DNA from: Streptococcus oralis
Lineage (GTDB): Bacteria; Bacillota; Bacilli; Lactobacillales; Streptococcaceae
Direction: 5' to 3'
Length of the DNA: 64,000 nucleotides
Assembly: GCF_021497885.1 (NCBI RefSeq)
Contig: NZ_CP046523.1
Coordinates: 1,345,501 to 1,409,500 of the forward strand
Part shown: positions 1-64,000 of the stretch, one piece after another
Position numbering within the stretch: position 1 is the stretch's first letter
Layout: the number at the start of each line of letters is the position of its first letter
The notes under the pieces: generated by a model
Seen by the model: only the letters and a program-made list of their open reading frames with translations
What the model was told of the DNA's origin: nothing
The model's database searches: none
Made by a program: the position numbers and the translations under genes

Positions 1-69
1 AAGATTCAAATCAAATCTGCCAAAAAAACTGAAAAAACAGAAGAGATTGCTTCTGAAAAAGAAGAATAA
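1..69 (+). CDS. 3' end of an unidentified protein, possibly ClpE
   Basis: Only the last 22 codons are present, ending in TAA at 67-69. The visible tail is rich in Lys and Glu (KSAKKTEKTEEIASEKEE), the usual look of a disordered charged C-terminus. It is followed within 12 bases by a strong terminator, which marks it as a real gene end. My only hint of identity is the neighbourhood: from memory, the Nudix plus DUF1827 pair that follows sits next to clpE in several streptococci. The residues themselves do not prove this. Confidence 0.4.
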   Translation, partial: KIQIKSAKKTEKTEEIASEKEE

Positions 70-80
70 AACGATCTAAC

Positions 81-117
81 AGGTGCAGGAAGTCCATCAA
101 TTTCTGCACCTTTTTTT
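81..117 (+). terminator. Rho-independent terminator of the upstream gene
   Basis: An 8-bp stem, AGGTGCAG (81-88) with CTGCACCT (104-111), is followed by an unbroken run of T to 117. It separates the gene ending at 69 from the Nudix gene, which has its own promoter 21 bases further on. Confidence 0.9.
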
Positions 118-137
118 ACTAAAATAACTGTTTATTC

Positions 138-166
138 TTGACAGCTAGCCCCTCGTCCATTATGAT
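138..166 (+). promoter_or_regulatory. Consensus sigma-70 promoter for the Nudix gene
   Basis: TTGACA at 138-143, a 17-base spacer and TATGAT at 161-166: a perfect -35 and a 5/6 -10 at ideal spacing. The transcription start should fall near 173, giving a leader of about 28 bases. The TTG of this -35 box could be misread as a start codon in frame with the gene, but it is promoter. Confidence 0.85.
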
Positions 167-200
167 AATAATAAAGATACTAGAGAATGAGGAAAATGCA

Positions 201-653
201 ATGGCAAACCCAACTTTTGGTGATAAAAAAGAGAATGTGACCTACCAGCCCCGCTATGGTGTTTACGCAGTTATTCCTGATCCTGAAAAAAAACAAATTG
301 TCTTAGTTCAAGCTCCCAATGGTGCTTGGTTCTTGCCAGGCGGAGAAATTGAAACAGGTGAAGACCATCAAGAAGCACTGAAGAGAGAACTAATCGAAGA
401 ACTTGGCTTTACAGCTGAAATCGGAACCTATTACGGACAAGCTGATGAGTATTTTTACTCTCGTCACCGTGATACCTACTACTACAATCCAGCTTATCTC
501 TATGAAGCCACTTCTTTCCAAGAAGTACAAAAACCATTAGAAGATTTTAATCATATTGCTTGGTTTCCTATTGATGAAGCAATTGAAAAACTCAAACGTG
601 GTAGCCATAAATGGGGAATAGAAGCTTGGAAAATTCAGCATAGAATTGACTAA
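201..653 (+). CDS. Nudix hydrolase
   Basis: A 150-residue protein with one Nudix domain. The Nudix box is complete: GGEIETGEDHQEALKRELIE, then EL and GF, matching Gx5Ex7REUxEExGU, so the Mg2+-binding glutamates are present. The family hydrolyses nucleoside diphosphates linked to another group (oxidised dNTPs, ADP-sugars and similar); the substrate cannot be read from sequence. The ATG at 201 was chosen because GAGGA lies just upstream at 188-192 and because the frame further upstream is promoter. The residues after the start (FGDKKENVTYQPRYGVYAVI) resemble MutT-like Nudix proteins found beside clpE and DUF1827 genes. It is followed by a separately promoted DUF1827 gene. Confidence 0.85.
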   Translation: MANPTFGDKKENVTYQPRYGVYAVIPDPEKKQIVLVQAPNGAWFLPGGEIETGEDHQEALKRELIEELGFTAEIGTYYGQADEYFYSRHRDTYYYNPAYLYEATSFQEVQKPLEDFNHIAWFPIDEAIEKLKRGSHKWGIEAWKIQHRID

Positions 654-676
654 AATACACGATTTTATCCAAAAAG

Positions 677-685
677 TGCTATAAT
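677..685 (+). promoter_or_regulatory. Extended -10 promoter for the DUF1827 gene
   Basis: TGCTATAAT is an exact TGnTATAAT extended -10 element, 26 bases before the ATG at 712. No good -35 lies at 17 bases, which is common for this promoter class. GGAGGA at 700-705 is the ribosome binding site. Confidence 0.75.
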
Positions 686-711
686 AGAGTTAGAAAATCG
701 GAGGAACTATT

Positions 712-1011
712 ATGAAGCTTATCAACACGACTAATTCACACTCGCAACTTGTTAAAAGCCAATTAGAAAGTACTGACGCAACTCTTGTTGAGGTCTATTC
801 TGCTGGAAACACAGATGTGATTTTCACACAAGCTCCGCTTCACTATGAAATCCTCATTTCCAACAAACACCGCGCTATTCGTGAACCAGAAATCGAAACC
901 ATTCAAGATTTCTTTATGAAGCGTAAGATTGATAAACAAAAAATCGATGAAGCCAATATCAAGACACTTTATTCAGATAAATTGATTGAAATTTCTATTC
1001 CTACAAAATAA
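712..1011 (+). CDS. DUF1827 family protein
   Basis: A 99-residue soluble protein with no signal peptide or membrane segment. I recognise it as DUF1827, a small family restricted to streptococci and relatives with no known function. The N-terminal part (KLINTTNSHSQLVKSQLEST) and the C-terminal DKLIEISIP are characteristic in my memory. A GGAGGA ribosome binding site sits 6 bases before the ATG and the gene has its own extended -10 promoter. It ends against a terminator pair that faces metK convergently. A role linked to the adjacent Nudix enzyme is possible but unsupported. Confidence 0.75.
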   Translation: MKLINTTNSHSQLVKSQLESTDATLVEVYSAGNTDVIFTQAPLHYEILISNKHRAIREPEIETIQDFFMKRKIDKQKIDEANIKTLYSDKLIEISIPTK

Positions 1012-1040
1012 GAAAGCCAGCTCTAAGCTGGTTTTCTTTT
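1012..1040 (+). terminator. Terminator of the DUF1827 gene
   Basis: A 10-bp stem with one G-U pair, GAAAGCCAGC (1012-1021) with GCTGGTTTTC (1027-1036), is followed by TTTT. It begins one base after the stop codon. Confidence 0.8.
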
Positions 1041-1042
1041 GC

Positions 1043-1075
1043 AAAAAAGCTTGGTAATGTTACCAAGCTTTTTCA
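1043..1075 (-). terminator. Terminator of metK, usable in both directions
   Basis: AAGCTTGGTAA (1047-1057) pairs perfectly with TTACCAAGCTT (1060-1070). A-tracts on the left and T-tracts on the right let it stop metK transcription on the minus strand as well as any read-through from the plus strand. Confidence 0.85.
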
Positions 1076-1077
1076 TT

Positions 1078-2268
1078 TTATTTCACAGCTTCTTTCAAAG
1101 CATCTACCTTATCCAAACGTTCCCACGGAAGGTCAATATCTGTACGTCCCATGTGTCCATAAGCCGCTGTTTGACGGTAAATTGGCCGTTTGAGATCAAG
1201 CATTTGGATAATTCCTGCTGGGCGAAGATCAAAGATTTGACGCGCCGCTTTTTCAAGCTTGCTTTCAGCTACTGTTCCTGTACCAAAAGTATCGATACGA
1301 ACAGAAACAGGCTGGGCAACACCGATAGCGTAGGCCAATTGCACTTCTGCCTTCTTAGCAAGACCTGCTGCAACGATATTCTTGGCAATGTAGCGAGCTG
1401 CATATGACGCAGAACGGTCCACCTTCGTCGCATCCTTACCAGAGAAGGCACCACCACCATGGCGAGAGTAGCCACCATACGTATCCACGATGATCTTACG
1501 ACCAGTCAAACCTGAGTCTCCTTGAGGTCCACCGATTACGAAGCGACCAGTTGGATTGATGAAGAATTTTGTCTGTTCATCCAAGTAAGAAGCTGGAATT
1601 ACTTCTTTGATAACCTTGTTAATCACATCATTGTGAATTTGTTCATTGCTAACTTCTGGGTCGTGCTGAGTTGAAATAACGACTGTGTCCACACGTACTG
1701 GACGGTCATTTTCATCATACTCAACTGTAACTTGCGATTTGGCATCTGGACGCAGATAGCTGATTTCACCCGACTTACGAAGTTCTGCTAAACGACGAAC
1801 CAACTTGTGGCTGAGTGAAATTGGCAATGGCATGAGCTCTTCTGTTTCGTCCACTGCAAATCCAAACATAAGACCTTGATCTCCAGCTCCAATCAAATCA
1901 AGCGGATCTTGATCTGCATTTCCACGGACTTCCAAGGCTTCGTTAACACCTTGGGCGATATCCGGTGACTGCTCAACAAGTGATGGATGAACTCCAACTG
2001 TTTCCGCAGAAAAACCATATTCTGCATTCGTATAACCAATCTCTGCAATGGTATCACGAACCACACGGTTAATATCCACATAGGCATTTGTAGAAATTTC
2101 ACCAAAAACATGGACTGAACCAGTATATACAGCAGTCTCAGCAGCAACGTGCGCTTCTGGATCCTCTGCTAAAATAGCATCCAAAATCGCATCTGAAATT
2201 TGGTCTGCAATCTTATCCGGATGCCCCTCAGATACAGATTCAGACGTGAATAATTTACGTTCTGACAT
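1078..2268 (-). CDS. metK: S-adenosylmethionine synthetase
   Basis: A 396-residue enzyme of normal length that makes S-adenosylmethionine from methionine and ATP in the cytoplasm. Family signatures are present: the N-terminal [18 protein letters not shown] with the ATP- and metal-binding residues, [10 protein letters not shown] in the middle, and [17 protein letters not shown] near the C-terminus. It starts at the ATG preceded by an unusually G-rich Shine-Dalgarno (AAGGGGGG, 2277-2284). That element is also the 3' strand of an apparent SAM-responsive S_MK leader, so the product probably represses its own translation. It is monocistronic, with its own promoter near 2525 and a terminator at 1043-1075. 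Confidence 0.97.
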
Positions 2269-2274
2269 AAAAAT

Positions 2275-2510
2275 GTCCCCCCTTAAAAAATATTGTTATA
2301 GAGTTACAAAGTACTGATAGGTATTTCTATAGTCTAAGAGTTACGACACGAAAGAAATAAAAACGATACTTTTTTATTTCTGAAGCTAGTAAGGCGCATA
2401 GGGTGACCGCATTATAGCGGCAACCGTAGAAGGACGAGCGACTTTGGAGCCGTCATTCTTTGCGAGTTACAAAGTACTGATAGAAATTTCTACCATCTTA
2501 TCGGGACTAT
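2275..2510 (-). promoter_or_regulatory. S_MK (SAM-III) type riboswitch leader of metK, expanded
   Basis: On the minus strand the leader begins GTCCCGATAAGATGGTAGAA (RNA 5' part, about 2507 down to 2488) and continues through a TAGAAATTTCTA hairpin to ATCAGTACTTTGTAACTC (ending at 2464). This lines up with the E. faecalis S_MK core as I remember it: GUUCCC, GAUGG, hairpin, CUUGUAACC. The Shine-Dalgarno GGGGGGAC (2275-2282) can pair with GTCCC (2503-2507), the expected SD/anti-SD switch. The two halves are about 180 bases apart, whereas a compact S_MK box needs only a few. The extra stretch carries a partial second copy of the core. Family assignment is from memory and was not computed. Confidence 0.65.
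2301..2483 (-). repeat. Direct repeat flanking the extra segment in the metK leader
   Basis: Twenty identical bases, GAGTTACAAAGTACTGATAG on the plus strand, occur at 2301-2320 and 2464-2483, with weaker similarity beyond (gtatttctatagtc against aaatttctaccatc). Between them lie 143 bases. These include an AT hairpin (GAAATAAAAA at 2354-2363 with TTTTTATTTC at 2371-2380) and a GC-richer stem around 2405-2430. The arrangement could come from a segmental duplication that diverged or from insertion of a small element. Confidence 0.7.
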
Positions 2511-2521
2511 ATAACCTTATC

Positions 2522-2530
2522 ATTATACCA
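2522..2530 (-). promoter_or_regulatory. Extended -10 promoter of metK
   Basis: TGGTATAAT on the minus strand at 2530-2522. Transcription should start near 2515, just upstream of the GTCCC arm of the S_MK leader, giving a leader of about 245 bases. Confidence 0.7.
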
Positions 2531-2580
2531 CTTTTTACTTTTTTTTGCAGTATTTTTGAAAAATCATAAAACAAAGTTAG

Positions 2581-2603
2581 AAAAAGGAGCCATTCAGCTC
2601 CAA
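2581..2603 (-). terminator. Terminator of the DEAD-box helicase gene
   Basis: On the minus strand GGAGC (2601-2597) pairs with GCTCC (2590-2586) and is followed by TTTTT. It lies 8 bases past the helicase stop codon. Confidence 0.8.
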
Positions 2604-2611
2604 TTTTATCC

Positions 2612-3955
2612 TTAAAATGTTTGGCGTTTGGCTTTTCGCTCAGCACGCCCACGTGCGCGATTTTCAGCACGCTTGGTTTTGCGGCGTTTTTCATCCACCG
2701 CCCATTGAATCTTCTTCTTATAGCCTGGTTTGACTTTTTTCTTTTTCTTTTTAACCAAGCCAATCATTTCAATATCAAGCTTATCCTGCTTCTTTTCACG
2801 ATTAGCACGACGATCACGGTCATATGTATCTTGAAACTCTCCGTCTTTGACCATCTTAGGAGTAAACTTGATACCTAATTTTTCCAACTCACGGATATCC
2901 GAGTCATCACTAGGCTGGTAAAGGGTAATAGCCGTACCAGGCAGTCCGTTGCGCCCAGTTCGTCCAACACGGTGAACAAAGAAGGACAAGTCTTGCGGAA
3001 TGGCATCATTGATGACATGACTGACACCTTCAATGTCAATTCCACGCGCTGCCAAGTCCGTTGCGACAATGTACTCAAAATCAAGGTTCTTAACCTGGTT
3101 CATGATCCGCTTGCGTTCACGAGGTGCAATATCTCCATGAATCTTAGCTACCTTCAATCCTTGAGCAGTCAGGTAAGCATGCAATTCATCTGCGCGCGTT
3201 TTGGTATTCACAAAAATCATTGCCAAATAAGGTTGCATGACTTGAGTCAACTCATAAATCTGAGCATTCTTATCTCGGCCCTTGGTCGAAACCAACCAGT
3301 TTTCAATGGTATCAGAGATGACTGTTTTTGTTTTGATTTTCTCCATGACAGGATTTGACAAATATTTTTTCAAGAAGGGCTGCAACTTCTGTGGAATAGT
3401 TGCTGAAAAGACCATGAATTGCAAGTCTTTTGGAAGGCTTCCTGCAATCTTGTCAACTGTCTCCAAGAATCCCATATCCAAGGTCATATCGGCTTCGTCT
3501 ACGACAAAAGTCTTAGCCTTGTGAATGGCTAAATCACCAGATTTGACCAAGTCATAGATACGCCCTGGAGTCCCGATGACAATATGGGGTTGGTTGCTGG
3601 CAAGTTTTTCAATCTGACGTGCCTTATCCGTACCGCCAACATAGTTAACCACACGGACTTCGACATCTGAGTGGGCCGCAATCTGACGAGCTGCTTGGTA
3701 AATCTGAGTAGCTAACTCACGACTTGGAGCCGTAATGACCGCTTGCACACTATCACTAGTTTCATCTAATTGCTGGAAAATGGGTAGCAAGAAAGTGTGG
3801 GTCTTTCCTGAACCTGTTTTTGACTCGCCCACCAAGTCACGACCTGCCAAGACAATAGGAATCAACTTTTCCTGAACTTCGGTAGGAGTTGTAAACTTCA
3901 ACTCCTCCAAAGCCTTTTCTATGTAGTTTTTAAACTGAAATTTCGTAAATGACAT
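2612..3955 (-). CDS. DEAD-box ATP-dependent RNA helicase, CshB-like
   Basis: A 447-residue cytoplasmic RNA helicase. The motifs run in order: GESKTGSGKT (Walker A, motif I), PSRELATQ (Ia), GTPGR (Ib), DEAD in FVVDEADM (II), FSATI (SAT, III), FVNTKTRADEL (IV), ATDLAARGID (V) and HRVGRTGRNG (VI). The last 70 residues are very basic (KKKKKKVKPGYKKK, then Arg/Lys-rich), as in helicases that bind ribosomal or cold-shock RNAs. The ATG at 3955 was preferred to a Met codon seven codons upstream because GAGGA lies 5 bases before it. It has its own promoter and terminator, so it is monocistronic. Confidence 0.92.
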   Translation of the reverse strand: MSFTKFQFKNYIEKALEELKFTTPTEVQEKLIPIVLAGRDLVGESKTGSGKTHTFLLPIFQQLDETSDSVQAVITAPSRELATQIYQAARQIAAHSDVEVRVVNYVGGTDKARQIEKLASNQPHIVIGTPGRIYDLVKSGDLAIHKAKTFVVDEADMTLDMGFLETVDKIAGSLPKDLQFMVFSATIPQKLQPFLKKYLSNPVMEKIKTKTVISDTIENWLVSTKGRDKNAQIYELTQVMQPYLAMIFVNTKTRADELHAYLTAQGLKVAKIHGDIAPRERKRIMNQVKNLDFEYIVATDLAARGIDIEGVSHVINDAIPQDLSFFVHRVGRTGRNGLPGTAITLYQPSDDSDIRELEKLGIKFTPKMVKDGEFQDTYDRDRRANREKKQDKLDIEMIGLVKKKKKKVKPGYKKKIQWAVDEKRRKTKRAENRARGRAERKAKRQTF

Positions 3956-3982
3956 ACTATCCTCGATTCTATTCATCTAACC

Positions 3983-3991
3983 ATTATACCA
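3983..3991 (-). promoter_or_regulatory. Extended -10 promoter of the DEAD-box helicase gene
   Basis: TGGTATAAT on the minus strand, 28 bases from the chosen ATG. The rest of 3992-4228 holds only the terminator described next; I see no gene in it. Confidence 0.7.
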
Positions 3992-4102
3992 TATTTTGAA
4001 CATTTTCAGTAGTCCAACTCATCTGACCTATCACAAGGCTCTCAATTTCTCCAAATACCAATCTTAGACTTGAGATCACACATTTGCTTTCTATCCAAAA
4101 TG

Positions 4103-4132
4103 CAAAAAGAGAAGACCAAATTGGTCTTCTCT
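4103..4132 (-). terminator. Terminator downstream of the SHIRT surface protein gene
   Basis: AGAGAAGACCAA (4108-4119) pairs with TTGGTCTTCTCT (4121-4132). On the minus strand the stem is followed by TTTTT (4108-4104). It lies about 100 bases beyond the stop codon. Confidence 0.8.
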
Positions 4133-4228
4133 CAGCATTTAGCTTGCGATTCAGATAGATTTGTTAAACAATCAAGCAGGTGCTTAAGAATCTTTTAAAA
4201 GTCGAAAGTTTCTAGATAAAATTAGTGC

Positions 4229-7200
4229 TTAATCATCTTCACGCTTGCGACCAAGAAGCAACGCTGCTAGACCTGCAAGAAGAGAACTAGTCATTAGACC
4301 AGTGAGTGAAAGCGGTGCAGTGCTACCTGTGTTTGGTAATGTAGCTTGTTTTGCCTTTTCTCCTGCTGGACTTTGAGCTGGTGGATTCTCTTCAGGTTTT
4401 CTTGGTTGTTCTGGTTGAAGTCTATTTGCCTGATTATTATCAGCCCCCTGCTCTTCCCCTGGCTTCACTGGTGGAACTGGATTTGGTTGAGGTGCTGGTT
4501 GAGGTACTGGTTGCGGAACCGGCTGTGGTTGTGGACTAGGATCTTGCTTAGCTTCAAAGACCCACTTACCGACGAAGGTTAGATTTGCCCCCTCTTCCAC
4601 TTCTTGGTAACCTAAGAATGTCCATGTACCATTTGCAACAGCAACTTCTACAGGCATCGGTGCTTCTGGAACAAAAGCAATCGCTGAAGAAGAACTTGTA
4701 GTATATGTTCCACTTTGTGGAAGTAAGCTCAATACTTCTGCTGGCAAGTTGTTGTCTGCGGTTGCACTTTCGAAGCGGTAAGTCACTTGATAGGTTTCAG
4801 TTACTGGTGCAGGCAAAACATTAACTGGTACAGGAACTTCAGTAGAAGAACCATCTGGATAGTCAACTCGTACCTTACCTGTGTAAGTACCTGATTTTGT
4901 TGTGTCAATTTGACCTGCAGGTGTGATATCAACTACCTTAGTGCCAGCTGGAAGGCTTGACAAGTTCGTCACATTATCGGTCAAGTCAGGTGTTTGTCCA
5001 ACCTTGATAGTTTCTTCCGTTACTTGAGGCGTATAAGTTTCAGCATTTGTCGGATTCGCCTTGAATTCCCACTTACCGACGAAGACTACATTAGCCTTAT
5101 TGACTACAGCGCTAGCTGCGTCATAAGCCTTGAAGGTCCAAGTGCCGTCGTTCACAGTATCTGTGTATGTGGTTTGAGATGGTTGTTGAGCGGAAACAGT
5201 GTCACCATTCACATAAGTTGCACTGTCGCTTGGTGTCAAAGCGCTGATTTCTGCTGGAAGTACTTTTCCTGCTGTCTCACTCTCGAAGCGGTAATTAGCT
5301 TGGTACTTCTTGGCTTCAAAGGACCATTTCCCTACAAACTCCACATTTGCCTTGTTGACAACGGCACTAGCTGCGTCGTAGCCCTTGAAGGTCCATGTGC
5401 CATCGTTCACATCATCTTTGTAAGTGATTTCCGCTGGTTGCTGAGCGGAAACAGAGGCACCATTCACATAAGTTGCACTGTCATTTGGAGTCAATGCTGC
5501 GATGGCTGCTGGAAGAGACTTACCTGCTGTCTCACTCTCGAAGCGGTAAGTAGCTTGGTACTTGTTGGCTTCAAAGACCCATTTCCCTACAAATTCTACA
5601 TCGGACTTGTTGACCACAGCGCTAGCTGCGTCGTAACCCTTGAAGGTCCATGTGCCGTCGTTCACATCATCTTTGTAAGTGATTTCAGCTGGTTGCTGAG
5701 CGGAAACAGAGGCACCATTCACATAAGTTGCACTGTCACTTGGAGTCAATGCTGTGATGCCTGCCGGAAGAGCCTTACCTGCTGTCTCGCTCTCGAAGCG
5801 GTAACTTGCTTGGTACTTGTTGGCTTCAAAGGCCCATTTTCCTACAAACTCTACATTTGCCTTGTTGACCACAGCGCTAGCTGCGTCGTAACCCTTGAAG
5901 GTCCATGTGCCGTCGTTCACATCATCTTTGTAAGTGATTTCAGCTGGTTGCTGAGCGGAAACAGAGGCACCATTCACATACGAATCACTGTCACTTGGAA
6001 GCAGCGTTGCGATACCTGCTGGAAGAGACTTACCTGCTGTCTCACTCTCGAAGCGGTAAGTAGCTTGGTACTTGTTAGCTTCAAAGGCCCACTTACCTAC
6101 AAACTCAACATTTTCCTTGTTGACAACGGCACTAGCTGCGTCGTAACCCTTGAAGGTCCATGTGCCGTCGTTCACATCATCTTTGTAAGTGATTTCCGCT
6201 GGTTGCTGAGCTGAAACAGAGGCACCATTCACATATGTTGCACTGTCGCTTGGAGTCAATGCGGCGATGGCCGCTGGAAGAGCCTTACCTGCTGTCTCGC
6301 TCTCGAAGCGGTAACTTGCTTGGTACTTGTTAGCTTCAAAGGTCCATTTTCCTACAAACTCCACATTTGCCTTATTGACAACGGCGCTAGTTGCATCATA
6401 ACCCTTGAAGGTCCATGTGCCGTCGTTCACAGTATCTGTGTAGGTCGTTTGCGCTGGTTGTTGAGCGGAAACAGAATCACCATTCACATATTTTGCACTG
6501 TCGCTTGGAGTCAATGCTGCGATGGCTGCTGGAAGAGCTTTACCTGCTGTTGCGCTTGCGAAGCGGTATGTAGCTTGGTACTTGTTGGCTACAAAGGCCC
6601 ACTTACCTACAAACTCTACATCAGCCTTGTTGACAACGGCGCTAGCTGCATCGTAACCCTTAAAGGTCCATGTGCCATCATTCACAGTATCTGTGTAGGT
6701 CGTTTGCGCTGGTTGTTGAGCTGAAACAGAATCACCATTCACATATTTTGCACTGTCGCTTGGGGTCAAGGCTGCGATGGCTGCTGGAAGAGCCTTACCT
6801 GCTGTTACGCTTGCGAAGCGGTAACTTGCTTGGTACTTGTTGGCTTTAAACTTCCACTTACCTGTGAAGGTCAGATCAGCCTTTCTCACAATCTTACTTT
6901 TGGCATCGTAACCATCGAAAGTCCAGGTACCGTCGTTCACATCATCTTTGTAAGTCTTTGTTGTCGGCTCTTCTGGTACAACTTTTTGCGTGTTGTAATA
7001 GCTTGAGCTATCTTTTGGTGCTTTCTTCTGGATAAATTCAGGCAAAGCAACACCTGATGTAACACTTACAAAATTATAGCTTACATGATGCGGTCTAGGC
7101 GTTACTTCCCAGATACCTGTGAATGTCACGCGCTTGCCATTATATGTCGCATTCTTCTGATCATAACCTTTGAAGGTCCAGACATAGTCTTTTTCTTCTT

Positions 7201-10200
7201 CAACTACTGATTCTTTAGCAGGTTGTTTGGCTACAATGGTGTCACCAACCTGATAAGAAGACTCATCATTTGGAAGCATTCCCAAAATACTTTGTGGCAA
7301 TGGAACACGTGAGTCAGAAGATTTGAATACATATTCTGGATTTGGAGTAGGCACCCAGCTTCCAAGGAAAGTCTGTCTACCTTTTGCTACAACGATTTTT
7401 TCTTTATCGTATCCTGCAAATGTCCAAGTTACCTTGTTTGCTGTATCAACATAAGTCGTTTCACTTGGTTGCTCAGCATCTACTTCTGTAGGGAACACAC
7501 CCATCTTATAATCAATTGGGTTTTTCGGAGTCAACTTGGTGATATGATCTGGTAATACGAAATCAGGATTAGTTGATTGGAACTGATAGTCTATACCATT
7601 TGGCGTAAAGCTCCAAGATCCTGTGATAGTCTTCACTTGCGTACCTGCAATAGCTTTTCCGTATCTATCTGCATCAAAACCATGGAAGGTCCATGTACCT
7701 GTCGGAACAGTTACTGTGGATGTGTCAAGTTTGCTTGCATCTTTGTAGTCGTCAGCTCGTGCAACGAAATCAATGCCAGCTGGAAGCATATCGCGAATCT
7801 TACTTGGAAGAGGATAAGCAGGAGTCGAGTTAGTAAACTTATACTCTAGTCGGTAGATCTTATCCGCCTGATCGGTAGGAACCAAGATCCATTTTCCTCT
7901 AAAGGTAATGTCTTCTGTTCCGACTGTTTTCACACGTGGAGAAATAGTCGTATTATCATATTCATAGTAATCATCAAATACCCAAGTCCCTCGGCCATCA
8001 GGATCCTCAAATCTTGTTTTAGACGGCATTTTAACGCGAGCTTTTTCACCCTTGACAAATTCTCTTTCGTAAGTGATTAAATTATACAAAGTTGATGGCG
8101 GATAAATCGTTTGACCAGAATCATCTTTTGAATCTGTATAGAAATCATAGTAAACACTATGCCTGTTCGGTTCAAATTTCCAATGAACAGTGTAGGTAGA
8201 ATCCTCATCGTCAGCTGGTTTCTCAACGTCCTCCTTTCGCTGAGGAATCTGCTGAGGAACCCATGTACCATCATTTTCATTATCGACATATGAACTGAGA
8301 TATTGAATTTCATTATAGACATTATCAGAATACTCATCTGGAGATGTCGTGATAGGAGCTGGAATTTGTGCCTTCAAATCATCAGGAATGGTCTTCCCTG
8401 GAGTATCACTGACAAAGTCAAAGGAAACTGTCTTATCGCGGTATGGAGTGAAAGACCAAGTACCTGTAAAGAGAACTTTATCTTGATTAACTACCTTGTT
8501 ATTAGCGTCATAACCTTCAAATTTCCAAGTTCCCTTGTTGACAAAGTCCATGTAGGTCGTCTTCAGGGGAGCTTTTGCAAGGACAGTATCGCCATTACTA
8601 TAGTTTTCTCCAGTGCTTGGAATATAAGTCGTGATTTCTTCTGGGAGAGACAGGCTAGGGTCTTTGCTGACAAACTTATAGTTTCCTGGGTAGGTTCCCG
8701 GTGTAAATGTCCAAGTACCTGTGAACTTGAGATTCCATCCATCGTGCTCCCAGTCGCTCACTGGTTTTTTATCAAAATCATAGCCCGAAAAGTTCCAAGT
8801 ACCACCGTTAGCTGCATCATAGTAGGAATTATTAAGCGGTTTAACAGACTGAACTATATCCTTGCCTTTCGGATATGTCTTCCTATCCATATATTTCCAT
8901 TCACTTGGTGCATATACCGGCTTCAGATTATTGATCTCAGCAGGTAGTGCTTTGCCAGCCGTTCCACTGATAAACTCATAGGTCGGTTTCCGAGGAACTG
9001 GTGTAAATTTAAACATCAATGGGATCGTAACTTTTGGCAATTCCCCATACGTAGCCGCCCGCTCTAGTTCACGAGAGTACGTTAAATCTATTGCATCTTC
9101 CTCGTGCGTCCAATTTCCTTCATGTTCTGCATCATAAAAGGGTTTGTAGACATTTTGAACTTCATCGTAGCCCGTCAAAGCAACTCTCGAATCTATTAAA
9201 TCTTTAGGTAAATGCTCATCGCGTTTATCAAACTGATTTAAAGAAAGCTTGTAATCGTATAGCTTACTTTCTAGATCCTTTATCTCCTTAGGAAGAGGTA
9301 AGTTATATTTGTCGTAGAATGAAGTCTTAGGACTACTTGGTAACTTATAAAAATTATCAAAATCAAACTCGTTCATAGCCTTGTAGGATACAATGACATC
9401 CTCAAAGTATTTCCAAGTTCCTACAAACTCCACATCGCCATTGTTTGCCACTTTACTTGGAGCATCAAAGCCAGTCAAAGCCCAATAGCCTTTTCGGTTA
9501 GGATATTCTTCTGAAGTATAAAAAACATAGTGAAATTCTTGTGGCTTTACTACTTCACCCTCAGCAAATCTTCTTTTATCTTCTGGACTCCAGTTTGCAA
9601 CATAAGCTGGCGGAGTTTTTCCAGGTGAGCCATTAACCGCTCTATAGGTAGCCTTGTATGGTGTTGGTGCATATTCCCACTTACCTGTGAAGAAAACATC
9701 ATCTTTGTCAATCACCTGACTATCATGGTCATAGCCCTTAAAGGTCCATCTACCACTTCCATCATACTCTACATAAGTTGTTTCAGTTGGCTGGATGGCC
9801 TTTACTTTATCGCCCTTTTTGTAGATTTTTGTGTCTTCTGGCTTCAAGTAGTTCAGAGTAAGCGGAGTTGTTTTTCCTGGTGTAGCACTTTCAAACTCAT
9901 AAAGTGCACTATGAGGAGTTTTATCCTGATCTGGGATGAACTTCGGATTTTTATCACGAAGACCAGAATTAACAAAAGTCACTAGATTGCGATAAACTTT
10001 ATCAATTTCTTCTTGCTTTGTTGCAGTTTGAAGCACGCCATCAGCAGCTGTCATTACGCCATTCAAGATTTCTAGACTATCGTCTGTCTTACTTGAAAAG
10101 TCCTTGCTGCGCAAGTTTTTGAGGTAGTTCTCTAAAGTGCTCTTGTTTAGACTAGCATTTACTGATGCTGGTTGAGCAGTGGCAGTGGCTGCAGCTGGCT

Positions 10201-10522
10201 GGCTAGCTCCTGTAGCTGCCTGAGCATTTTTAAAAGCAGTCGAATCTGTTGCTTGACTTGTCTCTGTCGCAGCAGGTGCAGCAGACTTCAAAGCAACTTG
10301 GCTTTCTTTCTGGGATTCTGCTCGCTCTGCTGCAGAAGAGCCCACCGAGACCTGATTCTCTGCTTTATTCTCCACTTGTTCAGTAGCCGTAAGCTCATCA
10401 GCTTGAGCTACTTGAGCGGCTCCAAGCGCCGCAGGCGCAAACAAAAATCCAATCGCAAGGGATACAGTAGCAACTGACAATTTGCGGATTGAATATTTTA
10501 TCTTTCTATCCTGAAAAAACAT
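4229..10522 (-). CDS. Giant LPXTG-anchored SHIRT-repeat surface protein
   Basis: A 2,097-residue cell-wall protein. It begins with a YSIRK signal peptide (KYSIRKLSVATVSLAIGF, about residues 9-26), then an Ala/Gln-rich stretch and a short helical region (about 130-190). From about 200 to 1825 I count 18 consecutive SHIRT-like units ending in variants of TWTFKGYD...F(V/T)GKW. The first 11 are diverged and of uneven length; the last seven (1231-1825) are near-identical 85-residue copies. A Rib-like domain (1826-1909), one more SHIRT unit (1910-1995), a Pro-rich wall segment and LPNTG (2062) with a membrane helix and RKREDD tail complete it. SHIRT arrays form rigid rods that project ligand-binding parts from the surface; the ligand here is unknown. 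AGGAGG lies 8 bases before the ATG. I do not recall such a gene at this spot in pneumococcus, suggesting accessory DNA. Confidence 0.93.
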   Translation of the reverse strand: MFFQDRKIKYSIRKLSVATVSLAIGFLFAPAALGAAQVAQADELTATEQVENKAENQVSVGSSAAERAESQKESQVALKSAAPAATETSQATDSTAFKNAQAATGASQPAAATATAQPASVNASLNKSTLENYLKNLRSKDFSSKTDDSLEILNGVMTAADGVLQTATKQEEIDKVYRNLVTFVNSGLRDKNPKFIPDQDKTPHSALYEFESATPGKTTPLTLNYLKPEDTKIYKKGDKVKAIQPTETTYVEYDGSGRWTFKGYDHDSQVIDKDDVFFTGKWEYAPTPYKATYRAVNGSPGKTPPAYVANWSPEDKRRFAEGEVVKPQEFHYVFYTSEEYPNRKGYWALTGFDAPSKVANNGDVEFVGTWKYFEDVIVSYKAMNEFDFDNFYKLPSSPKTSFYDKYNLPLPKEIKDLESKLYDYKLSLNQFDKRDEHLPKDLIDSRVALTGYDEVQNVYKPFYDAEHEGNWTHEEDAIDLTYSRELERAATYGELPKVTIPLMFKFTPVPRKPTYEFISGTAGKALPAEINNLKPVYAPSEWKYMDRKTYPKGKDIVQSVKPLNNSYYDAANGGTWNFSGYDFDKKPVSDWEHDGWNLKFTGTWTFTPGTYPGNYKFVSKDPSLSLPEEITTYIPSTGENYSNGDTVLAKAPLKTTYMDFVNKGTWKFEGYDANNKVVNQDKVLFTGTWSFTPYRDKTVSFDFVSDTPGKTIPDDLKAQIPAPITTSPDEYSDNVYNEIQYLSSYVDNENDGTWVPQQIPQRKEDVEKPADDEDSTYTVHWKFEPNRHSVYYDFYTDSKDDSGQTIYPPSTLYNLITYEREFVKGEKARVKMPSKTRFEDPDGRGTWVFDDYYEYDNTTISPRVKTVGTEDITFRGKWILVPTDQADKIYRLEYKFTNSTPAYPLPSKIRDMLPAGIDFVARADDYKDASKLDTSTVTVPTGTWTFHGFDADRYGKAIAGTQVKTITGSWSFTPNGIDYQFQSTNPDFVLPDHITKLTPKNPIDYKMGVFPTEVDAEQPSETTYVDTANKVTWTFAGYDKEKIVVAKGRQTFLGSWVPTPNPEYVFKSSDSRVPLPQSILGMLPNDESSYQVGDTIVAKQPAKESVVEEEKDYVWTFKGYDQKNATYNGKRVTFTGIWEVTPRPHHVSYNFVSVTSGVALPEFIQKKAPKDSSSYYNTQKVVPEEPTTKTYKDDVNDGTWTFDGYDAKSKIVRKADLTFTGKWKFKANKYQASYRFASVTAGKALPAAIAALTPSDSAKYVNGDSVSAQQPAQTTYTDTVNDGTWTFKGYDAASAVVNKADVEFVGKWAFVANKYQATYRFASATAGKALPAAIAALTPSDSAKYVNGDSVSAQQPAQTTYTDTVNDGTWTFKGYDATSAVVNKANVEFVGKWTFEANKYQASYRFESETAGKALPAAIAALTPSDSATYVNGASVSAQQPAEITYKDDVNDGTWTFKGYDAASAVVNKENVEFVGKWAFEANKYQATYRFESETAGKSLPAGIATLLPSDSDSYVNGASVSAQQPAEITYKDDVNDGTWTFKGYDAASAVVNKANVEFVGKWAFEANKYQASYRFESETAGKALPAGITALTPSDSATYVNGASVSAQQPAEITYKDDVNDGTWTFKGYDAASAVVNKSDVEFVGKWVFEANKYQATYRFESETAGKSLPAAIAALTPNDSATYVNGASVSAQQPAEITYKDDVNDGTWTFKGYDAASAVVNKANVEFVGKWSFEAKKYQANYRFESETAGKVLPAEISALTPSDSATYVNGDTVSAQQPSQTTYTDTVNDGTWTFKAYDAASAVVNKANVVFVGKWEFKANPTNAETYTPQVTEETIKVGQTPDLTDNVTNLSSLPAGTKVVDITPAGQIDTTKSGTYTGKVRVDYPDGSSTEVPVPVNVLPAPVTETYQVTYRFESATADNNLPAEVLSLLPQSGTYTTSSSSAIAFVPEAPMPVEVAVANGTWTFLGYQEVEEGANLTFVGKWVFEAKQDPSPQPQPVPQPVPQPAPQPNPVPPVKPGEEQGADNNQANRLQPEQPRKPEENPPAQSPAGEKAKQATLPNTGSTAPLSLTGLMTSSLLAGLAALLLGRKREDD
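5048..6832 (-). repeat. Seven tandem 255-bp repeats coding for SHIRT domains
   Basis: Seven in-frame copies of a 255-bp unit (for example, the same landmark recurs at 5299 and 5554). Each codes for 85 residues running from QA(S/T)YRFESETAGK to VEFVGKWAFEANKY. Two sub-types alternate in part: AQTTYTDTVNDG versus AEITYKDDVNDG. Such identity between neighbouring copies points to recent expansion by recombination, and copy number can be expected to vary between strains. Confidence 0.93.
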
Positions 10523-10551
10523 TCCAGTCCTCCTTTTATTTCATTATTTTC

Positions 10552-10560
10552 ATTCTATCA
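10552..10560 (-). promoter_or_regulatory. Probable extended -10 of the SHIRT protein gene
   Basis: TGATAGAAT on the minus strand, a TGn extended -10 with one mismatch, 29 bases before the start codon. The surrounding 10561-10680 is very AT-rich with no clear -35. Confidence 0.5.
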
Positions 10561-10684
10561 TAAATAGTTAATATTAGCGATTTTTTGACCGTAAATTTTT
10601 AAAAACTTATTTGTGGATATTTCCTCATAATATACAAATATACAAAAAACTTCTTCTCCAAAATAGTAATTATAGGAATTTTTG

Positions 10685-10720
10685 TAAAAAAATGAAAGGA
10701 ATCGCTCCCTTTCATTTTTT
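10685..10720 (-). terminator. Terminator of the EEP-family gene
   Basis: AAATGAAAGG pairs with CCTTTCATTT around 10689-10718, with A and T tracts on both sides, so it can act in both directions. It lies a few bases past the stop codon at 10725. Confidence 0.8.
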
Positions 10721-10724
10721 GCTT

Positions 10725-11540
10725 TTATTTCCAATTTAATACCGCGTTCAAACCATAGTGGTCACTGACTTGCGGACTATTCTGACCATCAAAAACTACA
10801 TGCAAGCTTTCTACTTCTAACTCTTTCGTTGTAAAGACATAGTCAATTCGAAGCGGTTCAGAGTTGCCTTTCCAACCATCAATTTCTGGTGGAACTGTAT
10901 AGCTACCGCTTCTCTCTTTAGCAACTTCAAAAGCATCTTGTAACTCTAGAGGACTAGCTAGAATGGCTTGGTAGCCTTCCTGACCAGCTGGGTTATTGAA
11001 ATCACCAGCTAAAATCAGAGGTTTGTTCAAAACTTTCAGAACAGCCTCAAATCGTGCCCATTCTTCCTGGAAACCTTTATTCCACCAAGAAAGATGGACG
11101 CTTGCAAGAGCAAGCTCCTTCCCTTCAACTTCTGTCTCTGCCAAGGCGACACGGCGAGTATGGTAGTCCGTTGGGTCATCTACATCAGACACTAAAATTT
11201 CACGCGCCTTAATAGGCGTTTTAGATAAGATTGCTACACCTTCATGGTAGCGGTCATAGCCGATGTGATTGTAAGCCCAAGTCCAGTAGTAATTCTTCCC
11301 TTTCTCAGCCAACTTTTCAACCAGAAGTCGGACATAGTGGTCTTGATGAATGGGTTCTGCCGCTGGCAAAGCTTGATAAAGATGATCAACCTCCACTTCT
11401 GGAGAAATAATTTCTTGATTGATTTCTTGGAAGCAAATCAAATCATAGTCTTTTTCAAGAATATCCTGGAGTAAGAGCTGGAATTTTTCTTCTGCTTCCT
11501 TCTCCATCCAACTGTGGGTATTGAGTGTTAAAAATTTCAT
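10725..11540 (-). CDS. Endonuclease/exonuclease/phosphatase family protein
   Basis: A 271-residue protein of the EEP (DNase I-like) fold, with no signal peptide, so cytoplasmic. Metal and catalytic motifs are visible: LTLNTHSW at the N-terminus, DLICFQEIN (the metal-binding Glu), ASVHLSWWN, LAGDFNNPAG (Asp/Asn pair), RIDYVF and SDHYGL (the C-terminal Asp-His). The family includes nucleases, sphingomyelinases and inositol phosphatases; lack of a secretion signal argues against a haemolysin-type sphingomyelinase. GGAGAAAAGC precedes the ATG. It follows the PTS gene on the same strand, with a terminator between them, so any co-transcription would be by read-through. Confidence 0.85.
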   Translation of the reverse strand: MKFLTLNTHSWMEKEAEEKFQLLLQDILEKDYDLICFQEINQEIISPEVEVDHLYQALPAAEPIHQDHYVRLLVEKLAEKGKNYYWTWAYNHIGYDRYHEGVAILSKTPIKAREILVSDVDDPTDYHTRRVALAETEVEGKELALASVHLSWWNKGFQEEWARFEAVLKVLNKPLILAGDFNNPAGQEGYQAILASPLELQDAFEVAKERSGSYTVPPEIDGWKGNSEPLRIDYVFTTKELEVESLHVVFDGQNSPQVSDHYGLNAVLNWK

Positions 11541-11551
11541 GCTTTTCTCCT

Positions 11552-11584
11552 AAAACAAGAGGTTGGAAAACAGCTTCCAACCTC
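11552..11584 (-). terminator. Terminator after the PTS gene
   Basis: On the minus strand GAGGTTGGAA (11584-11575) pairs perfectly with TTCCAACCTC (11568-11559), followed by TTGTTTT. It lies between the PTS stop codon and the ribosome binding site of the EEP gene. Confidence 0.8.
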
Positions 11585-11591
11585 AAGTATA

Positions 11592-13778
11592 TTACAATTC
11601 TACTTTAGCAACTGCTGTTTTAGCTGCAAGAGAACCAGTTTGTTCTAATTTAACAGATTTGAGAACATCTCCATTTGTGAAGACAACCACTGTTGAAGTT
11701 TCACGACCTGCTGCACGGATAGCATCCAAGTCAGCTGTGACAAGAAGATCACCAGCAGCAACCTTTTGTCCTTCAGAAACGTGAACTGTGAATGGTTTAC
11801 CTTCAAGGCTTACAGTATCCAAACCGATGTGAACAAGCACTTCAAGACCTGAGTCTGTGACAAGACCAAGAGCGTGTTTTGTTGGGAAGATACTTGATAC
11901 AGTACCGGTAACTGGAGAAACAATGTTACCATTTGCTGGTTCTACTGCAAATCCATCACCCATCATTTTTTGAGCAAAAACTGGATCTTCCACTTGTTCC
12001 AAGGCAACAACTTGACCGTCAGCTACTGAGTAAACATCCTCAGTTACACCTTTGAAATGGACAGTATTTTGTTGAGCTTCTGTCATTTGACTTGGAAGAG
12101 TTTCAGGAATTACTTCACCTGAGTCAAGGATATCTTGGATATCAGATTTCAATACGTCAGCTTTTGGTCCGTAGATAGCTTGGACACCTTGTCCTTTCAT
12201 GACAAGACCCATAGCTCCTTCTGCTTTCCATTGTTCCTCAGTACCAACGCGGTCTGCATCTTTAACAGTTACGCGAAGACGAGTCATACATGCATCCACA
12301 TCTACGATATTTGCACGACCACCAAGAAGGTTAATGATATTTACGGCTTGAGAAGCTGCTGCAACTTTTGGAGTTCCAGGAGCTGCTTCTTCTGATGCTC
12401 CTTCAGCAGTTTCGTAGTTTCCGTTACGTCCTGGAGTTGCGTAGTTGAATTTCTTGATCATGAAGTTGGCAATGAAGTACATGATAACCGCAAAGAGAAC
12501 AGTTACCCAGATAAAGTTAACGATATCCATACCAATACCAGCATTAATTGCCAATGGTGTACGAGTCAAGAATTCAATTGAACCGAATGAGTGGACACGA
12601 AGGTGAACAATATCTGCCATAGCAAAGGCAGCACCTTGAACTACTGCATAAACAAGGTAAAGCGGTGTTGCGATGAACATGAACATATACTCGATAGGTT
12701 CAGTAACCCCTGTCAAGAAGGTTGCAAGAGCTGTCGCAATCATCATACCCTTGTATTGGTGTTTCTTGTCAGCATCAACATTTCGGTAGATAGCAACGAT
12801 GATACCCATCAAGATACCAAATGAACCAATCATTTGTCCAACTTTGAAACGAGCTGGAGTGACTGTTGTAAGAAGGTGTTGGTATTGGTCAGCATTTGAA
12901 CCCTTAAGGTTAACAAGGTCAGTTACCCATGCAAGCCAAAGTGGATCTTGACCAAATACTTGTGTTCCTTTTGCTGCACCAGTTAACACTTCGTATGTTC
13001 CACCAAGAGCTGTGTAGTTCATTGGGATTGTCAACATGTGGTGAAGACCGAATGGCAAAAGCAAACGTTCCAAAGTACCATACAAGAATGGTGCAAGAAC
13101 TGGAGCAGTTTCTTGTGAGTTGGCAATCCAAATACCGAAGTTGTTGATACCTGTTTGAACTACTGGCCAAAAGGCAGCAAGTAAAATTGCAGCAATAGTT
13201 GAACGAAGAATAACGACGAATGGTACGAAACGTTTACCATTGAAGAATGAAAGGGCATCAGGAAGTTTACGGAAGTTGTAGTATTTGTTATAAGCTGTTG
13301 CCCCAACAAAACCAGAGATAATCCCTACGAAAACCCCCATGTTAAGCGCTGGTGCCTCAAGAACGCTGATAAAGTAGTCAGCAACCTTGATTGAACCACC
13401 AAAGAAAGTAGTAACCATTGCTTCAGGGTTTTTCAACATATCGCCTGTAACACCAAAGATAGCACCTGTAATACGGTTAATCAAGATAAAGGCAAGTCCG
13501 GCTGCAAATGCACCACCTGCACGTTCTTTTGCCCAGCTTCCCCCAATAGCAAGGGCAAACAAGATATGAAGGTTACCGATAACCCCCCAACCAATTTGCT
13601 CAAGGATTCCACCTGTAATCACTAGAGGAGCAAGGTTTGGGTCGATCATCACGATTGATTTACCGATTGAGATCATCAATCCCGCCGCTGGCATAACGGC
13701 GATAACCACCATTAAAGCCTTACCGAATTTTTGCCAAAATTCGAAAGACAAGACATTTTTGAATGTAGCTTTCATCAT
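11592..13778 (-). CDS. ptsG: PTS transporter IICBA, glucose/glucosamine type
   Basis: A 728-residue membrane permease and phosphotransferase in IIC-IIB-IIA order. IIC (about 1-430) is hydrophobic, with GLHHMLTIPMNYTALGG and GVTEPIEYMFMF typical of the glucose/N-acetylglucosamine family. IIB carries the phosphorylated Cys in DVDACMTRLRV (about 495). IIA carries the active His in LEVLVHIGLDTVSLEGK (about 650). The sugar is taken up and phosphorylated using phosphate from HPr. Two ATG codons are adjacent at the start; AGGAGA precedes both. A 25-bp palindrome containing a cre-like site lies just downstream of the promoter. Glucose is the likely substrate from similarity, but glucosamine or other hexoses are not excluded. 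Confidence 0.9.
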   Translation of the reverse strand: MMKATFKNVLSFEFWQKFGKALMVVIAVMPAAGLMISIGKSIVMIDPNLAPLVITGGILEQIGWGVIGNLHILFALAIGGSWAKERAGGAFAAGLAFILINRITGAIFGVTGDMLKNPEAMVTTFFGGSIKVADYFISVLEAPALNMGVFVGIISGFVGATAYNKYYNFRKLPDALSFFNGKRFVPFVVILRSTIAAILLAAFWPVVQTGINNFGIWIANSQETAPVLAPFLYGTLERLLLPFGLHHMLTIPMNYTALGGTYEVLTGAAKGTQVFGQDPLWLAWVTDLVNLKGSNADQYQHLLTTVTPARFKVGQMIGSFGILMGIIVAIYRNVDADKKHQYKGMMIATALATFLTGVTEPIEYMFMFIATPLYLVYAVVQGAAFAMADIVHLRVHSFGSIEFLTRTPLAINAGIGMDIVNFIWVTVLFAVIMYFIANFMIKKFNYATPGRNGNYETAEGASEEAAPGTPKVAAASQAVNIINLLGGRANIVDVDACMTRLRVTVKDADRVGTEEQWKAEGAMGLVMKGQGVQAIYGPKADVLKSDIQDILDSGEVIPETLPSQMTEAQQNTVHFKGVTEDVYSVADGQVVALEQVEDPVFAQKMMGDGFAVEPANGNIVSPVTGTVSSIFPTKHALGLVTDSGLEVLVHIGLDTVSLEGKPFTVHVSEGQKVAAGDLLVTADLDAIRAAGRETSTVVVFTNGDVLKSVKLEQTGSLAAKTAVAKVEL

Positions 13779-13802
13779 TCAAATCTCCTTTATTTTATTT
13801 AG

Positions 13803-13829
13803 GCAAACGTTTTACGAAAACGTTTGCAT
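13803..13829 (-). promoter_or_regulatory. Palindrome with cre-like site in the PTS leader
   Basis: GCAAACGTTTT (13803-13813) and AAAACGTTTGC (13817-13827) form a perfect inverted repeat around ACG. On the minus strand ATGCAAACGTTTTCG (13829-13815) matches the CcpA consensus WTGNAARCGNWWWCA in all but the last base. It lies about 8 to 35 bases after the predicted transcription start, where a bound repressor would block elongation. It could instead act as an RNA hairpin. Confidence 0.6.
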
Positions 13830-13843
13830 TTGGTTATGTATTA

Positions 13844-13871
13844 ATTATACCACTTTTATTTTTTTTGTAAA
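13844..13871 (-). promoter_or_regulatory. Promoter of the PTS gene
   Basis: On the minus strand TTTACA (13871-13866), a 16-base spacer and TGGTATAAT (extended -10, hexamer 13849-13844). Confidence 0.75.
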
Positions 13872-13911
13872 GGCTTTTATAAAAAAATTGTCTATTTTTT
13901 CAATTTTTAAA

Positions 13912-13945
13912 AAGGAAAAAGAGAAGTTTACGAAAACTTCTCTTT
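13912..13945 (-). terminator. Terminator of the prfB-ftsE-ftsX operon
   Basis: AAAGAGAAGTTT pairs with AAACTTCTCTTT around 13918-13943, with an A-rich left side giving a T-rich tail on the minus strand. It lies about 50 bases past the ftsX stop codon. Confidence 0.8.
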
Positions 13946-13996
13946 TAAAAATGTATTATTTTTCTGATTTGTACTGCAATTTGCATTTAAACCCTA

Positions 13997-14923
13997 CTAG
14001 ATCTTCAAGAATCGACGCATCGAAATTCCTGAACCAATTGAACCGATGAAAATTCCGATTATAAATAATAGGACTGTCATCAGAGGGATAAACACATCAG
14101 GTGTAATCATTGATAAGTTTTGACCTACCAAGGATTTATTGACAGATTGATAAACCATATTGTAGACAAAAAATACAAGGACTGAAGGAATAGCTGCTCC
14201 AAATAAACCGATAAAGGCACCTTCAAGTAAGAATGGTCCTCTAATGTAGCCATTTTTAGCTCCTACTAGACGCATGATTTGAATTTCACGGCTCCGAGAA
14301 ATAATGGTAATACGGATAGTATTAGAAATCAAGAAAACCGCAATGAAAATCAAGAGCCCTGCAATAACCAATCCCCAAACACGGATAAAGGAAGCCAGTT
14401 CGAAAAGTCGTTGAGTGTTGGCACCACCGTCTTGAACCTCAGATACCCCTTCAATTTTCTTGGCCTCTTCTGCTACTTTAGGAACATCACTCGGAGTATT
14501 GGTATCAACGATATAGGCATCATAGAGAGGATTGGCATCCCCTTCAAAGACCTTCCAGTCATCCCCCATCGTTTCTGTCAATTTTTGATACTGCTCTTCC
14601 TTGCTTGAAAAAGTAACATTTTTGACACCTGGCATAGCCTTTAAGGCGTTGTAAACCTTGTGGTAGTCGTTGTTAGTAACTGTCTGACCTTCTTTTTCAA
14701 TCGTTTCACTGTTATCCGCTACATCTTTACGAATGTAAACCATGACCCGAACGTTGTTTTCAATGTCGGTAGCCAGTTTTGCTGTATTAAAAATTACAGA
14801 TGCAAACAGGGCAACCAGAGTCAAGGTAATCATAACCGAACTCACTGCTGCTACTGTCATCCAGCCATTTCGTTTTAAACTTTTGAGTGATTCAAATAAA
14901 TGGCGAAAAAATCTACTAATCAT
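13997..14923 (-). CDS. ftsX: Cell division ABC-type membrane protein FtsX
   Basis: A 308-residue membrane protein. A cytoplasmic N-terminus (MISRFFRHLFESLKSLKRNG) leads to a first membrane helix, then a large extracellular loop of about 130 residues, then three further helices near the C-terminus. With FtsE it transmits a signal across the membrane to the peptidoglycan hydrolase PcsB during division; this is known for pneumococcal FtsX. The start at 14923 was chosen because it gives the family's usual length and overlaps ftsE by 8 bases, typical of translational coupling. The extra upstream Met codons in the same frame lie inside ftsE. Confidence 0.95.
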   Translation of the reverse strand: MISRFFRHLFESLKSLKRNGWMTVAAVSSVMITLTLVALFASVIFNTAKLATDIENNVRVMVYIRKDVADNSETIEKEGQTVTNNDYHKVYNALKAMPGVKNVTFSSKEEQYQKLTETMGDDWKVFEGDANPLYDAYIVDTNTPSDVPKVAEEAKKIEGVSEVQDGGANTQRLFELASFIRVWGLVIAGLLIFIAVFLISNTIRITIISRSREIQIMRLVGAKNGYIRGPFLLEGAFIGLFGAAIPSVLVFFVYNMVYQSVNKSLVGQNLSMITPDVFIPLMTVLLFIIGIFIGSIGSGISMRRFLKI

Positions 14924-15608
14924 CGTATCCATATTCTCCTTTAGCTTCGTCACGAACGACACGGCCATTTTCAATGGCAATGACACGGTGGCGCAAGGTA
15001 TTTACAATCTGGCTATTGTGAGTCGCCATCAAGACAGTAGTACCTTGGAGATTGATGCGTTCCAACAGATTCATAATTTCCCATGAATTATCTGGGTCCA
15101 AGTTTCCTGTTGGCTCATCGGCAATCAATACCTTAGGATTGTTCACAATCGCACGAGCAATCGCAATCCGTTGCTGCTCTCCACCTGATAGTTCGTTAGG
15201 GAAAGAGCGAACCTTGTGTTTCAAACCGACCAAGTCCAAGACTTCCATAACACGTTTTTTGATGTTGCGACGGTTCTCTCCGATAACTTCCATTGCGTAA
15301 GCAATATTCTCATAAACAGTTTTCTTAGGCAAGAGTTTGTAATCTTGAAAGACTACCCCAACACTGCGACGGAGTAGAGGGATATCTTTCTTCTTGATTT
15401 TAACCAAATTAAAGCCTGCAACTGTTAGGCTCCCTTTTTCAATCTTTACTTCTCGATATAAAGCTCGAATAAAAGTAGATTTCCCTGCTCCAGAAGGCCC
15501 AACGATATAGGCAAATTCTCCTGGTTCAATACTAAGAGAGACTCCACGAAGAGCAGTCGTTCCGTTATCGTATTTTTTGACAACATCTCGCATTTCAATG
15601 ATTGACAT
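14916..15608 (-). CDS. ftsE: Cell division ATP-binding protein FtsE
   Basis: A 230-residue ABC ATPase. Motifs: GPSGAGKST (Walker A), FQDYKLLP (Q-loop), LSGGEQQRIAIARA (signature), VLIADEPTGNLD (Walker B and D-loop) and ATHNS (H-loop). It pairs with FtsX at the septum. The gene starts 18 bases after the prfB stop codon and its end overlaps ftsX, so prfB-ftsE-ftsX reads as one operon. Confidence 0.96.
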   Translation of the reverse strand: MSIIEMRDVVKKYDNGTTALRGVSLSIEPGEFAYIVGPSGAGKSTFIRALYREVKIEKGSLTVAGFNLVKIKKKDIPLLRRSVGVVFQDYKLLPKKTVYENIAYAMEVIGENRRNIKKRVMEVLDLVGLKHKVRSFPNELSGGEQQRIAIARAIVNNPKVLIADEPTGNLDPDNSWEIMNLLERINLQGTTVLMATHNSQIVNTLRHRVIAIENGRVVRDEAKGEYGYDD

Positions 15609-15626
15609 GTGAGTTCCTTTCTATTC

Positions 15627-16722
15627 TTAGCTGATTCGCCACTTGAGATAGGCGTCGATGAAACCATCAAGATCTCCATCCATAACCTTATCTACCTGAG
15701 CGACTTCAAAGCTCGTACGGTGATCTTTTACCATGGTATAAGGTGTGAAGACATAAGAACGAATCTGACTTCCCCAAGTGATTTCTTTTTTCTCACCTTT
15801 GAGGGAATCGACTTCCGCAGCTTTCTTTTCTTGCTCCATCTGATAGAGCTTGGCTTGCAACATCTTCATAGCACGATCTCTATTTCCATACTGGGTACGA
15901 TCGACTGTCGATTGAACGACAGTTCCCGTAGGAATGTGTGTCAAACGCACACCTGTTGAAACTTTATTGACGTTTTGTCCACCAGCACCACCTGAACGGA
16001 AGGTATCCATTTTAATATCATCCTCACGGATTTCCACTTCGATGGTATCATCCAACTCAGGCATAACCTCTACGGATGTAAATGAAGTATGGCGGCGTTT
16101 GGCAGAGTCAAATGGAGAAATACGTACCAGACGGTGAACACCCATTTCTGACTTGAGAAGACCATAAGCATTTGGGCCTTCAAAGGACAAGGTCACAGAC
16201 TTGATGCCCGCTTCATCACCAGCTTGGTAATCCAAGACCTCTACTTTAAAGCCTTTGGCATTTCCATAACGAGTATACATACGGAGTAACATATCACCCC
16301 AGTCTTGAGCCTCAGTACCACCAGATCCTGGATGAATCTCCAAGATTGCATTATTGTGGTCATAAGGTTCTGACAAGAGAAGCGTCATTTCGTAACTGGT
16401 CATCATCTTGTCTAGTTCTATCAACTGTTCGACCAGTTCATCACGTACAGACTCGTCTTCTACTAAAAAGTCCAATAAAATTTCAACTTCATCCTGCAAC
16501 TCCTCCATTTTACGGAAGGTGTTGTAGGTATTTTTTAATTCATTTAATTCTTGCGACGTTTTTTGGGCCGCGATATTATCGTTCCAAAAATCAGGTTCTG
16601 TCATCTTGTTTTCCAAGATGGCAATCTCTTCCTCTAGTCCTTCGAGGTCAAAGAGACCCCCTGAAAGAAGCTAATTTTTCACGATTTGCGTCAATTTTTT
16701 GACGAATTTCTGAAATGTCCAT
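15627..16722 (-). CDS. prfB: Peptide chain release factor 2, with programmed +1 frameshift
   Basis: The factor that releases peptides at UGA and UAA stop codons. The gene starts at ATG 16722 (GGAG 5 bases upstream), runs 24 codons to an in-frame TGA at 16650-16648, and continues in the +1 frame to 15627, giving 364 residues. The main frame contains the catalytic GGTEAQDW and [19 protein letters not shown] (GGQ loop) and the SPF anticodon-like tripeptide of RF2 ([10 protein letters not shown]). A slippery CTTTGA preceded by AGGGGG is the classic autoregulatory signal: low RF2 lets the ribosome shift and complete the protein. Annotators often truncate the first 24 codons. Confidence 0.95.
16647..16662 (-). 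other. RF2 programmed frameshift site
   Basis: AGGGGGTCTCTTTGAC on the minus strand. An internal Shine-Dalgarno (AGGGGG) stands three bases before CTT TGA C, which shifts to read CTT GAC. The arrangement is nearly identical to the well-studied E. coli site. Confidence 0.95.
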
Positions 16723-16748
16723 AAATACTCCTTTATTCACATCGTTTC

Positions 16749-16757
16749 ATTATACCA
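16749..16757 (-). promoter_or_regulatory. Extended -10 promoter of prfB-ftsEX
   Basis: TGGTATAAT on the minus strand, 27 bases before the prfB ATG. Confidence 0.7.
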
Positions 16758-16806
16758 CATTCTCTCATTTCTTTCCATATTTTGCTTGTTATTTCAAATT
16801 GTATAC

Positions 16807-16829
16807 AAAAAAGAGGGCTTTCACCCTCC
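16807..16829 (-). terminator. Terminator of the CBS-ACT gene
   Basis: On the minus strand GGAGGG and CCCTC form a short GC-rich stem followed by TTTTTT, immediately after the stop codon at 16833. Confidence 0.8.
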
Positions 16830-16832
16830 ATT

Positions 16833-17489
16833 TTATAACTTTTTAGCAGATGTTCGAGCAATCTCCTCTACTTGGATACCTTGCGCTTCAAATTTCTCCT
16901 TCAGGAAGGTTAAATCAATCGTCCCATCAATTTGAACTTCAATCACGACCTTACCATCCTTGCGAGGAATATTGACTGTGTGTGAAATATTTAGATTTTC
17001 TTCTACAATCAAGGTCACAATCTTGCCCAAAACCCCGACTTCATTTTCCGTAATAAACCGAACACGAATTCCTTCCTCGCCGTAGCCAGCGATTTCTAGA
17101 AAGGCTTGAAAAACATCACGATCTGTAATCACACCATAAACCTGTTGATTGTCCACAACTGGAAGAATACCGATTTTATTTTTCAGCATGAGATAAGTCG
17201 CATCCTCTAGACTAGCATAACCTGAGACTGTGATGACATCCCGAATCATGACGTCTTTGACTTTGGTCTTATTGAGAAGATAATTCATCTCATAGATGGA
17301 GAGACTGGTTGCTTTAGACGGACTGGCTTCAGCAATAGTTCCTTCTGTTACAAGACCAACCAATTGATCATTTTCGATAACAGGTAAACGGTGCAAGCCT
17401 TGCTCGCGCATCAAATCTGCTGCATGTGCTACAGTCGTATCTGGACTGATATAAACTACCTTGCGGGTCATAAAATCTTTAACTGCCAT
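16833..17489 (-). CDS. CBS-domain pair plus ACT-domain protein (AcuB-like)
   Basis: A 218-residue cytoplasmic protein with two CBS motifs (about 1-55, MAVKDFMTRKVVYISPDTTV; and about 76-135, KVKDVMIRDVITVSGYASL) followed by an ACT domain (about 138-218, VRFITENEVGVLGKIVTLIV). CBS pairs bind adenosine nucleotides and ACT domains bind amino acids or similar small ligands, so it is probably a ligand-sensing regulator. Proteins of this shape are often labelled AcuB, but an acetoin role has not been shown for streptococci as far as I know. It lies upstream of prfB, and in pneumococcus I remember a homologue between livF and prfB. It has its own terminator. Confidence 0.85.
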   Translation of the reverse strand: MAVKDFMTRKVVYISPDTTVAHAADLMREQGLHRLPVIENDQLVGLVTEGTIAEASPSKATSLSIYEMNYLLNKTKVKDVMIRDVITVSGYASLEDATYLMLKNKIGILPVVDNQQVYGVITDRDVFQAFLEIAGYGEEGIRVRFITENEVGVLGKIVTLIVEENLNISHTVNIPRKDGKVVIEVQIDGTIDLTFLKEKFEAQGIQVEEIARTSAKKL

Positions 17490-17588
17490 GAGACTTCTCC
17501 TTCTTTATTGCTACTATAATTATACACTTTCTTACAAAAACTATCAAACGCTTTCATCTCTTTTTCAAGATTTTGTAACATTCAATCA

Positions 17589-17617
17589 CAAAAAAAGAGA
17601 GAACCAAAGTTCCCTCT
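17589..17617 (-). terminator. Terminator after permease copy 1
   Basis: On the minus strand AGAGGGAAC pairs with GTTCTCTCT (one G-U pair) and is followed by seven T. Permease copy 2 lacks this terminator, so its transcript could run on into copy 1. Confidence 0.75.
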
Positions 17618-17621
17618 ATCC

Positions 17622-19049
17622 TTAAATAGTAACTGAATCTCTATCCTTAATCATATAGCATTTTAAAGGAGTTAAGCTAGCTAGCCAGTACAATAGACCA
17701 CCAAAGATCGCAGTAAAGCCACTACCAGTTGTGAGCAAGAACATAGGACTCTGGATATGCTTTGTTATAGGATTGTAAACAAATAGTACTGCAACTAACA
17801 AGGAAATGATTACACAAGATAATCCTACCAGATTAAATCCTTTGGTAAACTCATAGGCGTCATGTCCTTCAAGGAAATAGGCTGAACGCAAATCGAGTTT
17901 TCGTTTTCTTAAGATAAAATAGTCAACAACGATCATTCCGATAATGGGTCCTTGAATATAGGCCGCCAGCGAGATGAAGGAACCGAAGTATTCATCCACT
18001 CCTCCCCAAATCGTAAGTAGGCTCACGTAAATCATGGCAATCCAAACCATTAGTTTATAGCTTACTTTGGGCATCCCGCTTTTTACAATCATACAGTTCA
18101 CATACGATCCTGTACCCTGAGTTCCAATATTGGCAAAGGCTACTAATAGTAAACTTAAAAGCGCAAAGGCTGGTGTGCTTAGAGTTGAAAGCATGGTTGT
18201 TGGGTCACTTTCATAGACACCTGTTTTGACAAACATGGCTAGAGCCATGACTCCACCTGTCGCAGCAAAGAATGGCGCAACAACCCCGTATGACAAGGCT
18301 GTAGCCCAATAGCCACTGCGTTCTGATTTTGCCAAACGTGGTAAGACAAAGGCTTGTGTAGACCAAGAAAAGGCTACGGCCACATTTCCTTCCCCTGACA
18401 TCATAAAACGTTCAATCGGTGTCAAATTTTCTTGGATAGCAGGTTGGACATTCATAATATCCCTAATCGGAACCGCAACAAAACAGATTCCAACGATGAT
18501 TAGCCCAACAAATAACAAGGCAACCACCAGGAAGCGATTAGTGCCTTTAATCACCTCTGGCCCCCCAAGTGCAATCAGCGTTCCAAGGAGAACACAGAGG
18601 GTGCCTAGAATCGGTGCCCATACTCCCTTGTCTAAACCAAGTCCAAAATTATTTGCCAAATGAATCATGGAGCTGGCAAAAAGATTGGCGGTAACGGCGT
18701 ACCAACCAAAATTTGCCAGACTAATCACGGTTGATAGAACGGCCACCCCTTTTTTACCTAGAACGGCTCTCAACCAAATCCATAAATCAATTCCATATTT
18801 AACCGCAAACAAGATTGGGAGACATTCAATAAAGACCCAGATAATGTTAAAACTAAAAATATTAATCAACATTTGATTAAAGGTCAAATATTGAGCCACA
18901 TAGGCTCCTTGGGTATAACACCAAGTTGCGATGGCAAAACCACTTGTCGATAAGAAGAGATCCCAGAAAGAATACTGACGATCCTTGTTGGTCATGGGAA
19001 CGATTCCCGTTATCGTCTCCTGTTGAATGAAGTCATTCATCTTGGACAT
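17622..19049 (-). CDS. NCS1-family nucleobase permease, copy 1 (duplicate)
   Basis: A 475-residue membrane protein with about 12 hydrophobic segments. It belongs to the purine-cytosine permease (NCS1) family, whose members bring in cytosine, other bases, allantoin or thiamine with H+ or Na+. The first 100 residues are identical to the second copy at 19510-20937 apart from one position, and the two proteins differ at only a few dozen sites overall. Copy-specific changes include VIKGTNRF here against VIKWTNRF, and KHIQSPMF against AQIQSPIF. The frame is fully open, so it is not obviously dead. It has no promoter I can identify; it is preceded by decayed relics of two genes and is probably expressed only by read-through. 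Confidence 0.88.
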   Translation of the reverse strand: MSKMNDFIQQETITGIVPMTNKDRQYSFWDLFLSTSGFAIATWCYTQGAYVAQYLTFNQMLINIFSFNIIWVFIECLPILFAVKYGIDLWIWLRAVLGKKGVAVLSTVISLANFGWYAVTANLFASSMIHLANNFGLGLDKGVWAPILGTLCVLLGTLIALGGPEVIKGTNRFLVVALLFVGLIIVGICFVAVPIRDIMNVQPAIQENLTPIERFMMSGEGNVAVAFSWSTQAFVLPRLAKSERSGYWATALSYGVVAPFFAATGGVMALAMFVKTGVYESDPTTMLSTLSTPAFALLSLLLVAFANIGTQGTGSYVNCMIVKSGMPKVSYKLMVWIAMIYVSLLTIWGGVDEYFGSFISLAAYIQGPIIGMIVVDYFILRKRKLDLRSAYFLEGHDAYEFTKGFNLVGLSCVIISLLVAVLFVYNPITKHIQSPMFLLTTGSGFTAIFGGLLYWLASLTPLKCYMIKDRDSVTI

Positions 19050-19050
19050 T

Positions 19051-19240
19051 TTATTGAATACCTCCTGTCATGGCTAGGATAATCAGAATATGATTGACTA
19101 GAATCATATCAATTACTTATGTAAAATAAACTTTTAAGAAAGGGGGGGATAAATACACATAGATTAAGGCTTTCATTTTTTAGTTTCACCTACAACTAAT
19201 TGTTCAAGTTCAATACCAATTCTCATTTTGTCAGTCCTCC
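19051..19240 (-). pseudogene. Decayed copy of the 61-residue membrane protein gene
   Basis: The last codons before permease copy 1 (ILIILAMTGGIQ, stop, then the permease ribosome binding site) match the end of the intact 61-residue gene at 20939-21124. Further upstream the similarity fades through small insertions and substitutions (for example GACTAGAATCATATCAATTA against the intact copy's equivalent). The start is no longer recognisable, but a trace of the GGAGGAGAATTGAG junction survives as a GGAGGAC...GAGAATTGG-like stretch near 19220-19240. Confidence 0.75.
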
Positions 19241-19480
19241 GACTAAAAATTAATTTTAGTTGACCATACTGCCCACTATAGTTGTACTAAATATAGAGAA
19301 ACTTTCCTAATAGATTTACTTAAAATAACCCTCACAAAAGAGTGATAGTATGATGTTCCAAACGCCTGAGCTAGATAGCTGTATTTCGTTTTCACGTTTG
19401 GAATTTCTTCTACAGAAATTTCAAATACCTGTTCAGCCTATTCTACCGTATCAATAAAGATTTTCTAAATTCTCTAGTAA
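19241..19480 (-). pseudogene. Decayed C-terminal fragment of the nucleotidyltransferase-kinase gene
   Basis: Plus-strand text such as ACTAAATATAGAGAAACTTT and TTTCAAATACCTGTTCAGCC aligns with the 3' end of the fusion gene (near 21190 and 21325: CCAGATGTAGAGAAATTCAC and TTTCAAGTACCTTTTCAGCT). Internal deletions and stop codons make it non-coding. It shows that the duplicated unit originally included at least the end of the kinase gene. Confidence 0.7.
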
Positions 19481-19509
19481 GGGGGACGTTTCTAAGCAAT
19501 CCTCTATCC

Positions 19510-20937
19510 TTAAATCGTAACAGAGTCCCGATCATTGATCATATAGCGTTTTAACGGAGTTAAGCTAGCTAGCCAGTACAATAAACCTCCAAAAATCGCA
19601 GTAAAGCCACTACCCGTTGTGATTAAAAAGATCGGGCTTTGAATCTGTGCTGTTACAGGGTTATAAACAAATAGTACTGCAACCAACAAGGAGATAAAGA
19701 CGCAAGACAAGCCAACCAAGTTAAATCCTTTAGTAAACTCATAAGCTTTATGTCCCTCAAGGAAATAGGCTGAACGCAAATCGAGTTTTCTTTTTCTCAA
19801 GATAAAGTAGTCGACAACAATCATTCCGATAATGGGACCTTGAATATAAGCGGCTAGTGAGATAAAGGAACCGAAGTACTCTTCCACTCCTCCCCAGATG
19901 GTAAGTAGGCTCACATAAATCATAGCAATCCAAACCATTAGTTTATAGCTTACTTTTGGCATCCCGCTTTTAACAATCATACAATTCACATACGATCCTG
20001 TACCCTGAGTTCCAATATTGGCAAAGGCTACTAATAGTAAACTTAAAAGCGCAAAGGCTGGTGTGCTTAGAGTTGAAAGCATGGTTGTTGGGTCACTTTC
20101 ATAGACACCTGTTTTGACAAACATGGCTAGAGCCATGACTCCACCTGTCGCAACGAAGAATGGAGCCACAACTCCGTATGATAAGGCTGTAGCCCAATAA
20201 CCACTGCGTTCTGATTTTGCTAAACGCGGTAAAACCAATGCCTGTGTAGACCAAGAGAAAGCAAAGGCTACATTTCCTTCTCCAGAAAGCATGAAGCGTT
20301 CTAATGGAGTTAAATCTCCTTGGGTAGCTGGTTGAATGTTCATAATGTCAGTGATAGGCACAGCTACAAAACAGATTCCAACGATAATCAGACCGACAAT
20401 CAACAAGGCGATAACCAAGAATCGATTGGTCCATTTAATCACCTCTGGCCCCCCTAGAGCAATAAGAGTTCCAAGAAGAACACAGAGTGTACCAAGAATA
20501 GGTGCCCATACTCCCTTGTCCAAACCAAGACCAAAATTATTTGCTAAATGAATCATGGAGCTGGCAAAAAGATTGGCCGCAACGGCATACCAGCCAAAGT
20601 TAGCCAAACTAATAATGGTTGATAACAGGGCTACTCCTTTTTTTCCGAGGACAGCTCTCAACCAAATCCACAAATCAATCCCATATTTAACCGCAAACAG
20701 AATTGGGAGACACTCAATAAAGACCCAAATAATATTAAAACTAAAAATATTAATCAACATCTGATTAAAAGTCAAATATTGAGCCACATAGGCTCCTTGG
20801 GTATAACACCAAGTTGCAATGGCAAAACCACTTGTCGACAGGAAGAGATCCCAGAAAGAATACTGACGATCCTTGTTGGTCATGGGAACAATACCCGTTA
20901 TCGTCTCCTGTTGAATAAAGTCATTCATCTTGGACAT
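19510..20937 (-). CDS. NCS1-family nucleobase permease, copy 2 (in intact operon)
   Basis: A 475-residue polytopic permease of the purine-cytosine (NCS1) family, near-identical to copy 1. It starts one base after the stop codon of the 61-residue membrane protein, with GGAGGTATTC providing the ribosome binding site inside that gene, so the two are translationally coupled. The upstream partner is a kinase/nucleotidyltransferase fusion. Its substrate is unknown; the context suggests uptake of a molecule carrying a hydroxyl group that is then phosphorylated and activated with a nucleotide. No terminator is visible between it and the relics that precede copy 1. Confidence 0.9.
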   Translation of the reverse strand: MSKMNDFIQQETITGIVPMTNKDRQYSFWDLFLSTSGFAIATWCYTQGAYVAQYLTFNQMLINIFSFNIIWVFIECLPILFAVKYGIDLWIWLRAVLGKKGVALLSTIISLANFGWYAVAANLFASSMIHLANNFGLGLDKGVWAPILGTLCVLLGTLIALGGPEVIKWTNRFLVIALLIVGLIIVGICFVAVPITDIMNIQPATQGDLTPLERFMLSGEGNVAFAFSWSTQALVLPRLAKSERSGYWATALSYGVVAPFFVATGGVMALAMFVKTGVYESDPTTMLSTLSTPAFALLSLLLVAFANIGTQGTGSYVNCMIVKSGMPKVSYKLMVWIAMIYVSLLTIWGGVEEYFGSFISLAAYIQGPIIGMIVVDYFILRKRKLDLRSAYFLEGHKAYEFTKGFNLVGLSCVFISLLVAVLFVYNPVTAQIQSPIFLITTGSGFTAIFGGLLYWLASLTPLKRYMINDRDSVTI

Positions 20938-20938
20938 T

Positions 20939-21124
20939 TTATTGAATACCTCCTGTCATGGCTAGGATAATCAGAATAAGGTTAATTAGAACTAAGCCAA
21001 TGACTATAATAAAATCACTTTTTAGAAATGGCTGAGCAAACACATAGTTTGGAGATTCCATTTCTTCTAGCCTTCTTTTCGTTTCATTTGCTATTAATTC
21101 TTCAATTTCTGATGTCGGCTTCAT
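20939..21124 (-). CDS. Small single-pass membrane protein, 61 residues
   Basis: A soluble N-terminal half (MKPTSEIEELIANETKRRLE) precedes one hydrophobic segment at about residues 36-57 (FIIVIGLVLINLILIILAMT). It starts one base after the kinase stop codon, with GGAGGAGAATTGAG giving an excellent ribosome binding site, and ends one base before the permease start. This tight packing, and its presence as a relic before permease copy 1, argue that it works with the permease, perhaps as a small subunit like those that accompany some sodium symporters. I do not recognise a named family. Confidence 0.8.
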   Translation of the reverse strand: MKPTSEIEELIANETKRRLEEMESPNYVFAQPFLKSDFIIVIGLVLINLILIILAMTGGIQ

Positions 21125-21125
21125 C

Positions 21126-22904
21126 TCAATTCTCCTCCAAATATAAATCTAATGCAAGTTTTCCATACTGTTTGGTATAACGATACCAGATGTAGAGAAA
21201 TTCACCTACTGGTTTTCCAACGCTTTCTTGGAACAGGGCCCACAAAAACCAATAATACGAAGTCACTGATACATAGGCAAAATAGTGACGTTTGGTTTTC
21301 TTGTCTGGAACTTCTTGTAGATAGATTTCAAGTACCTTTTCAGCTTCTTCCACTGTATAATTTGAACACCCGATAAAGGTTCCTAAATCTCCTGCTGGAT
21401 CTCCCATACCAGAATATTCCCAATCAATCAGGCTCATTTCTCCAGCTTCATTCAACAAGAAATTTGGGCTATAAGAATCTCCATGGCAGAGAACCTTTTT
21501 CGCTTGATCTTCTTGTAAAAGCTTCTCGAGAACTGAGACATTCTGATCCAACTCTTCAAGCCCATCAAATTCAAAACGATTGCTAGCCTTTAATTTTTGT
21601 CTAAAATCATCAATTCCCTCAAATTGATCAAAAGAATGATCCGTTTTTTCTCCAGATTGGTGCAAACGTCTCAAGAGTTCCATTGCTTTTGCTACATCAT
21701 CCCAATTATCATAATCTAGTTGCTTGGCGTTAGGGATAAATTCTGAAATTTTCCAGCCCTCATCCTTGTTCATAGCGACAAAAGTACGGTCAATCTTCAA
21801 TTTTGCAGCAATTTCCATGGAAGCCGCTTCACTAGCACGATCGATATAATTCTCCGTTCCTCTACCTGGATGACGGTAAACATATTTCTTCCCTAGGCAG
21901 TCAAATGAAAACGAAGTGTTGGTTAAACCGTCTTTTAGAGGTTTGATATTGACAATATCTGAAGCTATACATCCTAATGTCTTACAGATGTTATCAATGA
22001 TTTCCGAATTAGTATTCACCAAATAGTGTTCATCAAACTGACGCAACTCATCTAGTGAATCAAACTCCTTAACAATGTCTGCTGAATAATGTCGAGCTTC
22101 CAAAGGAAGTTCCTTGACGTGACGACTATAATAATCTTCCCAGAGCTGTTCGCGATACGGCTCATGTTTAAATTCAGTTTCTAAAATATCTACGAATTTT
22201 TCACTAAATGCACGATCAAAATAAACATGCCCCACCATAGCCCAAGTATTCGTCCCACCGATTTGAATATCGATAATCGTGTGATTGGAGTCTTCCTTAG
22301 AGCAGTATTCGTCTGTGTCCCCTTCTGCAAATATTGTAGAATAATAACCTCTGTAAATGTATCGTTCAAACGGATTTTCCACAAAATAATTATCCGACGA
22401 ACAAATGTAAGTGTTAGAAAGCTGATCTCTGACTAGCATGAGAGAAGAACAGTTGTTGTACTTGTAGTAATCATTATTTACAACAATTTTAACGCCAAAC
22501 TTTTCTGCCAGATAAAACATTTTTTCTTGCAGGTATCCTACAATAACTGTAATGTCCTCTATCCCTGCCTCTTGCAATTGCTTGATTTCTCTCTCAATCA
22601 AACGCTCACCTTTAACTTGAAGCAATCCTTTAGGTAGCTCATAAGACAAAGGAGCAAAGCGGCTACTCATACCTGCAGCCATGATAATGGCATTCTTCAC
22701 CTGATACGGAGCCAAAGCCTCCTCACCTAAGTCAGTTAAGTGATTTTCCTCACTGATCCACTTCTCTTCTTTACATTCCTTGAGAAGATTATTTACCGTC
22801 CCCAAAGCGATGTCTAGCTGTTCAGCCAATTGTCTCTGCGTAAAGTTTTCGTCTTTGTGAGTCAACAAAAAACGTAAAAGTTTAAATTGTTTTTCTGATA
22901 GCAT
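21126..22904 (-). CDS. HTH - nucleotidyltransferase - choline-kinase-like fusion protein
   Basis: A 592-residue three-part protein. Residues 1-65 form a winged helix-turn-helix (QRQLAEQLDIALGTVNNLL). Residues about 72-295 are a nucleotidyltransferase of the LicC/GlmU type, with AIIMAAGMSSRFAPLSYELP and a Lys for NTP binding. Residues about 305-592 are an APH/choline-kinase fold with LCHGDSYSPNFLL (catalytic HGD...N, about 474) and LIDWEYSG (metal-binding D, about 494). The parts recall pneumococcal LicC and LicA, which phosphorylate choline and make CDP-choline, but here they are fused and joined to a DNA-binding domain. Known: each domain's chemistry. Inferred: a phosphorylated alcohol is made and activated. 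The ATG at 22904 was chosen because AAAGAGG lies 8 bases upstream; a TTG at 22925 is the alternative. Confidence 0.88.
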   Translation of the reverse strand: MLSEKQFKLLRFLLTHKDENFTQRQLAEQLDIALGTVNNLLKECKEEKWISEENHLTDLGEEALAPYQVKNAIIMAAGMSSRFAPLSYELPKGLLQVKGERLIEREIKQLQEAGIEDITVIVGYLQEKMFYLAEKFGVKIVVNNDYYKYNNCSSLMLVRDQLSNTYICSSDNYFVENPFERYIYRGYYSTIFAEGDTDEYCSKEDSNHTIIDIQIGGTNTWAMVGHVYFDRAFSEKFVDILETEFKHEPYREQLWEDYYSRHVKELPLEARHYSADIVKEFDSLDELRQFDEHYLVNTNSEIIDNICKTLGCIASDIVNIKPLKDGLTNTSFSFDCLGKKYVYRHPGRGTENYIDRASEAASMEIAAKLKIDRTFVAMNKDEGWKISEFIPNAKQLDYDNWDDVAKAMELLRRLHQSGEKTDHSFDQFEGIDDFRQKLKASNRFEFDGLEELDQNVSVLEKLLQEDQAKKVLCHGDSYSPNFLLNEAGEMSLIDWEYSGMGDPAGDLGTFIGCSNYTVEEAEKVLEIYLQEVPDKKTKRHYFAYVSVTSYYWFLWALFQESVGKPVGEFLYIWYRYTKQYGKLALDLYLEEN

Positions 22905-22941
22905 ATCCTCAGCCTCTTTGTTCAATATTTTTGTTTATTTA

Positions 22942-22970
22942 ATTATATGATGAACACGTGCTTTTGTCAA
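22942..22970 (-). promoter_or_regulatory. Consensus sigma-70 promoter of the fusion gene operon
   Basis: On the minus strand TTGACA (22970-22965), a 17-base spacer and TATAAT (22947-22942). Both hexamers are perfect, so the operon should be strongly expressed unless repressed, conceivably by the HTH domain of its own first product. Confidence 0.88.
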
Positions 22971-23032
22971 GTTAGATTCTATATTAAGAAAACGGATGCT
23001 CAAATCAGGCCCATCAAAATAGTAAGCAAACG

Positions 23033-23059
23033 AAAAAAGAACCCCAAATTTGGAGCTCT
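23033..23059 (-). terminator. Backup terminator beyond livF
   Basis: On the minus strand AGAGCTCCAAA (23059-23049) pairs with TTTGGGGTTCT (23048-23038), with two G-U pairs, and is followed by TTTTTT. It lies about 200 bases after livF, behind the repeat array. Confidence 0.65.
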
Positions 23060-23071
23060 TCAAATTCATAT

Positions 23072-23259
23072 GCCAACTAAAACAATCCACTGAATTGGAG
23101 AATTGCTTACGTAATCCTTATCTGCCGACTAAAAAGGTCCCTCGGACTATAGGGGAATTGCTTCCGCAACTCTCATCCACCGACTAAAACAATCCACTGG
23201 ATCTGATGATTGCTACGCAATCTCTATCTGCCGACTAAAAAGGTCCCCCGGACCTTTTT
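23072..23259 (-). repeat. Two-fold ~107-bp intergenic repeat after livF
   Basis: Segments starting at 23072 and 23179 share GACTAAAACAATCCACTG-type text and a small ATTGCT-ACG-AAT hairpin. Segments starting at 23123 and 23230 share GCCGACTAAAAAGGTCCC. The order is A-B-C-D with a 107-bp period. Segment D is the livF terminator, so the array looks like duplicated and decaying terminator units. The rest of 22971-23071 holds only the backup terminator. Confidence 0.7.
23237..23259 (-). terminator. Terminator of the liv operon, overlapping the livF stop codon
   Basis: On the minus strand AAAAAGGTCC (23259-23250) pairs perfectly with GGACCTTTTT (23246-23237). The first bases of the stem are the TAA stop codon of livF (23260-23258). 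Confidence 0.88.
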
Positions 23260-23968
23260 AGCCACCTAGATATGCTTTTCTGACTTCGTCTGATGCTGCG
23301 AGTTCTTTTCCTGTTCCTGATAGGACAATCTTACCTGTTTCAAGCACATAACCTCGGTCAGAGATAGCAAGGGCCTTGTTAGCGTTCTGTTCAATTAGGA
23401 GAACCGTTGTTCCTTGCTTCTGAATATCTTGAATGATATCAAAAATTTCTTGGATAAAGATAGGAGCAAGTCCCATTGACGGCTCATCCAAGAGAAGGAG
23501 CTTAGGTGTAGACATGAGAGCGCGTCCCATAGCCAGCATCTGCTGTTCACCACCTGAAAGAGTTGCTGCATCTTGGCTTTTGCGTTCTTCCAGACGAGGA
23601 AAACGTGAGAAAACTTTTTTCAAGTTGGCTTGATTTTCCTCACGATTTTTCTTTAAAAAGGCTCCCATTTCCAAGTTTTCCATAACAGTCAAGCCTGGAA
23701 AAACATGGCGTCCCTCAGGAACTTGTGAAAGACCACCTGCCACAATTTTTTGCGCTGGCATCTTTTGAATTTCTTTTCCTAAAAACTGAATTTTACCAGC
23801 ACTTGGACGAACCAAACCTGAAAGGGTACGAAGAATGGTTGTTTTACCAGCACCATTGGCACCAATCAAGGAAACAACTTCACCTTCGTTAACCTCAAAA
23901 CTTACATCACGAACTGCTTGGATCATACCGTAATGCACAGAGAGGTTTTCAACTTTTAACATAGACAT
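23258..23968 (-). CDS. livF: Branched-chain amino acid ABC transporter ATP-binding protein LivF
   Basis: A 236-residue ABC ATPase with GANGAGKTT (Walker A), SGGEQQMLAMGRAL (signature) and LLLLDEPSMGLAP (Walker B), the last being typical of LivF. With LivG it powers import of leucine, isoleucine and valine through LivH-LivM, fed by the lipoprotein LivJ. It shares one base with the end of livG and is the last gene of the operon. Confidence 0.95.
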   Translation of the reverse strand: MSMLKVENLSVHYGMIQAVRDVSFEVNEGEVVSLIGANGAGKTTILRTLSGLVRPSAGKIQFLGKEIQKMPAQKIVAGGLSQVPEGRHVFPGLTVMENLEMGAFLKKNREENQANLKKVFSRFPRLEERKSQDAATLSGGEQQMLAMGRALMSTPKLLLLDEPSMGLAPIFIQEIFDIIQDIQKQGTTVLLIEQNANKALAISDRGYVLETGKIVLSGTGKELAASDEVRKAYLGG

Positions 23969-24732
23969 TAGGCTTCACCTCCTAGATAAGCTTCGATAAC
24001 GCGTTTGTTGTTCTTGATCTCATCCGGAGTCCCATGAGCAATCAACCGACCATATTCGAGAACATAGATACGCTCAGTAACTTCCATAACCAAATTCATA
24101 TCGTGTTCGATGAGCATGATGGTAATTTTAAATTCATCTTTGATACGACGGATCAATTCTGTCAATTCAGCTGTCTCTTGTGGATTCATCCCAGCTGCAG
24201 GTTCATCCAAAAAGAGGATCTTAGGTTCGGTTGCCAGAGCACGAACGATTTCTAATCGACGTTGTTGACCATAGGCAAGATTCTTAGCAAGAGTATCTGC
24301 GTCACTATCCAAATCAAAGATCTTCAGCAAGTCCAAAGCTTTGCTTTTTAATTCTTCCTCATTCTTATAGAAAGCAGGCAAGCGTAGAAAGCTAGCGAGG
24401 ACATGTTGTTTATGATGATTTCCAAAAGCGATGAGAACATTATCTAAAACTGTCAGATCCTTGAACAAACGAATATTTTGGAAAGTACGACTGAGTCCAA
24501 GTGAAGCAATCTTATAAGGAGTTTTCCCATTTAGGAGGTGACCATCTAGTGTCACCGTACCTTCACTTGGTTCATAAACACCCGTCAAGAGATTGAAAAG
24601 GGTTGTTTTACCAGCCCCGTTTGGTCCAATCAAACCAACCAATTCTCCCTCGTTCAATTCAAGAGTGACATCTCCAACAGCTGTTAGACCGCCAAAATGT
24701 TTGGTTAACTGTTTAACTTCAAGTAGTGCCAT
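23968..24732 (-). CDS. livG: Branched-chain amino acid ABC transporter ATP-binding protein LivG
   Basis: A 254-residue ABC ATPase: GPNGAGKTTLFNLLTG (Walker A), AYGQQRRLEIVRALA (the LivG-type signature, with YGQQR in place of SGGQQ) and ILFLDEPAAGMNPQE (Walker B). It is the second ATPase of the liv importer. Its ends overlap livM and livF by one base each, indicating coupled translation. Confidence 0.95.
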   Translation of the reverse strand: MALLEVKQLTKHFGGLTAVGDVTLELNEGELVGLIGPNGAGKTTLFNLLTGVYEPSEGTVTLDGHLLNGKTPYKIASLGLSRTFQNIRLFKDLTVLDNVLIAFGNHHKQHVLASFLRLPAFYKNEEELKSKALDLLKIFDLDSDADTLAKNLAYGQQRRLEIVRALATEPKILFLDEPAAGMNPQETAELTELIRRIKDEFKITIMLIEHDMNLVMEVTERIYVLEYGRLIAHGTPDEIKNNKRVIEAYLGGEA

Positions 24733-25688
24733 TAGTTTTGTCCCTCCTTCTTCGATTTTTTAAAGAAACGTGATAGACTTAATTCCCATGTCCCAAGAAG
24801 TCCACCTGGTCTGAAAATCATGACCAATACAAGAGCCAAAGCGTAGATAATCATACGTACGCTTGCTACATCCTGAAGGAGCATATTTAAAATTCCTAAA
24901 ACAATCGCTGAAACGATTGTACCAGTAATGGATCCAAGTCCACCAAATACAACGATAATCAACACGTTGATGGAATTAATAAAGGTGTAATCTTTTGGGA
25001 CAACAGATCCGATAAAACCAGCCTGAAGTGAGCCAGCAATACTTGCTGTAATGGCACCAAAGACAAAAGCGATAATCTTGATCTTTGTAGTGTTCACCCC
25101 AACGGACTCTGCAGCAATCTCATCCTCACGAACAGATAGAGTAGAACGTCCAATTGGACTACGTAAGAAGTTGAGAGTTGCAATAGTTGTGATAATTACA
25201 AAAAGATAAACCATCTGCCAGTTGGTAAAGTTTGGAATACCCAAGATACCAGCAGCACCGTTGGTCAAACTTCCACCATTAATGATAAAGATACGAATGA
25301 TTTCTGAAACACCTAGTGTTGCAACAGCCAGGTAGTCACCCTTCAAACGGAGTGTTGGAATCCCAACGAGCAAAGCGACTGCACCAGAAATCAAGGCCCC
25401 AAAGACCATTGCTCCAAAGAAGGCACCATAGGTTGGTGATTTTGAACCAATAATCGCTGCTGCATAAGCTCCAATCGCCATAAAACCTGCATGACCGAGT
25501 GAGAATTGTCCTGAAAAACCAACGATTAGGTTCAAACCTACAGCAAGGATGATATTAATCCCAATTTGTTCTAAAATTTGGACATGGAATAGATTAAGAA
25601 CACCAGCAGAAACCAGTACACTGATCAGCCCATAAACTGCTAACAGAAGGAATAACCAGAGAATATTTACTTTAAGATTTGTCTTCAT
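24732..25688 (-). CDS. livM: Branched-chain amino acid ABC transporter permease LivM
   Basis: A 318-residue membrane protein with about eight to ten hydrophobic segments and the LivM motifs GFSGQFSLGHAGFMAIGAY and GGLGSITG. It forms the membrane channel with LivH. It starts three bases after livH ends. Confidence 0.95.
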   Translation of the reverse strand: MKTNLKVNILWLFLLLAVYGLISVLVSAGVLNLFHVQILEQIGINIILAVGLNLIVGFSGQFSLGHAGFMAIGAYAAAIIGSKSPTYGAFFGAMVFGALISGAVALLVGIPTLRLKGDYLAVATLGVSEIIRIFIINGGSLTNGAAGILGIPNFTNWQMVYLFVIITTIATLNFLRSPIGRSTLSVREDEIAAESVGVNTTKIKIIAFVFGAITASIAGSLQAGFIGSVVPKDYTFINSINVLIIVVFGGLGSITGTIVSAIVLGILNMLLQDVASVRMIIYALALVLVMIFRPGGLLGTWELSLSRFFKKSKKEGQN

Positions 25689-25691
25689 TGT

Positions 25692-26570
25692 TTACACCTT
25701 CTCTTTCACATTCTTGCCGAGGATACCTGCAGGACGAACAATCAGAATCAAAAGTAAGATTCCATATACGATAGCATCACGGAAATCAGACATACCGAAG
25801 GCAGTTGCAAAAGTTTCCAACAAGCCAATCACAAATCCCCCTAGAGCTGCACCAGGAATAATCCCGATACCACCAAGAACGGCCGCAACGAATGATTTCA
25901 GACCTGGAGTCACACCCATCAAAGGTTCAAGAGAGTTATAGTAAAGGGCGATGAGGACACCTGCTGCACCAGCAAGGGCTGAACCCAAAGCAAAGGTAAA
26001 GCTGATTGTACGATTTACGTTAATTCCCATCAATTGAGCTGCATCACTATCAACTGATACCGCACGCATGGCTTTCCCCATTTTTGTTTTTTGAACAATC
26101 ACTTGCAATAAAATCATCAGGAATAAGGAAACTGCTAAAATCATTAACTGGACGTTTGTCAAGCTGATTGGCCCCAAATCATAGCGAACTGTTTGAATGG
26201 CTTGAGGAAAGGCGCGAGTATTGGCACCGACCAAGTAGACCATTCCATATTCCAGTAGGAAAGACACTCCGATGGCAGTAATCAATACAGCAATACGTGT
26301 AGAGTGTCGCAAAGGACGGTAGGCAAGAAATTCAATCACAACACCAAGCAGTGCGGTTCCTACCATTGAAATAATCAAAGCTAAAAAGAAATTCATTTGG
26401 AAAGAATTAATCAAAAAGTAACCAATAAAGGCTCCCATCATATAAATATCACCGTGGGCGAAGTTGATGAGTTTGATAATTCCATAAACCATGGTATAAC
26501 CCAGGGCCAAAAGTGCATAAACACTACCCAGAATTAAACCATTCACAAGTTGTTGGAGCATAGCATTCAC
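25692..26570 (-). CDS. livH: Branched-chain amino acid ABC transporter permease LivH
   Basis: A 292-residue polytopic permease with the LivH motifs GSVYALLALGYTMVYGIIKL, NFAHGDIYMMGAF and GGIGIIPGAALGGF. It is the first membrane gene after livJ, separated from it by 110 bases containing a weak hairpin that may lower expression of livHMGF relative to livJ. Confidence 0.95.
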   Translation of the reverse strand: MNAMLQQLVNGLILGSVYALLALGYTMVYGIIKLINFAHGDIYMMGAFIGYFLINSFQMNFFLALIISMVGTALLGVVIEFLAYRPLRHSTRIAVLITAIGVSFLLEYGMVYLVGANTRAFPQAIQTVRYDLGPISLTNVQLMILAVSLFLMILLQVIVQKTKMGKAMRAVSVDSDAAQLMGINVNRTISFTFALGSALAGAAGVLIALYYNSLEPLMGVTPGLKSFVAAVLGGIGIIPGAALGGFVIGLLETFATAFGMSDFRDAIVYGILLLILIVRPAGILGKNVKEKV

Positions 26571-26633
26571 TCTTTTCTATCGTTATTTTTTAGAAAATTT
26601 CATTATTTTCACAAGTTCATAAACACCGAAACA

Positions 26634-26659
26634 GGGAGTGAGTCAAAGGCTCATTCCCC
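26634..26659 (-). terminator. Possible partial terminator between livJ and livH
   Basis: On the minus strand GGGAATGAG (26658-26650) faces CTCACTCCC (26642-26634) with one mismatch, followed by a poor T-run (TGTTTCGG). It fits an attenuating structure that lets the binding protein be made in excess over the membrane parts. Confidence 0.5.
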
Positions 26660-26680
26660 ATTTCAATTACTATTCTAATG

Positions 26681-27841
26681 TTATGGTTTTACAACTTCTG
26701 CTTCTTCAACTTTACCGTTGTTCATGGTCATCATGTAAGCAGTTTTTACTGTATTGTGGTCAGCATCAAAGCTTGTTTGACCAGTTACACCATCAAAATC
26801 TTTGGTTTTAGCAAGGTTGTCCTTGATTTCACCTGAGTTTTTAGCACCTTTTGCAGCATTTGCTACTAGGTAAACTGAGTCATAGGCCAAAGCTGAGAAT
26901 GTTGAAGGCTCTTCGTTGTATTTTGCGCGGTATGCTTCAAGGAAAGCTTTAGCTTTTGCAGAAACATCAACTGTGGTTGAGAATCCAGAGATGAAGTAAA
27001 TGTTTGATGCTCTTTCAGCAGTTGCTTGTTGAACAAATTCTTCACCGTTAAATCCATCACCACCAATGATTGGTTTATCAATTCCCATTCCACGAGCTTG
27101 GTTTACAATTTTACCTGCTTCTGTGTAGTAACCTGGAACAACGATAGCGTCAAACTCTTTCCCTTTCATTTTAGTAAGGGCTGCTTGGAAGTCTGTATCA
27201 CCTGCCACAAACGTTTCATCTGCTACAATCTCACCCTTGTAGGCTTCGCGGAAAGATTTAGCAATACCTTTAGCATAGTCACTAGCATTGTCCGTATAAA
27301 GAACAACCTTCTTAGCGTTCAATTTGTTTGTCACATAGTTTGAAATAATCTTCCCTTGGAAGCTATCTTGGAAAGTTCCGATAAATAGATATTCTTGACC
27401 TTTGGTCAATCCATCTTGAGTCGCACTTGGTGAGATCAATGGCACTCCTGCTTGAGTAGCGTTGGCTACAGCTGCAGCAGTTGCACCAGATGTCGCAGGT
27501 CCTACAATAGCTGCTACTTTTGATTGGGTAACAAGGTTTGTTGTAACAGAAGCTGCTTCAGCAGTTTCAGATTTGTTGTCTTTGTCTACAACTTCGATTT
27601 GTTTTCCATCAATACCACCTGCAGCATTGATTTCATCAACAGCAAGTTGAGCACCTTTTTGTTCAGAAGTACCATAGGCAGCTACAGCACCTGTTTCTTC
27701 AAAGTTAAAACCGATTTTGATAGTCTTTTCGTCTACTGGGTTACCAGTTGTATTTGACGCTCCTGACTTGACCTCTCCACAGGCAGCGAGAAGAGCTACG
27801 CTAGCAAGAGCCACAAAAGATAGGGCAAATTTTTTCTTCAT
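26681..27841 (-). CDS. livJ: Branched-chain amino acid-binding lipoprotein LivJ
   Basis: A 386-residue lipoprotein. The signal peptide ends in the lipobox LLAACGE (Cys about residue 21), so it is anchored on the outer face of the membrane. The body is a type I periplasmic-binding fold (IKIGFNFEETGAVAAYGTSEQKG, then VGPATSGATAAA). It captures Leu, Ile and Val for the importer encoded downstream. It has its own strong promoter and starts the operon. Confidence 0.95.
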   Translation of the reverse strand: MKKKFALSFVALASVALLAACGEVKSGASNTTGNPVDEKTIKIGFNFEETGAVAAYGTSEQKGAQLAVDEINAAGGIDGKQIEVVDKDNKSETAEAASVTTNLVTQSKVAAIVGPATSGATAAAVANATQAGVPLISPSATQDGLTKGQEYLFIGTFQDSFQGKIISNYVTNKLNAKKVVLYTDNASDYAKGIAKSFREAYKGEIVADETFVAGDTDFQAALTKMKGKEFDAIVVPGYYTEAGKIVNQARGMGIDKPIIGGDGFNGEEFVQQATAERASNIYFISGFSTTVDVSAKAKAFLEAYRAKYNEEPSTFSALAYDSVYLVANAAKGAKNSGEIKDNLAKTKDFDGVTGQTSFDADHNTVKTAYMMTMNNGKVEEAEVVKP

Positions 27842-27882
27842 TTTTAATCTCCTTATAGTTGTTTCAAAAATAGTATGTTAAG

Positions 27883-27911
27883 AATATACCGAATTATCAG
27901 AAAATTGTCAA
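27883..27911 (-). promoter_or_regulatory. Promoter of the liv operon
   Basis: On the minus strand TTGACA (27911-27906), a 17-base spacer and TATATT (27888-27883). It lies just past the stop codon of the ylbG gene. Confidence 0.85.
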
Positions 27912-27928
27912 CACATTTATCTCATTTT

Positions 27929-28198
27929 TTAAATGATAACGTTTTCCTCGGTGCGATAGAGATTGCCAACAAAGGGAGTTTCTAACTCTTGAATGTGGCA
28001 ACGTCTTATTTTTTTGATAAATCTTTCCTTACCTAATCTCTCAACTAAGTCATCTAGCTCCTCAGTTGGAACATAGAGCTGCAAGTAACGATGCTTCTTA
28101 GAATGGTAACAGATGTCACCGTATTCCTGAAGTTTTTTTGCATCTCGATTATAGTAAAGATAGATGATTAATCCTGAACGATTGACCTTTTCAAACAT
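27929..28198 (-). CDS. ylbG: YlbG family protein (DUF2129)
   Basis: An 89-residue soluble protein of the YlbG/UPF0298 family: [34 protein letters not shown] and the C-terminal [11 protein letters not shown] are typical. The family is widespread in Firmicutes and its function is not established as far as I know. It sits between clpP and the liv operon, as I remember in pneumococcus. AGAGGATTCACC precedes the ATG, and an extended -10 overlaps the T-tract of the clpP terminator. Confidence 0.85.
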
Positions 28199-28230
28199 GG
28201 TGAATCCTCTTTCTAAGAAATCTTCTCCTA

Positions 28231-28239
28231 ATTATATCA
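28231..28239 (-). promoter_or_regulatory. Extended -10 promoter of ylbG, fused to the clpP terminator
   Basis: TGATATAAT on the minus strand directly follows the T-tract of the clpP terminator. The start codon is 32 bases on. Confidence 0.7.
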
Positions 28240-28268
28240 AAAAAAGCAAACTCCGTCGAGTTTGCTTT
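28239..28268 (-). terminator. Terminator of clpP
   Basis: On the minus strand AGCAAACTC (28266-28258) pairs perfectly with GAGTTTGCT (28253-28245), with a T-run down to 28239. Confidence 0.88.
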
Positions 28269-28277
28269 CTAGGTTGC

Positions 28278-28868
28278 TTAGCTCAAAGAATTGTTAGCCA
28301 TGATTTCATCAATGAAGCCATATTCGAGCGTTTCTTGGGCACTCATCCAGTAATCACGTTCTGCATCTGCATGAATTTGCTCAACTGATTTACCTGAGTT
28401 ATCTGCAAGGATTTGCTCCAAAGTCTTACGAGTTTTGAGCAAGTGTTCTGCAGCGATTGCCATATCTGTTTGTTGGGTACCACCACCTGTACCACCCATT
28501 GGTTGGTGAATCATGTACTCCGCATTTGGAAGCATGAAACGTTTGCCTTTTGCGCCACTTGATGCAATGACAGTCCCCATGGATGCAGCCATTCCCATAA
28601 CGATTGTTTGGACATCTGCCTTGATAAAGTTCATGGTATCAACGATTGCCAAACCAGCCGAAACAGAACCTCCAGGTGTGTTGACATAAAGGTAAATATC
28701 TTTTGTGCTGTCTTGGGCATCCAAGAAGAGCAACTGGGCAATAACTGAGTTGGCCATATTATCTTCGACTGGCCCAGTTAGCATGATGATGCGGTCTTTC
28801 AGAAGACGAGAGTAAATGTCATAGGAACGTTCTCCACGGCTTGTTTGTTCAATAACTACAGGAATCAT
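28278..28868 (-). CDS. clpP: ATP-dependent Clp protease proteolytic subunit
   Basis: A 196-residue serine protease of normal length. The catalytic Ser is in GMAASMG (S96) and the His in [10 protein letters not shown] (H121); the Asp of the triad lies further on. It assembles into a barrel of two heptamers and degrades proteins fed by ClpC, ClpE, ClpX or ClpL. AAGGAG precedes the ATG. A CtsR operator overlaps its promoter, so it should be induced by heat and protein damage. Confidence 0.97.
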
Positions 28869-28922
28869 TCATTTCTCCTTTTAATGTTGAATTTTCTTAG
28901 TCATACGACTCAATACAGAACT

Positions 28923-28951
28923 ATTATATCTTTTTGGTCAAAAAAGGTCAA
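28923..28951 (-). promoter_or_regulatory. Promoter of clpP
   Basis: On the minus strand TTGACC (28951-28946), a 17-base spacer and TATAAT (28928-28923). Confidence 0.8.
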
Positions 28952-28952
28952 A
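28936..28952 (-). promoter_or_regulatory. CtsR operator at clpP
   Basis: Two GGTCAAA heptamers in direct repeat, spaced by three bases (28936-28942 and 28946-28952 on the plus strand), match the CtsR heptad repeat. They cover the -35 box and part of the spacer, the expected place for repression. Confidence 0.88.
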
Positions 28953-29046
28953 TTTTTGCTCTATACTATCGACAGAAACAAAAACTCAACCTCCTTGCGA
29001 AATTAGAAACATCCTCCAATTTCATCTTTAAGACTCTATCTGAGTC

Positions 29047-29676
29047 TTATTTCGTACCGAACAAGCGGTCTCCCGCATCTCCGAGACCTGGAACAATATA
29101 GCCATGTTCATTCAAGTGTTCGTCCAGAGCTGCTGTAAAGATTTCGACATCTGGGTGAGCTGCTTGAAGAGCTTTCACTCCTTCTGGAGCAGCTACTAGG
29201 CAGACAAACTTGATATTTGATGCGCCACGTTTTTTAAGCGAGTCAACAGCCAAGATAGCTGATCCACCTGTTGCAAGCATTGGATCGACGACAAAGATTT
29301 GACGTTGGTCAATATCCTCAGGTAATTTCACCAAGTATTCAACTGGTTGAAGGGTTTCTTCATCACGGTACATACCGATATGACCAACTTTTGCTGCTGG
29401 AACCAAGCTCAAGAGCCCATCTACCATCCCGATACCTGCACGCAAGATTGGGACAATCGCCAATTTTTTACCAGCCAATTGTTTTTGAACGGTCTTTGTG
29501 ATAGGTGTTTCGATTTCCACGTCTTCAAGTGGAAGATCACGAAGCACTTCATACCCCATCAACATTGCAATCTCATCTACTAGCTCACGAAAAGCTTTTG
29601 TAGAAGTGTCTGTACGACGCAAGATTGACAATTTGTGTTGAATGAGTGGATGATTAATGACTTCAATTTTTCCCAT
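29047..29676 (-). CDS. upp: Uracil phosphoribosyltransferase
   Basis: A 209-residue enzyme that makes UMP from uracil and PRPP. Signatures: [15 protein letters not shown], the PRPP loop [12 protein letters not shown] and the C-terminal [19 protein letters not shown] that binds uracil. The ATG at 29676 was preferred to a TTG seven codons upstream because it gives the normal [11 protein letters not shown] start and GAAGGAATT lies upstream at about the right distance. A short hairpin overlaps the stop codon but has no T-run. Confidence 0.95.
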
Positions 29677-29709
29677 TTTCTGAATTCCTTCTTTCAATTT
29701 ATTCTTCTT

Positions 29710-29718
29710 ATTATATCA
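29710..29718 (-). promoter_or_regulatory. Extended -10 promoter of upp, fused to the upstream terminator
   Basis: TGATATAAT on the minus strand follows directly after the T-run of the dCMP deaminase terminator. The start codon is 33 bases on. Confidence 0.7.
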
Positions 29719-29752
29719 AAAAACGGTTTAAAAAGCTTTCTAAACCATTTAT
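29716..29752 (-). terminator. Terminator of the deaminase gene
   Basis: On the minus strand AAATGGTTTA faces TAAACCGTTT (about 29750-29741 and 29730-29721), with one mismatch, followed by a T-run. Confidence 0.7.
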
Positions 29753-29764
29753 TTTTATTAATTT

Positions 29765-30232
29765 CTAAATCAAATCTGCCTCTTGGAGAGCTGTCTGAAC
29801 AGTCTCTAATGGTAAATGGGTCAACTCAGTGCCTTTTTCGTGATAAAGGTACTGGGCATAGTCATCCATTCGGTACTGGTTGATATAAACCACGCGCTTG
29901 CAACCAACTTGTAGCAGTTGTTTGGTGCAGTTCAGACAAGGGAAATGAGTCACATAGGCTGTAAATCCTCTGGGAACCCCTCGTTCAGCTCCTTGCAAGA
30001 TGGCATTGACCTCGGCGTGAAGGGTTCGGACACAGTGTCTTTCAATGACTAGACATTCGTGGTCAATACAGTGCTCCGTTCCAGATACAGAACCATTGTA
30101 ACCTGTTGAAATGACCTTATTATCCTTAACGAGCACAGCTCCCACTTTGGCACGTTTACAGGTCGAACGATTGGCAATCAGTAAGGCCTGGGCTGCAAAA
30201 TACTCATCCCAAGCCAGTCTTTTTTCTGTCAT
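29765..30232 (-). CDS. dCMP deaminase (ComEB-like)
   Basis: A 155-residue zinc enzyme of the cytidine/deoxycytidylate deaminase family. The zinc and catalytic motifs are HAEVNAIL (His and Glu) and FPCLNCTK (two Cys), plus a second cluster (CIDHEC, ERHCVRT) typical of dCMP deaminases. It converts dCMP to dUMP, the precursor of dTMP. It lies 18 bases after the tetR-type gene on the same strand and upstream of upp, making a small pyrimidine cluster. Confidence 0.9.
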   Translation of the reverse strand: MTEKRLAWDEYFAAQALLIANRSTCKRAKVGAVLVKDNKVISTGYNGSVSGTEHCIDHECLVIERHCVRTLHAEVNAILQGAERGVPRGFTAYVTHFPCLNCTKQLLQVGCKRVVYINQYRMDDYAQYLYHEKGTELTHLPLETVQTALQEADLI

Positions 30233-30250
30233 AAGTCTTCTCCTTGTTCT

Positions 30251-30808
30251 CTATTTTTTGAAAAATGGCAAGCGTAAATCCGCAATCTTTTCAGCTGGAA
30301 CCTTCATTCCATCCTTGATCCATTTGAGCAGAACTGATACGATCGCAGAACTCCAAAAGGAATGAAGGTAACTGCTGACACCTTTTGATTTTCCGTGGTA
30401 TTTTTCCAGAAATTCCTGCATAGCTTGGACAAAAATCTTTTCCAAGTGGTAGTCCAGAGCAAGTTGGATAACCTTGGCTTCTTTCTTGGCTGCGCGGAAA
30501 AGGTGAACCCAGACTAGATAAAGGTCGGTTTTGACATCGTAGTGGCTCAACTGTTCCATTATATTATGAACACTGCGTTTAAAAACACTTTCTAAAATTG
30601 CTTCTTTAGAATCATAATTGCGATAAAAGGCAGCGCGTGAGACACCCGCACGCTTGACCAACTCTGAAATACTGATCTTAGCCAAGTCTTTTTTCTCTAG
30701 AAGTTGCAAAAGCGCTGTTTCAATTGCTTCTCTGGTCAAAAAATTGGATTCTTGATTGGATTTTCTGAGATTTTCAAGAGATTTTTCAGATATTTTACGT
30801 TCAGACAT
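30251..30808 (-). CDS. TetR family transcriptional regulator
   Basis: A 185-residue regulator with an N-terminal TetR helix-turn-helix (TREAIETALLQLLEKKDLAK, then ISELVKRAGVSRAAFYRNYD) and a helical ligand-binding C-terminal half. It is divergent from degV and probably controls itself, degV, or both through the inverted repeat at 30895-30919. Its inducer is unknown. The deaminase gene follows closely and may be co-transcribed. Confidence 0.88.
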   Translation of the reverse strand: MSERKISEKSLENLRKSNQESNFLTREAIETALLQLLEKKDLAKISISELVKRAGVSRAAFYRNYDSKEAILESVFKRSVHNIMEQLSHYDVKTDLYLVWVHLFRAAKKEAKVIQLALDYHLEKIFVQAMQEFLEKYHGKSKGVSSYLHSFWSSAIVSVLLKWIKDGMKVPAEKIADLRLPFFKK

Positions 30809-30867
30809 AACAATTTCTTTCTACTTGTGACAACAGAGAGGTGGTACTTTTGTTTCAAGGGCTTTCA

Positions 30868-30876
30868 TGATATAAT
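30868..30876 (+). promoter_or_regulatory. Extended -10 promoter of degV
   Basis: TGATATAAT, an exact TGn extended -10, 57 bases before the degV ATG. Confidence 0.7.
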
Positions 30877-30894
30877 TGTAAAAAAAGACAGAAC

Positions 30895-30919
30895 CTTTGT
30901 CAATGTATAAGTGACAAAG
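30895..30919 (+). promoter_or_regulatory. Inverted repeat in the tetR-degV gap, candidate operator
   Basis: CTTTGTCA (30895-30902) and TGACAAAG (30912-30919) are perfect 8-bp arms around a 9-base spacer. It lies in the degV leader, 14 bases before the start codon. A related half-site, TTGTGACAA, occurs near 30824 beside the tetR start. Confidence 0.55.
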
Positions 30920-30932
30920 ATGGAGAATTTCT

Positions 30933-31778
30933 ATGACTTGGAAGATTGTAGCTGACTCTGGTTGTGATTATCGTCAACTGGCAACTCCTGCTATTGATAC
31001 TGAATTTGTTAGTGTTCCTTTAACCATTCAAGTAGCTGATCAGGTCTTTATCGATGATGCCAATCTCGACATTGACCACATGATGAAAACCATGTATGCG
31101 ACTTCTGAGGCTTCAAAATCAGCTTGCCCTAGCCCAGATGATTACTTGCGTGCATTTGAAGGTGCTAAGCATATCTTTGTCGTTACCATCACTGGTACTC
31201 TTTCAGGTAGCCATAACAGTGCACAACTTGCTAAAAATATCTACCTCGAAGAACACCCTGACACTCAGATTCATGTGATTGATAGTTTATCTGCAGGTGG
31301 GGAAGTTGACTTGATTGTCGAAAAAATCAATGACTTGATTGACCAGGGTTTGGCTTTTGAGGAAATTGTTGAAGCTATCACAGCTTACCAAGAAAAAACA
31401 AAATTGCTCTTTGTCCTTGCTAAGGTTGATAACTTGGTGAAAAATGGTCGTTTAAGTAAGCTTATCGGTACGGTCGTTGGCCTTCTCAACATCCGTATGG
31501 TTGGGGAAGCAAGTGAAACTGGAACCCTAGAGCTTCTTCAAAAGGCTCGTGGTGCTAAAAAGTCCCTTCAAGCAGCCTATGAAGAACTCATCAAGGCTGG
31601 CTATGCTGGTGGTCGTATCGTCATGGCTCATCGCAGCAATGAAAAATTCTGTCAGCAATTGTCAGACCGCTTGCTGGAAACATTCCCACAAGCCAATATC
31701 AAAATCCTCCCAACTTCTGGTCTCTGCAGTTTTTATGCAGAAGATGGCGGTTTGTTGATGGGATATGAAATTAACTAA
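30933..31778 (+). CDS. DegV family fatty-acid-binding protein
   Basis: A 281-residue cytoplasmic protein of the DegV family. Characteristic text: MTWKIVADSGCDY, KSACPSPDDYLRAF, TGTLSGSHNSAQLA and VDSLSAGGE-like IHVIDSLSAGGEVDL. Family members bind fatty acids (FakB-type) and hand them to the fatty acid kinase FakA, or have unknown roles. The Ser and Thr residues of the lipid-binding cleft are present. TGGAGA precedes the ATG. A strong terminator follows. Confidence 0.88.
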   Translation: MTWKIVADSGCDYRQLATPAIDTEFVSVPLTIQVADQVFIDDANLDIDHMMKTMYATSEASKSACPSPDDYLRAFEGAKHIFVVTITGTLSGSHNSAQLAKNIYLEEHPDTQIHVIDSLSAGGEVDLIVEKINDLIDQGLAFEEIVEAITAYQEKTKLLFVLAKVDNLVKNGRLSKLIGTVVGLLNIRMVGEASETGTLELLQKARGAKKSLQAAYEELIKAGYAGGRIVMAHRSNEKFCQQLSDRLLETFPQANIKILPTSGLCSFYAEDGGLLMGYEIN

Positions 31779-33017
<1,239 letters not shown>

Positions 33018-33030
33018 GAAAGGAAGTCCT

Positions 33031-33552
33031 TTGGAACATATTATTTTACTAAGAGGTGTTACTCCTAATGGAAAAAATGCTATCCCGAAAATGTCATATT
33101 TGGTAGATGTTTTGACAGAAGCTGGTTTTCAACACGTTCGAACCTATATTCAAAGCGGGAATATCATTCTTGAAAGTGACTTGGACTTGGAAGAAATACG
33201 AGAACGCGTTCATACTCTGATAAAGGAAAAAATTGGGGCCGACTTAAAAATGGTTATCAAGAATAAGAACGATCTTGAAAAGATTGTTCATGAGAACCCG
33301 TTTAGAGAAGACTATCTTCATGATCGTGTACATGTGATTCTTTATCAGGGATTTATCCAAAGTCTGCCACTAGAAAAATTGAAAGCTGACTACGGTGAGG
33401 AAGAAATCTGTATAGGCGATCACTGTCTCTACCTCTACCTTCCTAGAACAGCAAAACGAAAAAAGCTCAATACCAACTATCTTGAAAAGCTGTTTGGCGT
33501 GGATTTGACCATGCGAAAGTTAAACGTCGTGGAAAAGTTACTAACAAAATAG
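33031..33552 (+). CDS. DUF1697 family protein, TTG start
   Basis: A 173-residue soluble protein of DUF1697: IILLRGVTPNGKNAIPK, then a helix and HVRTYIQSGNIILES, then NPFREDYLHDRVHVILY are the family's usual opening and middle. Its function is unknown. No ATG lies near the expected N-terminus; TTG at 33031 gives a start that fits the family, with AAGGAAG just upstream. It lies between the flavoprotein and a Nudix gene, all close together. Confidence 0.8.
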   Translation: MEHIILLRGVTPNGKNAIPKMSYLVDVLTEAGFQHVRTYIQSGNIILESDLDLEEIRERVHTLIKEKIGADLKMVIKNKNDLEKIVHENPFREDYLHDRVHVILYQGFIQSLPLEKLKADYGEEEICIGDHCLYLYLPRTAKRKKLNTNYLEKLFGVDLTMRKLNVVEKLLTK

Positions 33553-33562
33553 GAAAAACAAT

Positions 33563-34018
33563 ATGAACAGACAAGAATTAGTCGAATTTGTCAACATGTG
33601 CATGATTAAAAACGGAAACAAAGTTCTAGTTCAAGATCGAGTTAGTCCCGACTGGCCCGGCATCACTTTTCCTGGTGGTCATGTAGAGCGTGGGGAATCT
33701 TTTACCGATGCAGTTATCAGAGAAGTCAAGGAAGAAACTGGACTAACCATATCCAAACCTCAACTTTGTGGTATCAAAAACTGGTACGATGACGAGGATT
33801 ATCGGTATGTCGTCCTCTTTTACAAGACAGAACACTTTACTGGTGAACTCCAGTCTTCAGACGAAGGTACTGTTTGGTGGGAAGAATATGAAAATCTTTC
33901 TCGTCTAAAACTTGCAACTGAGGATATGTCAGACATGCTGCGTGTTTTTTTAGAAGACGATTTAAGTGAATTCTTTTACTACAAAGACGGTGACGACTGG
34001 CTTTATGAGTTAAAATAA
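33563..34018 (+). CDS. Nudix hydrolase, MutT/MutX-like
   Basis: A 151-residue protein with a complete Nudix box: GGHVERGESFTDAVIREVKE, then ETG and L. The form resembles 8-oxo-dGTP diphosphatases (FPGGHVE, WYDDEDYRYVVLFYKT), so a role in cleaning the nucleotide pool is likely but not proved. AGGAAAAACA precedes the ATG. It is the last gene of the plus-strand operon from 31836 and ends against a long convergent hairpin. Confidence 0.85.
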   Translation: MNRQELVEFVNMCMIKNGNKVLVQDRVSPDWPGITFPGGHVERGESFTDAVIREVKEETGLTISKPQLCGIKNWYDDEDYRYVVLFYKTEHFTGELQSSDEGTVWWEEYENLSRLKLATEDMSDMLRVFLEDDLSEFFYYKDGDDWLYELK

Positions 34019-34026
34019 AAGAGCAG

Positions 34027-34074
34027 AAAAAAATGACCTGAGCTTCAAAAGTTAACTTTTGAAGCTCAGATCAT
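34027..34074. terminator. Bidirectional terminator between convergent genes
   Basis: A 42-base near-perfect palindrome (34033-34053 with 34054-34074, one mismatch) centred on GTTAAC. A run of seven A on the left gives the minus-strand gene a T-tract; the plus-strand tail (TTTCTT) is weaker. Confidence 0.85.
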
Positions 34075-34077
34075 TTC

Positions 34078-34623
34078 TTAGTTCTTTTTAATCTGATAAT
34101 AAATAAGGTCCGCAACGTAGTCTTTTCTCTCCACACCATTGGTAATGGTTTTTAGATAAGACATTCCCGCTTTTTCCATCACACGGCCTGAAGCTGGGTT
34201 GAGACTGGCGTAACGAGCTCTGACTTTTTGAAATCCTGCTTGAGTAAAACAAAAATCTAACACAGCTTTCAAGGCCTCCGTCATCATTCCACTGCCCCAA
34301 TATTTTTTTCCTAAAATATAGCCAATTTCACAACAAGAATCATTCTCATCCATTGCAACGATACTGATATCTCCAATCACTTGCTCTGGGTTTTCCTTTA
34401 GACAAATGGCCCATTTGTAATAGTTGGGATTGGTATAGGAGGCAACCCAATTTCGAATCGAGTTTCGAGTCACCTCGACATCAGGATGGGGTTCCCAGCT
34501 GACATAGGTCAGATTCTCAGCAGATGAAGCCCAATTTTGAAACATGGCTTCTGCATCACTCTCCACAAATCTTCTCAAAATCAAACGTTCTGTCTGTAAC
34601 ATTTGCGTACCGATTGCTTTCAT
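34078..34623 (-). CDS. GNAT acetyltransferase, RimJ/RimL-like
   Basis: A 181-residue acetyltransferase. It opens with LQTERLILRRFVESDAEAMF, typical of the RimJ/RimL subgroup. The acetyl-CoA-binding region is GYILGKKYWGSGMMTEALKA, with VRARYASLNPASGRVMEKAG near the C-terminus. It probably acetylates an N-terminal or small-molecule amine; the target is unknown. It is convergent with the Nudix gene and stands alone. Confidence 0.85.
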   Translation of the reverse strand: MKAIGTQMLQTERLILRRFVESDAEAMFQNWASSAENLTYVSWEPHPDVEVTRNSIRNWVASYTNPNYYKWAICLKENPEQVIGDISIVAMDENDSCCEIGYILGKKYWGSGMMTEALKAVLDFCFTQAGFQKVRARYASLNPASGRVMEKAGMSYLKTITNGVERKDYVADLIYYQIKKN

Positions 34624-34630
34624 AATGTTA

Positions 34631-34954
34631 CCTCGCTTTCTCAGCTTAAGGCAACGAGCTAAAAAAGTCCACTGGGCCTTCTTCGTTTTCTTATTTCTAA
34701 ACTCAGGGTAAAAAGACTATACTCAGTAACAGCTAGGAAACAAGTGTTTTATCTAGTCCCTTGACGCAGTCGCTGTCTGGTTTGAAATGCGCTTTACCAA
34801 GCTTTTTCAAACCTAGTCATCGTTGCGGGGGTGAGACAAGGAAAATCGAACTCTACGAGTTACCGAATCTACCTCGTTTTCCTGTTTCTAGACTAGGGGT
34901 AAAAAGGCCCCCCGGACCTTCTTCGCTTTCTCATTTCTAGGCTCAGGGTAAAAA
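34631..34954 (-). repeat. Intergenic region with a 240-bp spaced repeat
   Basis: The 347-base gap upstream of the GNAT gene holds no gene that I can see. A 55-base stretch with CCTTCTTCGTTTTCTTATTT (34660-34714) recurs with few changes at 34900-34954 (CCTTCTTCGCTTTCTCATTT). Flanking text (CCTCGCTTTCTC against CCTCGTTTTCC) is also similar, so the repeated block is about 80 bases. Both copies carry terminator-like G/C runs, as in the array after livF. The 160 bases between them have no recognisable feature. Confidence 0.6.
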
Positions 34955-34972
34955 CCTCCACTGGAGGTTTTT
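34950..34972 (-). terminator. Terminator of nadE, overlapping its stop codon
   Basis: AAAAACCTCC (34950-34959) and GGAGGTTTTT (34963-34972) are a perfect stem. On the minus strand the last bases of the TAA stop codon open the hairpin. Confidence 0.88.
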
Positions 34973-35795
34973 ACTCCCAGAAGTCATCAAATACGGTGAT
35001 TGGTAGGTGGCGTTTGTGTTGTCCTTTATGCCACCAGTTTTCAATAATCGCTTGAGCTTCTGGGCTGATTGTTTTGCCTTCTAGGTAGTCGTCAATCTCT
35101 TTATAAGTGACTCCCAAGGCTACTTCATCAGCTATCCCTGGTTTTTCTTCTTCTAGGTCTGCTGTTGGGATTTTTTCATAAAGGGCTGGGTCCGCACCAA
35201 GTTCCTTCAAGAGTTGTTTTCCTTGGCGTTTATTGAGGCGGTAAAGAGGAAGAATATCCGCACCACCGTCACCAAACTTGGTAAAAAAGCCTGTGATATT
35301 TTCCGCAGCATGATCTGTTCCAATGACCGCTCCGCTATGGGCACCCGCAAGGGCATATTGGGCAATCATACGGCTACGCGCTTTAATATTGCCCTTATTA
35401 AAGTCTGAAACAGAGCTTCCTGTCGCTTCAACTGCTACTGTTATAGCGTCAGCTGATTCCTTGATATTCACAACCAAGCTGACATCTGGCTGGATGAAAG
35501 CGAGGGCTTTTTGAGCGTCTGCTTCATCAGCTTGCACTCCGTATGGCAGGCGGACAGCGATAAATTGGTAGCTGTCATCTCCTGTCTCTGCCCGCATTTC
35601 TTCCATAGCTAATTGCGCCAAGCGCCCTGCCAAGGTTGAGTCCTGACCCCCAGAAATCCCTAGTACAAAAGTTTTAAGGAAGGGATGTTTTTTTAGGTAT
35701 TTTTTTAAGAAGTCAATTGAACGACGGATTTCTTCCTGGGCATCGATTACTGGTTTGACACCCAATTGCTGGATAATGGTCTCTTGCAAACTCAT
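34971..35795 (-). CDS. nadE: NH3-dependent NAD+ synthetase
   Basis: A 274-residue cytoplasmic enzyme for the last step of NAD formation: deamido-NAD, ATP and ammonia give NAD. The ATP-pyrophosphatase loop is [26 protein letters not shown] and [22 protein letters not shown] are typical of the ammonia-dependent form, which lacks the glutaminase domain. It overlaps pncB by four bases (ATGA), so the two are co-translated. Confidence 0.96.
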
Positions 35796-37252
35796 TCTTC
35801 CTCTCCTTCACCAAGGGCTTCCTTGCGCATCTTATCAATCAAGTCCATCTTGTCTTGCCAAATATCACGCGCCAAGTCCACTGGATAATGTTGCGGATTG
35901 AGTACCCGTTTATACTCATCCCAAAGCTTGTCAAATTCCTTACGTGCATAGGCCTGAATCTCAGTCAAACTAGGCAAGCTATAAACTAATGTTCCTTCTT
36001 TGAAAATATCCACCAAGAGAGGAACGGCATCAAAATTACGAACGGTTTTTTTGATGTAAGTATAAGTTGGATGGAACATCTTGATTTCTGTCATGCCACT
36101 CACATCCACACCATCATAAGTAATGTAGTCACCTTCTGACTTGCCTTTTTCACGACTGGTAATGCGCCATACCTGCTTCTTACCTGGCGTAGACACTTTT
36201 TCCGCATTATTAGACAGTTTGATAGTATTGCGCATCTGACCATTTTCATCTTCGATCGCAACAATCTTATAAACTGCCCCAAGAGCTGGCTGATCATAGG
36301 CTGTAATCAGCTTGGTTCCCACACCCCAGACATCAATCTTGGCTTTTTGCATCTTGAGGTTGAGAATGGTATTTTCATCAAGGTCATTAGAAGCATAGAT
36401 CTTAGCCTCTGTAAAGCCAGCCTCGTCCAGTTGCTGACGGACTTTCTTGGAAATGTAGGCGATATCCCCAGAGTCGATACGAACACCCTTAAAGTTAATC
36501 TTATCTCCCAGCTCACGCGCTACCTGAATAGCAGCTGGCACACCGATGCGAAGTGTATCATAAGTATCTACTAAAAAGACACAGTCACGATGGGTTGACG
36601 CATAGGCCTTGAAGGCTTCGTAGTCGTTTCCATAAACCTGTACCAAGGCATGGGCGTGGGTTCCTAAAACGGGAATTCCAAAGAGTTTCCCTGCACGCAC
36701 ATTGCTAGTCCCGTTGGCGCCACCAATCACGGCTGCGCGTGTTCCCCAGATAGCTGCATCCATTTCTTGCGCACGACGTGTCCCGAACTCCATCAAGGGT
36801 TCATCTTCGATAACCGAACGAATACGTGCTGCCTTAGTCGCTATCAAGGTTTGAAAGTTAACGATGTTTAAGAGAGCCGTTTCGACCAGCTGGCATTGGG
36901 CTAGAGGACCTTCAACTTGAACAATCGGTTCATTGGCAAAAACCAAGTCCCCTTCCTGGGCAGAACGAACCGTCAACTCCAACTTGAGATTGCGGAGGTA
37001 GTCTAAGAACGCCCCATGATAGCCAAGCGATTCCAAGTAGGCAATATCGCTATCTGAAAAGCGTAAGTCTTCAAGATAATGTACAATTCTTTCCAAACCA
37101 GCGAAAACTGCATAACCGTTGTTAAACGGTTGCTGGCGGAAGTAAACCTCAAAAACCGCCTTCTTATTGTGAATTCCTTGGTCAAAGTAAACTTGCATCA
37201 TGTTAATCTGGTACAAGTCCGTGTGCAATGTCAAACTATCATCTGGATACAT
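35792..37252 (-). CDS. pncB: Nicotinate phosphoribosyltransferase
   Basis: A 486-residue enzyme that joins nicotinate to PRPP, the entry step of the Preiss-Handler route to NAD. Signatures: [33 protein letters not shown] (with the base- and phosphate-contacting residues), [11 protein letters not shown] and VWGVGTKLI. It pairs with nadE, so the cell probably salvages nicotinate. AGAAGGAAAACAG precedes the ATG. Confidence 0.96.
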
Positions 37253-37327
37253 CTGTTTTCCTTCTTCCTACTTTACAAAGGTATGAACGTATTCTACCAC
37301 TTTCACACCGTCCGATAAATTAGTACT

Positions 37328-37336
37328 ATTATAACA
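37328..37336 (-). promoter_or_regulatory. Extended -10 promoter of pncB-nadE
   Basis: TGTTATAAT on the minus strand. The start codon of pncB is 75 bases on, so the leader is about 70 bases; I see no strong structure in it. Confidence 0.6.
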
Positions 37337-37352
37337 CATTTTACCGAGATTG

Positions 37353-37371
37353 ATAAAAAGCTAACAAGCTA
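37353..37371 (-). terminator. Weak terminator at the end of the membrane protein gene
   Basis: On the minus strand TAGCTTGTTAGCTTTTT begins with the stop codon. The AGCT/AGCT stem is short, so strength is doubtful. Confidence 0.35.
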
Positions 37372-37857
37372 TTCTCCATTCTCCAGTTCTTCCATATCTT
37401 GCTCAAACTTTTTTTGAGCCCATTCGCCAAAATTTCTTAAAGTAAGGTTTCCAATAAAAACCCATGGAAGATAGAGAAGATAAGTAAGGATCCAAGCAGA
37501 CAGATATTTAAAATTCAAAGGATTATGCTGATAAATCTCAATATTGAACTGGTAGTTCTGTAGCATCAAGATGGCTGTAATTGCAAGAGTCACTACTAAG
37601 CATCCCAAAATCGTAAAATGAAAACGACTATAGTAGGTCACTCCAAGTTGTCGTGCACGATTGAAAAAGAAGAAGATTCCTAAAAGAAGGGTAACCAGAA
37701 GAATATTAGGATTAAAAAGAGCAGGTGCTAATACAGCCACCAAATAACTTAGCAGAATGAGCCCGATAAACATATAAAAAGACTCTGTCCCAGCTTTGTT
37801 GATCAGTTGTTCTTCTCTTTCGTCTAGTAATTGATAATAAAAAAATCTATTTTTCAT
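37369..37857 (-). CDS. Four-helix membrane protein paired with an XRE regulator
   Basis: A 162-residue membrane protein with about four hydrophobic segments (ESFYMFIGLILLSYLVAVLA, PNILLVTLLLGIFFFF, FTILGCLVVTLAITAILM and LSAWILTYLLYLPWVFIGN). It starts with a DEREEQLINKAG motif seen in a class of small membrane proteins (DUF3278/DUF6773-like, from memory) encoded beside short XRE regulators. It overlaps that regulator gene by 11 bases. Function unknown; roles in stress or antimicrobial-peptide response are only guesses. Confidence 0.7.
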   Translation of the reverse strand: MKNRFFYYQLLDEREEQLINKAGTESFYMFIGLILLSYLVAVLAPALFNPNILLVTLLLGIFFFFNRARQLGVTYYSRFHFTILGCLVVTLAITAILMLQNYQFNIEIYQHNPLNFKYLSAWILTYLLYLPWVFIGNLTLRNFGEWAQKKFEQDMEELENGE

Positions 37858-38056
37858 CTTCTTCCTCCCAAAATAATTGATCTAAAGTTTTGCCTAAGCA
37901 TCTGCAAATGGACTGGCAAAGGGAGAGACTAGGATTGTATTTTCCAGCTTCAATCAAGCCTATAGTTTGCCTAGTAACACCCACAGCTTCTGCCAAATCC
38001 CCTTGTGTCAAGTCAAGCTCCACACGAGCTAATTTTAATTTTAAATTTTTAGCCAC
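37847..38056 (-). CDS. Short XRE-family DNA-binding regulator, GTG start
   Basis: A 69-residue protein that is almost entirely a Cro/CI-type helix-turn-helix: LKLARVELDLTQGDLAEAVG, then VTRQTIGLIEAGKYNPSLSL. It starts with GTG, with GGAGGACGCTA just upstream. It overlaps the membrane protein gene, so they are one transcription unit. By analogy with similar pairs it probably represses its own operon. Confidence 0.88.
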   Translation of the reverse strand: MAKNLKLKLARVELDLTQGDLAEAVGVTRQTIGLIEAGKYNPSLSLCQSICRCLGKTLDQLFWEEEDEK

Positions 38057-38103
38057 TAGCGTCCTCCTTCACATTTTTAAAAAGTTGCGCTTCTTTTAAA
38101 AAT

Positions 38104-38112
38104 ATTATACCA
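38104..38112 (-). promoter_or_regulatory. Extended -10 promoter of the XRE operon
   Basis: TGGTATAAT on the minus strand, 48 bases before the GTG. AT-rich, partly palindromic text upstream (around 38113-38140) could be the operator. Confidence 0.65.
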
Positions 38113-38163
38113 TATATCTAACTTAATGCAATATATAAATGTCATTTTGTAAGATTTTATTAA

Positions 38164-38195
38164 CAAAAAACTCTCTACCACAGAAAATAGAGAGT
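38164..38195 (-). terminator. Terminator of the HAD hydrolase gene
   Basis: ACTCTCTA (38170-38177) pairs perfectly with TAGAGAGT (38188-38195); on the minus strand the stem is followed by TTTTTT. Confidence 0.85.
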
Positions 38196-38202
38196 GTTAC
38201 CT

Positions 38203-38799
38203 TTAAATATAGGATTTCAAAATATCGACGACATCACTTCTTTTCTTGACCTGATAGGCCTTGATTCCCAATTTCTCAGCTGCGATTGTATTGTCCTCAA
38301 TATCGTCTAGAAAGACACAATTTGTAGGATTTAGCTGGTATTTGTCGAGAATCTCCTTAAACATTGCCAAATCAGGCTTTATAGCTTTTATATCACAGGA
38401 TAGGACAAAACCATCTAAAAGCTCCTTTAAGGGAGATAGTTGCTCTTCCAGCAAGCCATAAAATACCTTTGAGGTATTGGATAAGACAAAGATGCGATGC
38501 CCCTTTTTCTTTAGTTCTGACAAGACAGGAAAGACTTCCCTATAGATATCAATGTAGCTAGGCCAATTCCAGATAACTTCTTCGACCTTCTTTTGATAGG
38601 TACTTCCAATCATGGACACAACTTTAAGCACTAATTCTTGTCTCGTCATGGTACCAAGATCTAATCTTTCCCAAAGCCCCGACTGAAAGATAGTCTTATC
38701 TAACATCAGATAATCTTTCTTCGTATCCGAAACGCCTTGTAAAATCTTATCCTTGTTCCATTCTAATAAGACGTTGCCCATATCTAGTATTATGTCCAT
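38203..38799 (-). CDS. HAD superfamily hydrolase, subfamily IA
   Basis: A 198-residue phosphatase-like protein. The motifs are IILDMGNVLLEW (motif I in variant form: DMGN where the usual is DxDG), FVLSNTSK (motif II), IKPDLAMFKEIL (motif III Lys) and CVFLDDIEDN (motif IV Asp pair). The first Asp is the nucleophile, while the general-acid Asp two residues later is replaced by Asn or Gly in this subgroup. Substrate unknown, probably a small phosphorylated metabolite. AAGGAGG precedes the ATG. Confidence 0.85.
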   Translation of the reverse strand: MDIILDMGNVLLEWNKDKILQGVSDTKKDYLMLDKTIFQSGLWERLDLGTMTRQELVLKVVSMIGSTYQKKVEEVIWNWPSYIDIYREVFPVLSELKKKGHRIFVLSNTSKVFYGLLEEQLSPLKELLDGFVLSCDIKAIKPDLAMFKEILDKYQLNPTNCVFLDDIEDNTIAAEKLGIKAYQVKKRSDVVDILKSYI

Positions 38800-38858
38800 T
38801 AGCCCACCTCCTTGGTTATGTGAAGAATTACTCTCTATTATATTTCTCCATTTTCACC

Positions 38859-39269
38859 TTACAAATCTTTTTGGTAATAGTATCTTTGCCCTGTGTAGGG
38901 ATAGTCTTGCAAGGTAAAGACCTCCTTGTAGCCATGCCTTTTATAAAAATCTGGCGCTTGAAACTGGTAAGTATTGACAAAAGCAAAACGACAGTTTCGA
39001 TTCTTAGCTTCCCTTTCGGCTTGCTGCAATAGTTTTGAACCGATTCCCTGTCCTCGCAATTCCTCTTTCACAAACAAATACTCGATTTCCAACCAATTTC
39101 CGAAAGTCTCAGCTACTAATCCTGCCATGAGATTACCCTTTTCGTCTTCGAGATAAAGATTCAGTGGCTCGCTCTCAGACTCTTCTCTTTTAGAACGATT
39201 ATAAGCACGAATCAAATCCCCTATTTCTTGCGCTTTATGAGATTCCTTATTTTCCAATCTAACGTACAT
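38859..39269 (-). CDS. GNAT family N-acetyltransferase
   Basis: A 136-residue acetyltransferase. The acetyl-CoA site is LFVKEELRGQGIGSKLLQQA (R/QxxGxG/A), followed by CRFAFVNTYQFQAPDFYKRHGY. Substrate unknown. AAGGAGG precedes the ATG. It stands alone between the HAD gene and an amino acid permease. Confidence 0.85.
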   Translation of the reverse strand: MYVRLENKESHKAQEIGDLIRAYNRSKREESESEPLNLYLEDEKGNLMAGLVAETFGNWLEIEYLFVKEELRGQGIGSKLLQQAEREAKNRNCRFAFVNTYQFQAPDFYKRHGYKEVFTLQDYPYTGQRYYYQKDL

Positions 39270-39332
39270 CCAAACCTCCTTAGAACTGCTACAGCTTGAT
39301 TATAATCCTATTTCAATAAACTGTCAAACTAG

Positions 39333-39361
39333 AAAAACTCATCAAGCAGAGTTGATGAGTT
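39333..39361 (-). terminator. Terminator of the amino acid permease gene
   Basis: On the minus strand AACTCATCAA pairs perfectly with TTGATGAGTT (39361-39352 and 39345-39336), with a short T-run after it. Confidence 0.8.
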
Positions 39362-39367
39362 CATGAT

Positions 39368-40732
39368 TTATTTTCTAAATTTCCACTGGCTATAAATTCC
39401 GAAACCGATAATCCAGATAGCAGAACCAACTGCCCCCATGAAGGTAGACTCTTGTAAAAAGAGGGTTGCAAAGACAAAGATGAAAAAGAGGATGGTTAGG
39501 GGATTGAGCAAGCGATACTGAGGCATGAGGTAGCCGTCAGCCATGAAGTCTTGTGACTTGCGGTATTTGTGATGTGCCACCATAATCAAGATATAAATCG
39601 CGATGTAAACACCTGATGAGGACGCCGTAATCAAAGCAAAAGCATCGGAAACGCCTGGCAAAACGTTGATAAAGGCAGCTAGAGCAATTAAGATTGCTGA
39701 GGCAATAATGGCATTTTGCGGAACATTGTGACGAGAAAGAGTATCTGCCTTGATTGCTTTTAAGAAGCGATTGGGTGAATCATGGGCAATCTGGTAAAGG
39801 TGTCGCCCTGTTGAATAGAGGGTTGAATTAAGAGCAGATGCTGCCGACGTCAAAACAACGAAGTTAATCAGAGCTGCCGCCCACTTGATACCTGCTAGCT
39901 CAAAAACCGTTACAAATGGTGAATCTGAAGAAGCAAGTTCTCTCCAGGGAATAATAGACATAATGGCCAATAGGGCTCCACCATAGAAGAAGACAATTCG
40001 GAGAGGAATTTCTTTAACTGCTTTTGGCAAAACCTGACGAGGATTCTTGGTTTCAGAAGTTGTCACTCCGATAAATTCAATCATCAGATAGGCAAAAAAT
40101 ACCATTTGAAAGGCCATGACAAAGTTCATGACTCCATTTGGAAAAAGAGAGAACTGATTGCTGATATTTGCCAAACTTGCAGCACCATGCGGTGTCTCAA
40201 ATCCTGTCAAAACCATAAAGGCTCCCGTTGCAATCATAGCTAAAATAGCCACAATTTTAACCATAGCAAACCAAAACTCGACTTCTCCAAAGAGCTTAAC
40301 TGCAATCAGATTGACCAAGGCCAAAATCGTTAAAAAAACAATCTGAATCAGCCAACTAGGCCAGCTAGGAAACCAAAACTGAACATAATGCGAGATCGCA
40401 GTGATTTCTGCCATACCGATAAAGACGACAGACAACCAATAAGACCAAACCGAGAAATACCCCCAGCCTTTCCCCAAATGACGGGTGATAAAGTTGATAA
40501 AAGTATGTTGTTCTGGATCCTGATACAGCATCTCTCCAACAGCCCTCATCATCAAAAACATAAAGGCTCCTGTAATCATATAAATCAGGATGATAGAAGG
40601 GCCTGTCAGGCTGATGGAGCGACCGGCACCTAGGAAAAGACCTGTTCCGATTGTTCCCGCAATAGCCATCACCTGAACATGACGATTGGTTAGACCACGT
40701 TCCATCTTATTTTTTTTCTTATTTTCACTCAT
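39368..40732 (-). CDS. Amino acid permease (D-serine/D-alanine/glycine type)
   Basis: A 454-residue transporter of the APC superfamily with about 12 membrane segments. The opening MERGLTNRHVQVMAIAGTIG followed by GTGLFLGAG is typical of the AAT family, and the rest resembles CycA-type D-serine/D-alanine/glycine permeases. The substrate is not certain. The ATG at 40732 has GGAG 6 bases upstream; the TTG seven codons earlier is not needed. It is separated from greA by a terminator. Confidence 0.87.
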   Translation of the reverse strand: MSENKKKNKMERGLTNRHVQVMAIAGTIGTGLFLGAGRSISLTGPSIILIYMITGAFMFLMMRAVGEMLYQDPEQHTFINFITRHLGKGWGYFSVWSYWLSVVFIGMAEITAISHYVQFWFPSWPSWLIQIVFLTILALVNLIAVKLFGEVEFWFAMVKIVAILAMIATGAFMVLTGFETPHGAASLANISNQFSLFPNGVMNFVMAFQMVFFAYLMIEFIGVTTSETKNPRQVLPKAVKEIPLRIVFFYGGALLAIMSIIPWRELASSDSPFVTVFELAGIKWAAALINFVVLTSAASALNSTLYSTGRHLYQIAHDSPNRFLKAIKADTLSRHNVPQNAIIASAILIALAAFINVLPGVSDAFALITASSSGVYIAIYILIMVAHHKYRKSQDFMADGYLMPQYRLLNPLTILFFIFVFATLFLQESTFMGAVGSAIWIIGFGIYSQWKFRK

Positions 40733-40765
40733 ATAGTCTCCTATTTTATTCAAAAAACCAAAAAG

Positions 40766-40803
40766 GAGTTGAGCAAGGCAAAGCCTCTACTACTCCTTTT
40801 TCA
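40766..40803 (-). terminator. Terminator of greA
   Basis: On the minus strand AAAAAGGAGT (40803-40794) pairs with ACTCCTTTTT at the other end; an inner AGGC/GCCT stem completes a long hairpin. Confidence 0.8.
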
Positions 40804-40809
40804 TTCTAT

Positions 40810-41292
40810 TTAGGCTGTTTTTTCAACCTTTAAGATTTTGACATCATAGCTACCAACTGGTGTCTCGATGGTCGCTGTATCACCAGTCTTCTTGCCAATC
40901 AAGGCTTGTCCAATCGGGCTCTCATTTGAAACCTTACCAGCAAAAGCATCTGCACCTGCAGAACCGACGATGATATAGACTTCTTCGTCATCTTCACCGA
41001 CTTCTTGGATTGTTACAGTCTTACCGATAGCTACCTCATCTTGGGCAACTGCATCGCTATTAACGATTTCAGCATAGCGGATTTTTGTTTCTAGACTTGA
41101 AATTTGTCCTTCAACAAAAGCTTGCTCATCCTTGGCTGCTTCGTACTCGCTGTTCTCCGAAAGGTCTCCGTATGAACGAGCAATTTTGATACGTTCTACC
41201 ACTTCAGGACGACGAACGAGTTTCAACTCCTCTAATTCTTTTTCTAGTTTTTCCTTTTCTTCAAGGGTCATTGGGTAAGTTTTTTCTGCCAT
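40810..41292 (-). CDS. greA: Transcription elongation factor GreA
   Basis: A 160-residue factor that rescues backtracked RNA polymerase by stimulating transcript cleavage. The N-terminal coiled coil holds the acidic tip ([20 protein letters not shown]), and the C-terminal globular domain has [18 protein letters not shown]. The ATG at 41292 gives the family's normal [12 protein letters not shown] start; a TTG three codons upstream is the alternative. It follows mltG. Confidence 0.97.
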
Positions 41293-41328
41293 TTTTCTCA
41301 ACTTTCTTTTCTTAATTTGTTTTTAAAA

Positions 41329-41357
41329 CAAAATTATGTGGAAAACCACATAATTTT
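41329..41357 (-). terminator. Terminator of mltG, overlapping its stop codon
   Basis: AAAATTATGTGG (about 41330-41341) pairs with CCACATAATTTT (41346-41357). The first bases of the stem on the minus strand belong to the TAA stop codon (41358-41356). Confidence 0.8.
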
Positions 41358-43020
41358 AGTTTGAACTACTTGATTGGGTTAGTTTGCTATTGATATGTTC
41401 TGCAACGTTTTGATCATGTTCTTCTTTGGTCGTTGCGAAATACACTTTACCATCTTCGACATTGGCTACAAAGTACAAGTACTCACTCTTTATCTGATTT
41501 ACACTTGCTTCGATGGCATCCAGACTTGGACTGTCTACTGGTCCAGGCATGAGGCCAAGGTGTGTGTAAACATTGTATGGTGAATCAATCGTTGTATCAA
41601 TTCCAGCGTCATCTGCTAGACTAATCTTTTGACCAAGCTTGCCTTGGGCATACAGGATAGCGATATTACTTTGAAGCGGCATACCGAGATTTAGGCGGTT
41701 ATAGAAGACACCAGCAATCTTCTTGCGGTCTTCTGTCTTAGCACCTTCTTTTTCAACAAGAGAAGCGATACTGAGTAATTCATTGACTGTCAGATTCTTT
41801 TCTTTAATTGAGGCGTAATATGATGACATGGTCTTATCCATAGTAGCCAACATCTCATCAATCAAACTTTCAACTGTAGTGCTTTCTTTGATGGTATAAG
41901 TTGCTGGGAAAAGGTAACCTTCTAGACGATAACGAACGCCACTGTCTTTTGTTGGGAGACTTCCAAGAAGGTTTGGATACTTGGCGACTAATTGTGAGAT
42001 AAAGGTCTCATCTTGAGCTTTTGCCAAGAAAGCATCCGCAGTAAGCGGCTCTTTAAATTCACCTTGAAGTTGCCCTACTGTTTGAGCGATTTGCTCTAAT
42101 GTATATCCTTCTGGAATTGTTAGGCTTGCAAGAGCTGGTTCTTGAGGTTCAGGAGTTCCACCTTTTTGCAATTCTTGGATCAATTCATCCGTACTCATGC
42201 TCTTCTTCAAGTTGTAATAACCTGATTTTAAGTCAGAATAGTTCTTATACTTGGCATACAAACTAAAGATGAGTCCATGTTTTACCAAACCAGATTTTTC
42301 CAAAGTGCTCCCAATTTCTTGAATATTTGAACCTTCTGGGATTTGAACCGTTACATAATCCTTAGAGCTCGCATCAACTGGTTTCAAGGAATCTTGAACG
42401 TAACCATAACCAAAGAAGCCACCAATACCTACAAGAACTAGGAATACTAGGAAAGTTAGCAAACAACCTTTAGCTTTTGATTTCTTCTTTTTCTTAGCTG
42501 GCTTTGTTCCTTCACGACGACTGCGTCGTGGAGCATCCGCTAGGTTATCAACTTTCTCAACTGGAGCAGGCACTACATTCTCCACAACAGGAGGGACTGA
42601 TTCTTCTTTTTTGTCATCTGTTTTATAGGAAACAGCCACTTTAGTTGGAATAGTGTTAAACTCTTTCTCTTCCTTTTTAGGCTCTACAGCATCAATCTTG
42701 GCTGGTGCAGGCTCTTCTAGTTTTGACTCTTCTGGTTCTGGTGCTGTCACTTCGCTTGATTCAAAGCTTGGGCGTGGTGGCACACTTGGGGCATTTTTAA
42801 GAATTTTATCCACAGTTGACAGAGAGTCTACCATTAAACCTTCTGTGGCAAGATTTGGTTCTTGTTCAGAAGGAGCGGGTGGAGTTACTTGAGAAGATGG
42901 AGTTGGGGTGATCGGACTTTCATCTTCTTTCTCTCTTCTTTCTCTCTCTCTGACTCTCTCTAAATCGCGTAAAATCTGTTCTTTAAAGCTTAACGTTTCT
43001 TCTCTTGATTTCTCGCTCAA
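41356..43020 (-). CDS. mltG: Endolytic murein transglycosylase MltG, TTG start
   Basis: A 554-residue membrane enzyme of the YceG/MltG family. A long charged, Pro/Glu-rich cytoplasmic region (1-180) leads to one membrane helix (about 185-205, CLLTFLVFLVLVGIGGFFGY), then an extracellular LysM-like part and the catalytic domain. The catalytic Glu is in SLVEKEGAKTEDR; EGYLFPATY and LYFVAN are also typical. It cuts new glycan strands during peripheral wall growth. The start is TTG at 43020 (MSEKSREE), because AGGAGG lies 7 bases before it and pneumococcal MltG begins the same way; the frame extends 11 codons further but without support. Confidence 0.92.
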   Translation of the reverse strand: MSEKSREETLSFKEQILRDLERVRERERREKEDESPITPTPSSQVTPPAPSEQEPNLATEGLMVDSLSTVDKILKNAPSVPPRPSFESSEVTAPEPEESKLEEPAPAKIDAVEPKKEEKEFNTIPTKVAVSYKTDDKKEESVPPVVENVVPAPVEKVDNLADAPRRSRREGTKPAKKKKKSKAKGCLLTFLVFLVLVGIGGFFGYGYVQDSLKPVDASSKDYVTVQIPEGSNIQEIGSTLEKSGLVKHGLIFSLYAKYKNYSDLKSGYYNLKKSMSTDELIQELQKGGTPEPQEPALASLTIPEGYTLEQIAQTVGQLQGEFKEPLTADAFLAKAQDETFISQLVAKYPNLLGSLPTKDSGVRYRLEGYLFPATYTIKESTTVESLIDEMLATMDKTMSSYYASIKEKNLTVNELLSIASLVEKEGAKTEDRKKIAGVFYNRLNLGMPLQSNIAILYAQGKLGQKISLADDAGIDTTIDSPYNVYTHLGLMPGPVDSPSLDAIEASVNQIKSEYLYFVANVEDGKVYFATTKEEHDQNVAEHINSKLTQSSSSN

Positions 43021-43115
43021 AAGCTTTACCTCCTTGTTGGCAATCCATAACATTATATCTTAAAAGTCGCAGAAAAGCAACAAAATATACCTTTCTCCAA
43101 CTATATTTCTTGTTT

Positions 43116-43604
43116 TCAAGGCTTCCAAACCATGTTATACCAGGTCTCACCTGCATAAGTAGATTGGGATAGTCCTTCATTGACAAAACCATGTTTCTCG
43201 TAATATGAGATAAGATAATCATGACAAGTCAGGTTAATTCCCTCTCGTTCATGTTCTAAAGCGACTTCTTTCAGAGCACTTAACAGTCGTTTTCCCACGC
43301 CCAAGGCTTGTGCCTCCTTAGCTATAGATAGGCATGTCACAGAAATATAACCTCCAGGTTGATGGCTATAGTCTTTTATTTTTTCTGTAAAGGACTGATC
43401 TTGGAGATGGCGGTGCGGGACGACTGGACCTTCAATGTAGCCAAGAATACGTCCCTCTTTTTCAGCTACCAGAAAACTGGTCTGAATTTCACGTAAGTGC
43501 GCCTCAAAGACCGATCGAGGAATGGCTTCCTCAAGAGAAAAATTTTCTATCTCTATCTCTAAGATTCGATCTAAATCCGAAAATCTTGCTTGTCTGATTT
43601 TCAT
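43116..43604 (-). CDS. GNAT family acetyltransferase, second of a tandem pair
   Basis: A 162-residue acetyltransferase: MKIRQARFSDLDRILEIEIE at the start and an acetyl-CoA site at EAQALGVGKRLLSALKEVAL. NLTCHDYLISYYEKHGFVNE near the C-terminus is typical of the serotonin/aralkylamine acetyltransferase-like branch. Its start overlaps the end of the preceding GNAT gene by four bases, and the first 60 residues of the two are clearly related, so they arose by duplication. Substrate unknown. Confidence 0.85.
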   Translation of the reverse strand: MKIRQARFSDLDRILEIEIENFSLEEAIPRSVFEAHLREIQTSFLVAEKEGRILGYIEGPVVPHRHLQDQSFTEKIKDYSHQPGGYISVTCLSIAKEAQALGVGKRLLSALKEVALEHEREGINLTCHDYLISYYEKHGFVNEGLSQSTYAGETWYNMVWKP

Positions 43605-44068
43605 ATTTCCTCCTGATAAAAAGGATTAGCCCAAGTCAGATACCAACAAGAACCACTGTCATATTGACTCCCTGTCATTTCTTCCTCAACAAAGCCATTC
43701 ATTTCAAAATATGATAGTAGCTCATCAGGACTCTGCAAAAGAATACCTTGATAATCTAGTTCGACTGTCACCTGTTTCAAGGCTGCAAGAAGAAGAGTTC
43801 CCAGCCCCTGTCCCCAACGGTCAGGATGAATGGTCAATGATTTTATTTCTATCCATTTGGGATGAATAGACTGATCTTCTCCCAAAACATAGCCCACGAG
43901 CTGATTTTCATCCCCAGCTACAAGAAAGGTACCCGCAGTCTTGCGGATACTCTCTTCTAAGGATTGGCGGCTAAGTGCCTCTTCTAACGAAGGATTGGCT
44001 TCTTCAATCGCCAACATTTCTTCTAAATCTGATAAAGTGGCTTGCCTTATAGTGATTGGAATTTCCAT
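43601..44068 (-). CDS. GNAT family acetyltransferase, first of a tandem pair
   Basis: A 155-residue acetyltransferase: ITIRQATLSDLEEMLAIEEA at the start, an acetyl-CoA site at PDRWGQGLGTLLLAALKQVT, and a C-terminal LLSYFEMNGFVEEEM. It starts 9 bases after the murC stop codon and is translationally coupled to its paralogue. Substrate unknown; its place in the murC-mltG operon does not by itself imply a wall role. Confidence 0.85.
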   Translation of the reverse strand: MEIPITIRQATLSDLEEMLAIEEANPSLEEALSRQSLEESIRKTAGTFLVAGDENQLVGYVLGEDQSIHPKWIEIKSLTIHPDRWGQGLGTLLLAALKQVTVELDYQGILLQSPDELLSYFEMNGFVEEEMTGSQYDSGSCWYLTWANPFYQEEI

Positions 44069-44077
44069 CTGTTTTCC

Positions 44078-45412
44078 TTATTGGACGTTGCTTGTCAAGT
44101 TAGACAAGAGACGTTCAAATGAATATTCATAGGTTTGGATGTCTCCCGCCCCCATAAAGACATAAACAGCATTGTCATGGTCTAGGAGTGGAGAAACATT
44201 TTCAACAGTGATAACCTGGTGCTTCTTGTTGATTTTATTAGCCAAATCTTCTACCTTGACATCACCATGGTCCACCTCACGAGCTGATCCATAGATTTGC
44301 GCTAGGTAGACGGCGTCTGCTTGATTCAATGCATGGGCAAATTCATCCAACAAGGCAATGGTTCTTGTAAAGGTATGCGGTTGGAAGATTGCCACGATTT
44401 CCTTGCTTGGGTATTTCTGACGAGCCGCATCCAAGGTTGCAATGATTTCTGTTGGATGGTGGGCAAAGTCATCAATAATTACTGTATCATTAACGATTTT
44501 CTCAGTGAAACGACGCTTAACACCTGCAAATGTTTTCAATTGTTCACGCACTAAGTTCAAATCAAAGCCTGCTGTATAAAGTAATCCGATAACAGCTGTC
44601 GCATTCATGATATTGTGACGACCAAAAGTTGGAATGTGGAATTGTCCCAATTCTTGACCACGGAAGTGAACTGTAAAGGTCGAACCAGTTGTAGAACGTA
44701 GAAGGTCGCTAGCTACAAAGTCATTTCCCTCAGCATCAAAGCCATAGTAATAGATTGGAGCATTGGCTGTAATCTTACGCAACTCAGCATCCTCACCATA
44801 GACGAATAACCCCTTCGTGATTTGTTTGGCATAGTCATTAAAGGCGTTGAAAACATCCTCTAGACTAGTAAAGTAATCTGGATGGTCAAAGTCAATGTTG
44901 GTGATGATAGAGTATTCTGGGTGGTAAGGCATGAAATGACGCTCATATTCATCAGATTCAAAAACAAAATACTTAGCATTTTCAGAACCTCGACCCGTTC
45001 CATCCCCAATCAAGAAGCTAGTGTCTGTGATGTGAGACAAAACGTGAGACAGCATCCCAGTCGTTGATGTCTTACCATGCGCTCCTGCAACCCCCATGCT
45101 GACAAAGTCACGCATAAAGCTACCTAGGAATTCATGGTAACGTTTGTAGCTGATACCATTTTTGTCGGCATAGGCGATTTCAACATTGTTGTCTGGACGA
45201 AAGGCATTTCCAGCAATAATTTCAAGATTCCCTTGCAGGTTCTTTTCATCAAAAGGAAGAATCGTAATTCCTGCCTGCTCTAGTCCACGTTGAGTAAAGT
45301 AGTATTTTTCAACGTCTGAACCTTGAACCTTGTGTCCCATTTGATGCAACATCAAGGCTAGGGCACTCATCCCTGATCCCTTGATTCCAATAAAATGATA
45401 TGTTTTTGACAT
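44078..45412 (-). CDS. murC: UDP-N-acetylmuramate--L-alanine ligase
   Basis: A 444-residue cytoplasmic Mur ligase that adds the first amino acid (L-Ala) to UDP-MurNAc. The N-terminal UDP-binding part has [15 protein letters not shown], the ATP loop is [12 protein letters not shown], and [10 protein letters not shown] and [13 protein letters not shown] are conserved ligase motifs. It follows the unknown 203-residue gene by 11 bases and precedes the GNAT pair, so it lies inside one operon. Confidence 0.97.
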
Positions 45413-45423
45413 GCTTTTCTCCC

Positions 45424-46035
45424 CTACTCAGTAATTCTTGTCAGATTCAACTCTTGGGCAACCTGACGTTCCTGTTCTGTTTGCTTATTCTTTTTATTAT
45501 AGATTTGACTCTTCTTTAGAAAATCATAGTTGTTCTTTTTAGCTTTTCCCGTTTGGGCTTTCGGAGTTGGATTCGCCACTTGGCCAACCTCCTCAGCTAA
45601 GATATAGTGAGACTGGCTCAAGTTTTTACTAAATTTGACAAACTCGCCTGGATTTTCCTTTTGAAATGGTGCTGTTGGTTGGTTTCCTTGACGAACAAAT
45701 GTTGAACCATTGTGTCGTCTAGTATGACTAACATCCTGAGTCAAATACTTGGCTGAACGTTTCTTCTTTAAGTCCGCACGCGCCTCTTCTCGAGCCAATT
45801 CAGCATACGTTTTTTCAACTTTTTTAGGTTCTGGGCTTGGCTTTGACTCCTTATTAACCACTGGAGAAACCACGGTTTCTTCCTCATTGATAGGAGACCA
45901 TTCCAAATAGTTCTTATCGCGGTAATCACCTTTGATATTGCTAATAAAGTCTGACTCATCGTACAAGTCCATGACTGGCATTTTGGTCAGCATGATCTCA
46001 TCATCTGACACCAATGGAAATCGATCTTGTTTCAT
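45424..46035 (-). CDS. Unknown basic, mostly disordered protein upstream of murC
   Basis: A 203-residue protein that I do not recognise. The first 60 residues are acidic and hydrophobic by turns ([20 protein letters not shown], then [20 protein letters not shown]). The middle is Pro/Lys/Glu-rich, and the C-terminal half is strongly basic with many Gln and Asn. There is no signal peptide or membrane segment. I recall a similar gene at the same place in pneumococcus (between the SNF2 gene and murC), so it is conserved rather than accessory. It has its own promoter and a ribosome binding site (GAAAGGAAATAC), and is probably co-expressed with murC. Confidence 0.75.
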
Positions 46036-46058
46036 TTTGTATTTCCTTTCAACACTTC

Positions 46059-46086
46059 ATTATAGCGTATTGTCTTAATTTTTCAA
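46059..46086 (-). promoter_or_regulatory. Promoter of the murC operon
   Basis: On the minus strand TTGAAA (46086-46081), a 16-base spacer and TATAAT (46064-46059). The -35 box overlaps the stop codon of the SNF2 gene. Confidence 0.7.
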
Positions 46087-49000
46087 GTGCTGGCTTCAGA
46101 AATCCCTAAAATTTCTCGAATTTCTGCCAGACTGAGACTCGCACGCGATTCTGTCCCATCCAAAACTTGGGAAACCAGGTGTTTCTTCTGTTCTTGGAGT
46201 TCTTGAATCTTTTCTTCAATGGTTCCTCTAGTAATCAAACGGTAAACCTCTACCTTCCGCTCCTGTCCCATGCGGTGGGCTCGTCCGATAGCCTGGGCTT
46301 CGACAGCAGGATTCCACCAGAGGTCCACTAGGATGACGGTATCAGCTCCCGTTAGATTAAGACCGACTCCACCTGCCTTCAGGGAGATGAGAAAGGCATC
46401 TCTCTCCCCTTGGTTAAAGGCCTTGGTCATCTCCTGTCTGTCATGAGCAGGAGTTGAACCTGTGATTTTGAAGGAAGTCAAGCCCAAATCTGGGAGTTCG
46501 TGCTCGATTTTTTCCAACATTCCTTTGAACTGAGAGAAAATCAAGACCCGATGCCCACCATCAGCCACTTGTAGCAATAAATCTCGGAGACTATCCAATT
46601 TACCACTAGCTCCCTGGTAATCGTCCATAAATAGTGCTGGCGTATCGCAGATCTGGCGCAATCGCATGAGACCAGATAAGATTTCTACCCGACTTCTCTG
46701 GAATTCTTGATCTGTCACTTGCGCTAGTCGGTCTCGCATCTGTTGCAACTGGGCTAGATAGATAGCCTTCTGTTGGTCTTCCAGTTCATTTTTATAGACG
46801 ACTTCGATCAGATCAGGCAGTTCTGTAAGAACTTCTTCTTTCTTACGCCTCATGACGAAGGGTTTGATAAACCGCGCGACTCGGTCAGCCGGTAATTTCA
46901 TAAACTCCTTTTTACTTGGCAAGAGCCCCGGTAGCACAATTTGAAAGATAGACCACAACTCTCCTAAATGATTTTCGATGGGCGTACCTGACAAAGCAAA
47001 AACTGCTGGCACCACAAACTGGCGCAAACTCTGAGCAATCTTAGTTTGGGCATTTTTCATGACCTGAGCTTCATCTAAGAAGAGAAAATCAAAAGCCATC
47101 TCTTGATAAAGCTCGCTGTCTTGACGAAAGGTGGCATAGCTAGTCACATAGATTTGGTGATTTTCAGAAAGAATCGCTTCTCGATTCGCTTTCAAACCAT
47201 GAACGACAGCCAAATCCAACTGTGGGGCAAATTTTCTAAATTCATCTGCCCAATTGTAGATCAAACCTGACGGCGCTAAAATCAAGACCCGAGTATCTTT
47301 TGTCACCTGACTAGTCAAAAAAGCAATAGTCTGCAACGTTTTTCCTAGTCCCATATCGTCTGCCAAGATACCTCCAAAACCATAGTGATGAAGCATCTGG
47401 AGCCAACGAACACCCTTTTCCTGATAATCTCTCAAACTCGCCTGCACCCGTATATCTCCCAAAGGAAAATCCTCTGGATGGGTCAAATCATGAGCTAAAT
47501 ACTGAAATTCCTCTGAGAAGGAGATCCTGTCTCGACCTTCAAAAAGCTGAGACAGACTGTAAGCCAGAGATTTCCGAGCCTGAAAAGAACCATCTTTTAG
47601 CTCAACCCCCAGTTCCTGCATATTCTGACGGATCTGCTTGGTTTCCTCATCAAAAAAGTACACTTGGTCAGAAGAACTAATATAGAAATCCTGATTGCTG
47701 GTCAGGGCTTTGAGAGCTTGATCAATCTCTTCTTGGGCAATCCCTTGGAAATCAAATTGGATTTCCAACAATCCTCCCTTGGACTCAATCTGAACCTGAG
47801 GAGCTTGGACGCTGTAGAGCTGATTCATCTCATCAGACAAGAAAACCTGACCAAACTCCTCAAAAGCAGGAATCGTATGATGAAAGAAAGAATAAACTGC
47901 CTCTGGCTTCAAAGCCTGTCTCCAAGACTGAAAATCAGCCTCAAAACCAGCCCCTAAACAGACTTGAAATAGCTGATTTTCCAAGACGGCATCGCTTGAA
48001 AATGGTAATTGTTCCAGCTGTTGACGACTAGTCACCTTAACATCTCCATAGTCAAACTGGATATCCAAGCGGATGCGGCCGTCATCCTCCCTATCAAAGT
48101 AAAAGATTGGTGAAAAGGGTCTGATTTGTAAGCGCTCAGGAGCAGAAACTGTTCCTAGCTGTCCAAACAAAGGCAGACAGGCGGCTAGGCGGTCACGATC
48201 ACTGTTGTCAAACTGGAGGCATTTTCTCCCTCTTTCCTCCTGAGGAAGCTCCTTGATTTCCTTTAGTAGGCTGATTTGTTTAGGATTTAAGAGATAAAGA
48301 TTCCCCTTACGAAATAGAACTGCTCCCCCATAGAATACGTTGACTCGCTCACTTTCAGAAATCTCCATCTCAAAATAATCGGGATACTCCTGCACGGAAA
48401 AAGAGGACAGTTCTGCATCTGGATCTAAATCATGAAAGAGAAGATTTTCATAACTTGTAATCTGGTGTTCAAAATGAAAATCCTCCAAGTTCATCAGCAA
48501 CTCCACTCCCTGCTCAAAAAAGGTCAGAGGGAAAAAGAGGTGACGACCTTGATTGGGGAAAAAGAGCTCTTGACTCAGTCCCTCCTCAATCAAGCCACAT
48601 AAAAAAGTAAGAACTTCTTGACTAGCTGTATCAAAAGCATCCCAAGACAAGTCATTTTCATAGTGTTTCCCAATCATATATGGCTTTCGATGAATCAAGA
48701 CCTTCAAAAAGAGAGGGATGTCACGAATGACATAATATTTTTGACTATCAACTAAACCGATTCGGATAGTCCAAAGGAGACGATTGGTCCCAGCTTCCAC
48801 CTGACCTTGAGCCGACAAAGTGTAGATTTTCTCTCTCTTCTGAGGTTGGATACGCTCCAAAAAACTACCACCAAAACTAACCTTGGTTTCGACCTCTTCT
48901 TGCTCTTCATGTCCTTTTTCTAAGGCTTGTAAAATCACCTGGCCTTCTTCATCATTTTTCAGATAATGCTCGAGCGCTGCGAGGTGAACACAGTAACCTC

Positions 49001-49178
49001 TTTTTTGGAAAAAATCGCAAGCACAAAAAACCAGATCATCCTCTAAACTGTAGCGCAAGTCTTCTCCCGCCACACGAGTATAGAGGCGATTCCCTTTTTC
49101 CTTGATAATCTCAATGTTGCCTGTTTCATAGAGAGCAACACCCTCCATGCGCAACTTCCCCGGAATCAATTTAGCCAT
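46083..49178 (-). CDS. SNF2-family helicase with SWIM zinc finger
   Basis: A 1,031-residue ATPase. A SWIM motif lies at 52-65 (C52, C54, C63, H65 in FCACDFFQKRGYCVH). A long central region of unclear fold follows, then the SNF2 core: ILADDMGLGKTLQTIAF (motif I), LDEAQVMKN (II), ALSGTPIENHLGELW (III), LILAPSGLIYNW (Ia), LISLKAGGVGLNLTGADTVI (V) and QAIGRAHRMGQ (VI). Such enzymes translocate on double-stranded DNA or remodel protein-DNA complexes; the role in streptococci is not known. The gene has its own promoter. Confidence 0.92.
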   Translation of the reverse strand: MAKLIPGKLRMEGVALYETGNIEIIKEKGNRLYTRVAGEDLRYSLEDDLVFCACDFFQKRGYCVHLAALEHYLKNDEEGQVILQALEKGHEEQEEVETKVSFGGSFLERIQPQKREKIYTLSAQGQVEAGTNRLLWTIRIGLVDSQKYYVIRDIPLFLKVLIHRKPYMIGKHYENDLSWDAFDTASQEVLTFLCGLIEEGLSQELFFPNQGRHLFFPLTFFEQGVELLMNLEDFHFEHQITSYENLLFHDLDPDAELSSFSVQEYPDYFEMEISESERVNVFYGGAVLFRKGNLYLLNPKQISLLKEIKELPQEERGRKCLQFDNSDRDRLAACLPLFGQLGTVSAPERLQIRPFSPIFYFDREDDGRIRLDIQFDYGDVKVTSRQQLEQLPFSSDAVLENQLFQVCLGAGFEADFQSWRQALKPEAVYSFFHHTIPAFEEFGQVFLSDEMNQLYSVQAPQVQIESKGGLLEIQFDFQGIAQEEIDQALKALTSNQDFYISSSDQVYFFDEETKQIRQNMQELGVELKDGSFQARKSLAYSLSQLFEGRDRISFSEEFQYLAHDLTHPEDFPLGDIRVQASLRDYQEKGVRWLQMLHHYGFGGILADDMGLGKTLQTIAFLTSQVTKDTRVLILAPSGLIYNWADEFRKFAPQLDLAVVHGLKANREAILSENHQIYVTSYATFRQDSELYQEMAFDFLFLDEAQVMKNAQTKIAQSLRQFVVPAVFALSGTPIENHLGELWSIFQIVLPGLLPSKKEFMKLPADRVARFIKPFVMRRKKEEVLTELPDLIEVVYKNELEDQQKAIYLAQLQQMRDRLAQVTDQEFQRSRVEILSGLMRLRQICDTPALFMDDYQGASGKLDSLRDLLLQVADGGHRVLIFSQFKGMLEKIEHELPDLGLTSFKITGSTPAHDRQEMTKAFNQGERDAFLISLKAGGVGLNLTGADTVILVDLWWNPAVEAQAIGRAHRMGQERKVEVYRLITRGTIEEKIQELQEQKKHLVSQVLDGTESRASLSLAEIREILGISEAST

Positions 49179-49203
49179 AGTTACCCCTTTATCTTATCTT
49201 TTC

Positions 49204-49212
49204 ATTATACCA
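49204..49212 (-). promoter_or_regulatory. Extended -10 promoter of the SNF2 gene
   Basis: TGGTATAAT on the minus strand, 26 bases before the ATG. Confidence 0.7.
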
Positions 49213-49226
49213 CATTTTCCCCTACG

Positions 49227-49264
49227 AAAATAGCCTTCTAGGAAGACTTTTCTCCTAGAAGGCT
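49227..49264 (-). terminator. Terminator of the malY-type gene
   Basis: AGCCTTCTAGGA (49232-49243) and TCCTAGAAGGCT (49253-49264) form a perfect 12-bp stem. T-runs on both sides are modest, and it can act in both directions. Confidence 0.8.
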
Positions 49265-49270
49265 GGATTT

Positions 49271-50437
49271 TTAAAGTGTAGCAAAAGTGGTCACGATGCG
49301 TTGGCAAACCTCTTCCAGTACTGACTTCGGCATAGCTACATTGAGGCGGGCATGAAGAGTTCCCTCCTCTCCAAAGTCCAAACCTCGGTTCAAGATAACC
49401 TTAGCTTCATTCTTCAAAAGCTCTTGCAAGCGGTCATCCGTTAGGTCATAGGCTGAAAAATCAAGCCAAATCAAGTAGGTACCTTGCGGTTTCATGACCT
49501 TAATCTTGGTTTCTTTGCCCAAAACATCCACTACATAGTTAATGTGGTCTTCAAAGACTTCCTTTAACTCTCCTAGCCAATCCTTTCCATATCGATAGGC
49601 AGCTTCTGTCGCCAAATACCCCAAACCTGAAATTTCATGCTGGTTATTGGCTAACTGGCGTTTTTGAAAAGCAACACGAAGTTTAGGATTTTCAATCACT
49701 GCATAGGAATTTTTCGTCCCAGCAATATTAAAGGTCTTTGTAGCACTGCTCAAGATGAGGGCAAAGTTTTTAAAGTCTGGATCAATGGTATTAAAAGACT
49801 GATGTTTGTGACCAAAGAGGGCTAAATCTTGGTGAATCTCATCCGAAACCAGTAATACACCATGTTTTTGGCAGAGATAACCAATCTTTTTCAATACTTC
49901 CTTTTCCCAAACACGTCCACCAGGATTGTGGGGATTGCAGAGGATATAAAGCTTCACATCCTCTCCCACCATATCCTTCTCCAACTGATCAAAGTCAATC
50001 TCAAACAATTCATCCTTTTCCACCAAAGGATTGGTAATCAATCGGCGATTGTTGAGTTTGACACTGCGAGCAAAAGGTGGATAGACCGGTGTGTTAATCA
50101 GAACAGCCTCTCCTTCTTTTGTAAAGGCTTGAATGGCTGTTGAAATAGCTGGCACCACTCCCTCGATAAAGACGAGAGCATCTTTGTCAAAGTGATAACC
50201 GTGTTGGCTGGCTTCCCATTCTTGAACCGACTGAATCAAAGCGTTGCTAGCATAAGTATAACCATAAACCAACTGATCCGCGTAGGCTTGTACAGCTTCT
50301 CGAACTTCAGGCAAGACCACAAAGTCCATATCCGCTATCCAGGCTGGTAGAACTTCTCGATTAGTTTCCGCCTCTTTCCATTTATAGGTATGATGCCCAA
50401 AACGATTGGGCAGGCTTGTAAAATCATATTTTCCCAT
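49271..50437 (-). CDS. PLP-dependent C-S lyase (MalY/PatB family)
   Basis: A 388-residue class I aminotransferase-fold enzyme. The PLP Lys is in SSATKTFNIAGTK, and the Asp and Tyr contacts are in LVSDEIHQDL and YPPFARS. MalY/PatB members cleave cystathionine or cysteine, releasing a thiol or H2S, and fit a cystathionine beta-lyase role here. The ATG at 50437 (MGKYDFTSLPNRFGHHTYKW) is preferred over a TTG 13 codons upstream, which lies inside the preceding gene. The gap to that gene is seven bases, so they form one operon under the MET-box. Confidence 0.88.
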   Translation of the reverse strand: MGKYDFTSLPNRFGHHTYKWKEAETNREVLPAWIADMDFVVLPEVREAVQAYADQLVYGYTYASNALIQSVQEWEASQHGYHFDKDALVFIEGVVPAISTAIQAFTKEGEAVLINTPVYPPFARSVKLNNRRLITNPLVEKDELFEIDFDQLEKDMVGEDVKLYILCNPHNPGGRVWEKEVLKKIGYLCQKHGVLLVSDEIHQDLALFGHKHQSFNTIDPDFKNFALILSSATKTFNIAGTKNSYAVIENPKLRVAFQKRQLANNQHEISGLGYLATEAAYRYGKDWLGELKEVFEDHINYVVDVLGKETKIKVMKPQGTYLIWLDFSAYDLTDDRLQELLKNEAKVILNRGLDFGEEGTLHARLNVAMPKSVLEEVCQRIVTTFATL

Positions 50438-50444
50438 ATCTGTC

Positions 50445-51539
50445 TTATCCTTCCAAGGCTTGGCGCAAGTCCGCAATCAAATCTCTAGCATCCTCAATCC
50501 CGATTGACAAGCGCAAAAGATCATCTGTCAAACCGTAGGAATGGCGTACTTCTGCTGGAATATCCGCATGGGTCTGCGTCGTCGGATAGGTGATCAGACT
50601 CTCTACCCCACCCAAACTCTCAGCAAAAGAGAAGACCTTGAGGCTGTTCAAAATATGAGGAATACGTTTCTCATCCACTACTTTAAAGGAAATCATTCCC
50701 CCACGACCAGTGTAGAGCACTTCCTTGACTGCTGGAGAATTCTTCAAAAAGGCAACCACTTCTTGGGCATTCGCTGTAGAACGCTCCATGCGCAGAGACA
50801 AGGTCTTAAGACCACGAATTAACTGATAACTATCAAATGGTGACAAGACAGCACCTGTTGTATTGAGATTGTAAAACAGTTGTTCATATAGTTCTAAACT
50901 ATTAGTCACAACTACCCCAGCCAAAACATCGTTGTGCCCTGCTAGGTATTTGGTAGCCGAATGAAGAACAATATCCGCACCATCTTCAATCGGACGTTGG
51001 TAAATCGGACTGTAGAAGGTATTGTCTACGACTACTTTAGCCCCCTTGTCATGAGCTAGTTTTGCTAGTTTTGCAATATCAAATTCTAACATCAAGGGAT
51101 TAGTCGGCGTTTCAATATAGAGAACATCCACATCTTTCTCTAACTCAGTAATCAACTCTTCCTCTGTATTGGCATAGGTAAAATGGAAACGACCTTCCTG
51201 CTCCACTTGGTTGAACCAACGGAAAGAACCCCCATAAAGGTCACGCACTGCCAAGACTTTACTTCCTACTGGAAAAACACTAAAAGCCAGTACAATCGCA
51301 GCCATACCTGAGCTCGTCGCTAGGGCATAGTCTGCTGATTCGATTGCAGCCAAGACTTCCTCCGCCTTACTGCGAGTTGGGTTTTTAGTCCGAGTATAGT
51401 CAAATCCCGTAGACTGACCGAACTCTGGATGCTGATAAGTTGTTGAAAAATGTAGTGGCGTCACCAAGGCACCTGTCGCCTTATCTGACTTGATCCCAGC
51501 CTGGGCCAAAATTGTGTTGATGTGTCGTTCTTTGCTCAT
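50445..51539 (-). CDS. metB: Cystathionine gamma-synthase or beta-lyase, trans-sulfuration family
   Basis: A 364-residue PLP enzyme of the Cys/Met metabolism family. YTRTKNPTRSKAEEVLAAIE and ATSSGMAAI match the phosphate-binding region; LYIETPTNPLMLEFDI, VVDNTFYSPIYQRP and the Schiff-base Lys in LHSATKYLAGHNDV are present. Synthase and lyase forms are hard to separate by sequence; the synthase name follows the annotation I recall for the pneumococcal homologue. With the MalY-type enzyme it would make homocysteine from cysteine. A MET-box lies upstream of its promoter. Confidence 0.87.
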   Translation of the reverse strand: MSKERHINTILAQAGIKSDKATGALVTPLHFSTTYQHPEFGQSTGFDYTRTKNPTRSKAEEVLAAIESADYALATSSGMAAIVLAFSVFPVGSKVLAVRDLYGGSFRWFNQVEQEGRFHFTYANTEEELITELEKDVDVLYIETPTNPLMLEFDIAKLAKLAHDKGAKVVVDNTFYSPIYQRPIEDGADIVLHSATKYLAGHNDVLAGVVVTNSLELYEQLFYNLNTTGAVLSPFDSYQLIRGLKTLSLRMERSTANAQEVVAFLKNSPAVKEVLYTGRGGMISFKVVDEKRIPHILNSLKVFSFAESLGGVESLITYPTTQTHADIPAEVRHSYGLTDDLLRLSIGIEDARDLIADLRQALEG

Positions 51540-51615
51540 ACAATACCTCCAAATCTATAGTAACTATTGTACCACTTATTTTCGCCAACTCATTTTCTTC
51601 TTTTCAAGAGCTAGT

Positions 51616-51632
51616 TATAGTTTCAAACTATA
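51616..51632 (-). promoter_or_regulatory. MET-box (MtaR/MetR-type site) upstream of metB
   Basis: TATAGTTTGAAACTATA on the minus strand, a perfect 17-base palindrome. It matches the streptococcal MET-box TATAGTTTSAAACTATA (as I remember it), recognised by the LysR-type methionine regulator. It lies about 80 bases before the metB start, upstream of a TGGTACAAT extended -10 near 51570, a position suited to activation. Confidence 0.8.
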
Positions 51633-51633
51633 C

Positions 51634-51665
51634 AAAAACGATAGTTCCTTGAGAAACTATCGCTT
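51634..51665 (-). terminator. Terminator of the aliB-type gene
   Basis: On the minus strand CGATAGTT (51662-51655) pairs with AACTATCG (51646-51639), extended by a few further pairs and followed by TTTTTG. Confidence 0.82.
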
Positions 51666-51684
51666 TTCCTGTTGAATAGACTGG

Positions 51685-53643
51685 TTATTTAACGTGTTTT
51701 GCCAATTCTTCTTGGGCTTTTTTATTTGATTCTTCTTTTTCTTTCAGCCATTTTTCTTTAGCTTTTTCGTACTCAGCAGTTGTCACCGTCTTATCTTGCA
51801 ACTTGAGATACTTGTATGATTCTACACCCTTATTTCCAGCTTGTGAGAATGGTGCTGAGAATGGAACTGTCTTTCTCAAGCTAGGTGTTCCACCAAGGGA
51901 AACGTTTGGAATTGCAAGGGCGCTATCAACGAGCCAAGCTTGAATTTCTGCATATTTTTCATAACGTTTCGCTGGATCTTGCTCCTTGTTAGCTTCTTCT
52001 AACATTTGAGTGTAAGTATCCAGACCAACTGCCTTAGCCTTGTCATTGACCTCACCTGGTTCTAGACCAAGGTTTTGCAACATACCGCCGTTATTGACAT
52101 TTAGGATATCTAGATAGCTTGATGGATCCAAGTAGTCAGCACTCCAACCGCCATTATAGATATCAAAGTCTTTTTGAGCTGCCGTTTGAGCGAGGTAGCT
52201 AGAATTATCGAAGTCATCTGTTGATAATTGTTGGATATCAATAACCACATTCTCAGCTCCTAGAACAGATTCGATGGATTGTTTTAAAGAACTTGCTTCA
52301 AGTACACCTTTTTTAGCTGATTGGTCAACTGATACATCCAAGTGAATTGGGAATTGCACACCCTTAGCTTCCAATTCTTTCTTAGCTTCTGCAAATTTAG
52401 CTTTAGCCTTGTCAGGATTGTAGTATGGATCTTGCGCGTCTGCAAAGTTGATTCCTTGCCATTCTTGACCATAGTTGACCATCTTTTCTGAAACAACATC
52501 GCCAAAGTCTTTTCCGTTGATACTTACAAATGTAGGAGGTACCACTAGGTTACGAATAATCTTCGTTGCTCCATCTTCCCCTTGAGATTGAGCTCCATAG
52601 GCTGTACGGTTATAAGCATAGTTGAAGGCTTGACGGAAGTTTTTATTCAGAACTGCTTCTTGTGTTGATTTCTTTTCGATATCTGAGGACTTAGAAGTGA
52701 AGTTATAAGATTTTCTGTCCAAGTTGAAGTTCAAGTAATAAGAAGTTGCGGTTTGCATACTATAGATGATGTTATCCTTGTTCTTCTCTTTAATTCCTTC
52801 AAAGCTTGAGCTATTTGGATAGAGACGCGCGTAGCTGTAGACTCCTTCTACAAAGTTACGAGCTAGGGCATCTTGGTCACTACCATCATAGTAAGTCAAT
52901 TTCACATCGTCCACAAAGACATTTTTAGCATCCCAGTAGTTCGGATTTTTCTTGTATTCGATAACAGATTTTGAAACAAATGATTTCATCAAGAAAGGTC
53001 CATTGTACAAAATGCTAGAAGGGTCTACTTTACCAAAATCATCCCCTTTTGATTTCAAGAAATCCGCATTGACAGGGAAGAGAATGGTTGAAGTTGTTTT
53101 AGAGTTCCAATAAGATTCTGGACGTGTCAAAGTGTACTGAACTGTTTGGTCATCAATCGCCTTCACACCGACAGTTGAAAAGTCTGTTGTTTTACCGTTG
53201 ATATAGTCATCCAAACCTGCTACAGAGTCTTGAACCAAGTACAAGGCTTCAGATTTTTTATCTGCCGCATATTTCAAACCTGTCACAAAGTCTTGAGCAG
53301 TTACAGGTGCGTATTCTTCACCTTCGTATGTATACCACTTGGCATCTTTACGAAGTTTGTAGGTATAAGTCAAACCGTCCTTGGAAACGGTCCAGTCCTC
53401 CGCTAAAGATGGAACATAGTTACCATATTGGTCATTTTCCATCAAACCATCTACCAAATTAGTAACGATATCATTGGTTGTTGCACGGTTCTCTGCTAGA
53501 TAGTTCAAACTAGATGGATCACTAGAATAGACATAGTTATATGTTTTAGATGAACTTGCTGAGTTCCCACATGCGCTCAATAGGATACCTGCGCTTAACA
53601 CGACACCTGCCAGTGTCAGATACTTGGCCTTAGACTTTTTCAT
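51685..53643 (-). CDS. aliB: Oligopeptide-binding lipoprotein, AliB-like
   Basis: A 652-residue extracellular solute-binding protein of family 5. The signal peptide ends in the lipobox LLSACGNS (Cys about residue 25). The family signature region is present (LVDGLMENDQYGNYVPSLAEDW, then WTVSKDGLTYTYKLRKDAKW). It resembles AmiA/AliA/AliB, which capture peptides for the AmiCDEF permease encoded elsewhere. AliB is the best match because the neighbours metB and malY also lie beside aliB in pneumococcus, as I recall. AGGAGG precedes the ATG. It is monocistronic. Confidence 0.9.
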   Translation of the reverse strand: MKKSKAKYLTLAGVVLSAGILLSACGNSASSSKTYNYVYSSDPSSLNYLAENRATTNDIVTNLVDGLMENDQYGNYVPSLAEDWTVSKDGLTYTYKLRKDAKWYTYEGEEYAPVTAQDFVTGLKYAADKKSEALYLVQDSVAGLDDYINGKTTDFSTVGVKAIDDQTVQYTLTRPESYWNSKTTSTILFPVNADFLKSKGDDFGKVDPSSILYNGPFLMKSFVSKSVIEYKKNPNYWDAKNVFVDDVKLTYYDGSDQDALARNFVEGVYSYARLYPNSSSFEGIKEKNKDNIIYSMQTATSYYLNFNLDRKSYNFTSKSSDIEKKSTQEAVLNKNFRQAFNYAYNRTAYGAQSQGEDGATKIIRNLVVPPTFVSINGKDFGDVVSEKMVNYGQEWQGINFADAQDPYYNPDKAKAKFAEAKKELEAKGVQFPIHLDVSVDQSAKKGVLEASSLKQSIESVLGAENVVIDIQQLSTDDFDNSSYLAQTAAQKDFDIYNGGWSADYLDPSSYLDILNVNNGGMLQNLGLEPGEVNDKAKAVGLDTYTQMLEEANKEQDPAKRYEKYAEIQAWLVDSALAIPNVSLGGTPSLRKTVPFSAPFSQAGNKGVESYKYLKLQDKTVTTAEYEKAKEKWLKEKEESNKKAQEELAKHVK

Positions 53644-53675
53644 TTCCAGAACCTCCTGTTTTAGATATTTGCCTT

Positions 53676-53704
53676 ATTATACAGCTTTAGTTTTATTTAG
53701 TCAA
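53676..53704 (-). promoter_or_regulatory. Promoter of the aliB-type gene
   Basis: On the minus strand TTGACT (53704-53699), a 17-base spacer and TATAAT (53681-53676). Confidence 0.85.
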
Positions 53705-53804
53705 GCAATTCCTGTCACAAAAGGTCGAAATTATATTATTTTCTATACAAATTTTAGATTTTTATCTATTTTGTTAGGTATATGCAATGAGTAGTGTAAT
53801 ATTT

Positions 53805-53972
53805 TTACCTCTTATTCCTAAGTGCTTTAAAAGCTGTCTTGTAATTCGGATATTCTTTTTGGTAGTGATTAATAACCAGTAAGATATCATTAGGTTCTTT
53901 AGAACATTTAGAGTGATAATTCTCGTCACTTTGAATATTAGAAAAGAGAGAACCAATCTGATTCTCTCTCAT
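53805..53972 (-). CDS. Possible 55-residue open frame or gene fragment
   Basis: A frame of 55 codons from ATG to TAA whose composition looks protein-like: SDENYHSKCSKEPNDILLVI, then NHYQKEYPNYKTAFKALRNK. No ribosome binding site lies close to the ATG, and its first 27 bases overlap a hairpin (AGAGAGAA/TTCTCTCT, 53944-53970). It may be the end of a decayed gene, perhaps a mobile-element protein. The rest of the 458-base gap 53644-54101 holds the aliB-type promoter and two hairpins only. Confidence 0.25.
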   Translation of the reverse strand: MRENQIGSLFSNIQSDENYHSKCSKEPNDILLVINHYQKEYPNYKTAFKALRNKR

Positions 53973-54011
53973 GCTTAATTAGATCTCACCCTCCACAGTT
54001 GACAAAGAGCC

Positions 54012-54045
54012 AAAAACCCCAGATAGCCTTGAGTCATCTGGGGTT
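54012..54045 (-). terminator. Terminator of the serine-rich repeat protein gene
   Basis: AACCCCAGAT (54015-54024) pairs perfectly with ATCTGGGGTT (54036-54045). On the minus strand the stem runs into TTTTT; a weaker T-run exists on the plus side. Confidence 0.85.
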
Positions 54046-54101
54046 CTTGTTTTCATCGCTAAAATGATATCAACAATTTCATTTTAGTCGATTTTTGGGA
54101 C

Positions 54102-57100
54102 TTAGTCTTCTAAATCCATTTCAGAAGCTGCTGATTTCTTCTTCTTGCCAAGAAGAGAGGCAGTTGCCAAGGCAGCTACTCCTAATCCAAGACCAGCAAA
54201 TTGGTTACTTGCAGTTCCTGTATTTGGAAGTTTTCTACCGTTTGAACGTCCTGGTCCAGCAGGTTGTTGGGCAGGAGCTTGTGAGTGGTTCAATGCACTT
54301 GAGATTGAAGCACTGTCAGACAAGCTAGCTGAGGTACTTGCGCTGTTGCTCAAGCTTGTACTTGTTGAAACTGATTCACTTGTGCTGATTGAAGCACTTA
54401 CGCTGTTGCTCATGCTTGCTGAAGTACTTGCTGAAGTTGAGGCATCGCCTGAACCATTGCTTGTACTTGTTGAACCTGAACCACTACCTGAGTTGTTGCT
54501 TGCACTGATTGAAGCTGAAGCTGATTGGCTTGCACTTACAGACGCTGAAGCTGATTGACTGGCAGATACTGATGCTGAAGCTGATTGACTGGCTGAGTCA
54601 TTGCTTGTGCTTGCTGAACCTGAACCACTACCTGAGTTATTGCTTGCACTGATTGAAGCTGAAACTGATTGGCTTGCTGATACAGATGCGCTAGCTGATT
54701 GACTAGCTGAGCCATTGCTTGTGCTTGTTGAACCTGAACCGCTACCTGAGTTGTTGCTTGCACTGATTGAGGCAGAAATGCTGTCACTCAAGCTTGCGCT
54801 TGTTGAGACTGACTCACTTGCGCTGATTGATGCTGAAGTACTATCGCTCAATGACACACTTACTGATTTGCTGAGTGAAACTGACTCACTTGCACTTACA
54901 GATTCAAGGTAGCTAGGAAGGTTAAACTCTGGCTTAGATTCGCTTGTTGGCTCACCCTTACTATAGCTGAATGAGTTAGATTGTTGTGACGCACTTGTAC
55001 TCAAACTGCTTGAAACGCTATTGCTAAGTGATGCAGATGTACTTACGCTGTTACTCAAGCTTACTGAAGTACTTGTTGAAACTGAAGTACTACTTGAGTT
55101 GTTGCTTGCTGATTCAGATGCACTGATTGATGCAGATACGCTGTTGCTCAAGCTTGTGCTTGCTGATTGGCTAGCACTGATTGATGCAGATACGCTGTTA
55201 CTCAAGCTTGTGCTTGCTGATTGGCTAGCACTGATTGATGCAGATACGCTATTGCTCAAGCTTGTGCTTGCTGATTCAGATGCACTGATTGATGCAGACA
55301 CGCTGTTGCTCAAGCTTGTGCTTGCTGATTGGCTAGCACTGATTGAAGCACTTACGCTGTTGCTCATGCTTGTGCTTGCTGATACTGAAGTACTGATTGA
55401 TGCAGACACGCTGTTGCTCAAGCTTGTGCTTGCTGATTCAGATGCGCTGATTGAAGCAGATACGCTGTTGCTCAAGCTTGTGCTTGCTGATACTGAAGCA
55501 CTGATTGATGCAGATACGCTGTTGCTCAAGCTTGTGCTTGCTGATTCAGATGCACTGATTGATGCAGACACGCTGTTGCTCAAGCTTGTGCTTGCTGATT
55601 GGCTAGCACTGATTGAAGCACTTACGCTGTTGCTCAAGCTTGTGCTTGCTGATACTGAAGCACTGATTGATGCAGATACGCTGTTGCTCAAGCTTGTGCT
55701 TGCTGATTCAGATGCACTGATTGATGCAGACACGCTATTGCTCAAGCTTGTGCTTGCTGATTCAGATGCACTGATTGATGCAGACACGCTGTTGCTCAAG
55801 CTTGTGCTTGCTGATTCAGATGCACTGATTGATGCAGACACGCTGTTGCTCAAGCTTGTGCTTGCTGATTGGCTAGCACTGATTGATGCAGATACGCTAT
55901 TGCTCAAGCTTGTGCTTGCTGATTCAGATGCACTGATTGATGCAGACACGCTGTTGCTCAAGCTTGTGCTTGCTGATTGGCTAGCACTGATTGAAGCACT
56001 TACGCTGTTGCTCATGCTTGTGCTTGCTGATACTGAAGTACTGATTGATGCAGACACGCTGTTGCTCAAGCTTGTGCTTGCTGATTCAGATGCGCTGATT
56101 GAAGCAGATACGCTGTTGCTCAAGCTTGTGCTTGCTGATACTGAAGCACTGATTGATGCAGATACGCTGTTGCTCAAGCTTGTGCTTGCTGATTCAGATG
56201 CACTGATTGATGCAGACACGCTGTTGCTCAAGCTTGTGCTTGCTGATTGGCTAGCACTGATTGAAGCACTTACGCTGTTGCTCAAGCTTGTGCTTGCTGA
56301 TACTGAAGCACTGATTGATGCAGACACGCTGTTGCTCAAGCTTGTGCTTGCTGATTGGCTAGCACTGATTGAAGCACTTACGCTGTTGCTCAAGCTTGTG
56401 CTTGCTGATACTGAAGCACTGATTGATGCAGATACGCTGTTGCTCAAGCTTGTGCTTGCTGATTCAGATGCACTGATTGATGCAGACACGCTATTGCTCA
56501 AGCTTGTGCTTGCTGATTCAGATGCACTGATTGATGCAGACACGCTATTGCTCAAGCTTGTGCTTGCTGATACTGAAGTACTGATTGATGCAGACACGCT
56601 GTTGCTCAAGCTTGTGCTTGCTGATTCAGATGCTGAAGCTGATTGACTTGAGCTTACTGATGCGCTTGCTGATTGGCTAGCTGATACAGATGCTGAAGCT
56701 GATTGGCTTGCACTTACAGACGCTGAAGCTGATTGACTTGCAGATACTGATGCGCTTGCTGATTGGCTTGCACTTACAGACGCTGAAGCTGATTGACTTG
56801 CAGATACTGATGCGCTTGCTGATTGGCTAGCTGATACAGATGCTGAAGCTGATTCGCTTGCACTTACAGATGCTGAAGCTGATTCACTTGAGCTTACTGA
56901 TGCGCTTGCTGATTGGCTAGCTGATACAGATGCTGAAGCTGATTCGCTTGCACTTACAGATGCTGAAGCTGATTGGCTTGCACTTACAGACGCTGAAGCT
57001 GATTGACTTGCAGATACTGATGCGCTTGCTGATTGACTAGCTGATACAGATGCTGAAGCGCTTAGGCTTGCAGATACTGATGCGCTTGCTGATTGACTAG

Positions 57101-60100
57101 CTGATACAGATGCTGAAGCGCTTAGGCTTGCAGATACTGATGCGCTAGTTGATTCGCTTGCACTTACAGATGCTGAAGCTGATTGACTTGCAGATACTGA
57201 TGCGCTAGTTGATTCGCTTGCACTTACAGATGCTGAAGCTGATTCACTTGAGCTTACTGATGCGCTTGCTGATTGGCTTGCTGATACAGATGCTGAAGCT
57301 GATTGGCTAGCTGATACAGATGCTGAAGTTGATTGACTTGCAGATACTGATGCGCTTGCTGATTCGCTTGCACTTACAGATGTTGAAGCTGATTGACTTG
57401 CAGATACTGATGCGCTTGCTGATTGACTAGCTGATACAGATGCTGAAGCTGATTGACTTGCAGATACTGATGCGCTAGTTGATTGGCTAGCTGATACAGA
57501 TGCTGAAGCGCTTAGGCTTGCAGATACTGATGCGCTAGTTGATTCGCTTGCACTTACAGATGCTGAAGCTGATTCGCTTGCACTTACAGATGCTGAAGCT
57601 GATTCGCTTGCACTTACAGACGCTGAAGCTGATTGACTTGCAGATACTGATGCGCTTGCTGATTGACTAGCTGATACAGATGCTGAAGCTGATTCGCTTG
57701 CACTTACAGATGCTGAAGCTGATTGGCTTGCACTTACAGACGCTGAAGCTGATTGACTAGCTGATACAGATGCTGAAGCTGATTCGCTTGCAGATACTGA
57801 TGCTGAAGCTGATTGACTAGCTGATACAGATGCTGAAGTGCTTTGGCTTGCTGATACAGATGCGCTAGCTGATTGACTTGCAGATACTGATGCTGAAGCT
57901 GATTCACTTGAGCTTACAGACGCTGAAGCTGATTGACTTGCAGATACTGATGCGCTTGCTGATTGACTTGCAGATACTGATGCGCTAGTTGATTCGCTTG
58001 CACTTACAGATGCTGAAGCTGATTCACTTGAGCTTACTGATGCGCTTGCTGATTGGCTAGCTGATACAGATGCTGAAGCTGATTCGCTTGCACTTACAGA
58101 TGCTGAAGCTGATTGGCTTGCACTTACAGACGCTGAAGCACTTTGGCTAGCTGATACTGATGCGCTTGCTGATTGACTAGCTGATACAGATGCTGAAGCT
58201 GATTGACTTGCAGATACTGATGCGCTTGCTGATTGACTAGCTGATACAGATGCTGAAGCGCTTAGGCTTGCAGATACTGATGCGCTAGTTGATTCGCTTG
58301 CACTTACAGATGCTGAAGCTGATTGACTTGCAGATACTGATGCGCTAGTTGATTCGCTTGCACTTACAGATGCTGAAGCTGATTCACTTGAGCTTACTGA
58401 TGCGCTTGCTGATTGGCTTGCTGATACAGATGCTGAAGCTGATTGGCTAGCTGATACAGATGCTGAAGTTGATTGACTTGCAGATACTGATGCGCTTGCT
58501 GATTCGCTTGCACTTACAGATGCTGAAGCTGATTCACTTGAGCTTACTGATGCGCTTGCTGATTGGCTTGCTGATACAGATGCTGAAGCTGATTGGCTAG
58601 CTGATACAGATGCTGAAGTTGATTGACTTGCAGATACTGATGCGCTTGCTGATTCGCTTGCACTTACAGATGTTGAAGCTGATTGACTTGCAGATACTGA
58701 TGCGCTTGCTGATTGACTAGCTGATACAGATGCTGAAGCTGATTGACTTGCAGATACTGATGCGCTAGTTGATTGGCTAGCTGATACAGATGCTGAAGCG
58801 CTTAGGCTTGCAGATACTGATGCGCTAGTTGATTCGCTTGCACTTACAGATGCTGAAGCTGATTCGCTTGCACTTACAGATGCTGAAGCTGATTCGCTTG
58901 CACTTACAGACGCTGAAGCTGATTGACTTGCAGATACTGATGCGCTTGCTGATTGACTAGCTGATACAGATGCTGAAGCTGATTCGCTTGCACTTACAGA
59001 TGCTGAAGCTGATTGGCTTGTACTTACAGACGCTGAAGCTGATTGACTAGCTGATACAGATGCTGAAGCTGATTCGCTTGCAGATACTGATGCTGAAGCT
59101 GATTGACTAGCTGATACAGATGCTGAAGTGCTTTGGCTTGCTGATACAGATGCGCTAGCTGATTGACTTGCAGATACTGATGCTGAAGCTGATTCACTTG
59201 AGCTTACAGACGCTGAAGCTGATTGGCTTGCAGATACTGATGCGCTAGTTGATTGGCTAGCTGATACAGATGCTGAAGCTGATTCACTTGCAGATACTGA
59301 TGCTGAAGCTGATTCACTTGAGCTTACAGACGCTGAAGCTGATTCACTTGAGCTTACTGATGCGCTAGCTGATTCACTTGCAGATACTGATGCTGAAGTG
59401 CTTTGGCTTGCTGATACAGACGCTGAAGCACTTTGGCTAGCTGATACTGATGCGCTAGCTGATTGACTTGAGCTTACAGAAGCTGAAGCTGATTGACTTG
59501 AGCTTACTGATGCTGAAGCTGATTCACTTGAGCTTACTGATGCGCTAGTTGATTGGCTAGCTGATACAGAAGCTGAAGCTGATTGACTTGCAGATACTGA
59601 TGCTGAAGTGCTTTGGCTTGCTGATACTGATGCTGAAGCTGATTCACTTGAGCTTACAGACGCTGAAGCTGATTCACTTGCTGATACTGATGCTGAAGCA
59701 CTTTGGCTAGCTGATACTGAAGCTGAAGCTGATTCACTTGAGCTTACTGATGCTGAAGCTGATTCACTTGCTGATACTGATGCGCTAGTTGATTGGCTAG
59801 CTGATACAGATGCTGAAGCTGATTCACTTGAGCTTACAGACGCTGAAGCTGATTGACTTGCTGATACTGATGCTGAAGTGCTTTGGCTTGCTGATACTGA
59901 TGCTGAAGTTGATTGACTTGCAGATACTGATGCTGAAGCGCTTTGGCTTGCTGATACAGATGCGCTAGCTGATTGACTTGCAGATACAGATGCTGAAGTT
60001 GATTGACTTGCAGATACAGATGCTGAAGCTGATTGGCTTGCTGATACTGAAGCTGAAGCTGATTCACTTGAGCTTACTGATGCTGAAGCTGATTGACTAG

Positions 60101-63100
60101 CTGATACAGATGCTGAAGTTGATTGACTTGCAGATACTGATGCTGAAGCTGATTGACTAGCTGATACAGATGCTGAAGTGCTTTGGCTTGTAGATACTGA
60201 TGCTGAAGTGCTTTGGCTTGCTGATACTGATGCTGAAGCTGATTCACTTGAGCTTACAGACGCTGAAGCTGATTGGCTAGCTGATACAGATGCTGAAGCT
60301 GATTCACTTGAGCTTACAGACGCTGAAGCTGATTGACTTGCTGATACTGATGCTGAAGTGCTTTGGCTTGCTGATACTGATGCTGAAGTTGATTGACTTG
60401 CAGATACTGATGCTGAAGCGCTTTGGCTTGCTGATACAGATGCGCTAGCTGATTGACTTGCAGATACAGATGCTGAAGTTGATTGACTTGCAGATACAGA
60501 TGCTGAAGCTGATTGGCTTGCTGATACTGAAGCTGAAGCTGATTCACTTGAGCTTACTGATGCTGAAGCTGATTGACTAGCTGATACAGATGCTGAAGTT
60601 GATTGACTTGCAGATACTGATGCTGAAGCTGATTGACTAGCTGATACAGATGCTGAAGTGCTTTGGCTTGTAGATACTGATGCTGAAGTGCTTTGGCTTG
60701 CTGATACTGATGCTGAAGCTGATTCACTTGAGCTTACAGACGCTGAAGCTGATTGGCTAGCTGATACAGATGCTGAAGCTGATTCACTTGAGCTTACAGA
60801 CGCTGAAGCTGATTGACTTGCTGATACTGATGCTGAAGTTGATTGACTTGCTGATACTGATGCTGAAGCGCTTTGGCTTGCTGATACTGATGCGCTAGCT
60901 GATTGACTTGCAGATACAGATGCTGAAGTTGATTGACTTGCAGATACAGATGCTGAAGCTGATTGGCTTGCTGATACTGATGCTGAAGCTGATTGGCTTG
61001 CTGATACTGATGCTGAAGCTGATTCACTTGAGCTTACTGATGCGCTAGTTGATTGGCTAGCTGATACTGATGCTGAAGCTGATTCACTTGCAGATACTGA
61101 TGCTGAAGTGCTTTGGCTTGCAGATACAGACGCTGAAGCACTTTGGCTAGCTGATACTGATGCGCTAGCTGATTGACTTGAGCTTACAGAAGCTGAAGCT
61201 GATTGACTTGAGCTTACTGATGCGCTAGTTGATTGGCTTGCTGATACTGATGCTGAAGCTGATTGACTTGCTGATACTGATGCTGAAGCTGATTCACTCG
61301 CAGATACTGATGCTGAAGCGCTTTGGCTTGCTGATACTGATGCTGAAGCTGATTGACTTGCTGATACTGAAGCTGATTGACTTGCTGATACTGAAGCTGA
61401 TTGGCTTGCTGATACAGATGCTGAAGTTGATTGACTTGAGCTTACTGATGCTGAAGCTGATTGGCTTGAGCTTACAGAAGCACTTACGCTTGCACTTGCT
61501 GAGCTTGATGCTGATTGGCTTGCACTGATGCTTGCACTTACTGATGCTGAAGCGCTTTGGCTCGCACTAATTGACGCAGAGTGGCTCGCGCTTGCTGAGA
61601 TAGAAGCTGAGTTCTGGTTGTTAGATGCTGAAGCTGAAGCTGATTGGCTTGCACTTACTGATGTTGAAGCACTTTGACTAGCTGATTCTGACGCGCTTGC
61701 TGATTGGCTAGCTGATACAGATGCTGAGTGACTTGCACTTACTGATGCTGAAGCTGATTGGCTTGCTGATACTGATGCTGAAGCTGATTGACTTGCTGAT
61801 ACTGATGCTGAAGCTGATTGGCTTGCTGATACTGATGCTGAAGCTGATTCACTTGAGCTTACTGATGCGCTAGTTGATTGGCTAGCTGATACTGATGCTG
61901 AAGCTGATTCACTTGCAGATACTGATGCTGAAGTGCTTTGGCTTGCAGATACAGACGCTGAAGCACTTTGGCTAGCTGATACTGATGCGCTAGCTGATTG
62001 ACTTGAGCTTACAGAAGCTGAAGCTGATTGACTTGAGCTTACTGATGCGCTAGTTGATTGGCTAGCTGATACTGATGCTGAAGCTGATTGACTTGCTGAT
62101 ACTGATGCTGAAGCTGATTCACTCGCAGATACTGATGCTGAAGCGCTTTGGCTTGCTGATACTGATGCTGAAGCTGATTGACTTGCTGATACTGAAGCTG
62201 ATTGACTTGCTGATACTGAAGCTGATTGGCTTGCTGATACAGATGCTGAAGTTGATTGACTTGAGCTTACTGATGCTGAAGCTGATTGACTTGCTGATAC
62301 TGATGCTGAAGTTGATTGGCTTGCAGATACTGATGCGCTAGCTGATTGGCTTGAGCTTACAGATGCTGAAGCTGATTGACTTGCTGATACTGATGCTGAA
62401 GCTGATTGGCTTGCACTGATGCTTGCACTTACTGAAGCTGAAGCGCTTTGGCTCGCACTAATTGACGCAGAGTGGCTCGCGCTTGCTGAGATAGAAGCTG
62501 AGTTCTGGTTGTTAGATGCTGAAGCTGAAGCTGATTGGCTTGCACTTACTGATGTTGAAGCACTTTGACTAGCTGATTCTGACGCGCTTGCTGATTGGCT
62601 AGCTGATACAGATGCTGAGTGACTTGCACTTACTGATGCTGAAGCTGATTGGCTTGAGCTTACAGAAGCACTTACGCTCGCACTTGCTGAGGCACTTTGG
62701 CTCGCACTTGCTGAGCTTGATGCTGATTGGCTTGCACTTACTGATGTTGAAGCACTTTGACTAGCTGATTCTGACGCGCTTGCTGATTGGCTAGCTGATA
62801 CAGATGCTGAGTGACTTGCACTTACTGATGCTGAAGCTGATTGGCTTGAGCTTACAGAAGCACTTACGCTCGCACTTGCTGAGGCACTTTGGCTCGCACT
62901 TGCTGAGCTTGATGCTGATTGGCTTGAGCTTACAGAAGCACTTACGCTCGCACTTGCTGAGGCACTTTGGCTCGCACTTGCTGAGCTTGATGCTGATTGG
63001 CTTGCACTGATGCTTGCACTTACTGAAGCTGAAGCGCTTTGGCTCGCACTAATTGACGCAGAGTGGCTCGCGCTTGCTGAGATAGAAGCTGAGTTCTGGT

Positions 63101-64000
63101 TGTTAGATGCTGAAGCTGAAGCTGATTGGCTTGCACTTACTGATGTTGAAGCACTTTGACTAGCTGATTCTGATGCGCTTGCTGATTGGCTAGCTGATAC
63201 AGATGCTGAGTGACTTGCACTTACTGATGCTGAAGCTGATTGGCTTGAGCTTACAGAAGCACTTACGCTCGCACTTGCTGAGGCACTTTGGCTCGCACTT
63301 GCTGAGCTTGATGCTGATTGGCTTGCACTGATGCTTGCACTTACTGAAGCTGAAGCGCTTTGGCTCGCACTAATTGACGCAGAGTGGCTCGCGCTTGCTG
63401 AGATAGAAGCTGAGTTCTGGTTGTTAGATGCTGAAGCTGAAGCTGATTGGCTTGCACTTACTGATGTTGAAGCACTTTGACTAGCTGATTCTGACGCGCT
63501 TGCTGATTGGCTAGCTGATACAGATGCTGAGTGACTTGCACTTACTGATGCTGAAGCTGATTGGCTTGAGCTTACAGAAGCACTTACGCTCGCACTTGCT
63601 GAGGCACTTTGGCTCGCACTTGCTGAGCTTGATGCTGATTGGCTTGCACTGATGCTTGCACTTACTGAAGCTGAAGCGCTTTGGCTCGCACTAATTGACG
63701 CAGAGTGGCTCGCGCTTGCTGAGATAGAAGCTGAGTTCTGGTTGTTAGATGCTGAAGCTGAAGCTGATTGGCTTGCACTTACTGATGTTGAAGCACTTTG
63801 ACTAGCTGATTCTGACGCGCTTGCTGATTGGCTAGCTGATACAGATGCTGAGTGACTTGCACTTACTGATGCTGAAGCTGATTGGCTTGAGCTTACAGAA
63901 GCACTTACGCTCGCACTTGCTGAGGCACTTTGGCTCGCACTTGCTGAGCTTGATGCTGATTGGCTTGCACTGATGCTTGCACTTACTGAAGCTGAAGCGC
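54102..64000 (-). CDS. Giant serine-rich repeat LPXTG surface protein (C-terminal part)
   Basis: The frame is open from the stop codon at 54102 to the window end, giving the last 3,298 residues; the N-terminus lies outside. I followed the reading frame through the repeats: spacing stays a multiple of three and no in-frame stop appears. Nearly every second residue is Ser (SASxSxSxS). Near the C-terminus are Gly/Asn/Thr-containing spacers, one non-repetitive island ([20 protein letters not shown]), then LPNTG, a membrane helix, KKKK and a tail [10 protein letters not shown]. Such proteins (PsrP, GspB, Fap1 type) are O-glycosylated adhesins exported by the accessory Sec system. No secA2, secY2, asp or gtf gene is in this window. 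A fragment call starting at 56609 would rest on a chance TTG. Confidence 0.93.
55130..56640 (-). repeat. 54-bp tandem repeats, about 28 copies
   Basis: Each 54-bp unit codes for 18 residues, [18 protein letters not shown], where x is Glu, Gln or Val. Landmarks recur at 55141, 55195 and 55249. A higher-order unit of 12 copies is also visible: GGCTAGCACTGATTGAAGCA occurs at 55331 and again, in the same context, 648 bases later at 55979. Confidence 0.9.
56640..61560 (-). repeat. Degenerate SASxSxSx repeat region with segmental duplications
   Basis: About 4.9 kb of short mixed units ([16 protein letters not shown] and similar). Within it, 59821-60300 and 60301-60780 are an exact 480-bp tandem duplication as far as I compared line by line. 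A larger diverging duplication links 57121-57930 with 58261-59220; the offset is 1,140 bases at first and 1,290 bases further on because of a 150-bp internal repeat. Confidence 0.85.
61560..64000 (-). repeat. Long-period repeats, 321 bp, marked by an SNNQNS motif
   Basis: The motif GAGTTCTGGTTGTTAGATGC (coding SNNQNS) recurs at about 61609, 62500, 63091, 63412 and 63733. The last three are spaced exactly 321 bases (107 residues) apart and their units are near-identical. The array continues past the window end. Confidence 0.88.

Follow-up and report, generated by a model that had tools for sequence, protein, structure and literature searches.

The metK leader in the stretch of Streptococcus oralis DNA analysed here (64,000 nucleotides, the window) raises the question of why the two sides of a SAM-III (SMK) riboswitch lie so far apart, and whether the repeated sequence between them amounts to a second aptamer. 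A sequence-only reading of the window had recognised a SAM-III leader with distant arms and had offered two origins for the distance, a natural expanded form or an insertion or duplication that left two competing partial aptamers. The answer reached here is that a SAM-III translational switch probably carries one unit of a dispersed, tandem-forming repeat, which was inserted at GUAAC with the 3′ half of the aptamer duplicated around it and which the switch would tolerate as a passenger. This answer rests on the two SMK halves, the family membership of the insert, the filled and compact leaders of relatives, the tandem units at the same place, and the retention of a complementary 3′ half. The novelty of the finding is the repeat family, more than any two-aptamer switch.

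Architecture of the metK leader

SMK riboswitches work by thermodynamic exchange between an ON fold and a SAM-bound OFF fold in which the Shine–Dalgarno (SD) sequence is paired, according to the accessible text of PMC6152003. The metK leader of the window is of this type and occupies 2515-2275 of the minus strand; the interval from 2275 to 2530 proposed by the sequence-only reading contains it, the leader itself starting at 2515. Its parts were located by eye and with R2, a covariance model built from 34 compact streptococcal metK leaders:

2522..2530, minus strand: extended −10 TGGTATAAT, directly 5′ of the leader, read by eye here and in the leaders of relatives
2507..2515, minus strand: GTTATATAG, a 5′ strand able to pair with CTTTGTAAC of either 3′ half, a putative P0-like alternative
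2503..2507, minus strand: anti-SD GTCCC, sole copy (R2 match and sequence reading)
2490..2500, minus strand: 5′ strands of P2 (TAAG) and P3 (TGGTAG) (R2 model and match)
2495-2490/2483-2478, minus strand: P3 hairpin TGGTAG/CTATCA (sequence reading)
2464..2483, minus strand: proximal 3′ half, CTATCA (P3) and CTTTGTAACTC (2474-2464) (R2 match 2515-2452, 43.5 bits)
2301..2320, minus strand: distal 3′ half CTATCAGTACTTTGTAACTC, CTATCA (P3) and CTTTGTAACTC, the same as the proximal copy over 20 nt
2275..2282, minus strand: SD arm GGGGGGAC, partner of GTCCC (GGGAC 2279-2275) (R2 match 2352-2275, 44.8 bits)
1078..2268, minus strand (ATG 2268-2266): metK, S-adenosylmethionine synthetase, an ORF of 396 aa (tblastn 99% to S. 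mitis and Streptococcus sp. M334)

Read along the minus strand, TGGTATAAT is followed by GTTATATAGTCCC, the P3 hairpin, CTTTGTAACTC, about 127 nt ending in GTCGTAACTC, then CTATAGAAATACCTATCAGTACTTTGTAACTC, AAGGGGGGAC and the ATG of metK. The anti-SD and the SD are 227 nt apart, in keeping with the earlier description of two arms that are both present and far from each other. The label P0 for the pairing of GTTATATAG was borrowed from an SMK review, and its position in the window leader is presumed. The extended −10 is absent from the list returned by a promoter scan that demanded a −35 element as well. An upstream ORF read by eye in the window (ATG GTA ... TTG TAA), which ends at the UAA of the SMK box, was rejected as chance, since some relatives lack it or have it in another frame.

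The two R2 matches make both SMK halves real, the next best match over 12 kb scoring 12.1 bits; the sequence-only reading had tied its assignment to a covariance-model match for at least one half, and R2 matches both. The search with the Rfam SAM-III model that it had proposed gave a different result: Rfam at its cut-offs found nothing in the window, and SAM-III was found neither around metK at E values up to 10 nor at metK in the whole-genome search. This failure is explained by the compact streptococcal leaders, since even these score under the SAM-III cut-off. Aligned over the full length of the Rfam model, they reach 29.6–39.7 bits (9 of 16 Streptococcus loci matched), below the cut-off of 45, which is exceeded by four Enterococcus/Lactobacillus-type leaders with 53.8–69.2 bits (20 loci given, 16 of them from Streptococcus). 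It is the cut-off, not the fold, that leaves the streptococcal clade out of RF01767, and repeat-bearing, divergent leaders explain how the metK switch of these streptococci can escape an annotation pipeline.

The fold itself carries the marks of the class. In the 34 compact leaders, four of the six P3 pairs are changed on both sides, and P2 and the anti-SD helix GTCCC/GGGAC are invariant. The window leader shares with the SAM-III/SMK box (RF01767) the anti-SD GUCCC, P2 and P3, UUGUAAC, and an arm GGGGGGAC that overlaps the metK SD, and what sets it apart is about 160 extra nucleotides, the doubling of the 3′ half, and the presence of a repeat unit, either in the linker or in the P3 loop. The most fitting classification is a SAM-III leader from a divergent streptococcal clade, with one unit of a dispersed structured repeat lodged in it.

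The insert is surrounded by a direct repeat of 38 nt (84% identity, copies 163 nt apart), inside which lies the exact 20-nt core that had been noticed in the sequence before. Only the 3′ half of the aptamer is duplicated (the 3′ strands of P3 and P2 with UUGUAAC). Two anti-SD partners, as claimed earlier, do not exist, the second copy having no anti-SD and GTCCC being single, and of the two competing partial aptamers there remain two 3′ halves with only one 5′ half for which they compete. If this 5′ half, GUUAUAUAGUCCCGAUAAGAUGGUAG, pairs with the proximal half, the unit would lie in the linker before the SD; if it pairs with the distal half, the unit would lie in the P3 loop. In either fold, SAM would close GUCCC on GGGAC and block metK translation, and the unit would be a passenger in positions that the switch tolerates. 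Calculated fold energies are −57.6 kcal/mol with the proximal half and SD, −56.2 kcal/mol with the distal half and SD, and −61.8 kcal/mol unconstrained; the predicted minimum-energy folds make no choice between the two halves.

SAM-III is placed among the classes without tandem arrangements in the available part of a review on tandem riboswitches (PMC9481103). The window leader resembles the tandem riboswitches treated there in having more than one folded RNA domain, but its extra domain belongs to a dispersed repeat and is not a demonstrated ligand-binding domain, and its aptamer is only half doubled.

metK leaders in related streptococci

metK is present in all 284 Streptococcus genomes searched. 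The leader survey comprised 162 metK-leader loci, with few of the more distant species among them; 161 of these loci, from 160 genomes (G062 entered twice), could be parsed. The distance from anti-SD to SD is 63–81 nt in 91 compact leaders, 105–107 nt in four, 139–143 nt in five, and at least 200 nt in 61. All but one of these 61 (L368) hold at least one match to R1, a model made from metK units. No unit was found in the five leaders of 139–143 nt. In the four leaders of 105–107 nt, the P3 loop holds a piece resembling the 3′ end of the unit, and they look like scarred leaders that kept a remnant. Units stand in tandem in eight leaders, with two in G084, G163, G275, and G095, at least two in G197, three in G034 and G029, and four in G237.

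Among named relatives, the unit occurs in the metK leaders of Streptococcus sp. M334, two S. mitis, S. sinensis, and two S. cristatus; those of S. shenyangsis, Streptococcus sp. F0442, and a third S. cristatus are compact. The layout in the window is more than chance because the identical arrangement recurs in relatives. Both of the origins first offered for it apply, a natural long form and an insertion with duplication. SAM-III leaders with zero, one, two, three, or four units, in the linker or the P3 loop, form a natural series for the tolerance of the switch to separation of its halves.

When a 3′ half is counted as kept if it forms at least five of the six P3 pairs with the single 5′ strand, 22 of the 61 long leaders retain both halves, 16 only the distal one, and 15 only the proximal one; the remaining eight fall outside the strict pattern and by eye have GGT(A/G/T)CTTTGTAAC. 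The unit therefore sits in the linker where the proximal half is used and in the P3 loop where the distal half is used; in other leaders, that of the window included, it is flanked by two halves either of which could serve. It might be supposed that two complete alternative aptamers compete where both halves are kept and thereby tune or slow the SAM response. The 22 leaders with both halves would suit this, as would the window, whose halves pair equally with the 5′ strands (six of six P3 pairs each, energies within 1.4 kcal/mol). Such competition is nevertheless rather unlikely, as the leaders with a single half indicate that two are not required, and the duplicated 20 nt may be a mere by-product of recombination.

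Several single leaders deviate in their own ways. G062 has two metK copies, on C10 (L097) and C1 (L156), one with a unit in its leader and one compact, which reflects either a duplication or a mixed assembly. The metK leader of Streptococcus entericus (L017) contains TTTTAGGGGGG(A) twice, once about 90 nt ahead of the real SD, and the extra copy is a possible second SD-like partner of the anti-SD. The sole unparsed leader of the 162 (L286, from G045) has the SD arm GGGGGGGC in place of GGGGGGAC, which breaks one anti-SD pair. In the metK units of L106 and L108, the hairpin H3 is lengthened to a perfect inverted repeat, ACTAGCTTCAGAAATAAAAA / TTTTTATTTCTGAAGCTAGT, and the usual CGCGTC end is replaced, which gives the impression that one arm is a copy of the other.

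The repeat unit and its family

The extra segment is natural, as had been considered, yet it is not a nondescript linker, being a unit of a genus-wide Streptococcus repeat family. Its parts in the window are as follows, where R3 is a broader model of the family than R1:

2339..2467, minus strand: repeat unit, 129 nt, 44% GC (R1 160 bits, R3 128.1 bits, covariation; the sole R1 match in the window)
2395..2464, minus strand: three-way-junction part, closing stem 2464-2461/2398-2395
2458-2451/2436-2429, minus strand: H1, part of the three-way junction, one mismatch in the window
2425-2417/2410-2402, minus strand: H2, part of the three-way junction
2354..2380, minus strand: H3 hairpin, arms 2380-2371 and 2363-2354, loop AGTATCG (fold and covariation)
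2339..2347, minus strand: conserved 3′ end GTCGTAACT, which repeats the landing-site GTAAC

In an alignment of 33 metK units, 34 pairs are supported with 94.9% of cells paired, and 12 pairs are changed on both sides as against 1.4 after shuffling. In the wider alignment A2 (82 distinct units), 89.0% of cells are paired as against 59.9% in shuffles and at most 45.6% in slid controls, and double-changed cells number 801 as against 240 (0 of 500 shuffles). The counted cells are not independent, and A2, like A5, was fitted to the model, a bias in favour of the structure. Of four sense-strand units that were folded, three have z values of −3.0 to −8.0; the fourth, from S. cristatus, has a z of −1.1 and is no better than its shuffles. 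Units of the family measure about 127–130 nt and are tandem as whole units, and in many of them H3 is followed by a CGTC/TGTC tag, CGTCGTAA or TGTCGTAA.

R1 matches were obtained in 242 of 284 Streptococcus genomes (E up to 0.01), and across the order in 63 of 395 genomes, 61 from Streptococcus and two from one other genus. R3 matched 43 of 295 genomes across the order, 42 from Streptococcus and one from another genus, and gave nothing in 248 other genomes taken from across the phylum. In ten chosen genomes, R3 (E up to 0.001) gave 5, 9, 10, 13, at least 134 (G098), 13, 15, 14, 12, and 19 matches, the figure for G098 being a lower bound from 150 scored candidates. The copies of G098 (L399-L418) are often oppositely oriented neighbours 30–370 nt apart, with diverse stems and a median pairwise identity of 0.5 (51 copies). 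In the genome of the window, further copies follow prfC and argS (one whole and one partial after the latter), and one lies antisense between two genes that we take to be metF and pnp.

The metK unit of the window is 91–98% (91.5–98.4%) identical to four metK units of mitis/sanguinis type, 65–70% to another four from streptococci that are further away, and 62–63% (62.1–63.3%) to three whole other copies in its own genome. As metK units are alike across species and unlike the copies of their own genome, the unit has long been resident at metK, and it could have acquired a role there. The family is little known and looks mobile.

None of the families in Rfam 15 matches the unit above its cut-off; sub-threshold scores were given by S35 (29.6 of 69 bits in L195) and the M-box (19.2 of 44 bits in L217). 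By the groEL units of L193 and L195, the hairpin with the sub-threshold S35 score (Staphylococcus sRNA 35, 29.6–29.8 of 69 bits) stands directly after CTTACTAGCTC, in the place of H3. Other identities were rejected. The Streptococcus sRNA SSRC8_2 has partial matches in L217 on a different stretch, downstream of the units, and asd RNA (RF01732, in the table seen of PMC2864571) is present in Rfam and has no match to the unit. For an IS200/IS605-derived element, the Y1 transposase (PF01797) was found in 7 of 12 genomes, and the link is unsupported in view of G177, G029, and G281, which have 13–15 copies and no PF01797 match, and of G011 and G111, which have the protein and no unit match. For a phage- or plasmid-borne element, blastn (words of 11) with a 137-base unit found nothing in the phage or plasmid collection.

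Small interspersed repeats are known from this group: the accessible text of the pneumococcal D39 genome paper names BOX, RUP, and SPRITE (PMC6212727), and that of the S. mitis B6 paper names BOX and RUP (PMC2828477). As far as the available parts of Croucher 2011 (PMC3049150) go, RUP is about 107 bp, RUP and SPRITE are AT-rich (27.5% and 28.1% GC), SPRITE has terminator-like sequence, BOX is built of A, B, and C modules, and thorough de novo repeat searches in other species were not made in that study. The unit resembles these repeats in being small, interspersed, and non-coding, with RNA-like folds and in mitis-group genomes, and it is like BOX in that some BOX elements lie at gene ends or within riboswitch leaders. 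It differs from their published descriptions in its 129 nt, its 44% GC, its tandem arrangement as a whole, and its genus-wide spread. The S. suis modules boxE and boxF measure 115 and 133 nt. The CGTC REPs of PMC3733652, in the text available, have 20–40 bp with a single stem of 8–9 bp and a loop of 4–5 nt, and the phyla named do not include Firmicutes. GTAG/CGTC REP elements share with the unit a hairpin beside an unpaired CGTC/TGTC tag and a location near gene ends, but the unit is larger and has three hairpins, which leaves it outside the CGTC class. In the accessible literature, no described repeat matches the unit; the long streptococcal linker as such may already have been noted in the original SMK papers of 2006–2011. 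What is exposed is thus a structured repeat family absent from Rfam and undescribed in the parts of the repeat literature that were searched.

Insertion sites and maintenance of the fold

The survey of sites started from 98 matches in 62 loci, which gave 55 arrays (a place reached through two loci was entered once), five of them metK leaders. Of the 50 non-metK arrays, 31 start exactly on the last base of a stop codon, and the number rises to 33 if a shift of one base is allowed (stop codons of ORFs with at least 100 aa on the same strand). The loci were best-scoring or hand-picked, and several of them are the same gene in related species. None of the five metK arrays starts at a stop codon. 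In the background of 40 loci, 94 of 2168 TAA triplets outside ORF interiors (4.3%) are stop codons. The genes ahead of arrays include prfC, argS, groEL, dnaK, nrdE, pheS, sufB, obgE, and purF, and one for a CorA-like protein that scores under its curated cut-off. In G098, which is rich in copies, stop codons mark the start of only 3 of 40 arrays over 389,616 bases, and the preference therefore holds only for long-lived sites. At argS 3′ ends (30 loci, by eye), units follow the stop codon directly in 18 of 27 parsed genomes and are missing in nine. Between genomes, the same hairpin variants stand behind differing first halves in the argS arrays (L253-L257, L261, L267-L269, L271-L276, L278-L280), which look like mosaics. 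TAAC/GTAAC stands at both ends of the unit; in metK, the matching landing site is the invariant GUAAC of the SMK box.

A fold selected as RNA is expected to tolerate G·U far better than A·C on its own strand. The units show 29 G·U against 44 A·C in 1952 cells, and those of G098 alone 42 against 53 in 1167. The control helix was SMK P3, the loci containing too few tRNAs and SMK P1 having been left out because its G·U pairs are mostly constant; in 47 distinct compact leaders it has 25 G·U against 1 A·C in 282 cells, and it differs from the units with Fisher P = 1.6e-7 (cells not independent). In the metK units alone, G·U exceeds A·C (44 against 18 of 1117 cells), with 27 of the 44 coming from one almost constant pair. 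Because G·U is as rare as A·C despite strong covariation, the pairing statistics suggest a fold maintained in DNA, or through copying from one arm to the other, and not a regulatory RNA. The repeat may accordingly spread or persist as folded DNA, since its helices lack an RNA-like preference for G·U over A·C. Together with the stop-codon habit, these DNA-like statistics make the movement and maintenance of the repeat a testable question.

A wider proposal is offered tentatively and is somewhat doubtful as a whole: the units may form an undescribed class of streptococcal folded DNA cassettes of about 127 nt, which insert 3′ of TAA(C), favour stop codons at long-lived sites, stack, and swap hairpin modules, with the three hairpins maintained in single-stranded DNA and not in RNA. 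Tandems would then follow from the GTAAC at the end of each unit, itself a landing sequence, and the SMK riboswitch would have been colonised because its invariant UUGUAAC gives the same landing site.

Alternatively, the unit could act as a further regulatory RNA domain, either an orphan aptamer or an element bound by a protein, and the metK leader would then be a two-input device together with SAM-III. Its three-way junction and hairpin, the conserved junction and loop sequences, the strong covariation, the 91–98% identity of metK units across species, and the z values of three of the four sense-strand units are what such a domain would display. The idea is improbable all the same, as the family also follows stop codons of unrelated genes and is dispersed intergenically in G098, 91 of 161 related metK leaders lack the unit, a G·U bias of RNA type is absent, and the S. 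cristatus unit folds like its shuffles. That the insertion broke the switch and made metK constitutive in these strains, as the wide separation of anti-SD and SD and the loss of recognition by Rfam might indicate, is very improbable given that a 3′ half is retained in all filled leaders, with six of six P3 pairs in 51 of the 53 that fit the pattern, and that the SMK blocks show no decay. Repeats within riboswitch leaders also have a precedent, as a BOX repeat lies between the two T boxes in the pneumococcal trp operon, an arrangement described as compatible with function in the accessible text of PMC3049150.

Elsewhere in the window, a 2097-aa ORF (4229-10522, minus strand) lies upstream of a DEAD-box helicase gene on the same strand. 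Its C-terminal end is of the LPNTG type, and it contains around a dozen almost identical repeats of about 85 residues (YRFESETAGKALPA...TWTFKGYDA...FVGKW); it looks like a repeat-built surface protein.
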